NCBI GenBank assembly: GCA_016887485.1
Contig: CP069394.1
Span: forward strand, 2,604,001-2,668,000
Length of the DNA stretch: 64,000 nucleotides
Source of the DNA: Chloroflexota bacterium
GTDB lineage: Bacteria; Chloroflexota; Anaerolineae; Anaerolineales; Anaerolineaceae
Direction: 5' to 3'
A model generated the notes under the pieces. That model did not search any database and was not told the origin of the DNA. It was given only the letters and a program-made list of their open reading frames with translations. Shown in pieces: positions 1 through 64,000 of the stretch. The translations under genes and the position numbers were made by a program. Every line of letters starts with the position of its first letter. The first letter of the stretch is position 1.

Positions 1-30
1 AGCCTGACCCGGAAATTGATTTACTAAAAT

Positions 31-62
31 AAAAAGCCACAGAAATCAACCTGTGGCTTTTT
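31..62 (-). terminator. Intrinsic terminator downstream of the MazG-like gene
   Basis: A 12-bp perfect inverted repeat (arms 31-42 and 51-62) with an 8-nt loop. Read on the minus strand it ends in a run of T, and it sits 18 bp past the stop of the MazG-like gene. The arms are A- and T-flanked on both sides, so it could work in both directions. Confidence 0.85.
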
Positions 63-79
63 GGATTCATAACGTAGGC

Positions 80-472
80 CTATTCTCTGAGGAGGTTCGC
101 TTTATCTCCCAGCTTCTCCTTCATCTTATCTAACAAGGCCGCATCCGGAGAAGATTGGGTGAGGCTGAACATGAAAACCGCCAGCATCATTTCGCAATCG
201 GCGACCTCTTTGCTGATATCCTCCTTGCGAACGCGGTCGTTATTGCGGATCCAACCGGGCACCCGCGAGACAATTTCATCCGCCTTGAAGCCATCCTGAG
301 CGAAATGCTCCAGCAACTCAACTTCCTCAGCGGTCAGGTCGTTCTCGTGGTGGGCCAAATACGCCTCGGTCAGCTCACCAACCTCGGAGAGATAGAAGAG
401 CAGGGCATCTTTGGCATCCGGCCATTGCAGGCCGCGGGCTTCGTAGTAGGACTGAATTGTTTCAATGTTCAT
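80..472 (-). CDS. MazG-like nucleotide pyrophosphohydrolase
   Basis: A 130-residue all-helical protein resembling small MazG/NTP-PPase enzymes, which hydrolyse nucleoside triphosphates to monophosphates and pyrophosphate in the cytoplasm. Visible metal-binding signatures are E30-x2-E33-L-x-E36 in the first helix and E89-x2-D92 further on, the usual two-helix acidic arrangement of the superfamily. The open frame extends upstream to 640, but the start at 472 is chosen because AAGGAA lies just before it and the family signature follows within 30 residues; the upstream extension overlaps a remnant gene and looks like ordinary readthrough. It is followed by a strong terminator. Substrate cannot be read from the sequence; dCTPase-like and house-cleaning roles are both known in the family. 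Confidence 0.75.
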   Translation of the reverse strand: MNIETIQSYYEARGLQWPDAKDALLFYLSEVGELTEAYLAHHENDLTAEEVELLEHFAQDGFKADEIVSRVPGWIRNNDRVRKEDISKEVADCEMMLAVFMFSLTQSSPDAALLDKMKEKLGDKANLLRE

Positions 473-510
473 GGCGTTTCCTTGCGTGTAAGAATAAGGG
501 TTCGGGGAGT

Positions 511-801
511 CTAGCTTCTGCCGGTCTCCGTCAAGTAGAGTGGATTGACCTTGAATGCTGTTTCCTGCAGCCCTGCGGCCGGGCAGGCCCAGCTGCACCA
601 AAGCCGGCCTACGAACAATGAATTGATGGAAAGGGCACAAAACAGGATAAAACTGCCTGTGATGATCCTTTCCAGTGCGCCGTCAATAATCACATAGGTA
701 GAGAGAAAGTTCATCACGATTGGAAAAAGGAGAAATGTGAATAGGATTACGCCCATCCGAATGCGTTGGCGACATTGGCGATTAGATTTATGGACTATCA
801 C
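511..801 (-). pseudogene. Truncated 4Fe-4S membrane protein (NapH/YccM-like N-terminal part)
   Basis: The 96-residue frame encodes two hydrophobic segments followed by the hallmark FVGRLWCSWACPAAGLQE, the first half of the cysteine motif in polyferredoxin-type membrane proteins (NapH/CcoG/YccM group). Relatives are usually more than 250 residues, with further membrane helices and ferredoxin motifs; here the frame stops about 18 residues after the first CxxxC. The reading frame starts with GTG at 801 close behind AGGAGG (very short spacing), so the true start may be an internal ATG. The MazG-like gene begins 38 bp downstream, suggesting the 3' part was lost by deletion. A short functional protein cannot be excluded, but a decayed gene is more likely. 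Confidence 0.5.
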
Positions 802-897
802 GGCCTCCTGAAGCTGGATGCTCTCGAGGGAAAATGGTAAATACCAGTATAATGAATGATTAATCTGACAAAATTATACATGAGATACAACATCTAA

Positions 898-1815
898 ATG
901 AAGCTAAAAGAGACGTTAAACAAGATTAAACAAATACTGCAGTCGGTCTATCTCAAGATAAATGACTTTACTGGCGGCGTCCCTGAGATCCTCCGATTGG
1001 CAGTCAAGCGTTTTGGTGATGAGCGCGGGCCGGAAGCATCCGCCAGCCTGGCATATTACACTTTTTTCTCGATTTTTCCCATGATTCTGGTCATCATTGT
1101 GATCGGCAGTTATTTTGTTGAGCAAAATGTTGTTCAAAATCAGTTGCTCAATTTGATCCAAGGAGTGATCCCAGGCGCTAAGGATCTGGTGATTGGTAAT
1201 ATTGAGCGGGTTTTGCAATTGCGGGGCGCTGTAACCCTGTTGGCTTTGGTCTCACTGGTTTGGTCTGCCACGAATATGTTCAATATTCTGGCAAAGAATA
1301 TCAATCGGGCTTTTCCAAGAGCAATTGTCCCTGACTTTTTCAAGGGACGGCTGATGGGTTTTTTTATGTTCCTGGCCTTGGGCCTTTTGGTTGTGCTTGC
1401 CATTGGGATGACAACCATTGTAGGTTTGATTCCCGCGATCAAGATCCCTTTTAATGGCAAATCATTGCACCAGACCTTCTTGTGGCAGATAGGCTCCTTC
1501 CTGCTGCCCGTTGGTTTTAACACTTTAATGTTTTGGGCAATGTATTATTGGGTGCCACAGGTAAAAGTCAGCCGTAAGGCTTCTTTGATCAGCGCTTTGG
1601 TCGCTGGCGCCACCTGGGATATGCTGAATAATGTATTCACTTGGTATCTTAGCAGCGGCCTGGATCAATATCGTCTGGTCTATGGCTCGGTTGGGACGGT
1701 GGTGGCTTTATTGTTCTGGGTTTATCTCACTGGGACGATCATGCTGCTAGGGGCGCATCTGACCGCTTCCATCCAAACTGCCATGGTGAGGAAGGCCCAT
1801 GAGCATTCCGCCTGA
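898..1815 (+). CDS. YihY/BrkB family inner-membrane protein
   Basis: A 305-residue integral membrane protein of the YihY/BrkB family (once mis-assigned as RNase BN). It shows the family core: an amphipathic N-terminal stretch, ASASLAYYTFFSIFPMIL at about residues 48-65, and roughly six membrane helices, with WSATNMFNILAKNINRAF near residue 120 and a final GSVGTVVALLFWVYLTG helix. Molecular function is unsettled in the family; export or envelope roles have been proposed. The coding end overlaps the start of pxpB by 17 bp, so it may be cotranscribed with the oxoprolinase genes, although a functional link is not known. Confidence 0.85.
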   Translation: MKLKETLNKIKQILQSVYLKINDFTGGVPEILRLAVKRFGDERGPEASASLAYYTFFSIFPMILVIIVIGSYFVEQNVVQNQLLNLIQGVIPGAKDLVIGNIERVLQLRGAVTLLALVSLVWSATNMFNILAKNINRAFPRAIVPDFFKGRLMGFFMFLALGLLVVLAIGMTTIVGLIPAIKIPFNGKSLHQTFLWQIGSFLLPVGFNTLMFWAMYYWVPQVKVSRKASLISALVAGATWDMLNNVFTWYLSSGLDQYRLVYGSVGTVVALLFWVYLTGTIMLLGAHLTASIQTAMVRKAHEHSA

Positions 1816-2482
1816 GGAACTGCCCCGAATTGTTCCTGTGGGGGAGGGGGCTGTTCTGATTGAGTTGGGGGAAGTGTTGGACAGCAGCATCAACCAACGG
1901 GTTTTCGCGTTGGATGAATGGCTTACTGCTTCACCTTTGGATGGCTTGGTGGCTCAAGTGCCGGGCTATTGTTCTCTTTTGATTTCATATGATCCTCTGC
2001 AATTGACCTATTCTGACGTGACCGCCTGGCTGGAAGAACGGTTAGGCTCCTGCCCGCCAGCAAGTCAGCGTCAGACCCGGCGGGTGAAGATACCTGTGCG
2101 CTATGGCGGTGAGGATGGCCCGGATCTTGTGGAGGTGGCGAAGAGTCACGGGATGACACCTGGAGAACTCGTTCAGCGCCATACCGCACCGGTCTATACG
2201 GTCGGGATGATGGGGTTTACCCCGGGCTTTGCCTATTTGATGGGGCTGGACCCGGAACTGGCGACGCCCAGGCGGGCTAATCCCCGGACGAATGTTCTGC
2301 CAGGAGCGGTTGGGATTGCCGGCGCGCAGACTGGCGTTTATCCCCTGGAGTCACCTGGCGGCTGGCAGTTGATTGGCCGGACCGAGCAAGTGCTGTTCAA
2401 TCCGAATCAGGAACCCCATTTCCTGCTTTCACCCGGCGATGAGGTCCACTTTGTGGTGGCCGATGGGAGTGAAGTCCAATGA
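1799..2482 (+). CDS. pxpB: 5-oxoprolinase subunit PxpB (KipI-like)
   Basis: A 227-residue protein matching the PxpB/KipI/carboxyltransferase-domain-1 family. With PxpA and PxpC it forms the prokaryotic ATP-dependent 5-oxoprolinase, which opens pyroglutamate to L-glutamate. The central MGFTPGFAYLMGLDPEL and the following PRTNVLPGAVGIAGAQTGVYP are the strongest family blocks, around residues 138-185. It starts at an ATG behind GAGGAAGG, overlaps yihY upstream, and overlaps pxpC by 4 bp (ATGA), the usual arrangement for translational coupling. The three genes are complete and colinear (B-C-A), so a working enzyme is expected. Confidence 0.93.
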   Translation: MSIPPEELPRIVPVGEGAVLIELGEVLDSSINQRVFALDEWLTASPLDGLVAQVPGYCSLLISYDPLQLTYSDVTAWLEERLGSCPPASQRQTRRVKIPVRYGGEDGPDLVEVAKSHGMTPGELVQRHTAPVYTVGMMGFTPGFAYLMGLDPELATPRRANPRTNVLPGAVGIAGAQTGVYPLESPGGWQLIGRTEQVLFNPNQEPHFLLSPGDEVHFVVADGSEVQ

Positions 2483-3438
2483 CTCTGCTGGTTGAGCAAG
2501 CGGCTCTGATGATGACCGTGCAGGATTTGGGACGGTTCCAGTACCAACGGTACGGCCTGCCCGAATCCGGCCCGATGGATCACTGGGCTCAACGAACTGC
2601 CAACCGGCTGGTTGGAAATGTCATGGAAGCGGCTTGTTTGGAGATTGGCTTTTCAAGTGCGTCATTTATGCCTGAGGTGGATACCCTTCTGGCAGTGACC
2701 GGTGTAGGGTTCAAGCTGACCGTGAACAATCGCCCGTTACCACTCTGGATGAACTTTCGGGTTCGAGCGGGAGATCGGATTGGACTGGAAAAGATTGGCG
2801 GAGGCAATTGGGCTTACCTGGCAGTTGCTGGTGGCGTGCTGACACCGAGTTGGCTGGGTTCCCGCAGCACCTATGCCCTGGGCGGCCTGGGGACGCCTAT
2901 AAGGGTCGGTGAGCGGATTCCTGTGGGTGTTTCTGAGAGTTTGGACGATTCATTTGCCATTTGCTCTTTGCGTGAGGAAGCCCGTCCTCAATATCAAGTA
3001 GAAGAGACCAAGCTGCGTGTCGTCCCTGGGCCGCATCAGTCTCGTTTTACTGAGGAAGCGCTCGAATGGTTTACCAGTTCAGGGTACACGCTCAGTGCCC
3101 GCTCTGACCGGATGGGGTACCGCTTGAGCGGCGAGCCGCTGGAGCACAAAGAGGGGGCTGACCTGATCTCTCAGGGGATGGTGCTGGGAGAGGTTCAGGT
3201 GCCGGGGGACGGGCAGCCGATTGTGATGATGCCCGATCATCCCACAACCGGTGGCTATACCTGCATTGCCACCATCATTCAGGCGGATTTACCGCTCCTG
3301 GCCCAGGCGGAACCCGAGCGAACGGAAATTAATTTTGAGTGGATAGATGTGGCGGCTGCCCAAGGTATATACTGGCAGATGGTTGAGAAGATGAAGAGCG
3401 GCATTCAAACCGAGGAGGCGGAATGGCTGTACCTTTGA
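2479..3438 (+). CDS. pxpC: 5-oxoprolinase subunit PxpC (KipA-like, biotin-dependent carboxyltransferase fold)
   Basis: A 319-residue member of the KipA/PxpC family (carboxyltransferase domain 2 fold without a biotin-carboxylase partner). Family blocks are VQDLGRFQYQRYGLPESGPMD near the N-terminus, the SARSDRMGYRLSG stretch near residue 210, and GEVQVPGDGQPIVMMPDHPT TGGY near residue 245. It pairs with PxpB in oxoproline activation. It overlaps pxpB by 4 bp and pxpA by 16 bp, so all three subunits are probably made in coupled amounts. Length is normal for the family. Confidence 0.92.
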   Translation: MTLLVEQAALMMTVQDLGRFQYQRYGLPESGPMDHWAQRTANRLVGNVMEAACLEIGFSSASFMPEVDTLLAVTGVGFKLTVNNRPLPLWMNFRVRAGDRIGLEKIGGGNWAYLAVAGGVLTPSWLGSRSTYALGGLGTPIRVGERIPVGVSESLDDSFAICSLREEARPQYQVEETKLRVVPGPHQSRFTEEALEWFTSSGYTLSARSDRMGYRLSGEPLEHKEGADLISQGMVLGEVQVPGDGQPIVMMPDHPTTGGYTCIATIIQADLPLLAQAEPERTEINFEWIDVAAAQGIYWQMVEKMKSGIQTEEAEWLYL

Positions 3439-4181
3439 CAATTGACCTGAATTGTGACCTGGGGGAGAGCTTTGGACGATATAAGCTTGGTGATGACGCT
3501 GCCATAATGCAGTGGATCACGTCAGCCAATGTGGCCTGTGGTTACCATGCCGGCGATCCTCAGGTGATGGCGGAGACTGTGGCACTTGCTGCGAAGCATC
3601 AGGTGGCTATTGGTGCACATCCGGGTTACCCGGACCTGCAGGGCTTTGGACGGCGTCAGATGGCTTTATCCTCGGAAGAGGTGCGGGGGATCATTCTATA
3701 CCAGTTGGGAGCCCTTTATGGCTTTACGCAGGCTGCGGGAGTGCCATTGGTGCATGTCAAGCCGCATGGCGCGCTCTATAACTTTGCCGCGCGGGATCGG
3801 GCGACCGCAGAGGCCATTGCCGGGGCAGTGGCGGCCTTTGACCCTGGTTTGATCCTGGTCGGCCTGGCTGGATCTCTATTGATTGAGGCGGGAAAACAGG
3901 CTGGGCTGCAGGTGGCGAATGAAGGCTTCCCGGACAGAGTTTACCTTTCAACCGGGGAATTGATGCCGCGAAATCAACCCGGCGCGGTGATCACGGACCC
4001 GGAAGCGGTGGCGGATAGCGCCGTGCAATTGGCTAAAGAGGGGATTAACGTGGCTGGGAAGAAGATCAGCATCGACACCTTGTGCCTGCATGGCGATAAT
4101 CCGCAAGCGGTCGCCAATGCAAAACACGTCCGTCGGCGATTGGAAGACGCAGGCTTCCAGATCCGTGCACTAAATCATTAG
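3423..4181 (+). CDS. pxpA: 5-oxoprolinase subunit PxpA (LamB/YcsF family)
   Basis: A 252-residue LamB/YcsF family protein, the third subunit of the 5-oxoprolinase. It opens with IDLNCDLGESFGRYKLGDD, contains SANVACGYHAGDP and IGAHPGYPDLQGFGRRQM in the first 80 residues, then VKPHGALYN around residue 118 and LCLHGDNP near the C-terminus. These His/Asp-rich blocks are the family's fingerprint. The start follows GAGGAGG at good spacing inside the end of pxpC. It ends the operon; the next plus-strand gene is about 1 kb away. Confidence 0.93.
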   Translation: MAVPLTIDLNCDLGESFGRYKLGDDAAIMQWITSANVACGYHAGDPQVMAETVALAAKHQVAIGAHPGYPDLQGFGRRQMALSSEEVRGIILYQLGALYGFTQAAGVPLVHVKPHGALYNFAARDRATAEAIAGAVAAFDPGLILVGLAGSLLIEAGKQAGLQVANEGFPDRVYLSTGELMPRNQPGAVITDPEAVADSAVQLAKEGINVAGKKISIDTLCLHGDNPQAVANAKHVRRRLEDAGFQIRALNH

Positions 4182-4245
4182 GCATAAGCCTATTTACGAG
4201 TGAGTAGATCGTGAGAAATGGGGGAATTATTCAGGTTCTTTGGCT

Positions 4246-4274
4246 TTCATACAAGTTGTAATACTTTTTATAAT
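4246..4274 (+). promoter_or_regulatory. Candidate sigma70-type promoter P1 (no obvious gene)
   Basis: TTCATA (4246-4251), a 17-bp spacer and a perfect TATAAT (4269-4274). It reads plus-ward into a stretch with no plus-strand gene before 5215, where the intervening flavodoxin gene is on the other strand. It may drive a short RNA. Confidence 0.5.
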
Positions 4275-4340
4275 ATGCGGAAATTACAAAATCCACATCA
4301 AACCTTAAACGTTTGCTGTTAGTCCTTTAACAAGTTCTTA

Positions 4341-4369
4341 AGGACAAAGGAAGGCCCTTCCGTTATACT
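4341..4369 (+). promoter_or_regulatory. Candidate promoter P2 with a palindromic operator in its spacer
   Basis: AGGACA (4341-4346), a 17-bp spacer and TATACT (4364-4369). Within the spacer lies the dyad GGAAGG-C-CCTTCC (4349-4361), well placed for a repressor. Transcription would begin near 4376, just before a hairpin. Confidence 0.45.
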
Positions 4370-4375
4370 CTTAGC

Positions 4376-4434
4376 ATCAAGTTGGGCATGAACCCCCAAC
4401 TTCAGAAAAGAGTTTTTGACTATCTTTTCTCTCC
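4376..4434 (+). ncRNA. Candidate small structured RNA between pxpA and the flavodoxin gene
   Basis: Downstream of P2 lie two consecutive stems: an 8-bp stem at 4379-4402 and another perfect 8-bp stem (4404-4411 with 4423-4430), the latter followed by a T-rich stretch. No reading frame of note is present. I do not recognise an RNA family. The structure could alternatively be the 3' end signal of the pxp operon, in which case the upstream promoter-like boxes would be chance. Confidence 0.3.
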
Positions 4435-4462
4435 TTTTGGTTTAGAGGCTCCTTCCGAAAAC

Positions 4463-4497
4463 CGTCAGCGGATGACTCACAAGGTCATCCGCTGACG
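4463..4497 (-). terminator. Strong hairpin terminator for the flavodoxin gene
   Basis: A 14-bp perfect stem (4463-4476 with 4484-4497) around a 7-nt loop, 28 bp beyond the flavodoxin stop. On the minus strand it is followed by GGTTTT, a weak U-tract. It may also stop plus-strand transcripts from the pxp side. Confidence 0.65.
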
Positions 4498-4525
4498 TGT
4501 TAATCAGGATTATTTCGTTGAAGTG

Positions 4526-5023
4526 TTATGCGGGGAATTGATTGATCAGATCCTTGCCCCAGGCCCGGATTTCTTCCCAGTCACGTTTGTCTTCCTTGGG
4601 TTGGCTTTGCATTGTCTTGGCAAACATCCCAGTTAATTTATCCGGATCCATGCAGCCGCCGAAAAGTCCCAGGCTGACCGGCTCTTTGAGTTCCAGCAGT
4701 GGTTTGGCGAATTCTTTGGTCTTGCTGATGTTCTCTTCGGTTTTCTCACCCATCGTCATGCAGACCAAAAAGTAGGCAGTGGGGCGCTGTTTGAGCGCCT
4801 TCTTAAATTTACGGATGAACTTCTTGGTCTTGGGCAGAAGGTTAAAGATCCTAACGGCGGAACCGATGACCACGCCATCATATTCGGAGATATCCCGAAT
4901 CTCTTCCACGGGGTGAACATCCACCGTCATCCCACTCTGCCGCATTTCCTCCCCAATGACTTCGGCTACTTCCGCAGTGGACCCGGCGGCTGTCCCATAG
5001 GCAATCAAGTATTTTTTACTCAT
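4526..5023 (-). CDS. Flavodoxin-domain protein (HemG-like)
   Basis: A 165-residue single-domain flavodoxin-fold protein. The FMN phosphate loop is visible as YGTAAGSTAEVAE at residues 9-21, and YDGVVIGSAVRIFNLLPKTKKFIRKF around residue 50-75 resembles the HemG / menaquinone-dependent protoporphyrinogen oxidase group, where this kind of domain has been recruited. It is likely a soluble FMN electron carrier or reductase. It is transcribed alone, with a strong terminator behind it. Assigning it specifically to haem synthesis is not justified without other haem genes nearby. Confidence 0.75.
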   Translation of the reverse strand: MSKKYLIAYGTAAGSTAEVAEVIGEEMRQSGMTVDVHPVEEIRDISEYDGVVIGSAVRIFNLLPKTKKFIRKFKKALKQRPTAYFLVCMTMGEKTEENISKTKEFAKPLLELKEPVSLGLFGGCMDPDKLTGMFAKTMQSQPKEDKRDWEEIRAWGKDLINQFPA

Positions 5024-5214
5024 CTGAATTTCCTTTTCTGAAGATTGTCGCTTTTATTATTATATATGGGAATGGGGTTATCCAGTTGCACCGTCTTGTT
5101 CCTGTGGGATTAGGCTGGAATAAACTTTATGGTTTCTTCTCCTTTTCTTTGAACTTTCTTTACATTTGCGTCGTATAAATTAATTGTAAATAGATTTATG
5201 AAGGAGATTCTGTT

Positions 5215-5715
5215 ATGGAAAAGAAACGTAATATTGGTATCGCTTTATTGATCACGGCAGCCTTGCTGATTATTTTTACCGGGGTTGCCTTTGCCGCTGT
5301 TGCAATTCGCAGCCGTGCAATGTTCTACCAAAGTAATGTTCAGTCGCCATCCAATAATTTTTATGGCCCAATGGGACGGTATGGTGTTTGGACTGATGAT
5401 TCAGATGAATTCCCGCCAATGATGGATGCCATGGTTGACGCCATTTCAGAGGCAACTGGTCTATCTGTGGATGAGATTAACGTCAGGTTGGCTGAAGGTG
5501 AGCGATTGTATACCATTGCTCTGGATGCAGGCCTGACCGAAGAAGAGCTTGATGCTTTGATGGATGAAGTCCACAGCACCTATTATGAACGCTATCAGGG
5601 TCGGTGGAACTCGGAAAACCGTTCTGGGTGGATGTTTGAGCATATGCAGGAAGAGTGGGAAGAACACGGCTTTGATGATGACAACTACGGACGCCCATTT
5701 GGCGGCTGCTGGTAA
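5215..5715 (+). CDS. Small exported or membrane-anchored protein, helical repeat
   Basis: A 166-residue protein with an N-terminal hydrophobic helix (about residues 9-30, likely uncleaved anchor or signal), then an acidic, Met/Tyr-rich exterior part. Around residues 70-115 it has ISEATGLSVDEINVRLAEG followed by a second half with GLTEEELDALMDEVH; this ATGLS-type element recurs in uncharacterised exported proteins of several phyla. The C-terminus is rich in Trp/Glu/Asp/Gly. The start has a good AAGGAGA at 5201-5207. It heads a three-gene group (spacing 32 and 2 bp) that ends in a terminator before a two-component system, so an envelope-stress or metal-related role is possible but unproven. Confidence 0.7.
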   Translation: MEKKRNIGIALLITAALLIIFTGVAFAAVAIRSRAMFYQSNVQSPSNNFYGPMGRYGVWTDDSDEFPPMMDAMVDAISEATGLSVDEINVRLAEGERLYTIALDAGLTEEELDALMDEVHSTYYERYQGRWNSENRSGWMFEHMQEEWEEHGFDDDNYGRPFGGCW

Positions 5716-5747
5716 ACAATAAATTAAGAATAAAGGAGATTTTTGAG

Positions 5748-6164
5748 ATGAAGAAGCTTTGGCCGTGGTTGATCGGTATTGGAATTTTCGTTATTTTGGC
5801 TATGGTTCTCTGGTTTGGCTTGGGTCTCTTGCGCTACAGCCATTCGCCAGCGACCATGATGGGAGATCGCATCCGGTCTTACGGTGATTATGACCGCTAT
5901 TGGACCTACCGTGATAGGGTTAGCAGCTCATCCTGGGCTTTCCCAATGTTTGGTATTCTTGGTATGGTCCTGATGGTGGGGCTTCCACTTGGCATTTTGG
6001 CTTTGATCGTGATGGGCATTATCATGCTGGTTCGGGCTGGCAAGAAGTCCGACTCTGACACGATGCCGGCTGCCCCCGTGCAACCCGTCTGCCCAGCCTG
6101 TGGACAGGAAGTTCAACAGGATTGGAAAGTCTGCCCACACTGCGGTGAGGCTTTGGAGAATTAG
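5748..6164 (+). CDS. Two-TM membrane protein with C-terminal zinc ribbon
   Basis: A 138-residue protein with a hydrophobic segment at residues 4-27, a short polar loop containing ATMMGDRIRSYGDYDRYW, a second long hydrophobic segment at about residues 62-95, and a C-terminal zinc ribbon CPACGQ-x8-CPHCG. The ribbon should lie in the cytoplasm and may bind a partner or nucleic acid. AAGGAG precedes the start. It shares the Met/Tyr-rich outer-loop character of the preceding protein and sits 2 bp from a second zinc-ribbon gene, suggesting the three act together. Confidence 0.7.
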   Translation: MKKLWPWLIGIGIFVILAMVLWFGLGLLRYSHSPATMMGDRIRSYGDYDRYWTYRDRVSSSSWAFPMFGILGMVLMVGLPLGILALIVMGIIMLVRAGKKSDSDTMPAAPVQPVCPACGQEVQQDWKVCPHCGEALEN

Positions 6165-6166
6165 CA

Positions 6167-6430
6167 ATGCGTTGCGGTGGTGGGAGAAATCCCGGACTAT
6201 TGACGGCACTGCTGGTGGGATCCCAATTGGCAAGGGTCTCTCCGGTCGAGGTAAGGCAGCCCCCAAAGGATGAAGTCACCTGCCCGAAATGTGGCTATTC
6301 CCTCAAGGGTGCTTTTACCTGGTGTCCGAATTGTGGCGCCCGAAGCAAACCTTTTCATTGTGCGTATTGTCAGGGATTGGTCCCGGTTGACGCTGAGAGT
6401 TGTATTCACTGCGGCGCATCCATCCAATAA
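6167..6430 (+). CDS. Double zinc-ribbon protein
   Basis: An 87-residue protein whose last 50 residues hold two zinc ribbons: CPKCG-x10-CPNCG and CAYCQ-x10-CIHCG. The first 35 residues carry no recognisable domain and include a mildly hydrophobic LLTALLVGSQLA. The start is 2 bp after the previous stop, consistent with coupling, although an internal start cannot be ruled out. It is likely a small structural or adaptor protein; no enzyme motif is visible. A clear terminator follows 20 bp after the stop. Confidence 0.6.
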   Translation: MRCGGGRNPGLLTALLVGSQLARVSPVEVRQPPKDEVTCPKCGYSLKGAFTWCPNCGARSKPFHCAYCQGLVPVDAESCIHCGASIQ

Positions 6431-6450
6431 AATTATTATCAGTGAACCTG

Positions 6451-6482
6451 AAAGGCACAGAATCCCCAACTGTGCCTTTTTT
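6451..6482 (+). terminator. Intrinsic terminator after the zinc-ribbon cluster
   Basis: A 10-bp stem (AAAGGCACAG and its complement) with a 9-nt loop and a run of six T, 20 bp after the stop of the double zinc-ribbon gene. It separates that cluster from the two-component genes. Confidence 0.88.
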
Positions 6483-6525
6483 AGGTAAAATCGAAGACAG
6501 GACTCACTAAACCGGGAGTTTGGGC

Positions 6526-7206
6526 GTGCGTGGAAAGATTCTGATTGTTGATGACGAAAAAGATATTCGTGACCTGATCAAAACTTACCTTGAGAAGGAA
6601 GGCTATCAGGTCTTTGAGGCTGGGGATGGTAAAGAAGCCATAGAACATGCGCGCTTGGTGCAGCCGGAGCTGGTCATTCTGGATATTATGCTGCCGAACC
6701 TGAATGGATTGGACGTGCTTTCGACCCTGCGGCGTGAATCGGACATTTATGTCATCATGCTGACCGCCCGAACCGAAGAAGTGGATAAGCTGGTTGGGCT
6801 GAATATGGGGGCGGATGATTACCTGACCAAGCCTTTTTCACCGAAAGAACTTGTCGCACGGGTCAATGCGGCTATGCGCAGGCTCTCGATGGCCGGCGGC
6901 ACCAACCGTAAGCAGGCTTTCAATTTTGCCCATGTGAGATTGGAAAGTGCTTCGCGGCGGGCCTGGCTGGATGATCAGCCTCTGGAATTAACCGCGATTG
7001 AGTTCAACCTCCTGATGACGTTAATGGCTCATTCTGGACAAGCGCTCGGTCGGGATCAATTGCTGGAAGAAGTTTGGGGCAGGGATTATTTTGGCGACAC
7101 CCGGGTGGTGGATGTCCATATTGGACATGTCCGGAAGAAACTGGCTGGCCGCCATATTGCGACGGTTTGGGGGGTGGGCTATCGCTTTGAGGATGAACGA
7201 GTCTGA
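6526..7206 (+). CDS. OmpR/PhoB-family response regulator
   Basis: A 226-residue regulator with an N-terminal receiver domain (ILIVDDEKDIRDLI at the start, phospho-acceptor Asp in VILDIMLPN, TARTEE, and the conserved Lys in DDYLTKPFSPKEL) and a C-terminal winged-helix DNA-binding domain (LTAIEFNLLMTLMAHSGQ, then a recognition region ending VWGVGYRFED). The start GTG at 6526 is preferred because GGGAG lies 7 bp upstream; an in-frame TTG at 6520 is too close to it. It overlaps the kinase gene by 1 bp, so the pair is coupled. Targets may include the preceding exported/zinc-ribbon cluster, which is inference from position. Confidence 0.93.
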   Translation: MRGKILIVDDEKDIRDLIKTYLEKEGYQVFEAGDGKEAIEHARLVQPELVILDIMLPNLNGLDVLSTLRRESDIYVIMLTARTEEVDKLVGLNMGADDYLTKPFSPKELVARVNAAMRRLSMAGGTNRKQAFNFAHVRLESASRRAWLDDQPLELTAIEFNLLMTLMAHSGQALGRDQLLEEVWGRDYFGDTRVVDVHIGHVRKKLAGRHIATVWGVGYRFEDERV

Positions 7207-8381
7207 TGTTGGCATTTATTCGTAAACACATTTTCTGGAAGTTTTTCTTTTCCTATTTTTCACTGGTGCTGATTGGCATGCTGGTCATGGGAGTGATCAT
7301 TCGTGTGGCTTTGCCAGGACTATTCAATAACCAATTAGTTGCAATGGCCACAATTTTTTCCAATTATGGCCTCAGCGAAACCGGGCATATGATGGGTGGC
7401 CGGGGAATGATGGGCGGATCGTTGTTGTATTCCGATCTGTATGGTGTATTTAACAAAATCATCCTTGAAGCCTTCGTTTATGCTTTTTTCCCTTCGACTT
7501 TTGTGGCGCTGGTTCTGAGCGTGATGATGAGCCGCCGTTTTGTCCGGCCTCTCAAACAGATGGGGGAGGCTGCGGACAGGATCGCAGCGGGAAATTATCG
7601 GGAGCGGCTGCCATTGGGGGCGGAACTTGCCGGTGGGCAAGATGAATTGCAGCACTTGGGGCGTCGTTTCAATCTGATGGCGTCCCGGCTGGAGCAGGTG
7701 GAAGAAAATCGGCAAAAGTGGTTGAGCGATGTGGCGCATGAGTTGCGTACCCCGCTGACTGTGATCAAAGGGTCAATGGAAGGCTTGATGGATGGTGTTT
7801 TGGAACCGGATTCAGCCACTTTGGAGCGTGTCTATCGCCAGGCGGACCGTTTGGAACGCTTGGTTAATGACCTTCAGGAATTGAACCGGATGGATGAAGG
7901 CGTGCTTGAGTTGAACATCAAGCCTATCCATCTGAACCAGGTCATTGCTGATGTGCTTCAGACCATGCGGATCAATTTCTCCAACCAGGGCATCCTACTG
8001 GCAGAGGATTTACCGGATCAGTCAATCACCGTTTTGGCCGACGAGGACCGGGTGGAGCAGATTTTGATCAATCTGTTAGGAAATGCCCTGCGGTACACCT
8101 CAGAAGGGGGCAGGGTGTTGGTCAGTGTGCGGGCTTTGGATACGGTGGCGGAGATAGCGGTCTCTGATGATGGCGCGGGGATATCAGTCGAGCATCTGCC
8201 TTTTGTATTTGACCGCTTTTACCGAGTGGAAGAATCCCGCTCCCGTCAGGAAGGAGGCAGCGGGCTGGGCCTGGCAATTGTCAAGAAGCTGGTTGAGGCC
8301 CAGGGCGGTCAAATTAAGGTGGACAGCATGGGCTTAGGGCAGGGCACAACATTTACCTTTACGCTGCCGAATAATCCTTAG
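7206..8381 (+). CDS. Sensor histidine kinase with Met-rich extracellular loop
   Basis: A 391-residue membrane kinase: TM1 about residues 10-33, a short outer loop of about 60 residues, TM2 about residues 90-108, HAMP, HisKA with DVAHELRTPLTVIKG, and HATPase with the N box NLLGNALRYTS, G1 DDGAGIS, and G2 GGSGLGLAIVKKL. The outer loop carries GHMMGGRGMMGG, a Met/His-rich run that would suit soft-metal (copper or silver) sensing; that is inference. The cognate regulator is immediately upstream with a 1-bp overlap. A terminator follows 23 bp after the stop. Confidence 0.92.
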   Translation: MLAFIRKHIFWKFFFSYFSLVLIGMLVMGVIIRVALPGLFNNQLVAMATIFSNYGLSETGHMMGGRGMMGGSLLYSDLYGVFNKIILEAFVYAFFPSTFVALVLSVMMSRRFVRPLKQMGEAADRIAAGNYRERLPLGAELAGGQDELQHLGRRFNLMASRLEQVEENRQKWLSDVAHELRTPLTVIKGSMEGLMDGVLEPDSATLERVYRQADRLERLVNDLQELNRMDEGVLELNIKPIHLNQVIADVLQTMRINFSNQGILLAEDLPDQSITVLADEDRVEQILINLLGNALRYTSEGGRVLVSVRALDTVAEIAVSDDGAGISVEHLPFVFDRFYRVEESRSRQEGGSGLGLAIVKKLVEAQGGQIKVDSMGLGQGTTFTFTLPNNP

Positions 8382-8404
8382 ATATCAAAATCGAAGATGA
8401 TTTT

Positions 8405-8445
8405 AAACCGGTAGAGACGCTGATTAGGCGTCTCTACGGTTTTTT
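8405..8445 (+). terminator. Intrinsic terminator of the two-component operon
   Basis: A long stem containing GTAGAGACGC and its complement, flanked by AAACCG and CGGTTTTTT, directly downstream of the kinase gene. Confidence 0.88.
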
Positions 8446-8916
8446 GGGATGTTGATTGTTTGTCTTGCTTGTTTCTTAGTTAAAAATGGTTGGGAAAAAC
8501 AGTGAGGGAGATTTGACTGAGAATTCCAATAGTGTTTTTCAGAAAAGAAGAGTGTAGATATGCTTTTCGGGGAGGGATAGATAACGTTCCCGACTTTCCC
8601 CGGTTCCAGTGCCGCTACCAATTTCCTAACTTCTATGATACATAATAATCTGTCGAGGGATTCAAAGTGGGAGAACGCTGATAGGAATCTGTCAGGTTGG
8701 GGGCTGTCCGTGTGGTGAGAAGAGATTGGCAGAGGTGTTCATTTTGCCCAAAATTACAGGAATGGACAAGTCCCACTTTGACCATTAAATTTATCGAATA
8801 ATGGGCCCTTCTCCCACCTGACCCCTTAAAAACAGGTGTTTTCCTCCCACTTTTCCCCAGGTTTTGCCAACTTGATTTTGGAGACTCGCCAGGAGGGGAA
8901 GGGCCTAAATCACGGG
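8446..8916. other. Gene-free stretch with scattered inverted repeats
   Basis: About 470 bp without a convincing gene. It holds a perfect 11-bp inverted repeat, TCAAAGTGGGA at 8662-8672 and its complement at 8771-8781, and further CTCCCAC words at 8812 and 8845. This may be a regulatory region of dinG or a decayed element. No promoter pair is convincing except the -10 box next to dinG. Confidence 0.4.
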
Positions 8917-8922
8917 TATAAT
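8917..8922 (+). promoter_or_regulatory. TATAAT box 7 bp before the dinG start (possible leaderless mRNA)
   Basis: A perfect TATAAT ends 6 bp before the ATG at 8929, so transcription would start at or next to the start codon. No Shine-Dalgarno sequence stands at normal distance; an AGGAGG at 8891 is more than 30 bp away. No good -35 box was seen. Confidence 0.45.
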
Positions 8923-8928
8923 CGTGCT

Positions 8929-11727
8929 ATGTCTTCTATAGTGGCTGTCGATATTGAAACAACGGGTTTGAATGCACAAGATGATTCGATCATAGAGATC
9001 GGGGCGGTCAAGTTCAACGGCCGTAGAGTGGAAGATACCTGGACGACCCTGGTGAATCCCAGACGGCCTATTCCAGGATTTATCACCCAATTGACTGGCA
9101 TTTCGAATAATATGGTCCGGCAAGCGCCAATCCTCACAGAGGTGATTGGCGACTTGATCGGCTTTGCCGGAAATGCGCCCATCCTTGGGCATAATGTCAC
9201 CTTTGACCTGACCTTTTTACGCCAGGCCGGTGCATTGCGGGATAACATTGCCCTTGACACGTATGAGCTGGCCGCGGTACTGATGCCGACCGCGAGCCGC
9301 TATAACCTTTCGGCACTTGCCCAACAACTGGGTGTGCTGCTGCCCGCCACCCACCGTGCCCTCGATGATGCGAAGGCAACGCATGGCGTCTATATTGAAT
9401 TGCTCGAAAAGGCGCATCAGATCCCCCTGGAACTCCTGGCGGAACTGGTCCGGATGGGCGAGCCATTGGACTGGCAGGCCAACTGGACACTGCAGCAGGT
9501 GCTGCGACAACGGGCCAAAGAGCCTGTGCAAGCCAAGAAAGGGCGAGGTGGCACCCAGGGGCCGCTCTTTGAAAAGCCTGTGTCGAATGACAGCCAGCGG
9601 GTTGGATCAGAGGTGGGGGAAAGCCAACTGGATATTGAAGAGATCGCAGCGACCCTGGCCCCCGGTGGTGCGTTTGCCAAGCATTCCCCAGAATTTGAAT
9701 ATCGGCCGCAGCAGGTGGATATGCTGCGAAATGTCGCCAAAGCGCTCAGCAATTCCCAGCATTTATTGGTCGAAGCTGGGACGGGTACGGGTAAGTCTTT
9801 GGCCTATTTGGTCCCGGCTGCCTATTGGGCGATCCAGAATAATACCCGTGTTGTGATTTCCACCAACACGATTAACCTGCAGGATCAATTAATCAACAAG
9901 GACATCCCAGACCTGAAAGCGGCGCTGAATCTCCCCTTAAGGGCTGCTGTTTTGAAGGGGCGTTCCAATTATCTCTGCCCGCGTCGGCTGGCCGCTATGC
10001 GGCACCGCAAGCCGGAAAACGCCCATGAAATGCGGGTGTTGGGTAAGGTTTTGGTTTGGCTTTTGAATAGCCGCACCGGTGACCGAACCGAGATCAACCT
10101 GAATGGGCCAATCGAGCGCGCGGTTTGGTCACGCCTATCCGCAGAGGATGAAGGCTGCAGGTTAGAGGTCTGCCTCAAGCGCACCGGCGGACGCTGCCCG
10201 TTCTATCGGGCTAAGATGGCCGCAGAGGATGCACATATCCTGATTGTGAACCATGCGCTGCTGTTGGCAGATACGGCCACCGGCAACCGGGTTCTGCCTG
10301 CCTATGATTACTTGATCGTGGATGAGGCCCATCACCTTGAATCCGCCACAACCAGCGCCATGTCCTTCAAGGTGCGTGCAATTGATATCACCCGTCTGAT
10401 CCGTGAATTGGGCGGCCCCAAGACGGGGCTTTTGGGACGGTTCCTGGACCTCTGCGAAGGACTATTACAGCCTTCCCAGATGGCTGCCCTGACCCAATTG
10501 GTACAAAAGGCCTCTGACCTCTCTTTCCGTCTGGACAGCCAAATGGGGCAATATTACCAGGCGCTGGATGCCTATCTGGAGGAGCAACGTGAGGGCCGTC
10601 CTTTGGGGACTTATCCTCAGCAGGAACGGATTATCCCCTCCACTCGGACCTTGCCGATATGGGTGGATGTGGAGATTGGCTGGGAGCAAGCCAATGAGAC
10701 CCTCAAAGTGCTGATGGGAATCCTGCGTGACCTGAGAACGCCGATGAGGGAACTGGCCGATCAGGAAAATGAGGATGCGGAGGATATGTGGGGAAGCATC
10801 GGCAATATGTTCACCCGCCTGATGGAAATCCAATTCAATCTGCATGGCCTGACCACGGAACCGGATAGCAACATGATCTATTGGGCTGAGATTCATCCCC
10901 AATATAAAGAGATCAGCTTGAATGCAGCCCCCCTGCACATTGGCCAGATGATGGAGAAGTACCTCTGGTTCCAAAAGCAGAGTGTGATCCTGACCTCGGC
11001 TACCCTGACGACCAATAATGACTTTGACTATCTGCGGCATCGGCTGAATGCTGAGGATGCCGATGACCTTGTGGTGGGTTCGCCTTTTGATTATGAAACA
11101 TCAGCAATGGTCTATATTGCGACGGATGTGCCAGAGCCATCTAACTATAACGGCCATCAGCGCTCAGTGGAATCGGCCATCTCCACCGTGGCGAAAGCTT
11201 CCGGAGGGCGGATGTTGGCGTTGTTCACATCCTATTCTCAGTTACAACGGACCTCGGACCGGATTTCGCCCATCCTGGCTCAGGATGACATCATGGTCTA
11301 TGAGCAGGGTGAAGGCGCATCGGCTAATATGCTCCTGGAGACTTTCCGGGAATCGGAACGGGCTGTGCTCTTGGGTACTCGTAACTTCTGGGAGGGGGTG
11401 GATGTACCCGGAGATGCGCTTTCTGTGCTGGTGATCGTCAAACTGCCGTTTGATGTCCCCTCGGACCCCATCGTGGCGGCGCGCTCAGAGACCTTTGAAG
11501 ACCCCTTCTATCAATATGCGCTGCCCCAGGCCATTTTACGGTTCAGGCAGGGCTTTGGCCGGCTGATCCGCACCCAAACAGACCGGGGCGTGGTGGTGGT
11601 GCTGGATAAACGGGTGCTCACCAAGAAATACGGCAAGCTGTTCATGGAATCACTTCCAACTTGCACTTTTAAGCAGGGCGTTTTGGCGGATCTGCCCAAG
11701 CTGACCGAACGGTGGTTGAATTTGTAA
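8929..11727 (+). CDS. dinG: DinG-family helicase with N-terminal DEDDh exonuclease
   Basis: A 932-residue protein. Residues 1-170 are a DnaQ-type 3'-5' exonuclease: VAVDIETTGL (D8, E10), GHNVTFDLTFLRQ and THRALDDAKATH. From about residue 240 follows an XPD/DinG-type superfamily 2 helicase with Walker A EAGTGTGKSLAY near 283, four cysteines between the motifs (LCPRR, CRLEVCLKRTGGRC) expected to hold an Fe-S cluster, DEAHH near 465, and the final QGFGRLIRTQTDRG arginine-finger motif. This is the Gram-positive style DinG layout. Role: processing of DNA or R-loop structures during replication and repair. The open frame extends 93 bp upstream, but domain homology begins at the chosen ATG. Transcribed alone. 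Confidence 0.93.
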   Translation: MSSIVAVDIETTGLNAQDDSIIEIGAVKFNGRRVEDTWTTLVNPRRPIPGFITQLTGISNNMVRQAPILTEVIGDLIGFAGNAPILGHNVTFDLTFLRQAGALRDNIALDTYELAAVLMPTASRYNLSALAQQLGVLLPATHRALDDAKATHGVYIELLEKAHQIPLELLAELVRMGEPLDWQANWTLQQVLRQRAKEPVQAKKGRGGTQGPLFEKPVSNDSQRVGSEVGESQLDIEEIAATLAPGGAFAKHSPEFEYRPQQVDMLRNVAKALSNSQHLLVEAGTGTGKSLAYLVPAAYWAIQNNTRVVISTNTINLQDQLINKDIPDLKAALNLPLRAAVLKGRSNYLCPRRLAAMRHRKPENAHEMRVLGKVLVWLLNSRTGDRTEINLNGPIERAVWSRLSAEDEGCRLEVCLKRTGGRCPFYRAKMAAEDAHILIVNHALLLADTATGNRVLPAYDYLIVDEAHHLESATTSAMSFKVRAIDITRLIRELGGPKTGLLGRFLDLCEGLLQPSQMAALTQLVQKASDLSFRLDSQMGQYYQALDAYLEEQREGRPLGTYPQQERIIPSTRTLPIWVDVEIGWEQANETLKVLMGILRDLRTPMRELADQENEDAEDMWGSIGNMFTRLMEIQFNLHGLTTEPDSNMIYWAEIHPQYKEISLNAAPLHIGQMMEKYLWFQKQSVILTSATLTTNNDFDYLRHRLNAEDADDLVVGSPFDYETSAMVYIATDVPEPSNYNGHQRSVESAISTVAKASGGRMLALFTSYSQLQRTSDRISPILAQDDIMVYEQGEGASANMLLETFRESERAVLLGTRNFWEGVDVPGDALSVLVIVKLPFDVPSDPIVAARSETFEDPFYQYALPQAILRFRQGFGRLIRTQTDRGVVVVLDKRVLTKKYGKLFMESLPTCTFKQGVLADLPKLTERWLNL

Positions 11728-11754
11728 GTAGATTAGAATTTGGAAGCTTATACT

Positions 11755-11792
11755 AGGCTGGTTTTGCCATTTATGGCTTGAGCCAGCCTTTT
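11755..11792 (+). terminator. Probable dinG terminator
   Basis: AGGCTGG and its complement, with a long loop containing a second small dyad, followed by TTTTTT. It overlaps the last codons of the convergent HD-domain gene. Confidence 0.6.
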
Positions 11793-12364
11793 TTAACGCT
11801 TTCTGCCAGCATCTCCTCAGCCATTTCCCATAATATGCTTGAGCCATCCTGGATGATGATGCAGATATTGACGACCTGTTCTTTGGTGACGTCATGGGCG
11901 AGCCAGGAATAGCCGCCATTGCAGTAATTGCTGTAAAGGGGCATGAAACGGTCAATAGCTTTAGCGAATTTCGCATCCGGGGTGGACCGTTCCTCGAATT
12001 CGTCCCAAAGAGCCCGCAGAGGCTTTCCCTGTTCCTCTGGCAGGCTTCCAAATACGATTTGGGCGGCTTTCAGTTCGGCTGCCTCCTGATTTTCCAGCCC
12101 TTCTGCATCATAAACGAAGGTATCCCCGGCCTCAATTTCAATCAGGTCATGGATCAGCAGCATCCGAGTAACACGATCCACATCAATGGGTTGGTCAGCA
12201 TAAGGCGCTAGCAACTGCGCGCTGAGGGCGGCATGCCAGGAGTGCTCAGCGGTGTTTTCCGGCCGGGAGCCATCCCAAAGTGCATTCCGGCGGATCACAT
12301 TTTTCAATTGGTCAATATAACTGATAAAGTCAAGGGTTTGTTGGAGTGGACTATTGATGGTCAT
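11771..12364 (-). CDS. HD-domain phosphohydrolase (YfbR/HDDC2-like)
   Basis: A 197-residue HD-domain protein. Metal ligands expected for the family are visible: NTAEHSWHAALSAQL near residue 38, HDLIEIEAGD near residue 92 and the later DRFMPLYSNY. The closest known relatives are HDDC2/YfbR-type 5'-nucleotidases acting on (deoxy)nucleoside monophosphates, so a nucleotide salvage or cleansing role is likely. It lies 11 bp downstream of the DUF1622 gene on the same strand and the two are probably cotranscribed; a functional link is not evident. Confidence 0.82.
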   Translation of the reverse strand: MTINSPLQQTLDFISYIDQLKNVIRRNALWDGSRPENTAEHSWHAALSAQLLAPYADQPIDVDRVTRMLLIHDLIEIEAGDTFVYDAEGLENQEAAELKAAQIVFGSLPEEQGKPLRALWDEFEERSTPDAKFAKAIDRFMPLYSNYCNGGYSWLAHDVTKEQVVNICIIIQDGSSILWEMAEEMLAESVKKGWLKP

Positions 12365-12375
12365 AATTTGGTTTG

Positions 12376-12888
12376 TTATGTTGGCGGGGTAAAGTCGCCC
12401 GGTCCGCAGAATTCTGCTGATGACCGGATTTCACGTTCGAGGAAGTAGTTGAGCAGAATTCGCAGCAGGACGATGGCGAAAAGGATAACTACATCCGCAG
12501 TGGTGGGGGAGACGGCCAACCGGAGGATATCGCTGCCCATCGCAAATTCAAGGCCCAGGTTGAGCATGTGCCCCAGGCGCAGACGGACTTTCTCTGTCGA
12601 GTTGATCTGCCGGTTAGTGGCATCAAAGAGGTGTTTTGTATAGGTGATGACGGCGCGGATGACACCTGAACCAATCACATAGGCTGCAGCCGCTTCCGTG
12701 AAGATGATCAGATAGCCCACAACCTGAGTTAGCCAGATTTCCTGTGGGATGAGTGGCTGGAGTTCGCCGGCAGGTTGATCTGATACGATGGTCAGCAATG
12801 CCACCAGCCCGGCAATCAGCGCTACGGGGAGGATGTATTGCATCCAATGTTCATGATTGTTTCCGTTACTGGTGGTTTCTTGGCTCAT
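12376..12888 (-). CDS. DUF1622 family membrane protein
   Basis: A 170-residue membrane protein with a polar N-terminus and about four hydrophobic segments. The region VIGSGVIRAVITYTKH to FAMGSDILRLAVSPT and the terminal VILFAIVLLRILLNYFLERE match the DUF1622 family, small proteins of unknown function. The first segment (residues 16-40) precedes the family domain. It is the first gene of a two-gene unit with the HD hydrolase. Confidence 0.8.
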   Translation of the reverse strand: MSQETTSNGNNHEHWMQYILPVALIAGLVALLTIVSDQPAGELQPLIPQEIWLTQVVGYLIIFTEAAAAYVIGSGVIRAVITYTKHLFDATNRQINSTEKVRLRLGHMLNLGLEFAMGSDILRLAVSPTTADVVILFAIVLLRILLNYFLEREIRSSAEFCGPGDFTPPT

Positions 12889-12976
12889 CTTTTCCCTTCC
12901 AAGGCAATAGCGTCATTTATATCAACCATTATCCCTTAACTTAGATTTTTGGGCAACTTTTACGCGGAGGGTTAAA

Positions 12977-13005
12977 ATAAAAAACCTGCCGTTTGATTGG
13001 CAGGT
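12977..13005 (-). terminator. Terminator of the N-ATPase operon
   Basis: A 7-bp stem (ACCTGCC and complement) followed on the minus strand by a run of T, 8 bp after the atpG stop. Confidence 0.85.
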
Positions 13006-13012
13006 CTGGGTT

Positions 13013-13912
13013 CTAAAACTCTTTTTGTTTGCGTTTCCGCATATTTGACTGGACTTCCAGCACACCCTGAGTGATCTTCTCCTGACGGATGGTGTGGAAT
13101 TGGATTTCCAACTCACCAACCCGCTCATCAATATTGCTAATGGCCGAGTCCATCGTTTGCAGACGGGCACTATGCTCACTGACGGTGGATTCGATGAAAG
13201 CCATGTAGAGCTGGGCTGCCAGGTGTTCCCAAAGCAGGAATTCTTTCAGTTCATCGGGATTGCTTTCGATGATCAGGTCTTCGGCAGAGGGAGCAAGGTT
13301 AGCATCCAGTTCAGAAATCTTGGGAGGGAGGATCTGGATGGACTGTGGGGTGTAGGAGCCGAAGTAATTGAACTTGTTATAAAGGATGTTCAATTCGTCA
13401 ATCGCTCCAGCCTCATAAAAAGCCTGGATGTGCGTGATGGCTTTGCGGATGTTGATGAATGAGACGGCTTGGGAGCTGGTGATCTTTTCAGAATGGAAGA
13501 TTTCATATCCGGCATTCTTGAAAAGACGTTCACCATAGCCACCCAGAGAGATGATTTTGACATCTTTATTTTTGCGGTCGAGGATTTCGGTCACATGGAT
13601 GGCTTTGGCGATCAGACCGGTGTTGAAGTTGCCGCAAAGACCTCGGTCGGAAGTGAGGGAGATCAGGCCGACATTCACGCGTTCATTTCGTCCCTTGGTG
13701 TGGGCGGAAAGCCCAGCGGGAAGTTCCGATCCTAGCCGCGCCAGAACTGTTGCCAATTGGGAGTCGATATTCTTCGCATAAGATTGCGCAAAGGCGAGGT
13801 GCTGCTTGGCGCGCCGCCAGCGAATGGCTGACATAGCGCGGACCGACCTCAGAAGGTGTTTGATATCCTCTAAGCCTTGCAGGCGCAGTTGGATATCATT
13901 AATCGATTCCAT
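13013..13912 (-). CDS. atpG: N-type F-ATPase gamma subunit
   Basis: A 299-residue gamma subunit, the rotating central stalk of F1. It has the terminal coiled-coil helices: residues 1-60 (IKHLLRSVRAMSAIRWRRAK) and the C-terminal HSARLQTMDSAISNIDERV. LTSDRGLCGNFNTGLI near residue 85 is the conserved internal block. It is the last gene of the operon, overlapping atpA by 1 bp, which is the position found in N-ATPase operons; in housekeeping operons gamma sits between alpha and beta. The first-helix consensus is somewhat divergent (RAMSAIRWRRA), typical of the alternate family. Confidence 0.92.
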   Translation of the reverse strand: MESINDIQLRLQGLEDIKHLLRSVRAMSAIRWRRAKQHLAFAQSYAKNIDSQLATVLARLGSELPAGLSAHTKGRNERVNVGLISLTSDRGLCGNFNTGLIAKAIHVTEILDRKNKDVKIISLGGYGERLFKNAGYEIFHSEKITSSQAVSFINIRKAITHIQAFYEAGAIDELNILYNKFNYFGSYTPQSIQILPPKISELDANLAPSAEDLIIESNPDELKEFLLWEHLAAQLYMAFIESTVSEHSARLQTMDSAISNIDERVGELEIQFHTIRQEKITQGVLEVQSNMRKRKQKEF

Positions 13913-15597
13913 TAGATGTCCAACTCCTCAGGCTCTTGCAGGAAACCAGTATCGTAAAGTTTCTTGATGTAAGCCTGAATGATGTCTCTAAGTTCTTTTT
14001 CCAACTGTTCATCCCAATGTCCGGAAGAGAACTCTGCCAACAAGCCGGCATGGGCCTGCTTGAGAAAGCGGATAAATAGTTTCTCAAATTCCTGAACCTG
14101 TTTCAAGGGAATCTCATCGAGATATCCCTGGGTCGCCGCATAAATGATGGCGATCTGGTGGGCCACGGGCAGCGGATCGTATTGCGGCTGGGTCAGCACG
14201 GTGCGGATTTTCTCACCGCGGTCCAGCTGCTGCCGGGTTTCCATGTCCAGTTCAGTCCCGAAGCGGGCGAATACCCGCAGTTCCAAATACTGGGCCACGT
14301 CCAGAGCCAGGTCTTTTGAGACAGCCCGCATGGCATCGTTCTGAGCGGAACCACCCACACGGGACACCGAAAGACCGATGTCGATGGCGGGTTGGATACC
14401 CTCATCAAACAACTTGGAGCTCAGGTAGATCTGACCATCCGTGATGGAGATCAGGTTGGTGGGAATGTAAGCTGAGATGTTACCAGCCTGAGTCTCAACA
14501 ATTGGCAGGGCGGTCATACTGCCGCCGCCGCATTCACGGGAAAGGTTGGCGGAACGCTCCAGAAGGCGGGAGTGCAGGTAGAAGATGTCGCCGGGGTAGG
14601 CCTCACGGCCGGCAGGACGCTGCAGGAGCAGTGAGAGCTGGCGGTAGGCGATAGCATGCTTGGAGAGATCGTCATAGACGACCAGGGCATGCTGTCTGTT
14701 CAACATGAATTCTTCTGCCATGGCGCATCCTGCATAGGGCGCTAAGTAGATCATGGATGGGGAGTCTTCAGCGCTGGCCGAGATCACGGTGGTGTAATCC
14801 ATTGCACCATATTCGTAGAATGTTTGCACAATCTGAGCCACGGTGGACATCTTTTGACCGATGCAGACATAGATACAGTAAACGCCCTGACCTTTTTGGT
14901 TCAGAACAGCGTCAACGGCAATGGCTGACTTACCGGTCTGGCGGTCGCCAATGATCAATTCACGCTGGCCTTTACCCAATGGAATGATCGAGTCGATCGC
15001 TTTGATGCCGGTTTGGAGGGGGGTGTCAATGGGGGTCCGGTCAATAAAACCTGTGGCCGGGAACTCAACCGGGCGGTAGTGGTCCACTTCAATGGCGCCT
15101 TTACCATCAATTGGCTGACCCAGGGGGTTCACCACGCGACCGAGGAGTTCCTTGCCAACCGGGACATCCACAACACGGCCGGTTTCATAAACCACATCAC
15201 CAGCCTGGATGCCATCACCGGAGCCCAAGATGACAACACCGACATAATACTCATGGAGGTCCATCGCCAGGCCAAAGGTGCCATCCGGGAAAACGAGAAG
15301 TTCGTTTTCCAAAACGTCCTCAAGGCCGGAGACCAACGCAACACCATCACCGATCTGTTTGACAGTGCCGACATTTTCAGTCAGCAGTTTATAGCCATAA
15401 CCAGACACGATTTTTTGAAGCGCGTTCAGAGAATGGTCGGTTTTTAGATTAAATCCGTTTTGCAGGTCCTCGAGCTGTTTCTCTTGTTCTTTAATGACCG
15501 TATCGATGTGCTCCCGGACTTCCGCTGTACTCAGTACAGGCTCTTCCGGAGTTTCAGGCTGCGATTGACCTGCGTTTGTTTTTTCTGTCTTTTTCAT
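13912..15597 (-). CDS. atpA: N-type F-ATPase alpha subunit
   Basis: A 561-residue alpha subunit carrying the non-catalytic nucleotide site: Walker A GDRQTGKSAIAVD, the VYDDLSKHAIAYRQ Walker B region and the conserved VSRVGGSAQ. About 50-60 N-terminal residues (Glu/Gln-rich, residues 1-60) precede the usual LTENVGTVKQIGDGVALVSGL beta-barrel start, longer than most housekeeping alpha subunits (about 500-515). It overlaps atpF by 4 bp and atpG by 1 bp. Its position directly after the b subunit, with no atpH in between, fits the N-ATPase order. Confidence 0.94.
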   Translation of the reverse strand: MKKTEKTNAGQSQPETPEEPVLSTAEVREHIDTVIKEQEKQLEDLQNGFNLKTDHSLNALQKIVSGYGYKLLTENVGTVKQIGDGVALVSGLEDVLENELLVFPDGTFGLAMDLHEYYVGVVILGSGDGIQAGDVVYETGRVVDVPVGKELLGRVVNPLGQPIDGKGAIEVDHYRPVEFPATGFIDRTPIDTPLQTGIKAIDSIIPLGKGQRELIIGDRQTGKSAIAVDAVLNQKGQGVYCIYVCIGQKMSTVAQIVQTFYEYGAMDYTTVISASAEDSPSMIYLAPYAGCAMAEEFMLNRQHALVVYDDLSKHAIAYRQLSLLLQRPAGREAYPGDIFYLHSRLLERSANLSRECGGGSMTALPIVETQAGNISAYIPTNLISITDGQIYLSSKLFDEGIQPAIDIGLSVSRVGGSAQNDAMRAVSKDLALDVAQYLELRVFARFGTELDMETRQQLDRGEKIRTVLTQPQYDPLPVAHQIAIIYAATQGYLDEIPLKQVQEFEKLFIRFLKQAHAGLLAEFSSGHWDEQLEKELRDIIQAYIKKLYDTGFLQEPEELDI

Positions 15598-16340
15598 GCA
15601 TCTTCCTGAAATTGTTTCTTAAGTTCATTGATCTGGCCGCCCAAGCTGCCATCAATCAATTCGTTTTCGAAGCGAAGTATGCCGCCAGCGATGAGTTTTT
15701 CATCGGTTTCAAACGTCAGATTGAATGGGATGGAGACCTGTTTCTTCAGGAGCGCTAAAAGGTTATCCTGAAAGTCCTGATCCGCTTCAATCGCCATGAT
15801 GGCTTTGATGTATTCTTCCTCATTATGGGATGATGTTCCGACAAATTTTGAAATATCAATACCTTTGACTTTATCGAGGAATTCTTCCTGATAGAGCTTC
15901 TGGAGCTGAGGATTCATCAGACCGATCATCATCTCTCTGGCAAATTGGGCTACCAGATCAGCGATATCTTGTTTATGCTGTTGGATCGCTTCTGTGCGAA
16001 GCGAAGCAAGTGTATCTTCGGTTTGATGCCGGAAGCGTTCAGTCTGATTTTTTACTTCGTTCAGCATTTGCTGGCGTGTTTGTTCGATCACAATCCGGGC
16101 TTCATTCTTGCGGGCTGAGATTTCTGCGTCGATATTACTTGATTTTTGTTCATATTCCTGGCGGACTTTTTCTGCCTCTGCTTTGGCATTAGCGGCATCA
16201 TCCATTGCTTTGGTCACCATTTCTTCCCGTTTTTGCATAGCTTTCTTGAGCGGGGTGAAAAGGAACCGGTAAAGGATGAAGACCAAGATGAAAAAGTTGG
16301 CCATTTGTAAAAGGATCGTACTAAGATTTATATTAAGCAT
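15594..16340 (-). CDS. atpF: N-type F-ATPase subunit b fused to a delta-like domain
   Basis: A 248-residue peripheral-stalk protein. Residues 1-30 form the membrane anchor (LLQMANFFILVFILYRFLF), residues 35-130 a charged coiled coil, and residues 165-245 a domain resembling the C-terminal half of delta: FNLTFETDEKLIAGGILRF then IDGSLGGQINELKKQF. The length of about 248 matches the alternate-type b subunit, against about 160 for standard b. No separate delta gene exists in the operon, so this protein should link Fo to F1 alone. It overlaps atpA by 4 bp. Confidence 0.9.
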   Translation of the reverse strand: MLNINLSTILLQMANFFILVFILYRFLFTPLKKAMQKREEMVTKAMDDAANAKAEAEKVRQEYEQKSSNIDAEISARKNEARIVIEQTRQQMLNEVKNQTERFRHQTEDTLASLRTEAIQQHKQDIADLVAQFAREMMIGLMNPQLQKLYQEEFLDKVKGIDISKFVGTSSHNEEEYIKAIMAIEADQDFQDNLLALLKKQVSIPFNLTFETDEKLIAGGILRFENELIDGSLGGQINELKKQFQEDA

Positions 16341-16396
16341 AATCGTCTCGCAAGTTCCGAAGATGGGGTGTTAAGGTAAGGCAAATGTCTTTTGAG

Positions 16397-16681
16397 TTAT
16401 GCACCGAGGATGAAGGACCGCATTGGGTTTGCGAATACCAGGATCAGGATAACGGCCAAGACGTAAATGGCTAATGATTCGAGCATAGCCAGGGACAGCA
16501 AAACCATACTGTTGATCCGGTCGCCCGCTTCCGGTTGACGGCTGAGGGCCTTCAAACCGCCATAAGCCACGATGGCCTGCCCAATGGCTGGTGCGGCAAC
16601 ACCAAACATGATGCCGGTCCCCGAGACAATCACTGTAACGATAATGTAAATCTTATCCCAAGGTAATGTAGACCAATCCAT
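16397..16681 (-). CDS. atpE: N-type F-ATPase c subunit with sodium-type ion site
   Basis: A 94-residue two-helix proteolipid that forms the rotor ring. The RQPEA loop (48-52) lies between the helices. The ion site can be read by alignment with the Ilyobacter tartaricus sodium c-ring: Q35 (equivalent to Q32), E68 (E65), S69 (S66) and Y73 (Y70) are all retained, whereas the position of T67 is Leu70. This is close to the established Na+ signature, so Na+ rather than H+ coupling is likely (inference). Start has AAGGAG at good spacing. Confidence 0.92.
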   Translation of the reverse strand: MDWSTLPWDKIYIIVTVIVSGTGIMFGVAAPAIGQAIVAYGGLKALSRQPEAGDRINSMVLLSLAMLESLAIYVLAVILILVFANPMRSFILGA

Positions 16682-16709
16682 TTTTGTAACTCCTTATTTT
16701 TTCTTAGAT

Positions 16710-17498
16710 TTAAAATTCTTGGGCATTAACTGCCCCAGCGATATAGACTGTAGCAAGCAGGGTAAAAATATACGCCTGCAAAAGGCCGGTGAAGATGCTG
16801 AAGAGCATCATGGGAACCGGCAGAATAAATGGTGCAATAATAAATAGAATTGCAATGATGATTTCTTCGCCCATAATGTTGCCGAAGAGACGGAATGTCA
16901 ACGAGAAAGTCCGTGATAGTTCCGAAGCAACTTCGAGGGGCAGCATCAGCGCGAACGGCTCAACATAGTGTTTCATATAACCGCCCAGGCCACGGTTGCG
17001 GATGCCGAAATAGGGCACACTGATGAAGACGATTAAGGCCATGGCAATTGGAGTGTTGATATCCGGCGTGGGGGATTGCAGACCTGGAATCAAACCCAGT
17101 AAGTTGGCGCAGCCGATAAAGATGGCGATGGTGAAGACCAGCGGGAAGAACTGTTCTAGCTTGTTGCTCTCAATGTTCTTCGAGATCAGCCCTTTGATGC
17201 TTTCCACAAGCCATTCGATAGCATTTTGAAAGAGACCTGGCCGGACTTTGAAGGATTTCCCAACGAAAAAGGCGGCAATACTCAGCAGCCCCACCATGAT
17301 CCAGGTATTGATAACCGTCGAGGTGACCTGTAAGGGACCAAGGGTGAAGACGACCTCAGGTGAAATTTCTTCCACCACCGGGGTTGGTGTGAAATTGGTT
17401 CTGCTGCGCAACTCAAAAGAAATCAATGCCATCACCACGATCAATACAAAGATCAGGATTAGACTGAGTCGCTTTTTGGTTTTCTCATTCGTTTTCAT
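16710..17498 (-). CDS. atpB: N-type F-ATPase a subunit
   Basis: A 262-residue membrane protein forming the ion half-channels of Fo. The essential arginine lies in the conserved FRLFGNIMGEE of the penultimate helix region, and CANLLGLIPG and FTGLLQAYIFTLLATVYI are further family blocks. The start at 17498 is chosen because AAGGAG stands 4 bp before it; the open frame extends 21 bp further upstream. The gene begins within the end of atpQ (14-bp overlap), leaving no room for the small atpR gene usually found here in N-ATPase operons. Confidence 0.92.
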   Translation of the reverse strand: MKTNEKTKKRLSLILIFVLIVVMALISFELRSRTNFTPTPVVEEISPEVVFTLGPLQVTSTVINTWIMVGLLSIAAFFVGKSFKVRPGLFQNAIEWLVESIKGLISKNIESNKLEQFFPLVFTIAIFIGCANLLGLIPGLQSPTPDINTPIAMALIVFISVPYFGIRNRGLGGYMKHYVEPFALMLPLEVASELSRTFSLTFRLFGNIMGEEIIIAILFIIAPFILPVPMMLFSIFTGLLQAYIFTLLATVYIAGAVNAQEF

Positions 17499-17838
17499 GG
17501 TTCTCCTTGTCAGAATCACTGCTTTGGTCTTGATTGGTCTTTATCTGACGACCATGTTCAATATAGAGGCTATACAGGTTGCTAAAGGCAACCATCACGC
17601 CGAGGATCAGCAAGCTGAGTGTCCATGTGATGCCGCCATCGGTTTTTCCATCAATATAGTGCCCCAGGATCGCGCCGCCAATCGGGGGCAGGGCCAGGTT
17701 CCAAGAGATGGTTGTCACCTGTGCCAGCAAGGTTAGGCCGTTCTGGCCATCGCCTTTTCGCCAAATCTTAGGAGATTGCGGATTTTGAACGGTTTCCGGG
17801 ATATCTTCTTCCTGAAAATCTTCCTTTTTGATGGGCAT
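17485..17838 (-). CDS. atpQ: AtpQ/AtpZ-like small membrane protein of the ATPase operon
   Basis: A 117-residue protein with a charged N-terminus, two hydrophobic segments (about residues 37-62 and 70-93) and a charged tail. GGAILGHYIDGK is the typical GxxxGxxxD element of the AtpI/AtpZ/AtpQ group, thought to help ring assembly or Mg2+/ion handling. Its place between atpC and atpB corresponds to atpQ of N-ATPases. The usual neighbour atpR is absent. Confidence 0.8.
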   Translation of the reverse strand: MPIKKEDFQEEDIPETVQNPQSPKIWRKGDGQNGLTLLAQVTTISWNLALPPIGGAILGHYIDGKTDGGITWTLSLLILGVMVAFSNLYSLYIEHGRQIKTNQDQSSDSDKENHENE

Positions 17839-17840
17839 GT

Positions 17841-19792
<1,952 letters not shown>

Positions 19793-19826
19793 TTATGCAC
19801 TTAATTTATCAAACGTCATTTTCAAT

Positions 19827-20306
19827 CTACGGCAATATGAAAGCTTTTCGCAGTGCGTTGAGAGCTTTTTCCAGGTCACGTCCGTCGATCATGCAGGTCA
19901 GTGAAGACACTGATGAGCTGATTCCATGGATGTTGATCTCAGTATCGCCCAGGGTTTTAAACATATGTCCGGCAATTTTCTGGCTGTCATCAAAGTCGAG
20001 GCTTGAGATGCATACCAGGGCCACATCGGGTTCTTGGATCACCCTTTGGCTGCCAATTTTTTCATGGATCTTTTGGGTGATTTCCAGTGTTTCTTGAAGA
20101 TCTTCTTTTTTGACGCAAATAAGGATGTGATCATATTCCTTACCATCAAACAGGTTCACGATCAATTCGACATGAATACCCAGATCGGCGATTTTGGTGA
20201 AATAGCGGCCACCAATGCCTGGGTGGGTGGGGATCCCAATTAACCCAACCATGGCGATATTTTCTTTATAGATCAGTCCACCTGCTTCAATTCTTTCTTG
20301 ATCCAT
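19827..20306 (-). CDS. Stand-alone tandem ACT-domain protein (aspartokinase regulatory-domain-like)
   Basis: A 159-residue protein of two ACT domains, resembling the regulatory C-terminus of aspartokinase without its kinase: MVGLIGIPTHPGIGGRYF then a second unit with ALVCISSLDF and INIHGISSSVSSLTCMIDG near the end. Such domains bind amino acids at dimer interfaces. A Shine-Dalgarno AAGGAG lies 9 bp before the ATG. The gene lies 46 bp upstream of atpD on the same strand behind a shared promoter, so it may be cotranscribed with the N-ATPase; why an amino-acid sensor would head this operon is unknown. Confidence 0.75.
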   Translation of the reverse strand: MDQERIEAGGLIYKENIAMVGLIGIPTHPGIGGRYFTKIADLGIHVELIVNLFDGKEYDHILICVKKEDLQETLEITQKIHEKIGSQRVIQEPDVALVCISSLDFDDSQKIAGHMFKTLGDTEINIHGISSSVSSLTCMIDGRDLEKALNALRKAFILP

Positions 20307-20345
20307 CCGTTAGTTCTCCTTAATTTTCTTCTAGCCGATAATTAC

Positions 20346-20384
20346 ACAATAAAACCACGCTCTCTAGGCTTCCTTGGAGCGTGG
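20346..20384 (-). terminator. Terminator or attenuator just upstream of the ACT-atp operon
   Basis: An 8-bp stem (CCACGCTC at 20355-20362 and complement at 20377-20384) followed on the minus strand by TTTTATTG, 40 bp before the ACT gene. Placed between the promoter near 20884 and the genes, it could attenuate the operon. Confidence 0.6.
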
Positions 20385-20883
20385 GGATATCTTCGATTCT
20401 TGGTATGAGAAAATGTACCCGCGGTTGGTGGGATCAGCAACTGGATGCGCTGCTCGATTGAACATATCACAGGCTATTGAGTAATTACCATTTAAAAATA
20501 ACAAGATAAACACAGTCACTCGGTTCTACTTGTTAGGCGGCAATCGTAGCGGTTGTTTGAAACTTGCGGTTGTCCCTTGAAATCTCTACTATTATTTTAC
20601 TCTCTTTTGAGTTGCCCTATCTTCTCTGGCTCTCGCGGAGTATTAAAGGTTTGTCACACCTTCAATAAACCTCTCGCGTTGAGGAGCAGGAGCAGCATTT
20701 GTCTTTGCAGATTTCAATAGAATAGCTGGGAAAGGATAATGACGTAGTTTTTCGTTGCTGCCAAGCAGATAAATCAGGATTCTTTCAAATCCTTTGAGGG
20801 TGTTGTAGCGCCAAATAAAAGGGATTCCTCAAGATATTCAGTTTTGAAAGTATCTGCAAAAACAGGTTACTCACAAGCGAGTT
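20385..20883 (-). other. Long leader of the ACT/N-ATPase operon, containing an ORF remnant
   Basis: About 490 nt between promoter and terminator. I do not recognise a known riboswitch. On the minus strand, 20643-20826 is an open frame without a start codon that contains WRYNTLKGFERILIYLLGSN and ends in TAA; it has protein-like composition but no family I know, and may be a gene fragment. The part from 20640 to 20400 contains short dyads and the word ACCGCGGGTA, reminiscent of but not matching the T-box core. Its role is open: attenuated leader, independent RNA, or debris. Confidence 0.4.
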
Positions 20884-20911
20884 ATTATACTCCAGGGGCT
20901 GTTAATGTCAA
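20884..20911 (-). promoter_or_regulatory. Strong sigma70-type promoter for the ACT/N-ATPase leader
   Basis: Perfect TTGACA (20906-20911 on the minus strand), a 16-bp spacer and perfect TATAAT (20884-20889). Transcription should begin near 20877, giving a leader of about 570 nt before the ACT gene. Confidence 0.75.
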
Positions 20912-20954
20912 GGACGAACGTCTTAGTTGAAGTTTTTAGATCACAATTTAATAG

Positions 20955-20982
20955 ACTGATGCGGGCTTCTGCCCGCATCAGT
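20955..20982 (-). terminator. Hairpin downstream of the 463-residue lipoprotein gene
   Basis: An 11-bp perfect stem (ACTGATGCGGG and complement) with a 6-nt loop, 16 bp beyond the lipoprotein stop. The U-tract is weak, but position fits termination. Confidence 0.65.
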
Positions 20983-20997
20983 TTGAAGGTAATACGA

Positions 20998-22389
20998 CTA
21001 TTCAAATTCTGTCCAGTAACTGGGGGAGATCCAGGCGGTGATAGAACCGATCTCTGAATATTGATCGTAATCCACCCAGATCTCGATCTCTGCGCTGTCA
21101 CCAGCGGTGATGGGATCGTAGAACCAGTCGTGCCCGCCGCCGATGATGTAGCCTTCGGTATCGTAGATCAACACATTCACGTTCACTTCGCTTACTGTTT
21201 TGCTGTAACCATTTGTGAAGTTGACCGTGACATAATCTTCGTAATCACCGGTGATCTCAGCGCTGTTGACTACAAAGGGATTGTCGGTGAGTTCGTAATC
21301 ATCCTCATAATCCCCAGGCAGGACCAGAATATCATAGGTGGTTGTTTCAGCTTCAACGGGTGGGGTGGAGACCCAGGGGGAGATCCCTATGGTATCCCCA
21401 GCCAGGAGGAGCTCAACATAATATTCCGCTGTCGCGGTGACGGTCTCATTGTCATCGTAAAAAGTGATATAGGCGGTGGAGTTGCTGAGCGGTACATCAA
21501 CGTTGTTCTGAATGGTCATCCCACCCAGGATGTATCCATAATCATCCAGAAAGAAATTGTCCTCCAGGATGGTAATCTCGGACCAGAAATCATCACCTTC
21601 GTAATAGGCACTGGAATAGGTGTAGGTGGGGAATACCTCGCACCGGCTCACATCACCAAAAACATCCACATAACTGATAAAGCCCATGAAGTCATTGCCG
21701 GGAACGAATTGGATGGTGGAATACCCGGAGCCCACGATCTGGTCACCGCTATCCAGGCAGATCACGTCCGCCAGAATGTAGGTGTAGGTGTCGCTGCTGT
21801 CATTATAGACTTTGGCGGACACCATCGGCCAGCCATCATTTTCCCAATAGGTGACATCATCAACTGTGAAGGGATTGAGAAAATCTTCAGCCGCACTTGA
21901 GAGGTAGGTCCATTCAATTTCAATGGAATCCACCATGACTGCCTCGTCATCCAGATAAACGATCTCAGAGAGGCCAAAGGTCTCCTGCGGGAATAGATAG
22001 CTCAGGTAACTATCGTAGGTTTGAACCTCGGTGCCATTGGCGTCATAGAGGTAAATGGTGTAATCAATATCCTCAAAGAGGATATCAACGTTGGGATTTT
22101 GGAAATAAAAGGCGAGATAAACGGAGCCATCTTCCTGAATCCAGAAATCTTCATCCAACATGACCAGGTCCATTTCATCGCCGGTGGCAGGCACCAGAGT
22201 TTCGGCAAGCACATCTGTCTCATTATCTTCGGTTACGACAATATCCGGTTCTTCGGTGGTGACATCAACCAGTTCTTCCTCGGTTGGCTTATTTAGGATC
22301 TGACTGAGGGGATTGCTGACCTGGCAGGCCAGACCAATGATGAGTGGCAAGGCCAGCAGGAAGGTGAGTTTTAAGAATTTCTTCTTCAT
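20998..22389 (-). CDS. Secreted lipoprotein with repeated Ig-like (FxLYD-type) domains
   Basis: A 463-residue protein with a lipoprotein signal peptide ending in IIGLACQ (Cys about residue 22), a Glu/Thr-rich linker, and a long acidic exterior part. Several segments share a beta-sandwich pattern with words such as VYNDSSDTYTYI, FTNGYSKTVSEVNVNVLIYD and AGDSAEIEIWV, resembling FxLYD or other Ig-like domains seen in Anaerolineae surface proteins. No catalytic motif is seen. Highly acidic and Tyr-rich. Probably exposed on the cell surface; a binding or structural role is the most that can be said. Confidence 0.7.
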   Translation of the reverse strand: MKKKFLKLTFLLALPLIIGLACQVSNPLSQILNKPTEEELVDVTTEEPDIVVTEDNETDVLAETLVPATGDEMDLVMLDEDFWIQEDGSVYLAFYFQNPNVDILFEDIDYTIYLYDANGTEVQTYDSYLSYLFPQETFGLSEIVYLDDEAVMVDSIEIEWTYLSSAAEDFLNPFTVDDVTYWENDGWPMVSAKVYNDSSDTYTYILADVICLDSGDQIVGSGYSTIQFVPGNDFMGFISYVDVFGDVSRCEVFPTYTYSSAYYEGDDFWSEITILEDNFFLDDYGYILGGMTIQNNVDVPLSNSTAYITFYDDNETVTATAEYYVELLLAGDTIGISPWVSTPPVEAETTTYDILVLPGDYEDDYELTDNPFVVNSAEITGDYEDYVTVNFTNGYSKTVSEVNVNVLIYDTEGYIIGGGHDWFYDPITAGDSAEIEIWVDYDQYSEIGSITAWISPSYWTEFE

Positions 22390-22593
22390 CTAATTCTCCT
22401 TTTCACAACTATAATGGATATTTATTTTTAATAGGTAAGGGTTTCAACATAGTGTAAGATGAGATTAAGTAGAACGGATTCGATATTGAGATTTTCTAAA
22501 GGATAAACAAATATGATTTATGTTTAGGCGCGGCGAATAAGACAAATTATGGTGATGGGCAGCTTGACTAGATGCATGAGAGAAAAAAAGATG

Positions 22594-22902
22594 CTAGCGG
22601 TTCATTTCAAAGTAGTCGATGCATTCCTCAGTAGAATAAATTGTTGCACTTTTATCGAACCAACCTTTTTCAATCACATCCCAAACGGATGAGTGTTCAC
22701 ATATTTCAGCAAATTGATGAAAAGAGCCGGTTTGGAGCGAGGAAATGCAAAAACCGATGTAACTCTCTGGAAAGCCGGGATAATCTTGATTGAGTTGTTT
22801 GTAGGAAGCGAGGCAATAGGTGCTCACTTCCAGTGGCTGACAGCTTGAAAGGGTTAGGACAGCAAGGATGTAAAGCGTAATGAGCAGGAGTGACTTTTTC
22901 AA
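22594..22902 (-). CDS. Small cysteine-containing lipoprotein
   Basis: A 102-residue protein with a signal peptide and lipobox LTLSSC (Cys about residue 21). The mature part of about 80 residues holds four more cysteines (YCLAS, GFCISS, EICEHS, EECIDYF), which could make two disulfides outside the cell. No family recognised. It has its own AGGAGAA ribosome site and is separated from the larger lipoprotein by about 200 bp, in which I see nothing else. Confidence 0.55.
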   Translation of the reverse strand: MKKSLLLITLYILAVLTLSSCQPLEVSTYCLASYKQLNQDYPGFPESYIGFCISSLQTGSFHQFAEICEHSSVWDVIEKGWFDKSATIYSTEECIDYFEMNR

Positions 22903-23130
22903 GCGATTCTCCTTTCTCTTACCCCACCTTATTCCCTATTTAAAAGGAAATTCAGCGGTTGACTCTGGCTGGATGATGTATATTGGGTCTGGTGTGAACA
23001 GGGAAGTAATAATATTGTAGATATTCTGATACGCGTTGTCAAACCTGGAGTTGGTCTTCTTGTAAGTGGCTACTTGGGGGGAAATAATTATCCGGTAATA
23101 GGGTAATTACGGGGGAAAAACAATCTGAAT

Positions 23131-23159
23131 TTGAAAGTCATAGGTGTTCGATATATACT
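23131..23159 (+). promoter_or_regulatory. Promoter of the ferredoxin-like gene
   Basis: TTGAAA (23131-23136), a 17-bp spacer and TATACT (23154-23159), 43 bp before the start codon. Confidence 0.65.
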
Positions 23160-23202
23160 GAATTTATAGGCTGATATCCTCAAATTTCACTTGGAGGTCC
23201 CA

Positions 23203-24132
23203 ATGGTTGTCGTTTGGATTCTGATCATTGCAGCCCTATGCTTCGTTATTTTCTTCTTTGGGTTTGGTGAAAAACTCCATCTTAAAAATTCAACTATAGA
23301 ATGGATTAAAACCAGCGGCATTAAACGCTTTCTTAACTTCAACACCCTCCACGGTTACATTTATCAACGCTGGCAAAAGGAATATCTCAGTTTCTTCATC
23401 AATAAGATAAAGCCGATCTCAATAGAACCGTTGCGAAACTGGTGGGCTGATCAATATCATGCAAAAGTTTTAACTGAGGAACAGGCGGAACGGCTGATAA
23501 TAATTGAGGAAGATATCCCGCGGCAGGATCTAGAGCAGATTGTTCCCTATCCTAAAGCGCGTGAAATTATCCTTCAGGCACCCCCGAAAATCACCATTTT
23601 TGAATGTGGCTGCCGAAATGCCAGGGAGGTCCACTGTGAACCCACCCAGGTTTGTATGTTTATTGGAGAACCTTTTGCTGACTTTATGGCGGAACATCAT
23701 CCCAACGAGAGCCGTCGGATTTCCCAGGAGGAAGCTCTAACTTTATTACGTGAAGAGCATGAGCGGGGGCATGTGCATTCAGCCTGGTTTAAAAATGCAA
23801 TGGCGGACCGGTTCTATGCTATCTGTAATTGTTGCAAGTGTTGTTGTGGTGGAATTGAATTGATGAATGAGTTTGGGACAAAAATGGCCTGCTCTTCAGG
23901 GTATGTCTCTGAAATTGATCAAGAATTATGTATTAATTGCGGAACTTGTATTGATATCTGTCCCTTTGAAGCGATTTCAAGTAATGGCGTGACCTATGTC
24001 ATCTATGATAAATGTATGGGCTGCGGCGTTTGTGTTGACTTGTGTCCTTCCGAGGCGATTGCTTTTATCCGTGATGAGAAAAAAGGAACGCCGTTGGATG
24101 TCCGACTACTTGAAAAGGAAGAATCGCAATAG
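23203..24132 (+). CDS. Membrane-anchored 4Fe-4S protein with extra Cys clusters
   Basis: A 309-residue protein: N-terminal membrane helix (residues 2-21), a soluble middle domain, and a C-terminal two-cluster ferredoxin with CINCGTCIDICP and CMGCGVCVDLCP. Unusually, two more Cys groups precede the ferredoxin: FECGCRNAREVHC near residue 140 and ICNCCKCCCGG near residue 209, the latter with six cysteines in about ten residues. The ATG at 23203 is chosen because GGAGG lies 5 bp upstream; a TTG at 23191 is in frame but overlaps that site. It is transcribed alone from a good promoter. Likely an electron-transfer or reductase component; partner unknown. Confidence 0.75.
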   Translation: MVVVWILIIAALCFVIFFFGFGEKLHLKNSTIEWIKTSGIKRFLNFNTLHGYIYQRWQKEYLSFFINKIKPISIEPLRNWWADQYHAKVLTEEQAERLIIIEEDIPRQDLEQIVPYPKAREIILQAPPKITIFECGCRNAREVHCEPTQVCMFIGEPFADFMAEHHPNESRRISQEEALTLLREEHERGHVHSAWFKNAMADRFYAICNCCKCCCGGIELMNEFGTKMACSSGYVSEIDQELCINCGTCIDICPFEAISSNGVTYVIYDKCMGCGVCVDLCPSEAIAFIRDEKKGTPLDVRLLEKEESQ

Positions 24133-24425
24133 AGATAATCAAAAGTCTATTGCTAACCTGAAACATTCTTCCGCAAATTCCTGAGAAATGCCCTCAGTAG
24201 AATTGTTCATATTAAAGCTGGTAGCCTAGATAAAGATATTGATTGACTATTGGCCTTTTGAAAAAGCACTACCATAAATCAATGGTGGCTGTTTATCCAT
24301 TCAATATTTATCTAAAAGGGCAAATGGATCATAGCTACGTATTATTTTTAAAATTTTGGATCTAAATAATACCGATACCCTCAAGAAAGTATATCGGTCC
24401 TTCTAGATCTAGTGCTGTGTCTTTT

Positions 24426-25205
24426 TCAACCTTTTAAAAGTAACATTCCAATGGGGCAGGTGGTTAGTCGAACCCAAACTACTGTCGAGTTTTGAATAAA
24501 TAAAACTCGGGCAATGTGCAAGCCTGCTTTTTCTCGCTGCATACCCAGGTGTTGCCAATATAAAGCCAAGGATGAAAAAACTAATGCTAGAAAACCGAAC
24601 AGAATTTCCAACCATTTATTTGGAAATAGGGACAGAATGGCAACCATGATCAGGAGGAGGATAATTAATCCGATATAAACCGCAATCCCCAGTTTTGCGT
24701 GCTTTATTGCGTCTTGTGTCAGAGTGCTCCAGCCTTGTTGTTTCCTAAAGAAAAATTGCATCAGAACTGCAAAGAATATCACACCCGCCATGCCCATTAG
24801 CCAGCGGCTGGGATTGGTTATTGAGAGAGCTGCAACACAACAGGATAGGTTGCCAAAGAATAAGATCATAGACGAAGTTACAGAAATCGGCCAACAGAGC
24901 ACCAGCGCGCCCCACGCAGTTTGGACCCAGCTATTGATTATCACAAAACAGGTAGCAATGAAATATAGAAAATAATACCCATTGCCCATTTGAGTTTCAG
25001 CAAGCAATTGGTCGAACTGGGTCAATAGCGCTCCTAAAGCGATTCCACCCATCAGGGTCCACCAGGTCACCTGCGCCTGACGTTGATAGGCAACATCGTC
25101 TGCATTGTGCTGTTGCCATACATTCTCGACACCCCGATCTGTGGATTTCGTTGCTTCATTATCTTCCTGAGAACCAGAATAATCATTTACGTTATGGTTA
25201 TTCAT
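24426..25205 (-). CDS. Multi-pass membrane protein, function unknown
   Basis: A 259-residue protein with a polar N-terminus of about 45 residues (Asp/Asn/Gln-rich) and about six hydrophobic helices, for example WTLMGGIALGALL, YFLYFIATCFVIIN, GMAGVIFFAVLMQFFF and LIILLLIMVAILSLF. No recognised domain or catalytic motif. GGAGGGG is visible upstream of the start. Single-gene unit. The 290 bp between it and the ferredoxin gene, and the 330 bp on its other side up to the tRNA terminator, show no gene. Confidence 0.6.
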   Translation of the reverse strand: MNNHNVNDYSGSQEDNEATKSTDRGVENVWQQHNADDVAYQRQAQVTWWTLMGGIALGALLTQFDQLLAETQMGNGYYFLYFIATCFVIINSWVQTAWGALVLCWPISVTSSMILFFGNLSCCVAALSITNPSRWLMGMAGVIFFAVLMQFFFRKQQGWSTLTQDAIKHAKLGIAVYIGLIILLLIMVAILSLFPNKWLEILFGFLALVFSSLALYWQHLGMQREKAGLHIARVLFIQNSTVVWVRLTTCPIGMLLLKG

Positions 25206-25533
25206 AGATACCCCTCCAGGTTCTTGTGAATACAGCGAACATGATCTTACACCCCATTTTTATGTCATATTAACTTCAAAGGGAGCTGGATTTATCGAGG
25301 TGTAAGTTCATTATACAAGCTAGGCAACCGGAAGGGAAATCATATTGGTTGACGGCTTTGATTTATGACTCAGCGCTTTATCGTTTGTGAAGCAACGGCT
25401 CCTGTCAAGAAAATTACTGACGAATATTGCATCTGTAACATTAGGATTTCTTTTCGGTTGTCGCCAAAAGCCCCCGGACAAAGAATAATTTTTGGAGATT
25501 CCCCGCCTCGAACTTGTTGATCTGTTGATAATT

Positions 25534-25560
25534 AAAAAAGGCATACGGATTCCGTATGCC
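25534..25560 (-). terminator. Terminator of tRNA-Leu
   Basis: A 9-bp stem (GGCATACGG and complement) followed on the minus strand by six T, 18 bp after the tRNA 3' end. Confidence 0.9.
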
Positions 25561-25577
25561 TATAGGTGAGCATTCAA

Positions 25578-25660
25578 TAGGGCAGGTGGGAGTCGAACCC
25601 ACACGGTACTACTACCGACGGATTTTAAGTCCGTTGCGTCTGCCATTCCGCCACTGCCCC
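25578..25660 (-). tRNA. tRNA-Leu (anticodon UAA)
   Basis: An 83-nt class II tRNA on the minus strand. Acceptor GGGGCAG pairs with CTGCCCT (one G-U at the first pair), TG follows at positions 8-9, the anticodon arm has ACGGACT-TAA-AATCCGT, a long variable arm (CGGTA...TACCG) is present, and the T-arm contains GGTTCGACTCC. Discriminator A fits leucine. CCA is not encoded. Confidence 0.95.
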
Positions 25661-25771
25661 AGAACGCTTCACTATTTTACCATTATTGGTCTATCTGGGA
25701 AGGTTTGGTGGTAAATGCCCTAGAGGGGATTTACGTTTATAATTCCTCTAACACTGTGATAGGAGATTGGC

Positions 25772-27922
25772 TTGACCGATTATTATGACCTCGAACCTCT
25801 TTATTTGAACCCGAATGCCCGGCCTAAGGACCGCGCCAGGGATCTGATCTCCAGAATGACTCTGGCCGAGAAGGTCAGCTCCATGCTTGATGATTCCGTA
25901 GCGATTGAAAGGCTGGGTGTGCCTGCCTATAACTGGTGGAATGAGGCCCTGCATGGCGTCGCCCGCGCTGGCAAGGCGACCGTGTTTCCCCAGGCGATCG
26001 GGATAGCCGCAACTTGGAATGTGACCCTGGTTCACCAGATGGCGAATGCGATCTCCGATGAGGTGCGAGCCAAGCATCATGAAGCCCTGCGCAAGGGCGA
26101 GCATTCTCGCTATACAGGTCTGACGATGTGGTCTCCCAATGTCAATATCTTCCGTGATCCCCGCTGGGGGCGCGGCCAGGAGACTTATGGCGAAGATCCC
26201 CACCTGACTTCGCGTCTCGGCCTGGCTTATGTCCATGGGCTGCAGGGGGACCATCCCGAGTATCTCAAAACTGCTGCCTGCGCCAAACATTACGTGGCCT
26301 ATTCCGGGCCCGAAGCGACTCGGCATGAATTTAACGCTGAGGTGAGCGTACGGGATTTCAAGATGACCTATCTGCCCGCGTTTGAAGCTCTGATAAAGGA
26401 AGGGAAAGTGGCTGGGGTGATGGGCGCGTATAACCGAGTGAATGGCGAGGCTTGTTGTGCCAGCCCGTACCTTTTGCAATATGGTTTACGTCGGGAATTG
26501 GGCTTCCGGGGCTATATCGTTTCGGACTGCGGCGCGATCAAGGATATTTATACCCATCATCACCTGGTGGATACCCCTGAGGAGGCGGCGGCTAAATCGG
26601 TGAAGGCCGGCTGCGACCTGAACTGCGGCTGTACTTTCGAGAACCTTTTTGGCGCGCTGGGCAATGGCCTGATCCTGGAAAGGGATATTGACCGGGCTTT
26701 GGTCAACCTTTTTGAGCTGCGTTTCCGGCTGGGGATGTTCGAAACTGATGGCCGGGTGCCCTATGCGCAAATTCCGGTTGAGGTTGTGGGTTCCCCGGCG
26801 AATCAGGCTTTGGCGTTGGAAGTGGCCCGTCAGTCACTGGTGCTATTGAAGAACGAGGGAAATTTGCTGCCATTGAGCAAGGGTCTCAAGCAGGTGGCGG
26901 TGATTGGGCCCAATGCGGATGACGAACTGGTCCTGCGGGGAAACTATTATGGCACACCGACTCAATCGGTGACGGTTCTCGAGGGTATCCGCTCGATCCT
27001 CCCCGGACAGACGGAAGTGGCATATGAACCCGGATGTGACATCCTCGGGACGGATAAAAAGGGCATCAAAGCAGCGGTCAAGCTCGCCAAAAAAGCGGAT
27101 CTGGCCATTGTTGTTTTGGGTTTATCGCAACTAGTGGAAGGCGAGGAAAGCCAGCAGGAAGGCGTGGCAGAGGGATTGCAATCCAATGGTGACCGGACGG
27201 ACCTGGCCTTGCCGGGCATGCAGCAGGCATTGTTGGAGGCTGTTGCTGAGACGGGGACGCCAGTGGTGCTGGTCCTGCTGAATGGCAGCGCTTTGGCGAT
27301 CAACTGGGCGCAGGAACACATCCCTGCCATCCTTGAAGCCTGGTATCCGGGAGAAGCCGGCGGCCGGGCGGTGGCTGAGGTTTTGTTTGGCGACTATAAT
27401 CCCGGCGGGCGGCTGCCAGTGACCTTCTATCAATCCGTGGATCAGCTGCCACCTTATGAAGACTATGACATGCAGGGCCGCACCTATCGTTATTTCGATG
27501 GTGACGTGCTTTATCCCTTTGGCTTTGGGCTGAGCTACACGTCATTTGAATACGCTGACCTGGCCTTGAATTTTAATCGAATGGAAGCGCCAAATACCCT
27601 GGAGATATCCTGTGTTGTTCGGAACACCGGCGAATTCACGGGTGATGAGGTCGTGCAGGTTTATCTGCGCGATGAAGTTGCCTCGCTGCCTATTCCGCGA
27701 CATTCGCTGGCAGACTTCAAACGGGTGCGTTTGGGGCCTGGCAGTGAACAGCGAGTGACCCTCTCCGTTCCGCCACGAGCCTTTGCGCTGGTGGATGAGG
27801 AAGGCAACTGGGTTATCGAACCTGGCGATTTTACGGTGTTCATCGGCGGCGGCCAGCCGGGCTATGCGGAGACATTGCAGGCGCAGATGCAAGTGGTTGG
27901 CGAGACCCTCCGCGTGGAATAA
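25772..27922 (+). CDS. Glycoside hydrolase family 3 (beta-xylosidase/beta-glucosidase-like)
   Basis: A 716-residue GH3 enzyme without signal peptide, so probably cytoplasmic. The nucleophile is Asp252 in GYIVSDCGAI; GQETYGEDPHL near 136-146 and KHYVAYSGPE near 172-181 are substrate-site blocks; the acid/base domain follows with LVLLKNEGNLLPL and the C-terminal fibronectin-III-like domain begins near residue 600 (VVRNTGEFTGDEVVQVYL). The absence of a PA14 insert and the sequence style resemble xylan 1,4-beta-xylosidases, but substrate cannot be fixed. The start is TTG behind GGAG. The next gene, 36 bp downstream, is a lactate-type permease, possibly in one operon. Confidence 0.92.
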   Translation: MTDYYDLEPLYLNPNARPKDRARDLISRMTLAEKVSSMLDDSVAIERLGVPAYNWWNEALHGVARAGKATVFPQAIGIAATWNVTLVHQMANAISDEVRAKHHEALRKGEHSRYTGLTMWSPNVNIFRDPRWGRGQETYGEDPHLTSRLGLAYVHGLQGDHPEYLKTAACAKHYVAYSGPEATRHEFNAEVSVRDFKMTYLPAFEALIKEGKVAGVMGAYNRVNGEACCASPYLLQYGLRRELGFRGYIVSDCGAIKDIYTHHHLVDTPEEAAAKSVKAGCDLNCGCTFENLFGALGNGLILERDIDRALVNLFELRFRLGMFETDGRVPYAQIPVEVVGSPANQALALEVARQSLVLLKNEGNLLPLSKGLKQVAVIGPNADDELVLRGNYYGTPTQSVTVLEGIRSILPGQTEVAYEPGCDILGTDKKGIKAAVKLAKKADLAIVVLGLSQLVEGEESQQEGVAEGLQSNGDRTDLALPGMQQALLEAVAETGTPVVLVLLNGSALAINWAQEHIPAILEAWYPGEAGGRAVAEVLFGDYNPGGRLPVTFYQSVDQLPPYEDYDMQGRTYRYFDGDVLYPFGFGLSYTSFEYADLALNFNRMEAPNTLEISCVVRNTGEFTGDEVVQVYLRDEVASLPIPRHSLADFKRVRLGPGSEQRVTLSVPPRAFALVDEEGNWVIEPGDFTVFIGGGQPGYAETLQAQMQVVGETLRVE

Positions 27923-27958
27923 GCGGACTATCCTTAAACTGAGTTGAAAGACGACTGA

Positions 27959-29533
27959 ATGAAATTATCGTTATCCATCTGGAATTGGCTACTGGCATTT
28001 CTGCCAGTGCTGGTCGTGGTCGTGCTGATGCTGGTGTTCCGCTGGGGCGGGAGTCGGGCTGGCGGTTTGGGCTGGTTCACGGCGTTGATCGTGGCGGCGC
28101 TGGCCTTTGGTTCAGGGTTTGAATTGCTGGCCTATGCCCAGGTGAAGGCGGTCCTGCTCAGCCTGGATGTGCTCTTCATTATTTGGACAGCCTTATTACT
28201 TTTTAACATCGCCCGAGAAGCCGGCGCGATTCGGATGATCGGACGCGCCCTGCCCGCCATGACCGGCGATCGGGTAATGCAATCTCTGCTGATCGGCTGG
28301 CTGATGGTGTCCTTCCTGCAGGGGATGGGTGGTTTCGGCGTGCCAGTGGCGGTCTGCGCACCGCTTTTGGTGGGCCTCGGTTATTCCCCTGTGGCGGCTG
28401 TGGCAATGGCCGCGATTGGGCATGGCTGGGCGGTCTCGTTTGGCTCACTGGCTTCTGCATTCCAGACCCTGATGGCGATCACCGGGCTGCCCGGTGAAGT
28501 TCTGGCGCCTTTCACCGCGCTCCTTTTAGGCATCGCCAGCATCCCCAGCGGCTTGCTGGTAGCGCTGATTGGTAATGGCTGGAAGGGATTGAAGCGGGCG
28601 GTGGCGCCGGTGGTGGTGATTGGGCTGGTGATGGGGACGGTTCAATATCTGCTGGCAACAAATGGGCTTTGGACCCTCGGCGCAACCGGGGCCGGGATTT
28701 CCGGCTTGCTGGTCGGGCTGCTGTGGATGCGGCTGCCGGCCTACCGGATGAAACCTGAGGCTGATAGTCTGCCCCCTGAGGCGGAAGAGGACAAAGGCAA
28801 GTCGCTCTGGTTGTCATTAGTGTCCTATGGGCTGCTGGTGGTGCTGGCCTTTTCGATCAACCTGATTGAACCGGTTGATAATTTCCTGAGCCTGGTGCGG
28901 GTGACCTTGAATTTCCCCGCGCTGACCACAAGCCTGGGCTGGGAGACTGCTGCCGGGCCGGGACGGAGGATCAATATCTTTGGGCATCCTGGTGCGATCC
29001 TGCTCTATACCTGTATCATTTCATATATCATTTACCGTCGCGTAGGCTATATCAGGAAAGGCGCTCTGCGCTCGATCCTGGGCCTGGTGGTCAAAAGCGG
29101 TGTGAATTCCAGCCTGGGAATCCTGGGAATGGTCGGTTTGGCTTCGGTAATGCTGCATAGTGGTATGACCTACCTGCTGGCGCAGGGGCTCAGTGAAGGC
29201 ATTAGTCGTGCGGTTTACCCGGCAATCGCGCCCTTCATTGGCGCGCTGGGTGCGTTCATCACCGGCAGCAACAATAACTCCAACGTGCTTTTTGCAGCGC
29301 TGCAGATGAACGCCGCTCAGCTTCTGAACCTGAGCATTCCCTTGATCCTGGGCGCACAGTCGGCAGGCGGCGCTTTGGGGAGCGTGCTGGCCCCGGCGAA
29401 AGTGATCGTGGGCTGCAGCACAGTAGGGCTGGCCGGGCAGGAAGGCTCAGTGATGCGGAAATTACTCGGTTACGGCGCGGTCACGATTGGGACCGTGGCC
29501 CTGACGGCTTTGCTGATCAGTTTATTGATCTAG
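27959..29533 (+). CDS. L-lactate permease family transporter (LctP)
   Basis: A 524-residue transporter with about 13 hydrophobic segments. Family signatures are SFLQGMGGFGVPVAV, HGWAVSFGSLASAFQ and near the C-terminus TGSNNNSNVLFAALQ and GSVLAPAKVIVG, typical of LctP/GlcA carriers that move lactate or glycolate with protons. Slightly shorter than E. coli LldP (551). In a fermenting cell it may export or import lactate; direction cannot be read. It sits between a GH3 gene and small membrane-protein genes. Confidence 0.9.
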   Translation: MKLSLSIWNWLLAFLPVLVVVVLMLVFRWGGSRAGGLGWFTALIVAALAFGSGFELLAYAQVKAVLLSLDVLFIIWTALLLFNIAREAGAIRMIGRALPAMTGDRVMQSLLIGWLMVSFLQGMGGFGVPVAVCAPLLVGLGYSPVAAVAMAAIGHGWAVSFGSLASAFQTLMAITGLPGEVLAPFTALLLGIASIPSGLLVALIGNGWKGLKRAVAPVVVIGLVMGTVQYLLATNGLWTLGATGAGISGLLVGLLWMRLPAYRMKPEADSLPPEAEEDKGKSLWLSLVSYGLLVVLAFSINLIEPVDNFLSLVRVTLNFPALTTSLGWETAAGPGRRINIFGHPGAILLYTCIISYIIYRRVGYIRKGALRSILGLVVKSGVNSSLGILGMVGLASVMLHSGMTYLLAQGLSEGISRAVYPAIAPFIGALGAFITGSNNNSNVLFAALQMNAAQLLNLSIPLILGAQSAGGALGSVLAPAKVIVGCSTVGLAGQEGSVMRKLLGYGAVTIGTVALTALLISLLI

Positions 29534-29542
29534 GATGACAAG

Positions 29543-29734
29543 ATGACGGAAACCAGCATCAAAACGGAAAAAATGAAGGCCATCCGCCCCAAATTACGGA
29601 TTGGCTTATTGGCATTGCAGATTTTATTACCTCTGGCTGGGTATTTTGCCCTGCAGGAGGGTCACTTAGGGCTGACCTGGGGTATCGCGGGGATTTTTAT
29701 CGTCAGTATGGCGGTGTTGATATGGCTCGGATGA
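29543..29734 (+). CDS. Small two-helix membrane protein
   Basis: A 63-residue protein with a basic N-terminus and two hydrophobic helices (about residues 20-37 and 45-62). It begins 9 bp after lctP and overlaps the next gene by 13 bp. No family recognised. Its place directly after the permease suggests an accessory or a partner of the following membrane protein. Confidence 0.55.
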   Translation: MTETSIKTEKMKAIRPKLRIGLLALQILLPLAGYFALQEGHLGLTWGIAGIFIVSMAVLIWLG

Positions 29735-30381
29735 AATCGGAAAAGAAATATCAGCAGAAGAAGGCTTTGGGACAAGGGCTGTTTGGACTCAGCTTGTTGT
29801 TTTTGTTACTGGGCTTGATGATTCTCGGCTGGGGTGTTTGGCCGGGGTCGTCTGATTCAAAACAGCTGACCATTCCAGCGGGGATCTTGCCGGCTGCCCC
29901 TGAGGGGACCGAGTATGCCAGCCAGGCGGAATATACGCTTACCATTAACTGGCCGATCTGGCTGCGTAAAGGGGAGGGCGCGGACCTGCGGGTGACCCTG
30001 GTGGAAACCGATGGGACTGCGCAGGCAGATCGGAGCGCCCAGATCGTGCTGATTGAGCCGGTGTTCTCGGGGCTGACGCTGGAACCGCCCGGACTGGTGC
30101 AGGCCAACCTCTCGGAAGGGCAAGCCCTGGAGGAAAGCTGGGCGATTAACGCCTCCACTGAGGGTGAGTTCGCGGGGAAGGTTTATGTCTCCTTTGGCTT
30201 TTATGATGAGGAAGCGGAAGAATTGGTGCCTGTGCCGGTGGCCGTGATGGATATGGACCTGAGCATCTCTGCACTTTGGGGACTGGATGCCAAACTTTCG
30301 CTTTGGTTTGGACTGGTGGCGCTGGTGCTGTGGGGTGCGTTGTTCATCCTGGGCCGCACTGTGCAGGGGATAGGGAAATAG
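29722..30381 (+). CDS. Membrane-anchored protein with extracytoplasmic beta-rich domain
   Basis: A 219-residue protein with a TM near residues 19-40, an outer domain of about 140 residues (YTLTINWPIWLRKGEGADLRV, LEPPGLVQANLSEGQALEESW) and a second TM at about 190-210. The outer part looks like an Ig-like beta domain. It overlaps the upstream small gene by 13 bp; an in-frame ATG at 29731 is an alternative start. No enzyme motif seen. Confidence 0.6.
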   Translation: MARMKSEKKYQQKKALGQGLFGLSLLFLLLGLMILGWGVWPGSSDSKQLTIPAGILPAAPEGTEYASQAEYTLTINWPIWLRKGEGADLRVTLVETDGTAQADRSAQIVLIEPVFSGLTLEPPGLVQANLSEGQALEESWAINASTEGEFAGKVYVSFGFYDEEAEELVPVPVAVMDMDLSISALWGLDAKLSLWFGLVALVLWGALFILGRTVQGIGK

Positions 30382-30461
30382 TCTGGCGTAAATAAAAAGA
30401 ACGCTGATTTTCTGAATCCGTCCTAAAATAGAAGCAGCAAAGGAAAGGATGGGTTTTCCCA

Positions 30462-31067
30462 ATGGCAGATGAAATCTGCACCAATTTACCGGAAAGGGTT
30501 TGCAAGGGCTGCGGCTTGAAGGGGCATCTGATGTGCCGCTATCAGTTCCGTGACACCCTGCATTTCTTCATGATCGTTTTACCCTTCTTCACGGCCAGCA
30601 TCGGGGGCATGATCAGGGCTGGGTTTGGCTGGTGGCTGTTTGGCTGGCTGGGCTATATGCTCTTCTTCTTTTTTGTCTGGGAAGCACGTGTCCTTTGCAG
30701 TCACTGCCCCTATTGGGCGGAAGAGGGGCGCATCCTGCACTGTCATGCCAATTACGGTGTGATCAAGATCTGGCCTTACCACCCGGAGCCGATGAATAAG
30801 TCTGAACAGATACAGTTCATCATTGGTGTGCTGATCTTCCTGCTCTATCCGTTGGTTTTCACCGTGGTGGGCGGGCAGTACCTGCTGGCCGGGATCGGGT
30901 TGGTCTGCGCTGCCAGCTTTGGGTATTTGCTCTATAGCGAGATCTGCAACCGCTGCGTGAACTTCTCCTGCCCGTTGAATAACGTGCCTGAGGAGGTTAG
31001 GAAGGCGTATTTGGAGAAGAATCCGGTGATGGGGGAAGCGTCGAAGAAAACAAACGAAGAAGATTAG
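30462..31067 (+). CDS. Cysteine-rich multi-pass membrane protein
   Basis: A 201-residue protein with about four membrane helices and three Cys clusters on the same predicted side: VCKGCGLKGHLMC near residue 14, CSHCPYWAEEGRILHCH near residue 74, and CNRCVNFSCPLN near residue 166. This pattern suggests bound metal or Fe-S centres at the membrane face. I do not recognise the family. GGAAAGGA precedes the start. It follows the previous gene by 80 bp and may have its own promoter. Confidence 0.6.
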   Translation: MADEICTNLPERVCKGCGLKGHLMCRYQFRDTLHFFMIVLPFFTASIGGMIRAGFGWWLFGWLGYMLFFFFVWEARVLCSHCPYWAEEGRILHCHANYGVIKIWPYHPEPMNKSEQIQFIIGVLIFLLYPLVFTVVGGQYLLAGIGLVCAASFGYLLYSEICNRCVNFSCPLNNVPEEVRKAYLEKNPVMGEASKKTNEED

Positions 31068-31092
31068 GAAACTAGTGTCAGGTATCTAGAGA

Positions 31093-31428
31093 ATGGGAAA
31101 AAATCTTGTTATGAAAAATAATAATCCCAACAGTCCATCAAAATCCATCTCCCGCATGCTCATGGTCAGCCTGGGTTCAGGCTGCCTGACCTTTGTGATT
31201 GCCGGGCTGGCGGCTCTTGCCGGCTTCATGATCGACCGGCAGGCTGGTACTGACCTGCGCTGGACGCTGATCCTGCTGATCGCCAGCATGCCGATCTCCC
31301 TTGGCGGTGCGTATCTGATCTCTCGCGGTGCGGTCAAGCAGCTGAAGGCTGAACAGGCCAGGCTTGAACAGCAGGCAGCGGAAGAGGGGGATGCGCCCGA
31401 GGACGAGGGGCAGGATAACGAGGGATAG
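31093..31428 (+). CDS. Small AtpI/AtpZ-like two-helix membrane protein
   Basis: A 111-residue protein with a polar start, two hydrophobic helices (about residues 28-48 and 56-80) and a Glu/Gln-rich tail (about 30 residues). AGFMIDRQAGTDLRWTLIL resembles the GxxxDxxxGT element of AtpI/AtpZ proteins. No ATPase genes are adjacent, so the assignment is tentative. An alternative start is the ATG at 31111. It is the last gene before the repeat block. Confidence 0.5.
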   Translation: MGKNLVMKNNNPNSPSKSISRMLMVSLGSGCLTFVIAGLAALAGFMIDRQAGTDLRWTLILLIASMPISLGGAYLISRGAVKQLKAEQARLEQQAAEEGDAPEDEGQDNEG

Positions 31429-31442
31429 GAAAGTATCATTTT

Positions 31443-31560
31443 CTTGTCATTGCGAGGAACGAAGCAATCTCAATTTGGGCTTCTGCCCCTAGGATGTGGG
31501 CCTGGATAGCATAAGGGGAGAGATCGCTTCGTCCGCCTGCAGCTCCCTCGCAATGACAAG
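31443..31560. repeat. Palindromic repeat, copy A1
   Basis: About 118 bp bounded by CTTGTCATTGCGAG and its complement, with GAAGCAATCTC and GAGATCGCTTCGTC as inner arms. The whole unit can fold as one long imperfect hairpin. Confidence 0.85.
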
Positions 31561-31570
31561 GGAACAGATT

Positions 31571-31675
31571 TTGTCATTGCGAGCTTGCGAAGCAATCCCA
31601 TTGCAGGTTTCTGATCTGGGATAAGAGCTGGGATGCAGTAAAGGAAAAGATTGCTTCGTTCCTCGCAATGACAAG
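31571..31675. repeat. Palindromic repeat, copy B1
   Basis: About 105 bp with the same termini (TTGTCATTGCGAG / CTCGCAATGACAAG) but a different centre from A1. Confidence 0.85.
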
Positions 31676-31710
31676 ATGTGGTGGCCTCGCAATGACAAGG
31701 GAATAGATTT

Positions 31711-31825
31711 TGCTATTGCGAGCTTGCGAAGCAATTCAAATTTGGGCTTCTGCCCTGGGATGTGGGCCTGGATAGCAAAGGGAAGAGATTGCTTCGTCCG
31801 CCTACGGCTCCCTCGCAATGACAAG
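31711..31825. repeat. Palindromic repeat, copy A2 (duplicate of A1)
   Basis: Same centre as A1 (TTTGGGCTTCTGCC and GATGTGGGCCTGGATAGCA), about 266 bp further on, with a few substitutions. The left end reads GCTATTGCGAG. Confidence 0.85.
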
Positions 31826-31835
31826 GGAACAGATT

Positions 31836-31940
31836 TTGTCATTGCGAGCTTGCGAAGCAATCCCATTTCAGGTTTCTGATTCAGGATAAGAGCCGGGATG
31901 TAATAAAGGAATAGATTGCTTCGTTCCTCGCAATGACAAG
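31836..31940. repeat. Palindromic repeat, copy B2 (duplicate of B1)
   Basis: Same centre as B1 (CAGGTTTCTGAT and GGATAAGAGC), about 265 bp further on, so the A-B pair was duplicated in tandem and then diverged. Confidence 0.85.
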
Positions 31941-32010
31941 ATGTGGTGGTTCTGCAATGATAAAAAAAGAGGGCTGAACAGCCAATACAGTATGCGTTAA
32001 AAGGGTGGAA

Positions 32011-32307
32011 ATGGCAGAAAAGACGTATTTCATATACATTATGACCAATCAGAGTAACAGGGTACTTTACACTGGGGTAACCAATGACCTTTACCGTCGG
32101 GTGAGTGAGCATAAGGAGGGGCGGGGCAGTTCATTTACCACTCGATACAACGTCAATCAACTGGTCTATTATGAGGTCTATGATTATATTGATGATGCGA
32201 TTGAGAGGGAGAAGCAAATTAAAGGGGGATCAAGGCAAAGGAAGATTGATTTGATAAAGGAAATGAATCCGGAGTGGCGGGATTTGTTTGATGAATTGCA
32301 GTTTTAG
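32011..32307 (+). CDS. GIY-YIG nuclease domain protein
   Basis: A 98-residue protein consisting only of a GIY-YIG domain: YIMTN...LYTGVTNDLYRRVSEHKEG near the N-terminus (the GIY-YIG element appears as YFIYIM and LYTGVTND), then the Glu in EREKQIKGGSRQRKIDLI. Small stand-alone members of the UvrC-N/UPF0213 type are common and poorly characterised; some are repair-like, others linked with mobile sequences. It lies inside the repeat field, with two pairs of palindromes upstream and a partial copy downstream. ATG at 32011 preferred; GTG at 32005 is an alternative. Confidence 0.85.
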   Translation: MAEKTYFIYIMTNQSNRVLYTGVTNDLYRRVSEHKEGRGSSFTTRYNVNQLVYYEVYDYIDDAIEREKQIKGGSRQRKIDLIKEMNPEWRDLFDELQF

Positions 32308-32344
32308 ATGTTCTTTTTGAATGTGTAATTTTTAAGATTGTTTT

Positions 32345-32405
32345 CCTCTCCGCTTCGCTTCGGGGACGGTGTCGTCCGCCTTCGGCTCCCTCGCAATGAC
32401 AATAT
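32345..32405. repeat. Partial palindromic repeat (right arm) downstream of the GIY-YIG gene
   Basis: CCGCTTCGCTTCGGGGACG followed by GTCGTCCGCCTTCGGCTCC and CTCGCAATGACA matches the right end of copies A1/A2; the left arm is missing. Confidence 0.7.
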
Positions 32406-32496
32406 TCTTCCACACCTTGTTCTAATCCCCTGATGCGGTTAAGATTAAACCGTTAACCTTTGCCTCCGCCACCTCACCGTGGAAAGGAACAAGCCT

Positions 32497-34062
32497 TTGA
32501 ACGCATTCTCCCCCAAAAAACTGTCAACTTGCCTGGAAGAACTTGCAGATCGGGTCAGCAACAATTATTCTGACACCGAAGTCTCCGGGATTGCCTGGGA
32601 CTCACGAAAAGTGCAGCCGGGTGATGCTTTCTTTGCGCTGGTGGGGGAGAGCGCGGATGGTCACAAGTACATTCCACAAGCGATAGAAAAGGGCGCGGCG
32701 GCCGTGATCGGCACGCAGCCCGGGCTGGCACTGGATGTCCCTTATGTGCAGATCACCGGCGATGACCGGGTTGCCCTGGCGCAGTTCGCTTCGGCTTTTT
32801 ACGGCCATCCCTCGCGCAAGCTGATCGTGATCGGCATCACCGGCACGGATGGCAAGACGACCACCACCAACCTGGTTTATCACATTCTGAAGACATCTGG
32901 CCTGGCCGTGGGGATGATCTCCACCGTCAATGCCGTGATCGGCGACGAGACCCTCGATACGGGTTTCCATGTGACCACGCCTGAATCCCCTGACATCCAA
33001 CGCTATCTGGCGCAGATGGTGGCTGCAGGGCTGACGCATGTGGTCCTGGAGACAACCTCGCACGGGCTGGTCCAGCAGCGGGTAGCCGAGGTGGATTATG
33101 ACCTCGCAGCCGTGACCAACGTGACGCATGAACATCTTGATTACCACCGCACCTATCAGGGCTATCTGGAGGCAAAGGGTCTGCTTTTTGAAATGCTTTC
33201 GCAACCTCGGGGAGATTCCAAACAGGTTGCCCCACTGGCACTATTGAATAAGGATGATGAATCCTATTCCTATCTATCCAGGATCACCCAGGTGCGGCAG
33301 ATATCCTACAGCGTGCAGGCAGGAGCGGATCTCTGGGCAGACGAGATCGAGAACACACCCAGCGAACTGCGGTTCAGGGTACATGGATTGGGTAAGACCT
33401 TTGCGATCCGGACGCCTTTGATCGGCCGCTACAATGTCTCCAATGGGCTGGCAGCTCTGGGGCTGACAGTTTTTGGTCTGGATGTCCCGGTGGATGTGGC
33501 TCAGGAGGCCTTTGCCACCACGCCTATCGTGCCTGGAAGGATGGAAGCGGTGGATCTTGGGCAGGATTTCCTGGCTATCGCAGATTTTGCGCATACCCCC
33601 AATGGCATCCGTCAGGCATTGTTGACAGCCCGCGAATTGGCCGAGGGCAAGCTGATCGCCGTTTTTGGTTCGGCCGGGTTGCGTGATGTTGAAAAGCGCA
33701 AGATGATGCCAGAGATTGCGATTGGCATTGCAGATCAGATCATCCTGACGGCTGAAGACCCCCGGACGGAGTCGTTGGAAGGCATTTTGGCGGATATGGC
33801 TGAAGGCGCCCTACGGGGTGGCGGGAGAGAAGGGGAGACCTTCTGGCGCGAACCTGACCGCGGCACTGCAATCCGAATGGCAGTCGCGAAGGCGGAAAAG
33901 GGTGATGTGGTCATTATCTGTGGCAAGGGTCATGAACAATCTATGTGCTTTGAAACGGTGGAATATCCCTGGGATGATCGGACGGCGCTTCGAGCAGCCC
34001 TGGCGGAGCATCTGAATGTGGATGGCCCGGAGATGCCCATTCTGCCAACCAGCCCGAAGTAA
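32497..34062 (+). CDS. murE: MurE-type UDP-N-acetylmuramyl-tripeptide synthetase
   Basis: A 521-residue Mur ligase that adds the third amino acid to UDP-MurNAc-Ala-Glu in peptidoglycan synthesis. The N-terminal domain begins near SGIAWDSRKVQPGDAFFA, the ATP loop is GITGTDGKTTTTNLVYHIL, and THEHLDYHRT and the C-terminal GSAGLRDVEKRK and GKGHEQS follow. The position of the DNPR specificity motif reads EDPR near residue 419; the retained Arg points to diaminopimelate but the first residues differ, so ornithine or lysine cannot be excluded. Start TTG at 32497 is chosen for AAGGA 8 bp before; a GTG at 32479 is in frame. Stands apart from other mur genes. Confidence 0.88.
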   Translation: MNAFSPKKLSTCLEELADRVSNNYSDTEVSGIAWDSRKVQPGDAFFALVGESADGHKYIPQAIEKGAAAVIGTQPGLALDVPYVQITGDDRVALAQFASAFYGHPSRKLIVIGITGTDGKTTTTNLVYHILKTSGLAVGMISTVNAVIGDETLDTGFHVTTPESPDIQRYLAQMVAAGLTHVVLETTSHGLVQQRVAEVDYDLAAVTNVTHEHLDYHRTYQGYLEAKGLLFEMLSQPRGDSKQVAPLALLNKDDESYSYLSRITQVRQISYSVQAGADLWADEIENTPSELRFRVHGLGKTFAIRTPLIGRYNVSNGLAALGLTVFGLDVPVDVAQEAFATTPIVPGRMEAVDLGQDFLAIADFAHTPNGIRQALLTARELAEGKLIAVFGSAGLRDVEKRKMMPEIAIGIADQIILTAEDPRTESLEGILADMAEGALRGGGREGETFWREPDRGTAIRMAVAKAEKGDVVIICGKGHEQSMCFETVEYPWDDRTALRAALAEHLNVDGPEMPILPTSPK

Positions 34063-34097
34063 CCTATAATTAAGTGAAACAAATAAGGAGAGCGAGC

Positions 34098-34832
34098 GTG
34101 GAGACAACAATACAGACTGAACAACACTCTGATTCGATTCTGGATAATCTCTGGTGCCACCTCCGTGAACAGCGCCCTGTCACCCTATACAATAATTACA
34201 AGGGGGTGCCGGTCACATATGACGCAGAAGTCGCAATGGTCTCAACGGAATATGTAGGGTTTATCGCCCATCCCCTGCAGATCGCTGCAATCAAATTGGA
34301 ACGGCAGACGTATATCCAAATTAAAGGGATTCCCGACCCTATTCGGGCGAACCCGATATCCATTGATTACACAAATCGAGTCGTCATGGTGGAAAAGCTA
34401 AAACGGCCGCATGTGATCCATTACGACCTTAATCATTCCTGGATCACCCCTGATCAACCGGTGACTGTTGAGCTGGATTCGGATATGGGAGGGACGCTGG
34501 ATGGCACTCTGGCGACCCTGGCAGCGTTGGAAGATAATTTGTTGCACGTCATCGTTGATGTGCCTGCTGAAGTTCCTTTCAATCGTCAGGACGAGATTCG
34601 ACTCACTTTCAAGCTCCCTGAGGGTGGGGACCTGGTACAGGTGGCTGGCGTTGTTTATTCCCTGACCGGCTCCCAAGGTGAGGAATCCCGCCGTTTGGAA
34701 GTTGAGGGACGGGCAGCACTGCAGGATGAAATTGCAATATTGGCGTATCTCGCCAAGCAGGAAGATGCGCTGATCAGTGAGCTTGAAGCGATTTACATGC
34801 AATTGCGAAAAGGCAGGGGCCTGGAGGATTAG
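34098..34832 (+). CDS. PilZ-like/YcgR-type protein, possible c-di-GMP effector
   Basis: A 244-residue soluble protein with two beta-rich halves, similar in layout to YcgR-N followed by a PilZ-like domain: the first with VTLYNNYKGVPVTYDAEV and VGFIAHPLQIAAIKL, the second with PVTVELDSD and LTFKLPEGGDLVQVAGVVYSL. The classic RxxxR and (D/N)xSxxG ligand motifs are not clear, so c-di-GMP binding is doubtful. The last 35 residues are helical. GTG start at 34098 follows AGGAGA at good spacing. Terminated by a shared hairpin with pnp. Confidence 0.55.
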   Translation: METTIQTEQHSDSILDNLWCHLREQRPVTLYNNYKGVPVTYDAEVAMVSTEYVGFIAHPLQIAAIKLERQTYIQIKGIPDPIRANPISIDYTNRVVMVEKLKRPHVIHYDLNHSWITPDQPVTVELDSDMGGTLDGTLATLAALEDNLLHVIVDVPAEVPFNRQDEIRLTFKLPEGGDLVQVAGVVYSLTGSQGEESRRLEVEGRAALQDEIAILAYLAKQEDALISELEAIYMQLRKGRGLED

Positions 34833-34859
34833 CCCAACCTCGGTTTTAATTAAAAATAA

Positions 34860-34891
34860 GAACTGACCTCAATTGAGGCCAGTTCTTTTTT
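34860..34891. terminator. Bidirectional terminator between the PilZ-like gene and pnp
   Basis: A nearly perfect palindrome (GAACTG-A-CCTCAATTGAGG-C-CAGTTC) with T-runs on both outer sides, between two convergent genes. Confidence 0.9.
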
Positions 34892-34908
34892 ATTTAATCA
34901 GGCTTAGT

Positions 34909-37134
34909 TTAGCGTCGGCTGCGGTTATTGCTGCGTCCACCGCCGCGGTTACCACCACCACGGTTGCCACCGCTGCTCTTCTTATTGTTGGCTTTATCCT
35001 GAGCCTGGGCTTCTTCGAGGGTCCAGCCTTCGAGAAGTGCCTGGCGGGAAAGCCGGACACGGCCCTGGTTGTCGATGTTGGTCACCATCACGGTGATCTC
35101 ATCGCCTTCGTTGACGACATCGGTCACCTTGGTGACGTGGTTTGTGTCCAACTGGGAAATGTGCACCAGGCCATCCTGTCCGGGGAGGATCTCGACGAAT
35201 GCGCCGAAATCGGTTGTGCGGACGACCTTACCGGTGTAAATCCGGCCGATTTCAACTTCTTCGGTCAGGCGTTCAATCCGATCGCGGGCGGCTTTGTAAC
35301 CTTCACCGTCGATTGCGGCGATGTAGACTGTGCCGTCATCGTTGATGTCAATCTTGGTGCCGGTTTCTTCCTGCAGGGAGCGAATGGTCTCGCCGCCCTT
35401 ACCGATCACTGCGCCAATCTTGTCGACGGGCACTTTGATGATCTCGATCCGGGGGGCATGGTCCTTGATCTCGCTGCGAGGCTCGGAAATGGTTTCGAGC
35501 ATCTTGCCGAGGATGAGCAAGCGGGCTTTGCGGGCCTGTTCGAGGGCTTCGGCCATGATCTCGGTCGTCAGACCGCTGATCTTGATATCCATCTGTAAGG
35601 CTGTGATGCCTTCGGTGGTGCCGGTGACCTTGAAGTCCATGTCACCCAGGTGATCTTCCATACCGAGGATATCGGTCAAGATCACATAGTTGCTGTCTTT
35701 CATCACCAGGCCCATAGCGACACCGGAGACGGGCCGTTTGATCGGCACGCCGGTATCCATCAGAGCGAGGGTGGATCCACAGGTGGATGCCATCGACGAG
35801 GAACCATTGGAGGCCATAACCTCAGAAACGAGGCGCAGGGTGTAGGGGAATTCCGACTCATCCGGAAGTACGGGAACGAGAGCGCGTTCTGCCAGCATAC
35901 CGTGACCAATGGAACGGCGGTTGGTAAAGAGACGGCCGGTCTCGCCTACGCAGTAAGGTGGGAAGTTATAGTGATGCATGTAGCGTTTTGTGTCAGTTGG
36001 AACCAGGTTGTCCAGTTCCTGGGCTTCCTTGGGGGTGCCAAGGGTGGCCAGGGTGAGCACCTGGGTCTCACCGCGGGTGAAGAGGCCGGAGCCATGCGCC
36101 CGGGGGCTGACATCAACTTCGCACCAAATGTCACGTATATCTTCTGGGCCGCGGCCATCGGGGCGTTTGCGCTCTGCGATGATGCGGTCCCGGATGATTT
36201 CTTTCTCAGCATCTTCAAAAGCTGAGGCAATTGCTTTTTTCTGGGCTTTCAGCTCCGCTTCGGTCAGGGTTTCAACCTGGTCGGTGGTCATTTCTTCAAT
36301 AACAGCATCTTTCAATTCGCTGATGCCGCCATAGAGGGATTCTTTGGTGTAAGGTTGGTTCATGATCTCGAGCATCTGGCCGCTGATCTTGGCTTTGAGG
36401 GTATCAACAAGGCTCTCGTCTTTGCTAACCAGTTCAATTTCACGTTTTGTCTTGCCAAGTTCACGAGCCATCTGCTCCTGGAGTTCAATGATTGGCTGGA
36501 TGGATTTTTGGGCCAGTTCCAGGGCTTCAATCATCACCTGCTCGGAGACTTCGTTGGCACCAGCTTCAACCATGGCGATAGCTTCTTTGGTGCCAGCCAC
36601 AACCAGATCCAGCTTGGATTCTTCCATCTCGGAGAAGGTCGGGTTGACGACGAGTTCGTCATTGATGTAACCGATCCGGACGGCGCCGACGGGGCCAGAC
36701 CAGGGGATGTCGGAAATCATTAGGGAAGCGGAGGCGGCGTTGATGCAAAGGATATCCAGCGGATTTTCTTCATCTGCTGACATTGACATCAGGATGACCT
36801 GAACTTCATTGCGCATCCCATCCGGGAAGAGGGGGCGAATTGGGCGGTCGGTCATCCGGGCGGTGAGGACGGCCTCACTGGTGGGGCGGCCTTCACGGCG
36901 GAAGAAGGAACCGGGGATACGCCCACCGGCGTACATCCGCTCTTCATAGTCCACGGTCAGGGGGAAGAAATCCAGCCCTTCCCGCACGCCACCCATTGTG
37001 GCTGCGCAGAAAATTACGCTGTCACCCATTTGAACGGTTACGGCGCCGCCAGCCTGTCCGGCCAGCTTGCCAGTTTCGATGATAATTTCCTTATCGCCGA
37101 CTTTGGCTCGGTAATTCTTAACTTCGGGTTTCAT
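34909..37134 (-). CDS. pnp: Polyribonucleotide nucleotidyltransferase (PNPase)
   Basis: A 741-residue PNPase: two RNase PH-like domains (the first with FFPLTVDYEERMYAGGRIPGS... short blocks visible near residue 60-75; the second with GRGPEDIRDIWCEV and MASNGSSSMASTCGSTLALMD), a linker helical domain, KH domain (VIGKGGETIRSLQEETGTKI) and S1 domain (YTGKVVRTTDFGAFVEILPG). The tail is Gly/Arg/Asn-rich (about 25 residues). It degrades RNA phosphorolytically with partners. Downstream of rpsO on the same strand, the classical rpsO-pnp pairing, with a 222-bp gap that may hold a processing or autoregulatory hairpin; nothing else seen there. Confidence 0.96.
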   Translation of the reverse strand: MKPEVKNYRAKVGDKEIIIETGKLAGQAGGAVTVQMGDSVIFCAATMGGVREGLDFFPLTVDYEERMYAGGRIPGSFFRREGRPTSEAVLTARMTDRPIRPLFPDGMRNEVQVILMSMSADEENPLDILCINAASASLMISDIPWSGPVGAVRIGYINDELVVNPTFSEMEESKLDLVVAGTKEAIAMVEAGANEVSEQVMIEALELAQKSIQPIIELQEQMARELGKTKREIELVSKDESLVDTLKAKISGQMLEIMNQPYTKESLYGGISELKDAVIEEMTTDQVETLTEAELKAQKKAIASAFEDAEKEIIRDRIIAERKRPDGRGPEDIRDIWCEVDVSPRAHGSGLFTRGETQVLTLATLGTPKEAQELDNLVPTDTKRYMHHYNFPPYCVGETGRLFTNRRSIGHGMLAERALVPVLPDESEFPYTLRLVSEVMASNGSSSMASTCGSTLALMDTGVPIKRPVSGVAMGLVMKDSNYVILTDILGMEDHLGDMDFKVTGTTEGITALQMDIKISGLTTEIMAEALEQARKARLLILGKMLETISEPRSEIKDHAPRIEIIKVPVDKIGAVIGKGGETIRSLQEETGTKIDINDDGTVYIAAIDGEGYKAARDRIERLTEEVEIGRIYTGKVVRTTDFGAFVEILPGQDGLVHISQLDTNHVTKVTDVVNEGDEITVMVTNIDNQGRVRLSRQALLEGWTLEEAQAQDKANNKKSSGGNRGGGNRGGGRSNNRSRR

Positions 37135-37356
37135 ATTAATCCCTTCAACTATAATTTTCCCGCCCAGTCAGGGACTGAAAACCGGTGAGGCACCCGTCCT
37201 CAGCAATTTTCAATTCCCGACCGGCGGCCTTGAACGACTTAAAAAAGTTTACCGCAGAGTAGTTAATTGCGAAGTCTTATCATTGACACCAGATTAACGG
37301 CTCGGCAATCAGCTTCTTCTGCGGTTTTTCCCCGATTAGGTTCAAGAACGCAATAA

Positions 37357-37629
37357 TTATTTTTTGCGGATCTTGAGCTTTTCGGTGAGCGCCAGATAAC
37401 GTTTGTAATCTTTACGGCGCAAGTATGCCAGTAAACGGCGGCGTTGACCAACCAACTTGAGCAGACCCCTTCGGGAACTTTCATCGTGCTTATTTACCCG
37501 GAGGTGATCTGTTAGTTGCGTGATCCGCTTGGAAAGGATTGCGATTTGGACCTCAGGGGAACCTGTGTCCTCACCATGCCGTTTGTATTCATCAATGATT
37601 TCTACTTTTGCTTCTTTTCCTAAAGCCAT
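37357..37629 (-). CDS. rpsO: 30S ribosomal protein S15
   Basis: A 90-residue S15 with the conserved [19 protein letters not shown] and [23 protein letters not shown] blocks. It binds 16S rRNA in the platform. Start at 37629 is chosen because [12 protein letters not shown] is the usual beginning and AGGAG lies 10 bp before; the frame extends upstream across the leader. Promoter at 37717-37744 gives an untranslated leader of about 80 nt, where S15 often controls its own synthesis. Confidence 0.96.
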
Positions 37630-37716
37630 GACACTGCTACTCCTTATTAGTTTTATTTTGCAGGTCTCCATGCACCCAGCCAAAATTGACCAGGTACAGG
37701 ACCAGTCACTCGTAAC

Positions 37717-37744
37717 ATTATACCAGAGAGGCACATTTATGCAA
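37717..37744 (-). promoter_or_regulatory. rpsO-pnp promoter
   Basis: TTGCAT (minus strand, 37739-37744), a 16-bp spacer and perfect TATAAT (37717-37722). Confidence 0.75.
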
Positions 37745-37759
37745 GCCTAGCTAAACGAC

Positions 37760-40279
37760 CTAACTCGTAGAATCCGGTGTCCACCTGAGTTCCAGCGATG
37801 TTCCCTGCTTTGGGGAGGAATGAATGGAAACGGAGGCATTGATGATCTTCGCTCTTTCAAAAATATTTGCCAGACCGAAGTGATGGTTCGCTAAAAGTTC
37901 GTTTATATTAGGCGGGCCCTGGAATGGCAGACCAATGCCATCATCGGTAATGCTGAGTTTGAACTCGTCTTCGGTAAACCGGCCTGTTATCAGGATTGAT
38001 TGCGCCTGAGCATGTTCGTAGGCATTATGACATGCCTGCTGGATGATGCGGTAAAGATGAAGCTCAACATTTTGATCGTAATTAAGCGGTTTGGGGACAT
38101 AGAGATTCGTTTCGATCTTGATTTTGCCGCCGATTTGTGCTTCGGGCTGATCTGCCAACTCTTCAATGGCTACATCTAAGCCCATGTCGAGGCTGGAGGG
38201 CCGTAGGCCGCTCATAATTTCCCGAACCATATCATTGATCTGCTGAACGGCTTTCTCAAACTCTTTTTGGTCGGAATTGCTGCTTTGCAATTCCACCAAG
38301 TAGCCCAGCGAGGGCAGTAAAACATCATGTAGGTCCCGGGCGAGCTCTGCTTTTTCAGCTTCTTGCCTTTCCATATTGACGTTGTAGAGCGTTTCCAATA
38401 GTTCATTTTGGTGGATGTTGAGCAGGGTTATGGCGGTTTGATTGGCCAGGGTTTTTAATATGGTTTTGAAGCCTTCATCGTAGATATTATTTGGGTCACG
38501 CCATCCGAATAGCCATACGCCTAGGAACTCATCATCCAGTGATAAGGGCAAAACAAGTTTAACCCAGGGACAGGCGTCCCAGAGGTAATTGTTTGATGGC
38601 AAGAATTTAAGCGTCTGTAGTTTTGTTGATTGGATCAGCTTCTGGCATTCTTCATCGTTGATTCCTGTTCGCAAGAAGGTTTTTGGTTGAGGCTGGCCAT
38701 CAAATAAAAGAAGAATGGATTCCCGGATCATTAAGCTGGGAAGAATTTCTTCTTTTATCAAATTGACCAGGGATGGGTGATCGAGGCTGAGCGTGATTTT
38801 CTGCGTAAATTGGTGGATTAAGTTATCTGGGGGCAATTTTATGCCAAGGATCACGCGATCAAAGAACGCCAGAAAATACTTGAAGAAAAGAACTGAAAGT
38901 CCGGTACCAACGACTGCCACAATCGATGAGAACAGAATTGTTGTGAAAGGCTCTCCTCGAAGAAGAGGAAATGATAGGAGCGCCAAAACATATAAGGGCG
39001 AGAGGAAGAATAGGAAGTTGATGAAAGCGGCTGCCCGGTTAGCGCTGAACCTTAATGTATAAGACTGGTTCTGAAAGAGGTTGATCTGATCGTTTGCAAG
39101 GGCTGGCATGATCAGCAACATTCCAAAGCCAGTTAGTCCGATTAAGAAAGTTGAACCAAAGGAGATGATTGATCGAAGAGTTGGATTTATTGAGACAGTA
39201 GGTGCAATGACCATGAAAAAGGCAAAGATGAAGGCAAGGAAGATCCCGCTGATGAAGAGTCTCATAGCCACATTGATTCGAGGAAATTCTTGTTTCAAAC
39301 TGGTTTTATAAGCTGTAAAGAAATAAAAACCTGGTATTGCAGTCAGGCCGATTATGGCGATGTTGGAATTCTGGGGGACCTTATTGATGAACATCATCAC
39401 AGCCAAGAAGATAATGGGAATAATCGCAATGATGTAGGAGCCAAGCAAGGACCACATCATTGAGCGAAGTCCCTTGAATTTAAAGAATTTAATAATTAGC
39501 AGTGTGAGAGAACTTCCCATGGACAGGATAAAACCAAGTAAATAGATCCCTGATGGAAGGAAATCTAGGATATCCAATAGGGCTAGGGTTACTGGCAGAA
39601 TATAAATTATGACACCAACCCACTTCTTCCAATTTTTAAAAGGTATTGGAAAGAGCCAATGGAGATTGATGGCGATTGGAACGCTGAGCCAAATAAAAAC
39701 ACGCATTATTTTACTTGCGGACCAATAACCAATGGATGAAATTTGACCTGCGCTGATCCAGATTGCAAAAGAAAAGAAGAAAAAGTAAAGCAGCGTTCGC
39801 GTTTTTGATCTGGGTCGGATGAAGAGAATAGCGATCAACCCGGCGGCAAAAAATGGATATGGGATGATCCAATCACCCGTAAGTCTAGCTAAAAAACTAT
39901 GCTCACTTCCAGCGGGCTTAGGCATGTCCACTTGCAATTCATCCCCATTCCTAAGCAAGGTAATATGGAGATTTTCACCTATTTCGGTTTGTATGATCGG
40001 GTTTTCTTCGAAGGAATTGTTGAAATCCTGCGGTGCTACATTGTTAATCGATAGAATAATGTCGTCTTCCTGGATAACACCACTGACAATTTCATCAACC
40101 CCCGTAACCTGCCCGTTATTGGAATTGATAAAGAATCCAATATAGGGCCTTAGGAACAACAAGGTGTAGGTGAATAAGAGCAATGTGCAAAGCACCACAA
40201 AAGATAAGAACAGCTCTGACCATTGTTTTACGGTTTCGGTTCTGATTTTGTTTAGGGAAAATTGATTTTTATTTGCCAT
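37760..40279 (-). CDS. ComP-like sensor histidine kinase (PDZ, multi-TM, HisKA_3)
   Basis: An 839-residue kinase. TM1 lies near residues 23-45, followed by an outer PDZ-like domain (EIVSGVIQEDDIILSINNV, then GENLHITLLRNG) to about residue 125, then about nine more membrane helices to roughly residue 480, a GAF-like middle region, and a NarL-type kinase core: HisKA_3 ELARDLHDVLLP with His651, N box ACHNAYEHA near 752, G1 DDGIGLP near 779 and G2 FGLANIFERAKI. This PDZ-plus-ten-TM-plus-HisKA_3 plan matches ComP, the receptor of the ComX pheromone in Bacillus. It is divergent from, and 33 bp apart from, a ComX-like peptide gene. No cognate LuxR-type regulator is adjacent. Start MANK is chosen over an upstream frame that runs into the peptide gene. 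Confidence 0.85.
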   Translation of the reverse strand: MANKNQFSLNKIRTETVKQWSELFLSFVVLCTLLLFTYTLLFLRPYIGFFINSNNGQVTGVDEIVSGVIQEDDIILSINNVAPQDFNNSFEENPIIQTEIGENLHITLLRNGDELQVDMPKPAGSEHSFLARLTGDWIIPYPFFAAGLIAILFIRPRSKTRTLLYFFFFSFAIWISAGQISSIGYWSASKIMRVFIWLSVPIAINLHWLFPIPFKNWKKWVGVIIYILPVTLALLDILDFLPSGIYLLGFILSMGSSLTLLIIKFFKFKGLRSMMWSLLGSYIIAIIPIIFLAVMMFINKVPQNSNIAIIGLTAIPGFYFFTAYKTSLKQEFPRINVAMRLFISGIFLAFIFAFFMVIAPTVSINPTLRSIISFGSTFLIGLTGFGMLLIMPALANDQINLFQNQSYTLRFSANRAAAFINFLFFLSPLYVLALLSFPLLRGEPFTTILFSSIVAVVGTGLSVLFFKYFLAFFDRVILGIKLPPDNLIHQFTQKITLSLDHPSLVNLIKEEILPSLMIRESILLLFDGQPQPKTFLRTGINDEECQKLIQSTKLQTLKFLPSNNYLWDACPWVKLVLPLSLDDEFLGVWLFGWRDPNNIYDEGFKTILKTLANQTAITLLNIHQNELLETLYNVNMERQEAEKAELARDLHDVLLPSLGYLVELQSSNSDQKEFEKAVQQINDMVREIMSGLRPSSLDMGLDVAIEELADQPEAQIGGKIKIETNLYVPKPLNYDQNVELHLYRIIQQACHNAYEHAQAQSILITGRFTEDEFKLSITDDGIGLPFQGPPNINELLANHHFGLANIFERAKIINASVSIHSSPKQGTSLELRWTPDSTS

Positions 40280-40312
40280 TATGAAATTCCCGATAGAAAG
40301 GAGGTGAGACTG

Positions 40313-40459
40313 ATGAAAGAATTTTACAACCAGCTTCAACAAGCTGAACAGAAGCAAGATGCCAGGCTATCTCAATTGGCCAAAGTTTGTAAGACCGAAT
40401 TGAGTGAAATTCTGGCGAACAATTCGTTGGATCCCTGGACCTGGTGGACCGAGGAATAG
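40313..40459 (+). CDS. ComX-like pheromone precursor peptide (Trp-rich C-terminus)
   Basis: A 48-residue peptide with a near-perfect ribosome site (AAAGGAGGTGA, 40298-40308). The N-terminal two-thirds is a charged Gln/Lys/Glu-rich helix with one Cys; the C-terminus is NNSLDPWTWWTEE, with Trp at 42, 44 and 45. ComX precursors in Bacillus are of similar length (about 55), poorly conserved, and carry a Trp a few residues from the end that ComQ prenylates before release of the C-terminal fragment. Here W45 lies four residues from the end. The prenyl-transferase gene begins 2 bp downstream and a ComP-like receptor is divergent. The assignment rests on context plus this Trp tail, not on strong similarity. 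Confidence 0.7.
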   Translation: MKEFYNQLQQAEQKQDARLSQLAKVCKTELSEILANNSLDPWTWWTEE

Positions 40460-40461
40460 AA

Positions 40462-41442
40462 TTGACTGGATGTGCCGGTAATTTTGCCGAATTATCGGCA
40501 CTCCCTCAGGAAGAGAGAAAAATGTACCAAAAGATCACACAATATTTACAGGATGATGAATTTATTAACCCATGGCCTGACCTGATGCAGTTTGTCATTA
40601 GGATTATAAACGATAAACCTAAGCATATTTTAATCCCGGGTTTAATTGCGGCGGCTTATGATGGCGTAATTGAAAAGCAGGTTATGGCGAATGCATCTCT
40701 CACATTGCTCTTCTCCGCAATTATCTCTGTGGATAGTATTTTGGATGGCGATGAGGTTGGTCCAACGGCGGGGCATTCTTGTGGTGAGCTTGCCAATACG
40801 AGCCTTGGTCTGGCTGGATGGGCGGCCCATGTCCTCAGAAGGCTCTCGGAGGCGTCGCATCAATATAAAGATGGTATTGAGACAATTTCCAGGGTGTTAT
40901 ATCAGGTTTCGTTCGGTCAGGCTTTGGACGCAAGTAACCCTGAAACGGAAGAGGCCTATTGGCAGCTGGCAGTGATGAAAAGCGGCGCGTTTTTCTTCGG
41001 GGCGTTCTCACTGGGCGGTCTCGTGGGTGGCGCCTCTGCTGCTGATCTCACACGCTTATCGGCGCTGGGGCAATATTACGGTGTGATGCTCCAGCTCCAT
41101 GATGATCTGCGCGACGCCCTGGAAGCGCCGGCGAACTCAGATTGGTTGAATGGGCGTTATACCCTCCCGATCCTTTATGCACACTTGGTGGATCACCCGG
41201 AACGGGAGCGTTTTGATGCCATTCGGCTGCAGGTTACTGACAGCCTCAAGTTGGAAGAAGCCCAATCCATTCTGATTCGGTCGGGAGCCTTAAGTTACGG
41301 TTTATATCAAATTCAGATGCTGGATGAACAAGTGGCAATGGAACTGGAAGGGCTGAGCACTATAAATGATGGCGAGATTCGGCGAATGTTCGCGGAATTG
41401 GTTCGTCCGGTTGAGCAGTTGCTGGATGTTGTGGCTGTTTAA
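40462..41442 (+). CDS. ComQ-like isoprenyl (polyprenyl synthetase fold) transferase
   Basis: A 326-residue all-helical polyprenyl-synthetase-fold protein. The first Asp-rich motif reads D91-SIL-D95-GD, the second DDLRD at 214-218, and the intervening FGQALD at 151-156 is also family-typical. ComQ uses such a site to attach geranyl or farnesyl to the Trp of ComX. The start is TTG with GAGGA 6 bp upstream, lying 2 bp after the ComX-like stop; GTG 40444 (inside the peptide gene) and ATG 40522 are alternatives. A conventional polyprenyl diphosphate synthase is the alternative reading, but the adjacent Trp-rich peptide and ComP-like kinase favour ComQ. Convergent with dus. Confidence 0.75.
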   Translation: MTGCAGNFAELSALPQEERKMYQKITQYLQDDEFINPWPDLMQFVIRIINDKPKHILIPGLIAAAYDGVIEKQVMANASLTLLFSAIISVDSILDGDEVGPTAGHSCGELANTSLGLAGWAAHVLRRLSEASHQYKDGIETISRVLYQVSFGQALDASNPETEEAYWQLAVMKSGAFFFGAFSLGGLVGGASAADLTRLSALGQYYGVMLQLHDDLRDALEAPANSDWLNGRYTLPILYAHLVDHPERERFDAIRLQVTDSLKLEEAQSILIRSGALSYGLYQIQMLDEQVAMELEGLSTINDGEIRRMFAELVRPVEQLLDVVAV

Positions 41443-41454
41443 TCGAGTTGAAGT

Positions 41455-42414
41455 TTAGAGAAGGGAGAAGATCCGGGTGATTTCCGAATGAACGACATCC
41501 TGATCTTTTTCTTTTAATAGAGCAAGCAGCTCCTCGCGGGGAATGGAGTAGGGCGCAAGGTAAGCTTTCAGATATTTTCGAAAAGTAATTACTCCCTGTT
41601 CACCGTAATGGGCCACGATGGTTTTGAAATGGGTCAAGATGGTTTGCAGTGCGTCCTGCGGACTCACCTGATCCCGGTCCAGGCGGCTGAAGATCCAGGG
41701 GTTGGACACAGCCGCACGGCCAATCATTACCGCATCACAGCCGGTTTCCTGCTTGATCCGCTCAATATCCGCCACCGTTACAACGTCACCGTTGCCAATC
41801 ACCGGAATATGTAAGGCTTGTTTGACCTCTCTGATTGGTTCCCAGATGGCCTGACCTCGATAGGCTTGTTTGCGCGTCCGGCCATGCACTGCAACCATTG
41901 CGCCACCGTTATCTTCAATGATTTTTGCTACCTCAAGATAGTTCAGTGAGCCATCATCCCAACCCAACCGGATCTTGCCAGTCACGGGGATGGTGAATTC
42001 ACGGGTCATGAGTGCGAAGATCCGGGCGATATCTTCGGGCTTGCGCAGTAGGGCCGCACCAGCGCCACGGGAGGTCACGTTTTTGGATTGACACCCCAGG
42101 TTGATGTCCAGAATATCAGGTTTGACATCTTCGACCAATGGGACCGCTGCAGTGAGCATCCTTTCGGGGTCGTTCCCGAGGATTTGGAGGGAGACCGGGC
42201 GTTGATCTTCGGTGAAGATGGTTCGCTTGGGGTAGCGGGGATTGTCTTCAATCACATCCAGGGCGTTGATGAATTCCGTCACGACCATTGCTGACCCCAA
42301 CCCGCGGCAAAGTGCACGGAAGGGATTATCGGTGATTCCGTCCATGGGCGCCAGGATCAGGTCCCCAAAAATAGGCACGGAGCCGATCATGAAGGTGGGT
42401 TCTTTGGTGTTCAT
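41455..42414 (-). CDS. tRNA-dihydrouridine synthase
   Basis: A 319-residue FMN enzyme that reduces uridines in tRNA. It shows LAPMDGITDNPFRALCR near the start, DINLGCQSKNVTSRGAGAALL with the catalytic Cys, GKIRLGWDD, VHGRTRKQAYRG and IGNGDVVTVADIE, ending in phosphate-binding MIGRAAVSNPWIF. The style is DusB/Dus1-like; the exact uridine position cannot be given. It overlaps queG by 4 bp, so two tRNA-modifying enzymes are cotranscribed. Confidence 0.93.
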   Translation of the reverse strand: MNTKEPTFMIGSVPIFGDLILAPMDGITDNPFRALCRGLGSAMVVTEFINALDVIEDNPRYPKRTIFTEDQRPVSLQILGNDPERMLTAAVPLVEDVKPDILDINLGCQSKNVTSRGAGAALLRKPEDIARIFALMTREFTIPVTGKIRLGWDDGSLNYLEVAKIIEDNGGAMVAVHGRTRKQAYRGQAIWEPIREVKQALHIPVIGNGDVVTVADIERIKQETGCDAVMIGRAAVSNPWIFSRLDRDQVSPQDALQTILTHFKTIVAHYGEQGVITFRKYLKAYLAPYSIPREELLALLKEKDQDVVHSEITRIFSLL

Positions 42415-43496
42415 TTAGTTACCACCTCGTCCATGCTTTTAGAGGTGGTTTCCTCAATTTTTCGGATGGCCCAGTGGCAGGCATCCAGCAGTCCTTCATC
42501 GGTTTCATTTTTCAGGACATTACGCAATACTGGCAGGGCGGCTTGGGCTTGTTGATTTCCCAATACCAGGGCGGCATTTCGTAATAAACCCACTCGTTTG
42601 GTCCGCTCGATGGGTGTGCCGCCAAAGCGTTGTTTGAAGCCGGCATCATCCACTTTGAAAAGCGAGATCAGGTCCAATGCGGAGGCGAGGCGATTTTCAC
42701 CAAGGACATAAACTTGATCGGGCGTCAAGGCGTTGTGGGGGCACACCATTTGGCAGATATCACAGCCAAAGGCCCAATCGCCGATCAGCTCTTTTTGATC
42801 GTCGGGGATGATCCCCTTGTGCTCGATAGTCAGATAACTGATGCAGTGCCGGGCGTCCAGTGAGCGGTCAGGGAGGATACATTGGGTTGGACAGGCCGTG
42901 ATGCAGCGCTGGCAGGTTTTGCAGAGATCTCGGGTACAGGGGCTATCGACCGGCAGGGGAAGATCGGTTAGCATTTCAGCAAGGAAGAAGTAGGAACCCG
43001 TGCCCGGTACGATCAGGCAGGTGTTCTTTCCGGTTTGTCCCAGCCCGGCCGTCACCGCAAAACTGCGCTCTAAAATTGGGCCGGTATCTACATATCCCTT
43101 GAGCTGTACGGGTTGGTCAGTGTTTGATTTGATGAATTGCTCAAGCTGATCCAGTTTTTCCCAAATCTGGTCATGATAATCTTCTGTTTGGGCATATGCG
43201 GACACGCGCCCGTAACCTGATGGCAGTTGGTGATTGTCTTTTGAGGGGGGGCGATAGGGCATTGCCAGGCTGATGACCCGCTGGCAGTTTTCGAGGATCA
43301 ATTCGGGGTTACCGCGTTTTTGGATGGCATCTTCGCGGGCAAGATAGCCCATTTTGCCGTGATACCCCTGTTCGATCCAGGCTTGATAACGCAGGTAATC
43401 CGGGACCGGAACAGCCGAAGTCACACCCATATGGTTAAAACCGAGGCGAAGGGCCTCGGTTCTAATTTTCTCTTTCAAGTCCAACAGGGCAGACAC
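42411..43496 (-). CDS. queG: Epoxyqueuosine reductase QueG
   Basis: A 361-residue cobalamin- and Fe-S-dependent reductase for the last step of queuosine synthesis in tRNA. Two ferredoxin motifs are clear: CKTCQRCITACP and CDICQMVCPHN. RYQAWIEQGYHGKMGYL near residue 30 and GQTGKNTCLIVPGTGSYFFL near residue 155 are family blocks. The C-terminal HEAT-like repeat (LLRNAALVLGN) is also present. It heads a two-gene unit with the dihydrouridine synthase. Confidence 0.95.
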   Translation of the reverse strand: MSALLDLKEKIRTEALRLGFNHMGVTSAVPVPDYLRYQAWIEQGYHGKMGYLAREDAIQKRGNPELILENCQRVISLAMPYRPPSKDNHQLPSGYGRVSAYAQTEDYHDQIWEKLDQLEQFIKSNTDQPVQLKGYVDTGPILERSFAVTAGLGQTGKNTCLIVPGTGSYFFLAEMLTDLPLPVDSPCTRDLCKTCQRCITACPTQCILPDRSLDARHCISYLTIEHKGIIPDDQKELIGDWAFGCDICQMVCPHNALTPDQVYVLGENRLASALDLISLFKVDDAGFKQRFGGTPIERTKRVGLLRNAALVLGNQQAQAALPVLRNVLKNETDEGLLDACHWAIRKIEETTSKSMDEVVTK

Positions 43497-43545
43497 GATT
43501 GATCCGTCCTTCGCTTAATCCAGGGAATTCGGTAAGCTTTGATTC

Positions 43546-44181
43546 TTATTTGACCTCTAAAATGATGAAGAAGAAATAAAAAGTCTCACCATTGGCATTT
43601 TTCAGTACCCAGTCACTTTGTTTGGTTCCGGTTGCTTCGGGCGCTACGAAATCAACGCTGATCTGCACGTTTGTTCCTGGGGGAACCGAATAGGGCAGAT
43701 AGATTTCATCTTCAGCGCCCATCTGGTCACCGGATAGGAAGCTGATGTAATAGCCGGTGGTCCAGGTGGACGTGCCGGTGTTTTCGATGGTCCAGGTCAC
43801 CGTGAATGACTCACCGGGGGAGAAAACGGTGTTGTCGGGTGGATCATTGGCCCGCCAGGCAGCTTCGTCGACACCGTTGATCGAAACGGTCGCCGTTGGA
43901 TCCGTTACCGAAACGGTTGCAGAGACGGTCGCGGTGATTTCAGCAGTGGTTTCCTCGGCTGTGGCCGTCATGGTTGGGGTTGGGGTCAACTCCGGGGTGG
44001 GGGTTTCGGTCGGGACGGCTTCCGCTGTCATTGTGGCCTGTACGGCCGCAGTTTGGGCAAAGGCAGTCTTCTGAGCATCGATATCCATTTCAGGTTCTTT
44101 GTTGCCGCAGGCTGTGAGGATCAGGCTGACCATCACAAGGGCAGTCAGAACGAATAGCTTACTTTTTGTGCTTTTATTCAT
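43546..44181 (-). CDS. Lipoprotein with NBR1-type Ig-like domain
   Basis: A 211-residue exported protein: lipoprotein signal (SLILTACGNK; Cys about residue 24), a Thr/Pro/Glu-rich linker with many TPTPTMTATA-like words, then from about residue 100 an Ig-like fold of the NBR1 central-domain type: SFTVTWTIENTGTSTWTTGY, PPGTNVQISVDF and a final YFFFIILEVK. This domain is widespread in Anaerolineae surface proteins; role probably structural or binding. Start at 44181 follows GGAGG at 12 bp; a frame extends 24 bp upstream. Confidence 0.8.
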   Translation of the reverse strand: MNKSTKSKLFVLTALVMVSLILTACGNKEPEMDIDAQKTAFAQTAAVQATMTAEAVPTETPTPELTPTPTMTATAEETTAEITATVSATVSVTDPTATVSINGVDEAAWRANDPPDNTVFSPGESFTVTWTIENTGTSTWTTGYYISFLSGDQMGAEDEIYLPYSVPPGTNVQISVDFVAPEATGTKQSDWVLKNANGETFYFFFIILEVK

Positions 44182-44294
44182 TGGTTTGAAATACCTCCGA
44201 GCCAACTATGGTTATTAGCGTTGGTCAATCATCAATTGTAGGTTATGAGGAAAAAAAGTCAAGGCAGGTTATTTATTTGTGATTAATAATAAAA

Positions 44295-44330
44295 AAATAA
44301 AAAAACCGGCGGTGGGGGGACACCGCCGGT
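44295..44330 (-). terminator. Strong terminator of the 370-residue lipoprotein gene
   Basis: A 10-bp GC-rich stem (ACCGGCGGTG and complement) followed on the minus strand by a long T-run, 20 bp after the stop. Confidence 0.92.
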
Positions 44331-44350
44331 CAGTTGGTCCTGGTTATGGC

Positions 44351-45463
44351 TCAGGGTTCGATCCGGGGAGATACCCAGAGGGCTTCATCATTCGATGGGC
44401 TGCCATTGGCTAAGACCACCAGGATGAACTGGACTTCCTTGCCTGCCAGGCTGCTCAGGTCCACGCTGACTTTGTTGTAGGTGCCATCCTGAACTTCATG
44501 CCAGGTGGCCAGGGTCTTCACAGATTCCCCTTCCACCTTATATTTCAGAACAAATTTGACATCGCACGCCTCGGTGCTGTTACAGCCGATGAGGGCTCGG
44601 AAATACACACCGCCAGTGATTGAAATGGGTGGGTAGATACCCTGAACCCATCCATCGGTGACCATTTCAGGCTGCATCACAATCCCAGGTTCGTTTTCCG
44701 AGACGCCGTTCTCCAATTGAGGGACATTGGCCTTGCGGACCCAGCCTTCGGTGTCACCGGAGCTGCCGGGGCAGGTCAGGTTGCCTGCACCGGAGGTCCA
44801 TTTAACATTGGAAGAGCAATATTCTGCTACGAAGTCATATAGGGTGCCTTCCACGTCAATCTCAACCCAGAAGGTGCTGTTCTTGGTGCCAAGACCGAAC
44901 AGGACGCCATTGGCATTTCGCAATTTGAACTCTCCCCGATGGGTACCGGCAGCATAGGGCGCTTCCAGGTCCATGGAGACAACCACGGATTCGCCCGGTT
45001 TGACTGTGCCGCTGGTCAGCTGCATTGAAGCCGGTGCGTCCATAGAGTCACCGGAGACAAAGACCACGTCGAAATTGTTGTCCCAATTGCAAGAGCCGGT
45101 ATTCTTCAGCGTCCAGGTTTTGGTAAAGGACTGGCCGGGTGCGTAGTTCTTGCCATCCGGGATGGTTTCAGAGGTAAGGCTGGCCTGATAACACTCTGCC
45201 TGAGCGGTATGGGTGGGGCTTGGTGTGGCGGTGCTGGACGAGCCGGTGTTTCCGCCGGGGGTTATGGTGACGGTGGGCGTAATCTGGCTTATTGCTTCAT
45301 TGGTCTGGGCAATGTTGGTCTGTTGGGCCTGGACGGTCTGAGCAGCAGCTGTATTTAAGGCATCCACCTGAGAAGTCGGCGTTGGATTTCCAGGTAAGTT
45401 GCAGCTTGACAGCGTGAGGCTGAAAATGATAATGAAACTGATAAGTAGCCAATATTTTTTCAT
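44351..45463 (-). CDS. Lipoprotein with NBR1-type Ig-like domain and C-terminal beta domain
   Basis: A 370-residue lipoprotein (lipobox LTLSSCN, Cys about residue 21) with a Gln/Thr-rich linker, an NBR1-like Ig domain at about residues 90-200 (SFTKTWTLKNTGSCNWDNNF, GEFKLRNANGVLFGLG) and a second beta-rich domain to the C-terminus (GGVYFRALIGCNSTEACDVKFVL-type core, with a possible disulfide). It is a paralogue of the lipoprotein encoded next to it; both are separate units with separate termination, suggesting a local duplication that diverged. Confidence 0.8.
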   Translation of the reverse strand: MKKYWLLISFIIIFSLTLSSCNLPGNPTPTSQVDALNTAAAQTVQAQQTNIAQTNEAISQITPTVTITPGGNTGSSSTATPSPTHTAQAECYQASLTSETIPDGKNYAPGQSFTKTWTLKNTGSCNWDNNFDVVFVSGDSMDAPASMQLTSGTVKPGESVVVSMDLEAPYAAGTHRGEFKLRNANGVLFGLGTKNSTFWVEIDVEGTLYDFVAEYCSSNVKWTSGAGNLTCPGSSGDTEGWVRKANVPQLENGVSENEPGIVMQPEMVTDGWVQGIYPPISITGGVYFRALIGCNSTEACDVKFVLKYKVEGESVKTLATWHEVQDGTYNKVSVDLSSLAGKEVQFILVVLANGSPSNDEALWVSPRIEP

Positions 45464-45594
45464 TAAATACTCCTCCTGACAGCAGTGAAGATGCTGTTTG
45501 GTTTAATTATATAACAGAGTGGTTAAAGGACGGAAAATTGAGAAGTATGGTTCCATTTTGGATAGTTTTTCACCTAAGTGCATATTATACAGGT

Positions 45595-45621
45595 AAAGGG
45601 TGCCTGATTTAGGCACCCTTT
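45595..45621 (-). terminator. Hairpin after the ABC exporter operon
   Basis: An 11-bp perfect stem (AAAGGGTGCCT and complement) with a 5-nt loop, 29 bp after the last permease gene. U-tract is short. A TATAAT-like box follows on the same strand toward the next gene. Confidence 0.7.
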
Positions 45622-45649
45622 GTAGTTGTTAGTTCAACGGCTTTGAAAC

Positions 45650-46906
45650 TTAAGCGGTTTCTGTTTTTTTACCGAATAATGTGCGCAGGTAAAGCCCCAC
45701 GCTGAATTTCTTCCCTGTAAGCAGAACCTGAGCCCGGAACATGCCAGACACGGCTCGGACCAGAAAGATGACCGTTGCCAGCAGCAAGCCGATGGCTGTG
45801 AGAATCTGCCAGATCGGAACGGAAGTGACTGATATCCTGGTGACCATCGCGACCGGCGCTGAGAACGGGAACAAGCTCAGGATCAACGGCAGGGTCGCAT
45901 TGGGGGTTTCGATAATCATGCTGATCAACATCAGAGGGATCAACATTGGCAGGATGATGATGATCGTGGCCTGAGAGGCTTCTTTAATATTGGGAACCAA
46001 GGCACCGACCCCAGCCATGATGGTCGCATAGAGGAAGTATCCTAACAGGAAGAAGAGGATACTCCAGATTAACAGGTCAGGAGGTAATTGAAGGTTGGCG
46101 GGGATGTTCAGCGTGGTGCCGCCCATTCTGAGCATCAGGAAACCTGCCCCCATCCAGATGGTTGTCTGCAGCAGACCGACCAGGGCCAGACCGATAATCT
46201 TACCGATCAGCAGTTGCCGGGGAGCTACAGAACTGAGCAGAATCTCAATGACCCGGTTTTCTTTTTCTTTGGCCACGCTGGTCATCATCAGGCTGGCAGA
46301 GGTTATGATCAGGACATATAGCAGCAGGGTTGTGCCATAGGGTAAATAGAAGGCAAAAGGACTACTCATATCTCGGTCCACTGTTTCGGGGGCCAAATTG
46401 ATTACTTCTATGTATAGCGGTTGTGAAAAAACGCCGAATTGTTCCGCATTTGCTCCCAGGAGATTGTAGCGGAGCACGCTTTCCATGACGCTGCTGGATT
46501 CCAGACTCGTGAAAGGACTGAATTCTTGGTTGATGAGACGTACTGAGCCTGTTTCAAGGATATCTGATTCGATCACATAATAACTCTGAATATCACTGGA
46601 TTCCAACGCGGCTTTGGCTTGTTCTTCATTATCGAAAGCAATGAAAGTCTCAGGATCAATCCATTCCGGGAGCTCAATGATGATTCCAGCTTCGTCAATA
46701 TAACCTTCAACCAGGGCGGCTGACGACCCGGACTGGAACAGGCCGCTAGTGTCTGTTGAATCACCGCTGTCATTTCCGCCAAAGAGGTTGATCCCAAAAA
46801 GGATCAGTGCGGGCAGCAGGGGGACCAGGATCAGTGTGATGAGAAATGACTTTCGGCTGACGGTGTTGATGAATTCTGTTTTAAGAACAGTTAGTGTCTT
46901 GTTCAT
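45650..46906 (-). CDS. ABC-2 type exporter permease (NatB-like), second copy
   Basis: A 418-residue membrane protein: TM1 near residues 20-42, a large outer domain of about 150 residues, then five to six helices with YGTTLLLYVLIITSASLMMTSVAKEKENRVIEILLSS, the hallmark of NatB/YhaP exporters. It overlaps the previous permease by 4 bp. With the preceding permease it likely forms a heterodimer driven by the ATPase encoded first. Substrate unknown; Na+ or drug export is known for the family. Confidence 0.88.
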   Translation of the reverse strand: MNKTLTVLKTEFINTVSRKSFLITLILVPLLPALILFGINLFGGNDSGDSTDTSGLFQSGSSAALVEGYIDEAGIIIELPEWIDPETFIAFDNEEQAKAALESSDIQSYYVIESDILETGSVRLINQEFSPFTSLESSSVMESVLRYNLLGANAEQFGVFSQPLYIEVINLAPETVDRDMSSPFAFYLPYGTTLLLYVLIITSASLMMTSVAKEKENRVIEILLSSVAPRQLLIGKIIGLALVGLLQTTIWMGAGFLMLRMGGTTLNIPANLQLPPDLLIWSILFFLLGYFLYATIMAGVGALVPNIKEASQATIIIILPMLIPLMLISMIIETPNATLPLILSLFPFSAPVAMVTRISVTSVPIWQILTAIGLLLATVIFLVRAVSGMFRAQVLLTGKKFSVGLYLRTLFGKKTETA

Positions 46907-48117
46907 TTTTCTGTCCTCGCCTTCAGGACTTCTTTGATAGAGAGTTTCTTGCCATATTGCAGCATACCCAGCCGGAAGGCCTTGTTGGCAAACAGGATTG
47001 CCAATACGGCGAAGATGACAAGAATGATCACGTTGATCGCAATCTGCCAGGCAGGGACCACAGTGAAGGACATCCGCATCAGGATGGTGATGGGCGATGT
47101 TAGCGGGAAGTAGCTAAGTACCATTGCCAAAGTCCCGTTGGGATTCATCATGATCCCGGAGGCTGCATAGATGGGCGCCATGAAGAGCAGCGAGACCATC
47201 CCTGAGATCTGTTGAGCTTCCCGCATTTCGGTCATCGTGGAGCCGATGGCGGACATGATTGCTGCAACCATCACGAATGATGGCAGCAAGAGTAATAACA
47301 GTATGGCGACATAATTCGGTGGAAGCGAGAAATCCTGCAGGAAGGGCCAGAAATTTCCGGCTATTTTCATTCCTAACCAGGTAAAAACCAACCATACCAC
47401 CAGTTGAGTCAGCCCCACGCCGATATTACCAAGGATCTTACCGGTCATTAATTGGCTGGGAGAAACAGAGGTAATTACGATTTCCATCGTACGATTCTCT
47501 TTTTCTTCAACCACAGCTTGCAGCAGGTAGCCACCGCTGGTCATTACGACCACCATCATCATTATGCCGGCAACATAGGGCGTGAAGGCGAGATACCATT
47601 GGTCGTCGCCCATCTGGCGGCTGCCATCCGCTGACTCCAGCGAATAGGAAAAACCTTCCGATAGGCGGTTGATTACTTCTGGATTGATGTCGGCATTTTC
47701 CATCAGGGTGAACCGGACAAAGTCTTCAAATTGATAGGTTATGTCCGAATCCGGCTCCTCAAGATAAATCAACTCAACCTGTGTGTTTTGAGGATAATCT
47801 GAGGGGAAAATATAGTAGGCCTGAATCGTGCCGGCATCAAGTTCAGCCTGGGCCTGGTCCGCATCGTCATAGGGAATGAATTGGATCGTTGGGTTGAAAA
47901 TATCCGAACTCTCAGGTATCTGAACAGGATTTGCCAGCGCTCCGGATGGATCAACATAGCCAATAGGCGAAGAATTAATTCCAAAGCCGGCAATGAGCAA
48001 AGCAACCCCAACCATGACCACTACGACTATGGGCAGGCTGAGCAGGCTGAATAAAAACCGCTTGTGAAAAACATGCCGGATGTATTCATGTCGGATGATT
48101 TGCCAGAGCTTAAACAT
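46903..48117 (-). CDS. ABC-2 type exporter permease (NatB-like), first copy
   Basis: A 404-residue permease of the same layout: TM1 (residues 22-45), outer domain with SDYPQNTQVELIYLEEPDSD, then VMTSGGYLLQAVVEEKENRTMEIVITSVSPSQLMTGKI and four further helices. Overlaps both neighbours (8 bp with the ATPase, 4 bp with the second permease). It is a diverged paralogue of the second permease, indicating an ancient duplication that gave a heterodimeric exporter. Confidence 0.88.
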   Translation of the reverse strand: MFKLWQIIRHEYIRHVFHKRFLFSLLSLPIVVVVMVGVALLIAGFGINSSPIGYVDPSGALANPVQIPESSDIFNPTIQFIPYDDADQAQAELDAGTIQAYYIFPSDYPQNTQVELIYLEEPDSDITYQFEDFVRFTLMENADINPEVINRLSEGFSYSLESADGSRQMGDDQWYLAFTPYVAGIMMMVVVMTSGGYLLQAVVEEKENRTMEIVITSVSPSQLMTGKILGNIGVGLTQLVVWLVFTWLGMKIAGNFWPFLQDFSLPPNYVAILLLLLLPSFVMVAAIMSAIGSTMTEMREAQQISGMVSLLFMAPIYAASGIMMNPNGTLAMVLSYFPLTSPITILMRMSFTVVPAWQIAINVIILVIFAVLAILFANKAFRLGMLQYGKKLSIKEVLKARTEK

Positions 48118-49021
48118 AGCCGTTTCCTTTTTGTTCTTTGACGACCTTGATAAAGATCTCGTTCAAAGGTGGGACGGCAATTTCAAACTCGTTCATCTCA
48201 ACGCCCTGGTTGATGAGACCTTTGAGTACCTGATTGGGATGAGCGTTTTCATCCAGGACCAGCCGGTATCGGCCGTTCAACTTTTGGATTTCCTTGACGC
48301 CCTCAATGGATTGGGGCAAGGGGGTGAGCGGCGTCACGAGAATGTCGTGGGATGAGAAATTGCTTTGGATTTCAGGCAGTGTGCCATAAAGCAGGCTCTC
48401 ACCTGCATCAATCAGCAGGATCCGATCGCAGAGTTCTTCCACCTGATTCATCTGGTGGGTGGACATGATGATGGCTTTACCTTCATCCCGTTTGGTTTCC
48501 AGCATGTCCTTGACCATTTCGGTGTTGACCGGGTCCAGGGCCGTGAAGGGCTCGTCGATGATGACCAGCTCGGGATCATGCACCAGGGTGGAGATCAACT
48601 GGGCTTTTTGCTGCATTCCTTTGCTCAGTTCCTTGACCTTTTTCTGGCGGGAATCATAGAGCTCGAAATGTTTCAAATAGTCTTCGATCTTGGGCGTCGC
48701 GATGGATTCTTCCATCCCTTTTAGGGTGGCGAGGAATACCAGGCAGCGTTCCAGGGGAATGTCTTGATAAAGGCCGCGCTCTTCCGGCAGGTAACCAACC
48801 TTGTTCTTCTTTTCCTCGCTCATTGGGCCACCCAGGACGCTGATGCTGCCTGAATCGGGTTTGAAGATATCCAGGATCATTCGGATGGTGGTTGTCTTCC
48901 CTGCGCCGTTGGGCCCTAAAAGGCCGAAGATCTCACCAGGTTGAACGTCAAAACTCAGGTCTTTAACAGCCTGAGTATCTCCAAATTTCTTGGAAATGGT
49001 ATTGACCGATATAATTGCCAT
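48110..49021 (-). CDS. ABC exporter ATPase (NatA-like)
   Basis: A 303-residue ATPase: Walker A GLLGPNGAGKTTTIRMI, Q-loop region YLPEERGLYQDI, signature LSKGMQQKAQLI, Walker B LVIIDEPFTALD and H-loop MSTHQMNQVE. The 70-residue C-terminal extension is typical of this family. It powers the two permeases encoded downstream in a tightly overlapping operon. Start 49021 follows AGAGGA; an ATG 15 bp upstream is possible. Confidence 0.92.
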   Translation of the reverse strand: MAIISVNTISKKFGDTQAVKDLSFDVQPGEIFGLLGPNGAGKTTTIRMILDIFKPDSGSISVLGGPMSEEKKNKVGYLPEERGLYQDIPLERCLVFLATLKGMEESIATPKIEDYLKHFELYDSRQKKVKELSKGMQQKAQLISTLVHDPELVIIDEPFTALDPVNTEMVKDMLETKRDEGKAIIMSTHQMNQVEELCDRILLIDAGESLLYGTLPEIQSNFSSHDILVTPLTPLPQSIEGVKEIQKLNGRYRLVLDENAHPNQVLKGLINQGVEMNEFEIAVPPLNEIFIKVVKEQKGNGYV

Positions 49022-49205
49022 GTTTTTTCCTCTCATTTATTAATTAATAAGACGTGCTGTTTTTATTTTATTCGAGCTTGTTTCCTGAAAGCTAATATTT
49101 TCTATGGTTTTCTCGCTTTGATTAATTTGAGGCATGAATTTTCGCCGTCAACCCCTCTATCCTAAGGCCCGGTTGGCGGTCATTTGGAGTGATTATCGGG
49201 ATAGG

Positions 49206-49799
49206 TTATTTTTTACGGGATAAGAGCCACCAGAAGGTGATCTCGAAGGCCAGCGCCAACAGGATCAGAGGCCAGGCCCAGTAGAGATCAACGGCCAAGG
49301 GTTCGGGGCAGGGTTCTTCAGTCGGTTCGAAGATGACCACCGGCCACTCACGGATTTGGGCCTGGATTTTGGGATCATCGAGCTGCTCAACGATCTCTGG
49401 GATCACCAAAGCGGGCACCGGGCTTTCCTTGAGATAGTCCATTGCGCCTTGCCATTCCTCGGCCGTCTCGGGACGCCGGGCGAACATGGCATGGGCGCCC
49501 TGTGCGGTCTGCAGGGTGACATAAGGGTGGGCTTTCAGGTTTTGGTACCAATCCGGGTCGCGTTCAAAACCGCTAATGGCATAGATAAAGTCGCCCTGGC
49601 GGAAATATTCGATCGGCGTCCGGCGGACTTTGCCAGACTTCCGGCCGAATGTGGAGATGATCATGATATATTTGCCAAAAAGTTTCCCCAACCCAAGGCG
49701 ATATAGCAGGATTGGTGTGCGATAAAGTTTGCGGATAATGGCATTACTTGGATAGGGAATCGGATGGGGCGGTTCAACCTTTGATTCGACAAGCATCAA
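49206..49799 (-). CDS. DUF385/deazaflavin-type oxidoreductase with C-terminal TM
   Basis: A 197-residue protein of the split-barrel group related to F420-dependent nitroreductases: TFGRKSGKVRRTPIEYFRQGDFIYAISG near residue 50, then DPDWYQNLKAHPYVTLQT. The C-terminus carries a membrane helix (WAWPLILLALAFEITFWWLL), a common variant that anchors the domain to the membrane. Cofactor may be F420, but family members also use other flavins or haem. Monocistronic. Confidence 0.82.
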   Translation of the reverse strand: MMLVESKVEPPHPIPYPSNAIIRKLYRTPILLYRLGLGKLFGKYIMIISTFGRKSGKVRRTPIEYFRQGDFIYAISGFERDPDWYQNLKAHPYVTLQTAQGAHAMFARRPETAEEWQGAMDYLKESPVPALVIPEIVEQLDDPKIQAQIREWPVVIFEPTEEPCPEPLAVDLYWAWPLILLALAFEITFWWLLSRKK

Positions 49800-49870
49800 G
49801 ACCTCCTGGGCCTCAATTACAACCTGTATATTTAATATAGTTCCGTAAATTCCATTATATCACAAACAAA

Positions 49871-52099
49871 CTAGCCTTTTATAACGTTAATCTGACCTTT
49901 ACCTAACTGAGTCATGTGGCCGATCAGGGCTGCCTGGATATTCTTATCTGCCAGGGCAGCCAGGAGGCCATCGGCTTCACTGGCGGGCAGGCTGATCAAC
50001 AGGCCGCCTGAGGTTTGGGCATCGGCCAAAAGGATCTGGTCAATGCGGGAGAGGCTTGGGTCAAAATTTACATGGGGACCAACAAAAGCCAGGTTGTTGA
50101 GGGTGCCGCCGGGGATGACCTCCATCTCAGCCATCTGACGGGCTTCGGGCAGGATCGGAACGGCGCTGAGGTTGATTTCGGCATCCACGCCGGCGCCTTC
50201 GGTCATCTCATGGAGATGCCCCAGCAGGCCAAAACCGGTTACGTCCGTGCAGGCGTTGACCGGGAAGGCAGCCATACATTCCGCGGCTGTCTTATTCAGC
50301 CCTGCCATGATCTCAATTAGTTTGGTTTGAATGCTGCGGTTTACCAATCCCTGCTTGAGGGCGGTGGTCAGTATGCCAAGGCCCAGCGGCTTGGTGAGGA
50401 TCAGGGCGTCACCGGGTTTTCCGGTGCTGTTGCGGATCACTTTATCGGGCGCAACCAGCCCGGTCACAGCCATGCCGTATTTCGGTTCGAGGTCGTCCAC
50501 TGTGTGCCCACCGAGGATTGTAATCCCGGCTTCGGAAGCCTTATCATGGGCACCGCGCAGGATCTCTTCCAAAACTTTGAGCGGAAGCCGGCTGGAGGGG
50601 AAGCCCACGATATTCAAGCCAAAGATCGGGGTTGCACCCATCGCATAAATATCTGAAAGGGAATTGGCCGCTGAGATGGCCCCAAAGGCATAGGGGTCGT
50701 CAATGATCGGTGTGAAGAAGTCTACTGTCTGTACCACGGCCAGGTCATCCCGAACCTTATAGACTGCCGCGTCGTCATTGGTGGCGGCATCCACCAGGGC
50801 ATTCGGGTCAATGCTGGGAGGCAGGTTCGCCAGGACCTTCTCAAGCGCCTGGGGCCGGAGCTTGCAGGCGCATCCCAGACTGGCGGTGAAATGGGTCAGC
50901 TTGATATCTGTCAGATCATCAGAGAGGATTGTCTGGTCACTGACACTGTCCGGCAGGAGGGGTTTGAGTGATTTCACTATGATCTTCACTGCCCGGTCAA
51001 TTTCATCCGCTTTGGTATGGCGTCCCACGGAGAAGCGGACGGTGCCCATCGCATAGTCGATCGGCACTTTCATGGCGATCAGAGTGTTGGAGAGGTTAAT
51101 CTCGTCACTGTGGCAGGCCGCACCAGCTGAGGCAGCCACCCGGTCGCTCACTTCTGCGAGGAGGGTGTTGGCCTCAATCAGGTGGAAAGCCAGGCTGAGA
51201 GTATTGGGCAGGCGTAAGTCCGGGTGCCCGTTGAGCAGGAAGCTGCCTTCCGGCAAGGCTGCCTTTAGGCCTTCATGCAATTTATCCCGCATGGCTTTGA
51301 AATGAGCCATATTGGCCTCAAGATCCTGCGCAGCGATCTCAGCCGCTTTGCCCAAACCGACGATCTCCAGCACGTTTTCAGTGCCGGGCCGCCGGTCTGA
51401 TTCGTGATTAGCGCCGTACATCAGCTTGTCCATTTTCAGCCCGGTACGGACGAACAGAGCGCCGATGCCTTTGGGGGCGTATAATTTGTGCCCGGCAATC
51501 GAGAGCAGGTCCACGCCCAGCTCCTGAACATCCACCGGCAGCTTGCCCATCGTCTGGGCTGCGTCGGTATGGAAGACAGCCCCGGCTTTGTGGGCGGCTT
51601 TAGCGAGTTCTCGGATGGGTTGGATCGTGCCGACTTCGTTGTTGGCGTGCATAATGCTCACCAGGATCGTCCCGGGGGTCAGGGCTTGCTGCAGGTCTTC
51701 CACGCTTACTCGGCCAAATTGATCAACTGGCAGGGTGGTGACGGTGAACCCCTGGGTTTGCAGGTAATTGCAGACCTCGGTCACGGCTGGGTGTTCAATG
51801 GCGCTGGTGATGATGTGACGGCCCTTATCACGGTTGGCCAGGGCGTAGCCGCGGATGGCGTAGTTGTTACTTTCCGTCCCGCCGCTGGTGAAGATCAGCT
51901 CCGTGGCCTGGCAGTTGATCGCAGCGGCCACCTGGCGACGGGCTTTTTCAACCGCCAGTTTGGTTTCGACCCCGAAGGGATGTGTGCTGGAGGGGTTGCC
52001 GAAAAATTCGTATAGGTATGGCGCCATCTCATCCGCAACTTCCTTCAGGATGGGCGTTGTAGAGTTATAGTCCAGGTAAATGGGATGCGAAGCGTTCAT
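49871..52099 (-). CDS. selD: Fused cysteine desulfurase (NifS/IscS-like) and selenide, water dikinase (SelD)
   Basis: A 742-residue fusion. Residues 1-385 are a class V aminotransferase: PLP lysine K205 in SIAGHKLYAPKG and active Cys329 in AGAACHSDEINL. Residues about 395-742 are SelD, which makes selenophosphate from selenide and ATP: the catalytic motif GCACK has Cys410 and Lys413, at the places of E. coli Cys17 and Lys20, and TPIIDDPYAFG and GGHTVDDLEPKYG follow. The desulfurase could hand selenium from selenocysteine directly to SelD. Cys, not Sec, occupies position 410, so no UGA recoding is needed. No selA, selB or selC in the window. Monocistronic. Confidence 0.93.
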   Translation of the reverse strand: MNASHPIYLDYNSTTPILKEVADEMAPYLYEFFGNPSSTHPFGVETKLAVEKARRQVAAAINCQATELIFTSGGTESNNYAIRGYALANRDKGRHIITSAIEHPAVTEVCNYLQTQGFTVTTLPVDQFGRVSVEDLQQALTPGTILVSIMHANNEVGTIQPIRELAKAAHKAGAVFHTDAAQTMGKLPVDVQELGVDLLSIAGHKLYAPKGIGALFVRTGLKMDKLMYGANHESDRRPGTENVLEIVGLGKAAEIAAQDLEANMAHFKAMRDKLHEGLKAALPEGSFLLNGHPDLRLPNTLSLAFHLIEANTLLAEVSDRVAASAGAACHSDEINLSNTLIAMKVPIDYAMGTVRFSVGRHTKADEIDRAVKIIVKSLKPLLPDSVSDQTILSDDLTDIKLTHFTASLGCACKLRPQALEKVLANLPPSIDPNALVDAATNDDAAVYKVRDDLAVVQTVDFFTPIIDDPYAFGAISAANSLSDIYAMGATPIFGLNIVGFPSSRLPLKVLEEILRGAHDKASEAGITILGGHTVDDLEPKYGMAVTGLVAPDKVIRNSTGKPGDALILTKPLGLGILTTALKQGLVNRSIQTKLIEIMAGLNKTAAECMAAFPVNACTDVTGFGLLGHLHEMTEGAGVDAEINLSAVPILPEARQMAEMEVIPGGTLNNLAFVGPHVNFDPSLSRIDQILLADAQTSGGLLISLPASEADGLLAALADKNIQAALIGHMTQLGKGQINVIKG

Positions 52100-52278
52100 T
52101 GAGGCACAACTCCGTGATATTGATTGACTTAGGTTTAATTATACTCACCCCAGAAGTCAAAAAACCGGGTTTCAGTTGAGTAAATGACGGTGAAAATTAA
52201 TAATCAAGCGTTTTTACCCATTTTATCGACCCCTTAGGTCTGCGAGGCTCTGTGCCCATCACCCCCATTCTGATTTCG

Positions 52279-52307
52279 TTTATTTTATTAGGTTTATCGT
52301 TTATAAT
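52279..52307 (+). promoter_or_regulatory. Weak candidate promoter of the BMP-type ABC operon
   Basis: TTTATT, 17-bp spacer and perfect TATAAT (52302-52307), 43 bp before the ATPase start. The upstream box is poor. Confidence 0.4.
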
Positions 52308-52349
52308 TGTTTATCAACTAGACGCCCGTTAGCGAGCGAAAAAGGAGTG

Positions 52350-53900
52350 ATGAATTTGGCGGAAGTGGAATATATTATCGAAATGCTGAATATCACCAAG
52401 GATTTCCCAGGTATCAGAGCCAACGATAACATAACGCTCCAGCTTAAAAAAGGGGAAATCCATGCCTTACTTGGCGAAAACGGCGCTGGTAAAAGCACTT
52501 TAATGAGCGTACTCTTCGGCCTTTATCAGGCGGAAGAGGGAATCATCAAGAAGAACGGCGAAGTTGTTAATATCGCGAATCCAAATGACGCTAACGATCT
52601 CCACATTGGCATGGTCCACCAGCATTTCATGCTGGTTGAATGTTTCTCAGTGTTGGACAACATTATCCTCGGGGTTGAGCCGACCAAGGCCGGTTTGCTT
52701 CAGGAAAACGAAGGCCGGAAGAAGGTCGTTGAGCTTTCTGAAAAATATGGCCTCCATGTTGAACCGGATGCGCTCATCGAGGATATCTCCGTCGGGATGC
52801 AACAGCGTGTTGAAATCTTGAAAATGCTTTATCGCGATAACGAGATCCTTATCTTTGACGAACCCACCGCTGTGCTGACGCCCCAGGAAATTAAAGAACT
52901 TATGGAGATTATGCGGAACTTCACCCGTGAGGGAAAGAGCATTCTCTTCATCACCCATAAGCTGCAGGAAATCATGGATGTTTCCGACCGTGTGACGGTA
53001 CTCAGGCGTGGTAAGTGTATTGGCACAGTCAATACAGCGGACACCACGGTTGAAGAACTCTCCTCGATGATGGTTGGCCGCCCTGTAAGCTTTGTGGTGG
53101 ATAAAGCGGATATCGAGCCGGGTGAAATTATCCTCGATGTTAAAGATCTCACCGTCCCCTCTCGTCTCCATAAGAATAATGCTGTTAAAAACGTTTCTTT
53201 CAATGTACGCCAGGGTGAGATCGTCTGCCTTGCGGGTATTGAAGGCAACGGCCAGGACGAGTTGGTCTATGCCCTGACAGGCCTTGAAAAGCAGTCGGAT
53301 GGGACGATCACCCTCCGCGGGCAGGATATTTCAAAGGCCTCCATTCGCGAACGTTCGGTGGATGGCATGAGCCATATCCCAGCGGACAGGCATAAATATG
53401 GCCTGATCCTCGATTACACCTTAGAAGAGAACATGGTACTTGAGCGTTTTTGGGAACCGGAATTCCAAAAGAACGGCTTTATCAAATTTGACGCCGTCCG
53501 GGCCTATTCGGACAGACTTATTGAGCAGTACGATGTCCGCTCTGGTCAGGGCAGCACAACCCTTGTCCGTTCAATGTCTGGGGGCAACCAACAAAAGGCA
53601 ATCGTGGCCCGGGAAATAGACAAGAATCCCGAGCTTCTGGTTGCCGTGCAGCCTACCCGCGGCCTTGACGTGGGGGCGATCGAATACATCCACAAGCAGC
53701 TCGTGGCCCAGCGCGACGCAGGAAAAGCAGTTTTGCTCGTTTCTCTGGAACTGGACGAAGTTATGAACGTTTCCGACCGCATCCTCGTTATGTACGAGGG
53801 CGAGATCGTAGGCGAATTTGATCCCAAGAATACTACTGTCGATGAACTCGGTCTCTATATGGCCGGCGCAAAGCGCAACATCGAGAAGAAGGGAGCTTAG
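52350..53900 (+). CDS. ABC transporter ATPase, nucleoside/BMP type (two nucleotide-binding domains)
   Basis: A 516-residue double ATPase. First domain: Walker [17 protein letters not shown], signature [14 protein letters not shown] and Walker [15 protein letters not shown]; second domain: [14 protein letters not shown] (degenerate Walker A), signature [14 protein letters not shown] and Walker B-like [15 protein letters not shown], the usual asymmetry of sugar/nucleoside importers. AAAGGAG is very close to the ATG; TTG 52356 may be the true start. Leu codons are mostly CTC/CTT, unlike CTG-rich neighbours. First gene of the operon. Confidence 0.92.
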
Positions 53901-53905
53901 CTAAA

Positions 53906-55135
53906 GTGAAAAGGAAGAATGGCTCCCCATGGTTGGGAGGAGACAGGCTAGCGTCGATTGGCGCTTCCTTTATATCAATCATAATCGGCCTCCTTTTTGG
54001 CTTCTTATTCCTCATTGTATTAAGCCTTATCAACAGCGGCGGTGAAGGCTTCATCTCAGTCATCACCAATGCCTGGAAATATGGCTTCAAACAGATTTTG
54101 ATGGGTGGCTTTTACCTCCCACCGATTAGCATTGGCCAGGAGATAGCCGCCACTGCTCCGCTCATCCTGACCGGCCTTTCCGTTGGTTTTGCTTTCAAGA
54201 CCGGCCTTTTCAATATCGGTGCAGCAGGGCAATACACTCTGGGCGCTTTTGGGGCTCTGTTCTGCGCTATTGTCCTCGGCCTGCCCTGGTGGGCTTGTCT
54301 GCTCGGGGCGACTCTCTTTGGTGCGCTCTGGGGCGCCATCCCAGGCATTTTCAAGGCCTATCTCAACATCCATGAGGTCATCACATCCATCATGTTCAAC
54401 TGGATTGGCCTCTATGCCGTCAACACTATCATGTATGGCGGCGGTACTGGTGTGATGTATGACTCCACCAAGACCAAAGTATGGGACCTGCGTTCCTTGT
54501 TCCCCGCTTCGGTTATTCCCAATATGGGATTAGCGGCATACTTCAAAAACAGGTCAACGACCATTGCGATATTCCTCGCAATCGTAATCGCAATAGTTAT
54601 CTACATCGTCATTGATAAAACGACCTTCGGCTATGAATTAAAAGCCTGCGGTTTCAACAAGAGTGCAGCCAGATATGCCGGGATCAGTGAGAAAAAGAAC
54701 ATCGTTCTCTCAATGGTCATTGCGGGTGCGCTTGCAGGTTTTGGTGCTGGGCTTTTCTATCTCTCAGGTATTGCCGAATGGAGACCATTGGATTCCACAG
54801 CGTTGCCGGCAATTGGCTTCAACGGTATTGCCGTCGCCCTGCTGGCCTCCTCCAATCCGATCGGTACGATCTTCTCCGCACTGTTCATTTCGCACATCAC
54901 GACAGGCGGAAGCCTGATGAATTCCCAGTACTTTCCACCTGAAATTGCGGACATTATCTCGGGGATCATCATTTATCTCTGCGCGTTCTCACTGCTCTTC
55001 AAGCAGATGCTTATGAAGAAGCGTGGTTCTCAAAAGCTTGCCGTTGATTTAGTTGACGTTACAGTGAAAGAACCACAGCAAATAGACAGCTTCCTCCCTG
55101 AGGAAGAAGTTGACGGAAAGGAGATTGACGACTAA
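53906..55135 (+). CDS. ABC transporter permease, nucleoside/BMP type (NupP-like)
   Basis: A 409-residue permease with about nine helices and an N-terminal extension. LTGLSVGFAFKTGLFNIGAAGQYTLG-type short blocks (for example FKTGLFNIGAAGQ near residue 95), KAYLNIHEVITSIMFNW, and KACGFNKSAARYAGIS followed by GALAGFGAGLFYLSG are typical of the inner membrane components that pair with BMP lipoproteins. GTG start with GGGAG upstream. Overlaps the next permease by 1 bp. Confidence 0.9.
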   Translation: MKRKNGSPWLGGDRLASIGASFISIIIGLLFGFLFLIVLSLINSGGEGFISVITNAWKYGFKQILMGGFYLPPISIGQEIAATAPLILTGLSVGFAFKTGLFNIGAAGQYTLGAFGALFCAIVLGLPWWACLLGATLFGALWGAIPGIFKAYLNIHEVITSIMFNWIGLYAVNTIMYGGGTGVMYDSTKTKVWDLRSLFPASVIPNMGLAAYFKNRSTTIAIFLAIVIAIVIYIVIDKTTFGYELKACGFNKSAARYAGISEKKNIVLSMVIAGALAGFGAGLFYLSGIAEWRPLDSTALPAIGFNGIAVALLASSNPIGTIFSALFISHITTGGSLMNSQYFPPEIADIISGIIIYLCAFSLLFKQMLMKKRGSQKLAVDLVDVTVKEPQQIDSFLPEEEVDGKEIDD

Positions 55136-56052
55136 TGCTGCTCACGAAATACACTCTCCTTTACTCTATGGTTCTTATGCTCGTGGCCCTCGGTGGCGCT
55201 TTCACTGAACACAGCGGTGTGATCAACATCGCGCTCGAAGGTACTATGACCATTGGCGGCCTCGTTGGCGTTCTTGCGCTGGTCGTTCTTCCTGCGGGAA
55301 CCCCGGCTTTTACGGTCGTCCTGGTATCCGTTCTGGCGGCAGGAATTGCAGGCATTCTCTACACCTCACTTCTGGCTTTCGCTTCGGTAAACCTGAAGGC
55401 GGACCAAACGATTGGCGGTACGGCGCTGAACCTTCTTGCTACCGCCCTCGCTGTGGTTGTCGTCCGCAGGTTCAACTTCGGTACTCAATCTGCAAAACTT
55501 ACTTACAACAACGAACCTTTCCTCTTCGATATCGGGGACCTGACGGTCAATGTTTTCCTCTTCATTGGCCTCGCCCTTCTCATCATCTCAATCATTGTGA
55601 TGTATAAGACCCGCTTTGGCCTGCGGCTGCGCGCCTGCGGCGAGCATCCTCAAGCGGCGGATTCAGTCGGCATCAACGTTTACGAAATGCGCTGGTGGGG
55701 CGTACTCATCTCCGGTTTCCTCGGCGGCATTGGTGGTTTTGCCTATATTGTCCCAGCTGTTCAAACCTGGAACTTTGAGGTCGGTGTAGCAGGTATGGGC
55801 TTCCTTGCGCTGGCAGTGATGATCTTTGGCCAGTGGAAGCCAGGCAGAATTTTCTTTGCCGCCCTGTTCTTCGCGATCTTCAAATCAATGGCAAACATTG
55901 CGGACTCGACTATCCTCGCCGCACTGGAGTGGCCGAAGGAAATCTATAACATGATGCCCTTTATCGCCTCAATGATCATTCTGGCATTTACCTCGAAGAA
56001 GTCCCGTGCGCCTAAGGCGGAGGGTATCCCCTACGACAAAACCGGTAGATAA
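55135..56052 (+). CDS. ABC transporter permease, nucleoside/BMP type (NupQ-like)
   Basis: A 305-residue permease with eight or so helices: GGAFTEHSGVINIALEG near residue 18, LKADQTIGGTALNLLATALA near 85, and LRACGEHPQAADSVGINVYEMRW near 165. Second membrane subunit of the importer. Terminated by a strong hairpin. The operon lacks its own binding lipoprotein, which is encoded convergently 330 bp away. Confidence 0.9.
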   Translation: MLLTKYTLLYSMVLMLVALGGAFTEHSGVINIALEGTMTIGGLVGVLALVVLPAGTPAFTVVLVSVLAAGIAGILYTSLLAFASVNLKADQTIGGTALNLLATALAVVVVRRFNFGTQSAKLTYNNEPFLFDIGDLTVNVFLFIGLALLIISIIVMYKTRFGLRLRACGEHPQAADSVGINVYEMRWWGVLISGFLGGIGGFAYIVPAVQTWNFEVGVAGMGFLALAVMIFGQWKPGRIFFAALFFAIFKSMANIADSTILAALEWPKEIYNMMPFIASMIILAFTSKKSRAPKAEGIPYDKTGR

Positions 56053-56072
56053 AGGTTGTAGAAAAAGCAAGA

Positions 56073-56107
56073 GGACGGAAGTGTGGACAACACTTCCGTC
56101 CTTTTTT
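56073..56107 (+). terminator. Terminator of the ABC importer operon
   Basis: An 11-bp stem (GGACGGAAGTG and complement) followed by TTTTTT. Between it and the next terminator (about 230 bp) I see no gene. Confidence 0.92.
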
Positions 56108-56335
56108 GTTGCGTGGGTATTTGCCCCGTTTAAATATCAAGGGCCAAATTCTGCCTTTTGGATGAGGTGAGATTAGCGCTTTTTGTTTTCCGCCTGGATA
56201 TTAGCCTGACTTATTTTCCCCTATAGTCTATTTTGTTGGCCTTCTGATACAACATTGATCGAGAGGTTTCACCAGAACTTATGGTCCCTCTATTTTCAAG
56301 AGGTCGGATTTCATTTACCTTGGAACTAGTTAAAT

Positions 56336-56368
56336 AAAAACATCCGGCTGGATTACAGCCGGATGTTT
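56336..56368 (-). terminator. Terminator of the BMP lipoprotein gene
   Basis: An 11-bp stem (ACATCCGGCTG and complement) with T-run on the minus strand, 19 bp past the stop. Confidence 0.9.
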
Positions 56369-56386
56369 GTTTTACGTCTAGATATA

Positions 56387-57601
56387 TTACTCGATAACGT
56401 TCACGGTGGTGAACTCGGAAACCTCAGGCAGAACGGAGGCATCGGAGCTGTTGTCGATTTCGATGGTGCCATCCATGATGGCAGCTTTGACAGTTTCGTA
56501 TTCTTCGACGGTGAAGGTGCTGAAGTTCCAGGAACCATCAGCAGTAGGAATACCAACATAGTCGCCTTCGGTCAGGGAGAACTTCAGGAACTGGCCGCTG
56601 TAGCTGGCCCAGTTACCGGCCTGCAGTTCGGCCAGGGCGGTCTCGGTTACGTTCTGGAGACCCTTCATGGCGGAGGTGACGAATGGGTTGTAGGCATAGG
56701 TACCAGCTTCAACGCCCGCTACGCCGATAAAGTTCTGGTCGACGTCAACGCCGATAACCATACCGTCATAGTTGAGAGCAGCTTCGATGGCTGATGTGTA
56801 GATACCGCCACCGCAGGCGAATACAATCTCGGTCCCAGCGGAATACCAGCCGTCCATCTTGGCGGTGATGTTTGCATCGCCGAAGAACTGGCCACCATAG
56901 GTGTAGTTGATCTCAATGTCAACGCCCATTTCGGCAGCAGCATCGTCAGCACCCTGGATGAAGCCATAGCCGAAGCGTACGACAGCGGGAACGGCCATGC
57001 CGCCCAGGAAACCAAGTTTGGTGTAGCCATCTTTGACAGCACCGTAACCAGCCAGATAGCCAGCCTGTTCCTCAGCAAAGGCGATACAGGTGGTGTTCGC
57101 GGCGGGTTCGTAATAGGTCACATAGTCGTAGGTCAGGTCGCCGGAGGCTACGTCGATCGCGACGAAGTAGACATCGGGATACAGATCCATAACCTCGAGC
57201 AGTGTTGTGCCGAAGAGGTAACCGGGCATAACGATGACGTTAGCGCCTTCAGCAACAGCCTGGGTGATGGAGATCACGCGGGCATCAGTGCTGTCCTCAG
57301 TGGGCTGATAGTAGGTATATTCGATACCGTTTTCAGTGCACCAAGCCTCAACACCCTGCCAGGTGGCCTGGTTAAAGGACTCGTCATCGATGGTTCCAAC
57401 GTCTGTCACGAGGGCAACCTTCTTGATGATGGGTTCGGCGGTTACTTCGGTTTCTTCCACAACCGGAGCATCAGTAGCGTCGACTACAGCTTCTGTCTCT
57501 TCAACGGGCGCAGCAGTCTCTTCAACTTCGGGGGTGCAGGCGGCAAAGAACATGCTGCCGACAACCAGGATTGTCAAAACAACTAATAGTTTTTTCGACA
57601 T
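56387..57601 (-). CDS. BMP-family ABC substrate-binding lipoprotein (nucleoside-type)
   Basis: A 404-residue lipoprotein (lipobox FFAACTP, Cys about residue 21) with a Glu/Val/Thr-rich linker, then a PnrA/BMP periplasmic-binding fold: KVALVTDVGTIDDESFNQATWQGVEAW near residue 65, VMPGYLFGTTLLEVM, EEQAGYLAGYGAV, KLGFLGGMAVPAVVRFGYGF and VFACGGGIYTSAI. Members bind purine nucleosides (PnrA, BmpA). It is the likely partner of the ABC genes ending convergently nearby. GGAGGAG precedes the ATG, and a promoter is recognisable upstream. Confidence 0.93.
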   Translation of the reverse strand: MSKKLLVVLTILVVGSMFFAACTPEVEETAAPVEETEAVVDATDAPVVEETEVTAEPIIKKVALVTDVGTIDDESFNQATWQGVEAWCTENGIEYTYYQPTEDSTDARVISITQAVAEGANVIVMPGYLFGTTLLEVMDLYPDVYFVAIDVASGDLTYDYVTYYEPAANTTCIAFAEEQAGYLAGYGAVKDGYTKLGFLGGMAVPAVVRFGYGFIQGADDAAAEMGVDIEINYTYGGQFFGDANITAKMDGWYSAGTEIVFACGGGIYTSAIEAALNYDGMVIGVDVDQNFIGVAGVEAGTYAYNPFVTSAMKGLQNVTETALAELQAGNWASYSGQFLKFSLTEGDYVGIPTADGSWNFSTFTVEEYETVKAAIMDGTIEIDNSSDASVLPEVSEFTTVNVIE

Positions 57602-57664
57602 GAAAAATTCTCCTCCTATAGAGTAGGTGATTATTTATGGCTTGGATTTAAGCCATATAGAGTA

Positions 57665-57693
57665 AGTATAATGGCGAATAGGTGCAAGGACAA
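57665..57693 (-). promoter_or_regulatory. Promoter of the BMP lipoprotein gene
   Basis: TTGTCC (minus strand, 57688-57693), 17-bp spacer and TATACT (57665-57670), about 63 bp before the ATG. Confidence 0.6.
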
Positions 57694-57715
57694 GCGTTAA
57701 ATTCGCCTTTAACAA

Positions 57716-59017
57716 TTATTCTTCTTGTTGAACGACCTCTGTTTTGGCCTCTCCTTTATGGACGCCCATCATCATCAGGAAAGCAAGAACAAGGAAGAGA
57801 GGGGCAATGGCCATCATCAGGCGGTAGTTGTTTCCGGATAGCTGGATCGTCCAGCCAAAGATGACTGGGCCAACCGTGGCTGCAACCTGGGAGAAGAAAT
57901 AGTAAAGGCCGGTATAGGTGCCGATATGATCGTCATCCGTCATATCCACGACCATCGGCAGCGAGTTGACATTGATCATTGCCCAGCCGATGCCTGCCAC
58001 CATAAGCAGAATCGAGAGGACATAGAAGCCGGAACCCATCAGAGAGGCGAACTGGATGGTCAGGATCTCTGCGGGGAAAATGTACATCAGGACTACGCAG
58101 GCGATCATGGTGACAATACCCGCCATGATCACACTCTTGCGTTTGAGTTTACTGGCCAAAATCCCGGCTGGGACAGCCATGATCATGAAGACCAGGCCGA
58201 TATAGGAGATTTGGAAGGCACTATCACCGCTGGCCAGGCCGAGGTGTTTTACGCCATAGAGTGTGAAGAAGGTTTCAAGAGCGTTGTAGGCGATGAACCA
58301 GAAGAGGATGGCCAGCAGGATGAACATCGGGCTTTTGTCTTTTTGAGTAAAGACATTGGCGATATTCTTCGTGACTTTTTCATCCATACCGGTATCCTGG
58401 CCCTTGGAGGCCAGATGCAGTTTTGAGGCTATGTATTCTTTCGGTTCCTTGATGAAGATCAGGACCAGCAGGGCAGCGACAACCACCAACGCTCCACCAA
58501 GATAGAAGGGATAACCGGGATTGATGTCATAGAGAGGCCCACCGATTAACGTGGCCAGGACTGTGCCTAAACCGCCCATCAGGTTGATGATCCCATTTGC
58601 TTGGGAGCGGCTGCCCGAGGGGGTGATATCAGGCATCAGTGCCACAACGGGTGTGCGCCAGAAAGCCATCGCCAGCAGCAGGGTCACGCAGCTGAAGATG
58701 AACAGAGGCAGGGCATGGGCGGAAGGAATGATGCCGAACATCGCAGCCGCAAAAGGTGCGCCAACGACGATAAAGGGCAAGCGCCGCCCGATTGGTGAGC
58801 GTAAGCGGTCGGAAAAGACGCCCAATGGGGGTTGGATGATGAGGGCTGCAATATTATCCAGAACCATAATAAAGGCAATAAAGCCGGCTTCAAGCCCAAA
58901 GCGCTCATCCAGGATGAGGGGGACGAAAGCGTTATAAACGGACCAAATGACGCTTACGCCGAAAAAACCGAAGCCTAATAAAAATGTTTTGAGGTAGTTC
59001 GTTCGTTTCGTTTCCAT
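57716..59017 (-). CDS. MFS transporter (GPH/SLC45-like sugar carrier)
   Basis: A 433-residue transporter with twelve helices. The N-terminal half shows GFFGVSVIWSVYNAFVPLIL and QPPLGVFSDRLRSPIGRRLPFIV, the loop 2-3 signature of the sugar-carrying GPH/SLC45 group; the second half has SYIGLVFMIMAVPAGILASKLKRK. Substrate unknown, probably a glycoside or sugar. It ends 23 bp from the promoter of the BMP gene on the same strand, and begins 11 bp after trmD, so it may share transcripts with trmD. Confidence 0.85.
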   Translation of the reverse strand: METKRTNYLKTFLLGFGFFGVSVIWSVYNAFVPLILDERFGLEAGFIAFIMVLDNIAALIIQPPLGVFSDRLRSPIGRRLPFIVVGAPFAAAMFGIIPSAHALPLFIFSCVTLLLAMAFWRTPVVALMPDITPSGSRSQANGIINLMGGLGTVLATLIGGPLYDINPGYPFYLGGALVVVAALLVLIFIKEPKEYIASKLHLASKGQDTGMDEKVTKNIANVFTQKDKSPMFILLAILFWFIAYNALETFFTLYGVKHLGLASGDSAFQISYIGLVFMIMAVPAGILASKLKRKSVIMAGIVTMIACVVLMYIFPAEILTIQFASLMGSGFYVLSILLMVAGIGWAMINVNSLPMVVDMTDDDHIGTYTGLYYFFSQVAATVGPVIFGWTIQLSGNNYRLMMAIAPLFLVLAFLMMMGVHKGEAKTEVVQQEE

Positions 59018-59028
59018 TGAATCTCCAA

Positions 59029-59781
59029 TTATTGATGAGGGTTGAGGTCAGTTGGGTCATAGCCCAGCTCTTTGAGGAAAGCCCGATCCTTTTTGCTTAG
59101 GTCCGCATGCAAAAGGAGGTCTGGGCGGTGTTGCAGGGTTCGGCGCAGTGATTCCTGACGACGCCAGCGGTCAACTTCAGCGTGGTTGCCTGAAAGCAGC
59201 ACATCCGGGATGCCCCAGCCGCGAAATTCGGGTGGGCGGGTGTAGTGGGGATATTCCAGGAGCCCGGTGGCATGTGAATCATCCGTGGGGGCTTCCGGGT
59301 CACCGAGGACGCCGGGAAGCAGCCGGGTGATGGCATCAATCAGCACCAGCGCGGGCAGCTCGCCGCCGGTCAGGACATAATCGCCGATGGAGATTGAGTC
59401 CGTCACGAGATGTTCCCGGATCCGTTCATCCAGGCTTTCATAGCGGCCGCAGAGAAAAGCCAGGTGCTCTTGCTCTGCCAGCTCAAAGGCGATCTTTTGG
59501 GTGAAGGGCCGCCCCTGGGGAGACATGAGGATCACGGGACACTCCGGTGGGGAACCGAGAACAGATTCGACTGCAGCGAAAATTGGCTCCGGTTTCATCA
59601 CCATCCCGCCGCCGCCGCCATAAGGTGTGTCATCAGCGGTGTGGTGCCTGTCAGTGGCCCAATCGCGGATGTTATGGGTTTGAACCTGTAACATACCAGC
59701 TTCCTGGGCGCGCTTGAGGATGCTTGTATTAAGATAGGGGGGGAATACTTCAGGAAAGAGCGAAAATATATCAAAACGCAT
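59029..59781 (-). CDS. trmD: tRNA (guanine-37-N1)-methyltransferase TrmD
   Basis: A 250-residue SPOUT methyltransferase that methylates G37 of tRNAs with SAM. Trefoil-knot motifs are clear: SLFPEVFPPYLNTSIL at the start, DDTPYGGGGGMVMKPEPI near 53-70, LCGRYESLDERI near 111-122 and SIGDYVLTGGELPALVLIDAITRLLPGVLG, then LEYPHYTRPPEFRG. The usual neighbours rpsP, rimM and rplS are absent here. Confidence 0.96.
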   Translation of the reverse strand: MRFDIFSLFPEVFPPYLNTSILKRAQEAGMLQVQTHNIRDWATDRHHTADDTPYGGGGGMVMKPEPIFAAVESVLGSPPECPVILMSPQGRPFTQKIAFELAEQEHLAFLCGRYESLDERIREHLVTDSISIGDYVLTGGELPALVLIDAITRLLPGVLGDPEAPTDDSHATGLLEYPHYTRPPEFRGWGIPDVLLSGNHAEVDRWRRQESLRRTLQHRPDLLLHADLSKKDRAFLKELGYDPTDLNPHQ

Positions 59782-59849
59782 GTCAAGATTCTAGCTTGAA
59801 GCCAGATTCCTGACAAGCGTTTTTCGGGGGAATATTACCAGAATGGGAA

Positions 59850-60473
59850 TTAATTGCCGAATTCTTCCTGATAATCCAGCATGGCAGCCTCAACGATCTT
59901 TTGGGCTTTCTCGTGACCGCCCACGTTGAGGATTTTGATTAGCTGTTCTTGCCCGGGCAGCATCTTATAGGTATGGAAATAATGGGTCAGCCTTTCCACG
60001 ATGATTTCAGGCAGTTCGCTGATATCCTGGATCTGGCCATAGATATTATCGTTGCTCAGGACGGCGATGATCTTATCATCCGCCTCTTTATGATCGAGGA
60101 GCTGGATCACACCAACCACGACCGCTTTGAGGAAAATCTCACCCCGGTTGATCGGCCGTTCACTGATCACACAGATATCCAGCGGGTCACCATCGCCGCG
60201 GAGGGCGCCTTCTGATAGCTCGCGGACATGTTCACCGCAATAAGTGCGGGGGATAAAGCCATACAGCGCGGGCGGTAGTGAGGAGGTGCGTTGGGGCCTG
60301 TCCACAAAGATATAGCCGGTCTCCTTATCGACTTCATACTTGATTGAGTCGAAAGGCGTGATTTCGATAAAGGCATAGACGTTTTTTGGCGGCTCAGGGC
60401 CGGTTTCCAACCCGTGCCAGGGATGGGGACGCCAACGGTAAAACGGCTTGGGAAAATGGCTTTGTTTTTCCAT
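59850..60473 (-). CDS. ppa: Inorganic pyrophosphatase (family I)
   Basis: A 207-residue soluble pyrophosphatase. The active-site signature [12 protein letters not shown] is at about residues 94-105, and [29 protein letters not shown] and [14 protein letters not shown] follow or precede it. About 25 N-terminal residues ([16 protein letters not shown]) exceed the compact family length, a variant known among larger family I enzymes. It drives biosynthesis by removing pyrophosphate. Monocistronic, 68 bp from trmD. Confidence 0.94.
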
Positions 60474-60541
60474 AATTCTTCCTTACTTAGGTCGTGGGGG
60501 TCTGGAGTTCAGGTGCGATGGAAGCGCTTTCCTTTTGACTA

Positions 60542-60895
60542 TTACTGGATAATATTTAAGCCTAGAAGATCGAGCCCCAAGAGCGGCAGCCCGAAAATGA
60601 CCACGCAGGCGCAAAGGCAAAGTACTACCAGCACCACGATCAGGATTATCCACCACTTTGAATTACCCTGTTTGGCCGGTTTATCGACGCTAGTGAAGGT
60701 GGGCTCACTGCTACCTTCTGAGCCCCAGCGGTTAGGGGCGTCTGCTGTGGCAGGGTCCGGTTGAACAGCGCCCCAGCGATTGGTTGTTTCGGCTTTGGGC
60801 TCCGGCATCGGGGCAGGTTCTTCCGGTTTGCTCCAATCTTCGGCTGAAGCACCCATGAATTCATCATAGTCTTTGTCGTCAGGAATGTGTCCCAT
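60542..60895 (-). CDS. Small single-TM protein with acidic N-terminus
   Basis: A 117-residue protein: Asp/Glu/Pro-rich N-terminal two-thirds with a repeated NRWG word (about residues 39 and 55), then a membrane helix at about 80-104 (WWIILIVVLVVLCLCACVVI) and a Leu-rich tail. No family recognised. Similar in layout to the next gene, suggesting related small membrane proteins. It has a weak GGAG at the start. Confidence 0.5.
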   Translation of the reverse strand: MGHIPDDKDYDEFMGASAEDWSKPEEPAPMPEPKAETTNRWGAVQPDPATADAPNRWGSEGSSEPTFTSVDKPAKQGNSKWWIILIVVLVVLCLCACVVIFGLPLLGLDLLGLNIIQ

Positions 60896-60976
60896 TTTTA
60901 TTTCTCCTATTGATTAGTGGATCGCTTCTTCTATTGTACACAAAGTGATGGCTGGGGGTAAATGGGTTGGTGGTTT

Positions 60977-61186
60977 TTAATGAAGGGGGATTGGACGGAA
61001 ATCGAATACCAATAAATTGAAGCAGAAGACCCGCATGAGCAGACAGGCTGCAACGATGATCAGGATGACGGCCATCCAGCAGGAAACAGCTTTTCTGGGC
61101 GCTGGCTGCTCCTCAAGGAATTCGTCGTCGTCATCCTCTATTGACACAAAGGGTTCATCTTCGGGGGTATTATATTCAGGCGGCAT
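60977..61186 (-). CDS. Small acidic single-TM protein
   Basis: A 69-residue protein: strongly acidic N-terminus with a run of Asp/Glu (residues 15-25), a basic hinge, and a membrane helix at about 36-60. Like the preceding gene's product it is an acidic tail on one helix. Function unknown. Coding likelihood is moderate given its length. Confidence 0.4.
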   Translation of the reverse strand: MPPEYNTPEDEPFVSIEDDDDEFLEEQPAPRKAVSCWMAVILIIVAACLLMRVFCFNLLVFDFRPIPLH

Positions 61187-61227
61187 GGAGCTATCCAGGT
61201 TGGATGAAGCGGAGTATCAGGTTGATT

Positions 61228-62646
61228 TTAATACCAAATGGGGAATAGGTAATTGGAATTATCCGAATCGAAAACCCAGATGGGTTCAGGTTGGAAGTAA
61301 TTAGCGCCATTATCGTCTGGGTTGGCATCGCTGAAATCAACGATGGTGCCAATGAAGAATGTCCCACCGCAGGTCTCAGAACCATGCAGCACTTCGGGGA
61401 GGGTGAGTGGCTGGTCCAATATCACCCGGACACCCCGATTGGCTTCAAAAGTCCCTTCATAGCTGGCTGTGCCTAGGTAAGTGTCGCTTGTTGTGATGAT
61501 GTTGTCCATGGAAAGGTAGATATCCACCAGATACGTTGCATAGGGCAGGGCGGAATTGGAGTAATTCCAGAGGATGAACTCTAAATCGGTCAGCGCCTGG
61601 CCGGGGAAGTTCCACTCAGGCCCAGCCCGTACAAAGAAGGTGGTTAGATTGCCGCCATCTTCTTTGGGCTGCCCATCCTGGATGAAGGTGCGGATCGCAT
61701 CAAATTTCTCATAAGTGATTCGTGTAAGCATGATGTCTGTGCCGCCAGCCACCGAGGAAATGACACCATAGGCAACACCATTTTCCGCGTTCAGGGTGGC
61801 TCCGTCCCAACCGGCGTCAAAATTACCGTTCAACTGTAATAAGTCGTCGGAAGCAGCAACAACCGAGACCTGCCCGGACCAGATGGCCATGTCTGCGCCG
61901 TGATAGGGCGCTGATTCTGGATAGCCGGCGATGGTGAAGGTGCTGTTGGTGAAGAAAGTATCATCAGCGAAAAATCCAGCGCCCAGCCAGCCGACTTGTG
62001 CGCCGAGAGGATAGCGCAGTTTGATCGCTGCCAGGTCATATTCAGCCAGTTGATTATCAGTCCAATCGGTCCAGGTCAGGATGGTTTCGTAACCGCTTCT
62101 GCCTGCTGGGGCCTCGCCGTCTTGATAGGCAGGAAGAGCCTCGAGATCATCCACCCAGCAGGAGGAGTCGCCCGGACTGCAGTTCTCCAGAATGAAGGTG
62201 AATATACAGTGGGCGGCAGTGAGCACATATTTAGCGTCCACCAGCGTGCCGGAACAGGTGGAGGTCAGACCCGAGGGCCAGTGCGAGATGATCTTCACCG
62301 TGGCGGCATAGGGCCAGAGCGAAGGGTTTTCTACTGGGGAGGGATCGGATGCGCTGGTGATGAAAGGTGTGAAGGGTTTGTAGTAAGCCGTTGCACCGAA
62401 GTCACAATCCGCACCCGAACAGGGAGCCGGATGGGGGTGGGTTACTGGGACGGGGTCCTCAAAGTTCTTAAAAACCAGCGTCCCCTCAGATTCCTGGGGG
62501 GAAGAGGGGGCGGATTGTTGAGCTTTGACGGGGTGTGTGGGAAGGAGGAGGGTGATGAGTAGGAGACAGGTCAGAATCCGGACCGCCCATGAGCGACCAG
62601 ATACTGACTTTCGCTTTTTTTGAGCTCCTGCTGCAACCTGCTGCAT
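61228..62646 (-). CDS. Secreted trypsin-fold protein lacking the catalytic Ser
   Basis: A 472-residue exported protein: signal peptide to about residue 42 (LLLITLLLPTHPVKA), then a trypsin-like domain with CSGTLVDAKYVLTAAHC giving His136 and EYDLAAIKL giving Asp194. Where the nucleophile motif GxSGxP should stand, near residue 269, the sequence reads GWDGAT, with Asp271 in place of Ser, followed by normal ENGVAYGVISSVAGG. It is therefore probably a non-catalytic homologue. The C-terminal 170 residues are beta-rich (FVRAGPEWNFPGQALTDLEF), perhaps a binding domain. No frameshift is evident. Confidence 0.75.
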   Translation of the reverse strand: MQQVAAGAQKKRKSVSGRSWAVRILTCLLLITLLLPTHPVKAQQSAPSSPQESEGTLVFKNFEDPVPVTHPHPAPCSGADCDFGATAYYKPFTPFITSASDPSPVENPSLWPYAATVKIISHWPSGLTSTCSGTLVDAKYVLTAAHCIFTFILENCSPGDSSCWVDDLEALPAYQDGEAPAGRSGYETILTWTDWTDNQLAEYDLAAIKLRYPLGAQVGWLGAGFFADDTFFTNSTFTIAGYPESAPYHGADMAIWSGQVSVVAASDDLLQLNGNFDAGWDGATLNAENGVAYGVISSVAGGTDIMLTRITYEKFDAIRTFIQDGQPKEDGGNLTTFFVRAGPEWNFPGQALTDLEFILWNYSNSALPYATYLVDIYLSMDNIITTSDTYLGTASYEGTFEANRGVRVILDQPLTLPEVLHGSETCGGTFFIGTIVDFSDANPDDNGANYFQPEPIWVFDSDNSNYLFPIWY

Positions 62647-62811
62647 AAGTTTGTTTTCCCGGACTAGGGTTCAATGGACAACGGAATATCAAATTCATCT
62701 TAACGTATCTTAATCTATAAATCAAGCCAGCCTTATTACAGTTTAATCACAAAAAACTGGATCACAGAGAAAGGCTCTTTGCATCTAGTAAAATTCCGCT
62801 AAAATGGAAGG

Positions 62812-63699
62812 ATGGAACGGTTGAATTATCGGGAAGTGACGGTTAAGGGCATCCTCAATCCAGTGCACGGGGAGGATGATTGGTTTGGCCTGTCCTATAA
62901 TATGAATCTTTACCGGGGCTGTGAGCACCAGTGCATTTATTGTGATACACGCAGCGCTTGCTATCAAATTGAGAACTTCAATGATGAGGTGTTGGTCAAG
63001 ATTAACGCCCTCGAGCTGCTGGAAGATGCGCTGCCACGTAAACGCAAGGTGGGCGTGATCGGCTTTGGCTCGATGAACGATCCCTATACCTATGCCGAAG
63101 ATCAGTATGGGCTGACTGGAAAGGCCCTGGAAATTGTGGCGAAATACCGGTTCCCGGTGCATATCATCACGAAATCAGATAGGGTTCTCAAGGACCTGGC
63201 GACCTTGAAGCGGATCAACCAGGTGAAAGCCAGGGTGAGTTTCACGGTTACCACAACCAAGGATGCCCTGGCGGCCAGGTTGGAACCCGGTGCGCCTTCA
63301 CCCAGTCGCAGGCTGGCAGCGATGGCGCGTCTGGCGGAAGCGGGGATTGAGACCGGTGTAGTGATGATGCCTATCCTGCCCTTCATTGAGGATTCGCTGG
63401 AAAATATCGAGTCGATCGTGCTGGCGGCCGCAGCACATGGGGCGGCATATATCATTCCCTCTTTTGGCGTCACGGTGCGGGAGGGCCAGCGGGAGCATTT
63501 CTACCGTAAACTGGATGAACAGTTCCCGGGGGTGCGGCAGCAATATGAACGGGCTTTCGGCACCAGTTATTTCTGCCCAGCCCGGAACGTTCGGCAGCTG
63601 GAGCGTTTGTTCACTGATCTTTGTGCCCGTCACAAGATTGCGACCAGGCTATCCCCCTATCCTCCAAAGCCGGCGGCTGAACAGCCGCCATTATTCTGA
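62812..63699 (+). CDS. Radical SAM protein of the spore-photoproduct-lyase-like group
   Basis: A 295-residue radical SAM enzyme with the cluster motif CEHQCIYCD at about residues 38-46 (C-x3-C-x2-C). GFGSMNDPYTYAEDQ near 84, HIITKSDRVLKDLATL, VSFTVTT and MMPILPFIED follow the SPL-like (Rv2578c-type) pattern. It lacks SplB-specific features, so the substrate is unknown. Monocistronic with its own hairpin terminator. Confidence 0.85.
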   Translation: MERLNYREVTVKGILNPVHGEDDWFGLSYNMNLYRGCEHQCIYCDTRSACYQIENFNDEVLVKINALELLEDALPRKRKVGVIGFGSMNDPYTYAEDQYGLTGKALEIVAKYRFPVHIITKSDRVLKDLATLKRINQVKARVSFTVTTTKDALAARLEPGAPSPSRRLAAMARLAEAGIETGVVMMPILPFIEDSLENIESIVLAAAAHGAAYIIPSFGVTVREGQREHFYRKLDEQFPGVRQQYERAFGTSYFCPARNVRQLERLFTDLCARHKIATRLSPYPPKPAAEQPPLF

Positions 63700-63711
63700 T
63701 TGAAACCAATA

Positions 63712-63735
63712 ACGGGCCACCATATGATGGCCCGT
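63712..63735. terminator. Hairpin between the radical SAM gene and the partial gene
   Basis: An 8-bp stem (ACGGGCCA and complement) with an 8-nt loop, placed between two convergent genes. Confidence 0.75.
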
Positions 63736-63754
63736 ATGTTATATCCGGTTTGTT

Positions 63755-64000
63755 TTAGTTGAGTAAATTGCTGTCGATCAATTTCATTCCGCTCTCATAA
63801 CCCGTGAAATCATCAGCCGTTTTGATCAGGCCCACGCCTTTAACGTACCAGGAGCTGGAGCCGAAATTGACGCTGGTCATGGGGAATGTTGAACCGTTAA
63901 GATCCATGGTCATCGAGATATCGCCGACGCTATCCACCCGGTAGGCCTCGGGGAAGGTGCCGGCTGGGGCGGTGACTTCTTCTATGGCTGCGATTATGTA
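63755..64000 (-). CDS. 3' end of an unknown secreted/lipoprotein-like gene (partial)
   Basis: The last 81 or so codons of a minus-strand gene that runs past the window end. The visible part reads beta-rich with many Ser/Gly/Thr: AGTFPEAYRVDSVGDISM, then WYVKGVGLIKTADDFTGYES. The WYVKGVGLIK element is common in lipoproteins that have a YxGVG-type end in Chloroflexota and related phyla; function unknown. The start lies outside. Confidence 0.55.
   Translation of the reverse strand, partial: YIIAAIEEVTAPAGTFPEAYRVDSVGDISMTMDLNGSTFPMTSVNFGSSSWYVKGVGLIKTADDFTGYESGMKLIDSNLLN

Follow-up and report, generated by a model that had tools for sequence, protein, structure and literature searches.

The locus described here raises the question of whether bacteria of the phylum Chloroflexota communicate by prenylated peptides, as Bacillus does with its ComQXPA system, of which no member outside the Firmicutes was found in the 2014 census, in the portion of it drawn on here (PMC4008528). 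It lies in an Anaerolineaceae genome (assembly GCA_016887485.1, contig CP069394.1), within the 64,000-nucleotide stretch of DNA analysed (positions 2,604,001 to 2,668,000), called the window hereafter. The cassette appears to be one in which a tiny peptide is made, an isoprenoid tail is put on its near-terminal tryptophan and the product is sensed by a membrane kinase. We put at about two in three the probability of this best reading, namely signalling by a Trp-prenylated peptide in the manner of Bacillus ComQXPA, in which the genes are observed and the prenylation and the sensing are deduced from them. The features, in window positions, are the following.

37735-41454, no strand: entire cassette, 3720 bp, from the rpsO ORF (37357-37734) to dus (41455-42414); from comparison with same-genus genomes
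37760-40279, minus: ComP-like sensor histidine kinase, 839 aa from the ATG at 40279; from ORF list, Pfam, alignment, hydropathy and structure model
40295-40307, plus: ribosome site of the peptide gene, AGAAAGGAGGTGA, very strong; from sequence
40313-40459, plus: ComX-like precursor peptide, 48 aa, ending PWTWWTEE; from ORF, conservation, Ka/Ks and blind ORF choice
40436-40447, plus: WTWW, a WxxW motif (W42, W45), proposed prenylation site; from peptide alignment
40508-40517, plus: ribosome site of the enzyme gene, AGGAAGAGAG; from sequence
40522-41442, plus: ComQ-like enzyme of polyprenyl-synthetase fold, 306 aa; from ORF, Pfam, tree, alignment, model and fold search
40732-40752, plus: first aspartate motif, DSILDGD (D71, D75 and D77 invariant in 26 relatives); from alignment
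41092-41115, plus: second aspartate motif with the preceding Gln, QLHDDLRD (Q191, D194, D195 and D198 invariant in 26); from alignment

The ORF list and Pfam place the kinase, the peptide and the prenyl-synthetase-fold gene where the original prediction had put them, and the rearranged order that it described, with P divergent from X-Q instead of Q-X-P-A, is seen at the locus. Its claim that the enzyme gene starts 2 bp after the peptide gene had to be corrected. In fact, the open frame does cover 40462, 2 bp past the peptide stop, and even reaches upstream to 40444, but the best start is the ATG at 40522, leaving a gap of 62 bp, since the start Met, nearly invariant in an alignment of 26 relatives, corresponds to that codon, which lies behind a ribosome site of its own, AGGAAGAGAG.

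The cassette recurs in Anaerolineae, and all of the 27 confirmed loci in named genomes come from organisms titled Chloroflexota or a group within that phylum, in agreement with the host that had been proposed. The set comprises 48 loci in two layouts, type A, which is that of the window, and type B; L058 and L093 (as L057), L094 (as L049), L096 (as L060), L098 (as L061) and L033 (as L056) were treated as repeats and dropped, and outside the set lie L117, where a fragment of the enzyme adjoins a kinase, and L118-L122, which have enzymes of other types. The kinase is adjacent at 44 of the 48 loci (29/30 of type A and 15/18 of type B); at L059 no kinase occurs within the 6 kb examined, which counts against the best reading. 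This count includes L034, in genome G022, where the enzyme is deleted and peptide and kinase are kept; the 47-locus ORF count given below leaves it out. The linkage counts across loci thus agree with the expectation that the enzyme is rarely found without the peptide and the kinase. Furthermore, the rpsO-dus site is empty in 10/10 other genomes of the same genus where the flanking dus was found, with 73-483 bp between matched flanks vs 3720 bp in the window, and at this site the genes occur either all three together or not at all. A tblastn search of plasmids with the enzyme gave no match.

A ComA-type regulator, overlooked in the original prediction, belongs to the gene set. A response regulator adjoins 27 of the 30 type A loci; it is adjacent at 0/18 type B loci and none stands beside the window locus, and both observations count against the best reading. 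The window genome has one clear ortholog (201 bits vs 52 for the next), unlinked, at G000:C1:190466-191119. A Response_reg domain was recognized in all five candidate regulators scanned, with GerE below cut-off in two of them. These neighbourhoods bear on a different explanation, in which the product is a prenylated RiPP with another job, such as an antimicrobial or a membrane-active lipopeptide, and the linked two-component system monitors or induces its production. The chemistry being the same, such a pathway would show the same three genes, and locus L118 of the phylum pairs a related enzyme and kinase with a leader of the RiPP precursor family PF14407, a match (E 1.7e-7) that falls short of the family cut-off. 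However, no immunity, transport, protease or exporter family recurs in the locus flanks, the sole other recurring neighbour being an HTH gene, and type A loci almost always have both kinase and regulator; we consider this explanation unlikely.

The enzyme matches polyprenyl_synt (PF00348) at 4.7e-14, and its structure model (pLDDT 93) reaches Z scores of up to 29.8 to prenyl synthases in a fold search. In a tree built by a quick method, in which the window enzyme sits on a long branch, the cassette enzymes branch together, separately from the 32 other PF00348 proteins compared, 7 of which are themselves divergent, non-canonical enzymes; the clustering with ordinary synthases that would have spoken against the original prediction is not seen. 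GKxxR, the substrate-binding motif of chain-elongating synthases, is present in 1/46 cassette enzymes vs 26/32 of the other PF00348 proteins and, judging from the sequences, the cassette clade has lost it. The catalytic aspartates are invariant in the 26 aligned enzymes, among them D71 and D75, the first and fifth Asp of the first motif; residue 72 is Ser (S72) in the window enzyme and Asp in nearly all relatives, which counts against the best reading. The second motif is DDLRD in the window enzyme and DDxxD in the 45 family members covering the site.

To evaluate the peptide, a small upstream ORF was chosen on ATG, Shine-Dalgarno and position only, blind to Trp, and one was found at 43 of the 47 enzyme-family loci; all 43 carry a Trp within the last 25 residues and 39 a WxxW. 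The evidence comes from this blind choice, and peptide lists selected for Trp are left out of it. Among controls, ordinary GKxxR synthase genes gave an ORF at 5/25 (Trp in one, WxxW in none), and other genes of the same loci at 36/367 (Trp in 16, WxxW in none). As for the four loci without a chosen ORF, the L100 peptide ends VPSWF and has a weaker ribosome site, L113 has a doubtful longer frame, L116 is cut by the contig end, and at L103 neither peptide nor kinase was found beside the enzyme, a case that counts against the best reading. The peptides are under purifying selection (Ka/Ks 0.12-0.38 in 11/12 pairs); the window and G022 peptides share 31/48 residues with a Ka/Ks of 0.14. Blind choice, alignment and Ka/Ks therefore support the frame as conserved in relatives. 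W42 alone is invariant among 23 aligned peptides, and the C-terminal Trp pair is kept while much else varies; W45 is the fourth residue from the end of the window peptide, with three residues following, and the tails after WxxW are longer in some relatives (e.g., L039 and L097). The predicted Trp tail stands as a conserved Trp near the end, but the conserved feature is the WxxW pair (W42, W45), to which W44 is extra. Pfam, NCBIfam and PHROGs gave no usable family name for the window peptide, no leader family matched it or 22 relatives, and Pfam ComX (PF05952) matched 0/23 peptides and nothing in the window's own genome, the B. subtilis positive control also falling below cut-off.

Enzyme and peptide together weigh on the proposal that the product of the enzyme is a diffusible small isoprenoid, or that the peptide is its unmodified small subunit or activator, with the kinase sensing the isoprenoid or the membrane. 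A diphosphate-synthase fold with both aspartate motifs kept would suit such a function; however, with GKxxR gone from 45/46 enzymes and the conservation of the peptide centred on its C-terminal Trp pair, we hold it to be improbable. A chance grouping, in which the synthase is an ordinary one, the short frame spurious and the kinase unrelated, might be suggested by a short frame without family matches; it is refuted by the conservation, linkage and selection seen across dozens of loci and by the joint absence at the empty site, and keeps a negligible probability.

Returning to Trp-prenylated peptide signalling, the cassette resembles ComQXPA, as described in PMC4008528 and PMC9620489, in having an enzyme of the prenyl-synthase fold, a short precursor with Trp close to its C-terminal end, a HisKA_3 kinase of the multi-TM PDZ type and a GerE-type regulator. 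Like ComX, the window peptide has a Trp within 5-10 residues of the C terminus and, as in ComQ, the first motif with its essential first and fifth Asp is present (D71, D75). Unlike ComQXPA, ordered Q-X-P-A on one strand, the cassette has a divergent kinase, a convergent or unlinked regulator and a WxxW pair in its peptide, and its enzymes keep DDxxD where Bacillus ComQ has NDxxx or GDxxx, according to the relevant part of a review that calls a DDxxD second motif unsuitable for Trp prenylation by ComQ (PMC5331326), a point that counts against the best reading. Because of gene order and second motif the cassette is not filed as ComQXPA; the claim of a comQXP-like locus outside the Firmicutes holds for the kinds of parts and not for literal membership. 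The PalQ/PalX/PalP system of Paenibacillus alvei, as far as its description in PMC10853753 is used here, indicates that a divergent prenyl-synthase-fold enzyme with a Trp-ended peptide and a histidine kinase can mean Trp prenylation; PalQ likewise keeps the second-motif aspartates, and PalX differs from the window peptide in carrying an NHLP leader and in having its Trp strictly at the C terminus. According to the part of PMC13290415 considered, the Gln and the first Asp of the second motif form a Trp-binding network in Ord1 and related enzymes, and Ord1 farnesylates free tryptophan, unlike the peptide substrate proposed here. The window enzyme shares the fold and both residues (Q191 and D194, invariant), and its model aligns with Ord1 (9v4h) at Z 26.7 and rmsd 3.3 over 280 residues, a match that is not discriminating because canonical synthases reach equal or higher scores (top Z 29.8) and likewise carry Q-x-x-D-D.

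The kinase was compared with the predicted plan of ComP, as outlined in PMC9620489. It consists of one TM helix, a PDZ-like loop, about ten more TM segments, a GAF-like region, HisKA_3 and HATPase_c, and hydropathy and model agree with the ComP-like build that had been proposed, the PDZ part coming mainly from the model. Pfam detects HATPase_c (1.8e-9), HisKA_3 (9.7e-4; 20.1 bits, cut-off 24) and, weakly, PDZ_2 (0.023 in the window, found in 2/25 relatives), and it is mainly the modelled strands at 49-120 that suggest a PDZ-like loop. In the structure model (mean pLDDT 74), the best 50 Foldseek matches listed are all kinase-domain matches and so say nothing on this loop. H651, N752 and the G-box residues are invariant among 25 aligned kinases. 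Among type A loci, Mantel tests gave a correlation of the TM region with the peptide tail when the catalytic domain is controlled for (partial r 0.24, p 0.001, 28 loci); the value is 0.08 (p 0.18, 27 loci) when enzyme distance is controlled for, and the PDZ region shows no correlation with the tail. These values give no clear support to the peptide-receptor covariation that the original prediction had suggested looking for, a point that counts against the best reading.

In the proposed mechanism, the 48-aa precursor, whose gene is observed to be conserved and to have a strong ribosome site, would be made in the cytoplasm, the ComQ-like enzyme would transfer an isoprenyl chain to a WxxW tryptophan, and the modified tail would be released and leave the cell. 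That neither a protease nor an exporter is conserved in the locus flanks counts against the best reading. The PDZ/multi-TM part of the divergent kinase would sense it from outside, and phosphate would pass to the ComA-type regulator, encoded within the locus in most same-layout relatives and alone in the window genome. More tentatively, and with somewhat less than even confidence, we suggest that Chloroflexota have derived lipid-peptide pheromones of their own from housekeeping prenyl synthases, at least twice and separately from Bacillus ComQXPA. The main class would be one in which the paired WxxW is the signal and one or both Trp are prenylated by an enzyme that has retained the two aspartate motifs, the cassette being gained and lost at a fixed site in the chromosome.

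If the best reading is true, prenyl-peptide quorum sensing, confined to Firmicutes in the 2014 census as drawn on here (PMC4008528), extends to a phylum with few known signals, providing dozens of natural enzyme-peptide-receptor sets in which to study receptor specificity and the prenylation of Trp, as well as a new source of enzymes that lipidate peptides. The two layouts, the empty site and the enzyme-deleted relative make gain, loss and cheating testable.

Finally, the divergent kinase (ATG 40279) and peptide (ATG 40313) genes are separated by 33 bp, and the intergenic element may be an operator, a kinase promoter or a mini-frame, each of which was weighed.

The original prediction had placed a kinase, a small peptide gene and a polyprenyl-synthetase-fold gene together in the window, and all three were found there:

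37760-40279, minus strand: kinase gene
40313-40459, plus strand: peptide gene, 48 codons
Start ATG 40522, plus strand: polyprenyl-synthetase-fold gene, 3' of the peptide gene (start set from relatives' starts and its own ribosome site)

The enzyme had been said to begin 2 bp after the peptide gene; its frame is open there, extending upstream beyond the peptide stop, but the start itself moves to ATG 40522, where relatives' starts align and which is preceded by a separate ribosome site. The genome, of 2.9 Mb in two contigs, holds one further PF00348 gene, of ordinary type. The genes, motifs, conservation and linkage observed, together with an empty site in relatives, lead us to give about two chances in three to a ComQXPA-like prenyl-peptide signal, in which the Trp of the peptide would be prenylated and the signal would be released and sensed, with phosphotransfer presumably following.

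The flanking gene dus was located in 12 of 16 same-genus genomes. In ten of these genomes (the window's own and G022 aside), rpsO adjoins dus: the matched parts stand 73-483 bp apart, and nothing in the rpsO-dus stretch matches the kinase or the enzyme. The kinase, peptide and enzyme genes thus occur as a unit, either together or not at all. The cassette has a GC content of 0.45, modestly different from the 0.51 mean (SD 0.03) of the GC windows in which it lies. In the same-genus genome G022 (L006, L034), kinase and peptide are intact and the enzyme gene is internally deleted, which may be an assembly fault; possibly, G022 is a receiver no longer making the signal.

In the 147 genomes of the window's family, the enzyme-kinase pair occurs only in the window's genome, G056 and the damaged G022. 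At class level, 25 of 396 genomes match with E 1e-40 or better, the next being a fragment at 9e-29. With a profile built from 26 sequences, 6 of 400 genomes sampled across the phylum score under E 1e-100, one of which (G541) lies outside the class. Named-species genomes, through which alone other phyla were covered, were scanned with a profile of two sequences, those of the window and of G056; a pair of short motifs seeded the scan, which was thus non-exhaustive. All 27 confirmed loci bear titles of Chloroflexota or a group inside it, in agreement with the predicted host.

The original prediction required the small frame to be conserved in relatives. Upstream of the enzyme, an ATG frame 38-85 codons long and preceded by a ribosome site is present at 43 of 47 loci. 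These frames were picked without reference to Trp; all 43 carry Trp within the last 25 residues, 39 as WxxW (tails such as LGWQDW, PWFIWGEN, TWAIWSTD, AWDGWG, GWVGWW and SWMGWGY). A single Trp, as VGW plus one residue, is all that remains in three related loci (L099, L102, L110). Among controls, such a frame precedes 5 of 25 ordinary synthase genes (1 with Trp) and 36 of 367 other genes (16 with Trp), never with WxxW. In an alignment of 23 peptides, W42 never varies and F4 and W45 hardly do. Of 12 peptide pairs compared, 11 give Ka/Ks values of 0.12-0.38, the remaining one being saturated.

The enzyme, as the prediction required, does not group with ordinary polyprenyl synthases: a starred branch sets 46 family members apart from a further 32 PF00348 proteins found in the phylum, in a tree built by a quick method with the window enzyme on a long branch. 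GKxxR, which binds isopentenyl diphosphate, is kept in 1 of the 46 vs 26 of the 32. Seven residues (D71, D75, K153, Q191, D194, D195 and D198) do not vary among 26 enzymes, and the predicted structure has the prenyl-synthase fold (pLDDT 93). The Trp-binding network described in a 2026 review (PMC13290415) includes the Gln preceding the second motif and the motif's first Asp, both found in the family but in canonical synthases too.

Since the tested gene order and second motif depart from ComQXPA, the cassette is not classed as such; the predicted likeness stands on parts, conservation, linkage and empty site, and the departures weaken the name, not the mechanism. Bacillus ComQ reportedly requires NDxxx or GDxxx as second motif (PMC5331326). 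Paenibacillus PalQ, which has two aspartates at this place, attaches the prenyl group to a C-terminal Trp and remains active even in their absence (PMC10853753). A 2014 census confines comQXPA to Firmicutes, with none reported elsewhere (PMC4008528), and a 2022 survey gives Chloroflexi an HK-RR pair and Clostridia the full pathway (PMC8895600). No published account of such Chloroflexota or Anaerolineae loci was found in the portion of the literature searched, which consisted of freely accessible papers.

Type A, the window's layout with the kinase divergent, accounts for 30 of the 48 loci; in the other 18 (type B), the genes run peptide-enzyme-kinase along a single strand or show a remnant of this order. 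The kinase is adjacent in 29/30 and 15/18, respectively, two of the three type B exceptions being contig ends; L059 has no kinase within the 6 kb examined, and at L061 it lies 1.2 kb away. Type A kinases carry HisKA_3 (19 of 25), unlike type B, whose three scanned kinases are HisKA/HATPase_c proteins with GAF signals. The predicted ComP-like build is borne out, hydropathy and a medium-confidence model suggesting a plan similar to that of B. amyloliquefaciens ComP, given in one report as ten predicted TM helices with a PDZ-like loop following the first (PMC9620489). Among the 30 type A loci, 27 include a response regulator gene (26 following the enzyme, and L056 beyond the kinase), the exceptions being the window, G022 and one contig end; not one of the 18 type B loci has such a gene close by. 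The window's genome has one clear regulator ortholog away from the locus (44% identity, 201 bits vs 52 for the next), as does G022.

A gene whose open frame spans roughly 340-560 codons, absent from the window, directly follows the kinase on the same strand in 15 compared loci (L036, L040, L042, L043, L045, L047, L049-L051, L053, L054, L057, L060, L062, L095); four of seven scanned (L036, L040, L042, L047) give weak HTH_31 scores, all below cut-off, and it is possibly an output regulator. Furthermore, kinases at L170 (G060, preceded by a regulator-like gene), L171 (G058) and L172 (G057) have C-terminal halves 35-39% identical to the window kinase, and the stretches examined around them show no recognisable PF00348 gene.

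Between kinase and peptide, 12 of the 30 type A loci contain AAGGAGGTGGTTCGATTATAGC (at most 4 mismatches), always 80-121 nt ahead of the peptide's ATG and at no other place in these regions, with none in a single shuffle of each region; AGGAGGTG occurs in 22 of 28, within 450 nt upstream. The element contains what we take to be an almost exact complement to the 3' end of 16S rRNA and, on the kinase strand, reads TATAAT.

Elsewhere in the phylum, L035, L118, L121, L122, L173 and L174 have divergent, kinase- or regulator-linked prenyl-synthase-fold enzymes with different Trp-ended small frames.

Small frames beside divergent PF00348 enzymes, by genome
G060: ..KCGWFVAN; kinase with PDZ_6 (4.5e-7)
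G002: ..KSRWTQ; regulator
G167: ..KYGWF
G233: ..DFPWG, with PF14407 leader

In G057, enzyme, kinase and regulator are consecutive, with no peptide identified. These other enzyme-peptide classes hint that the fold was recruited repeatedly to peptide partners.
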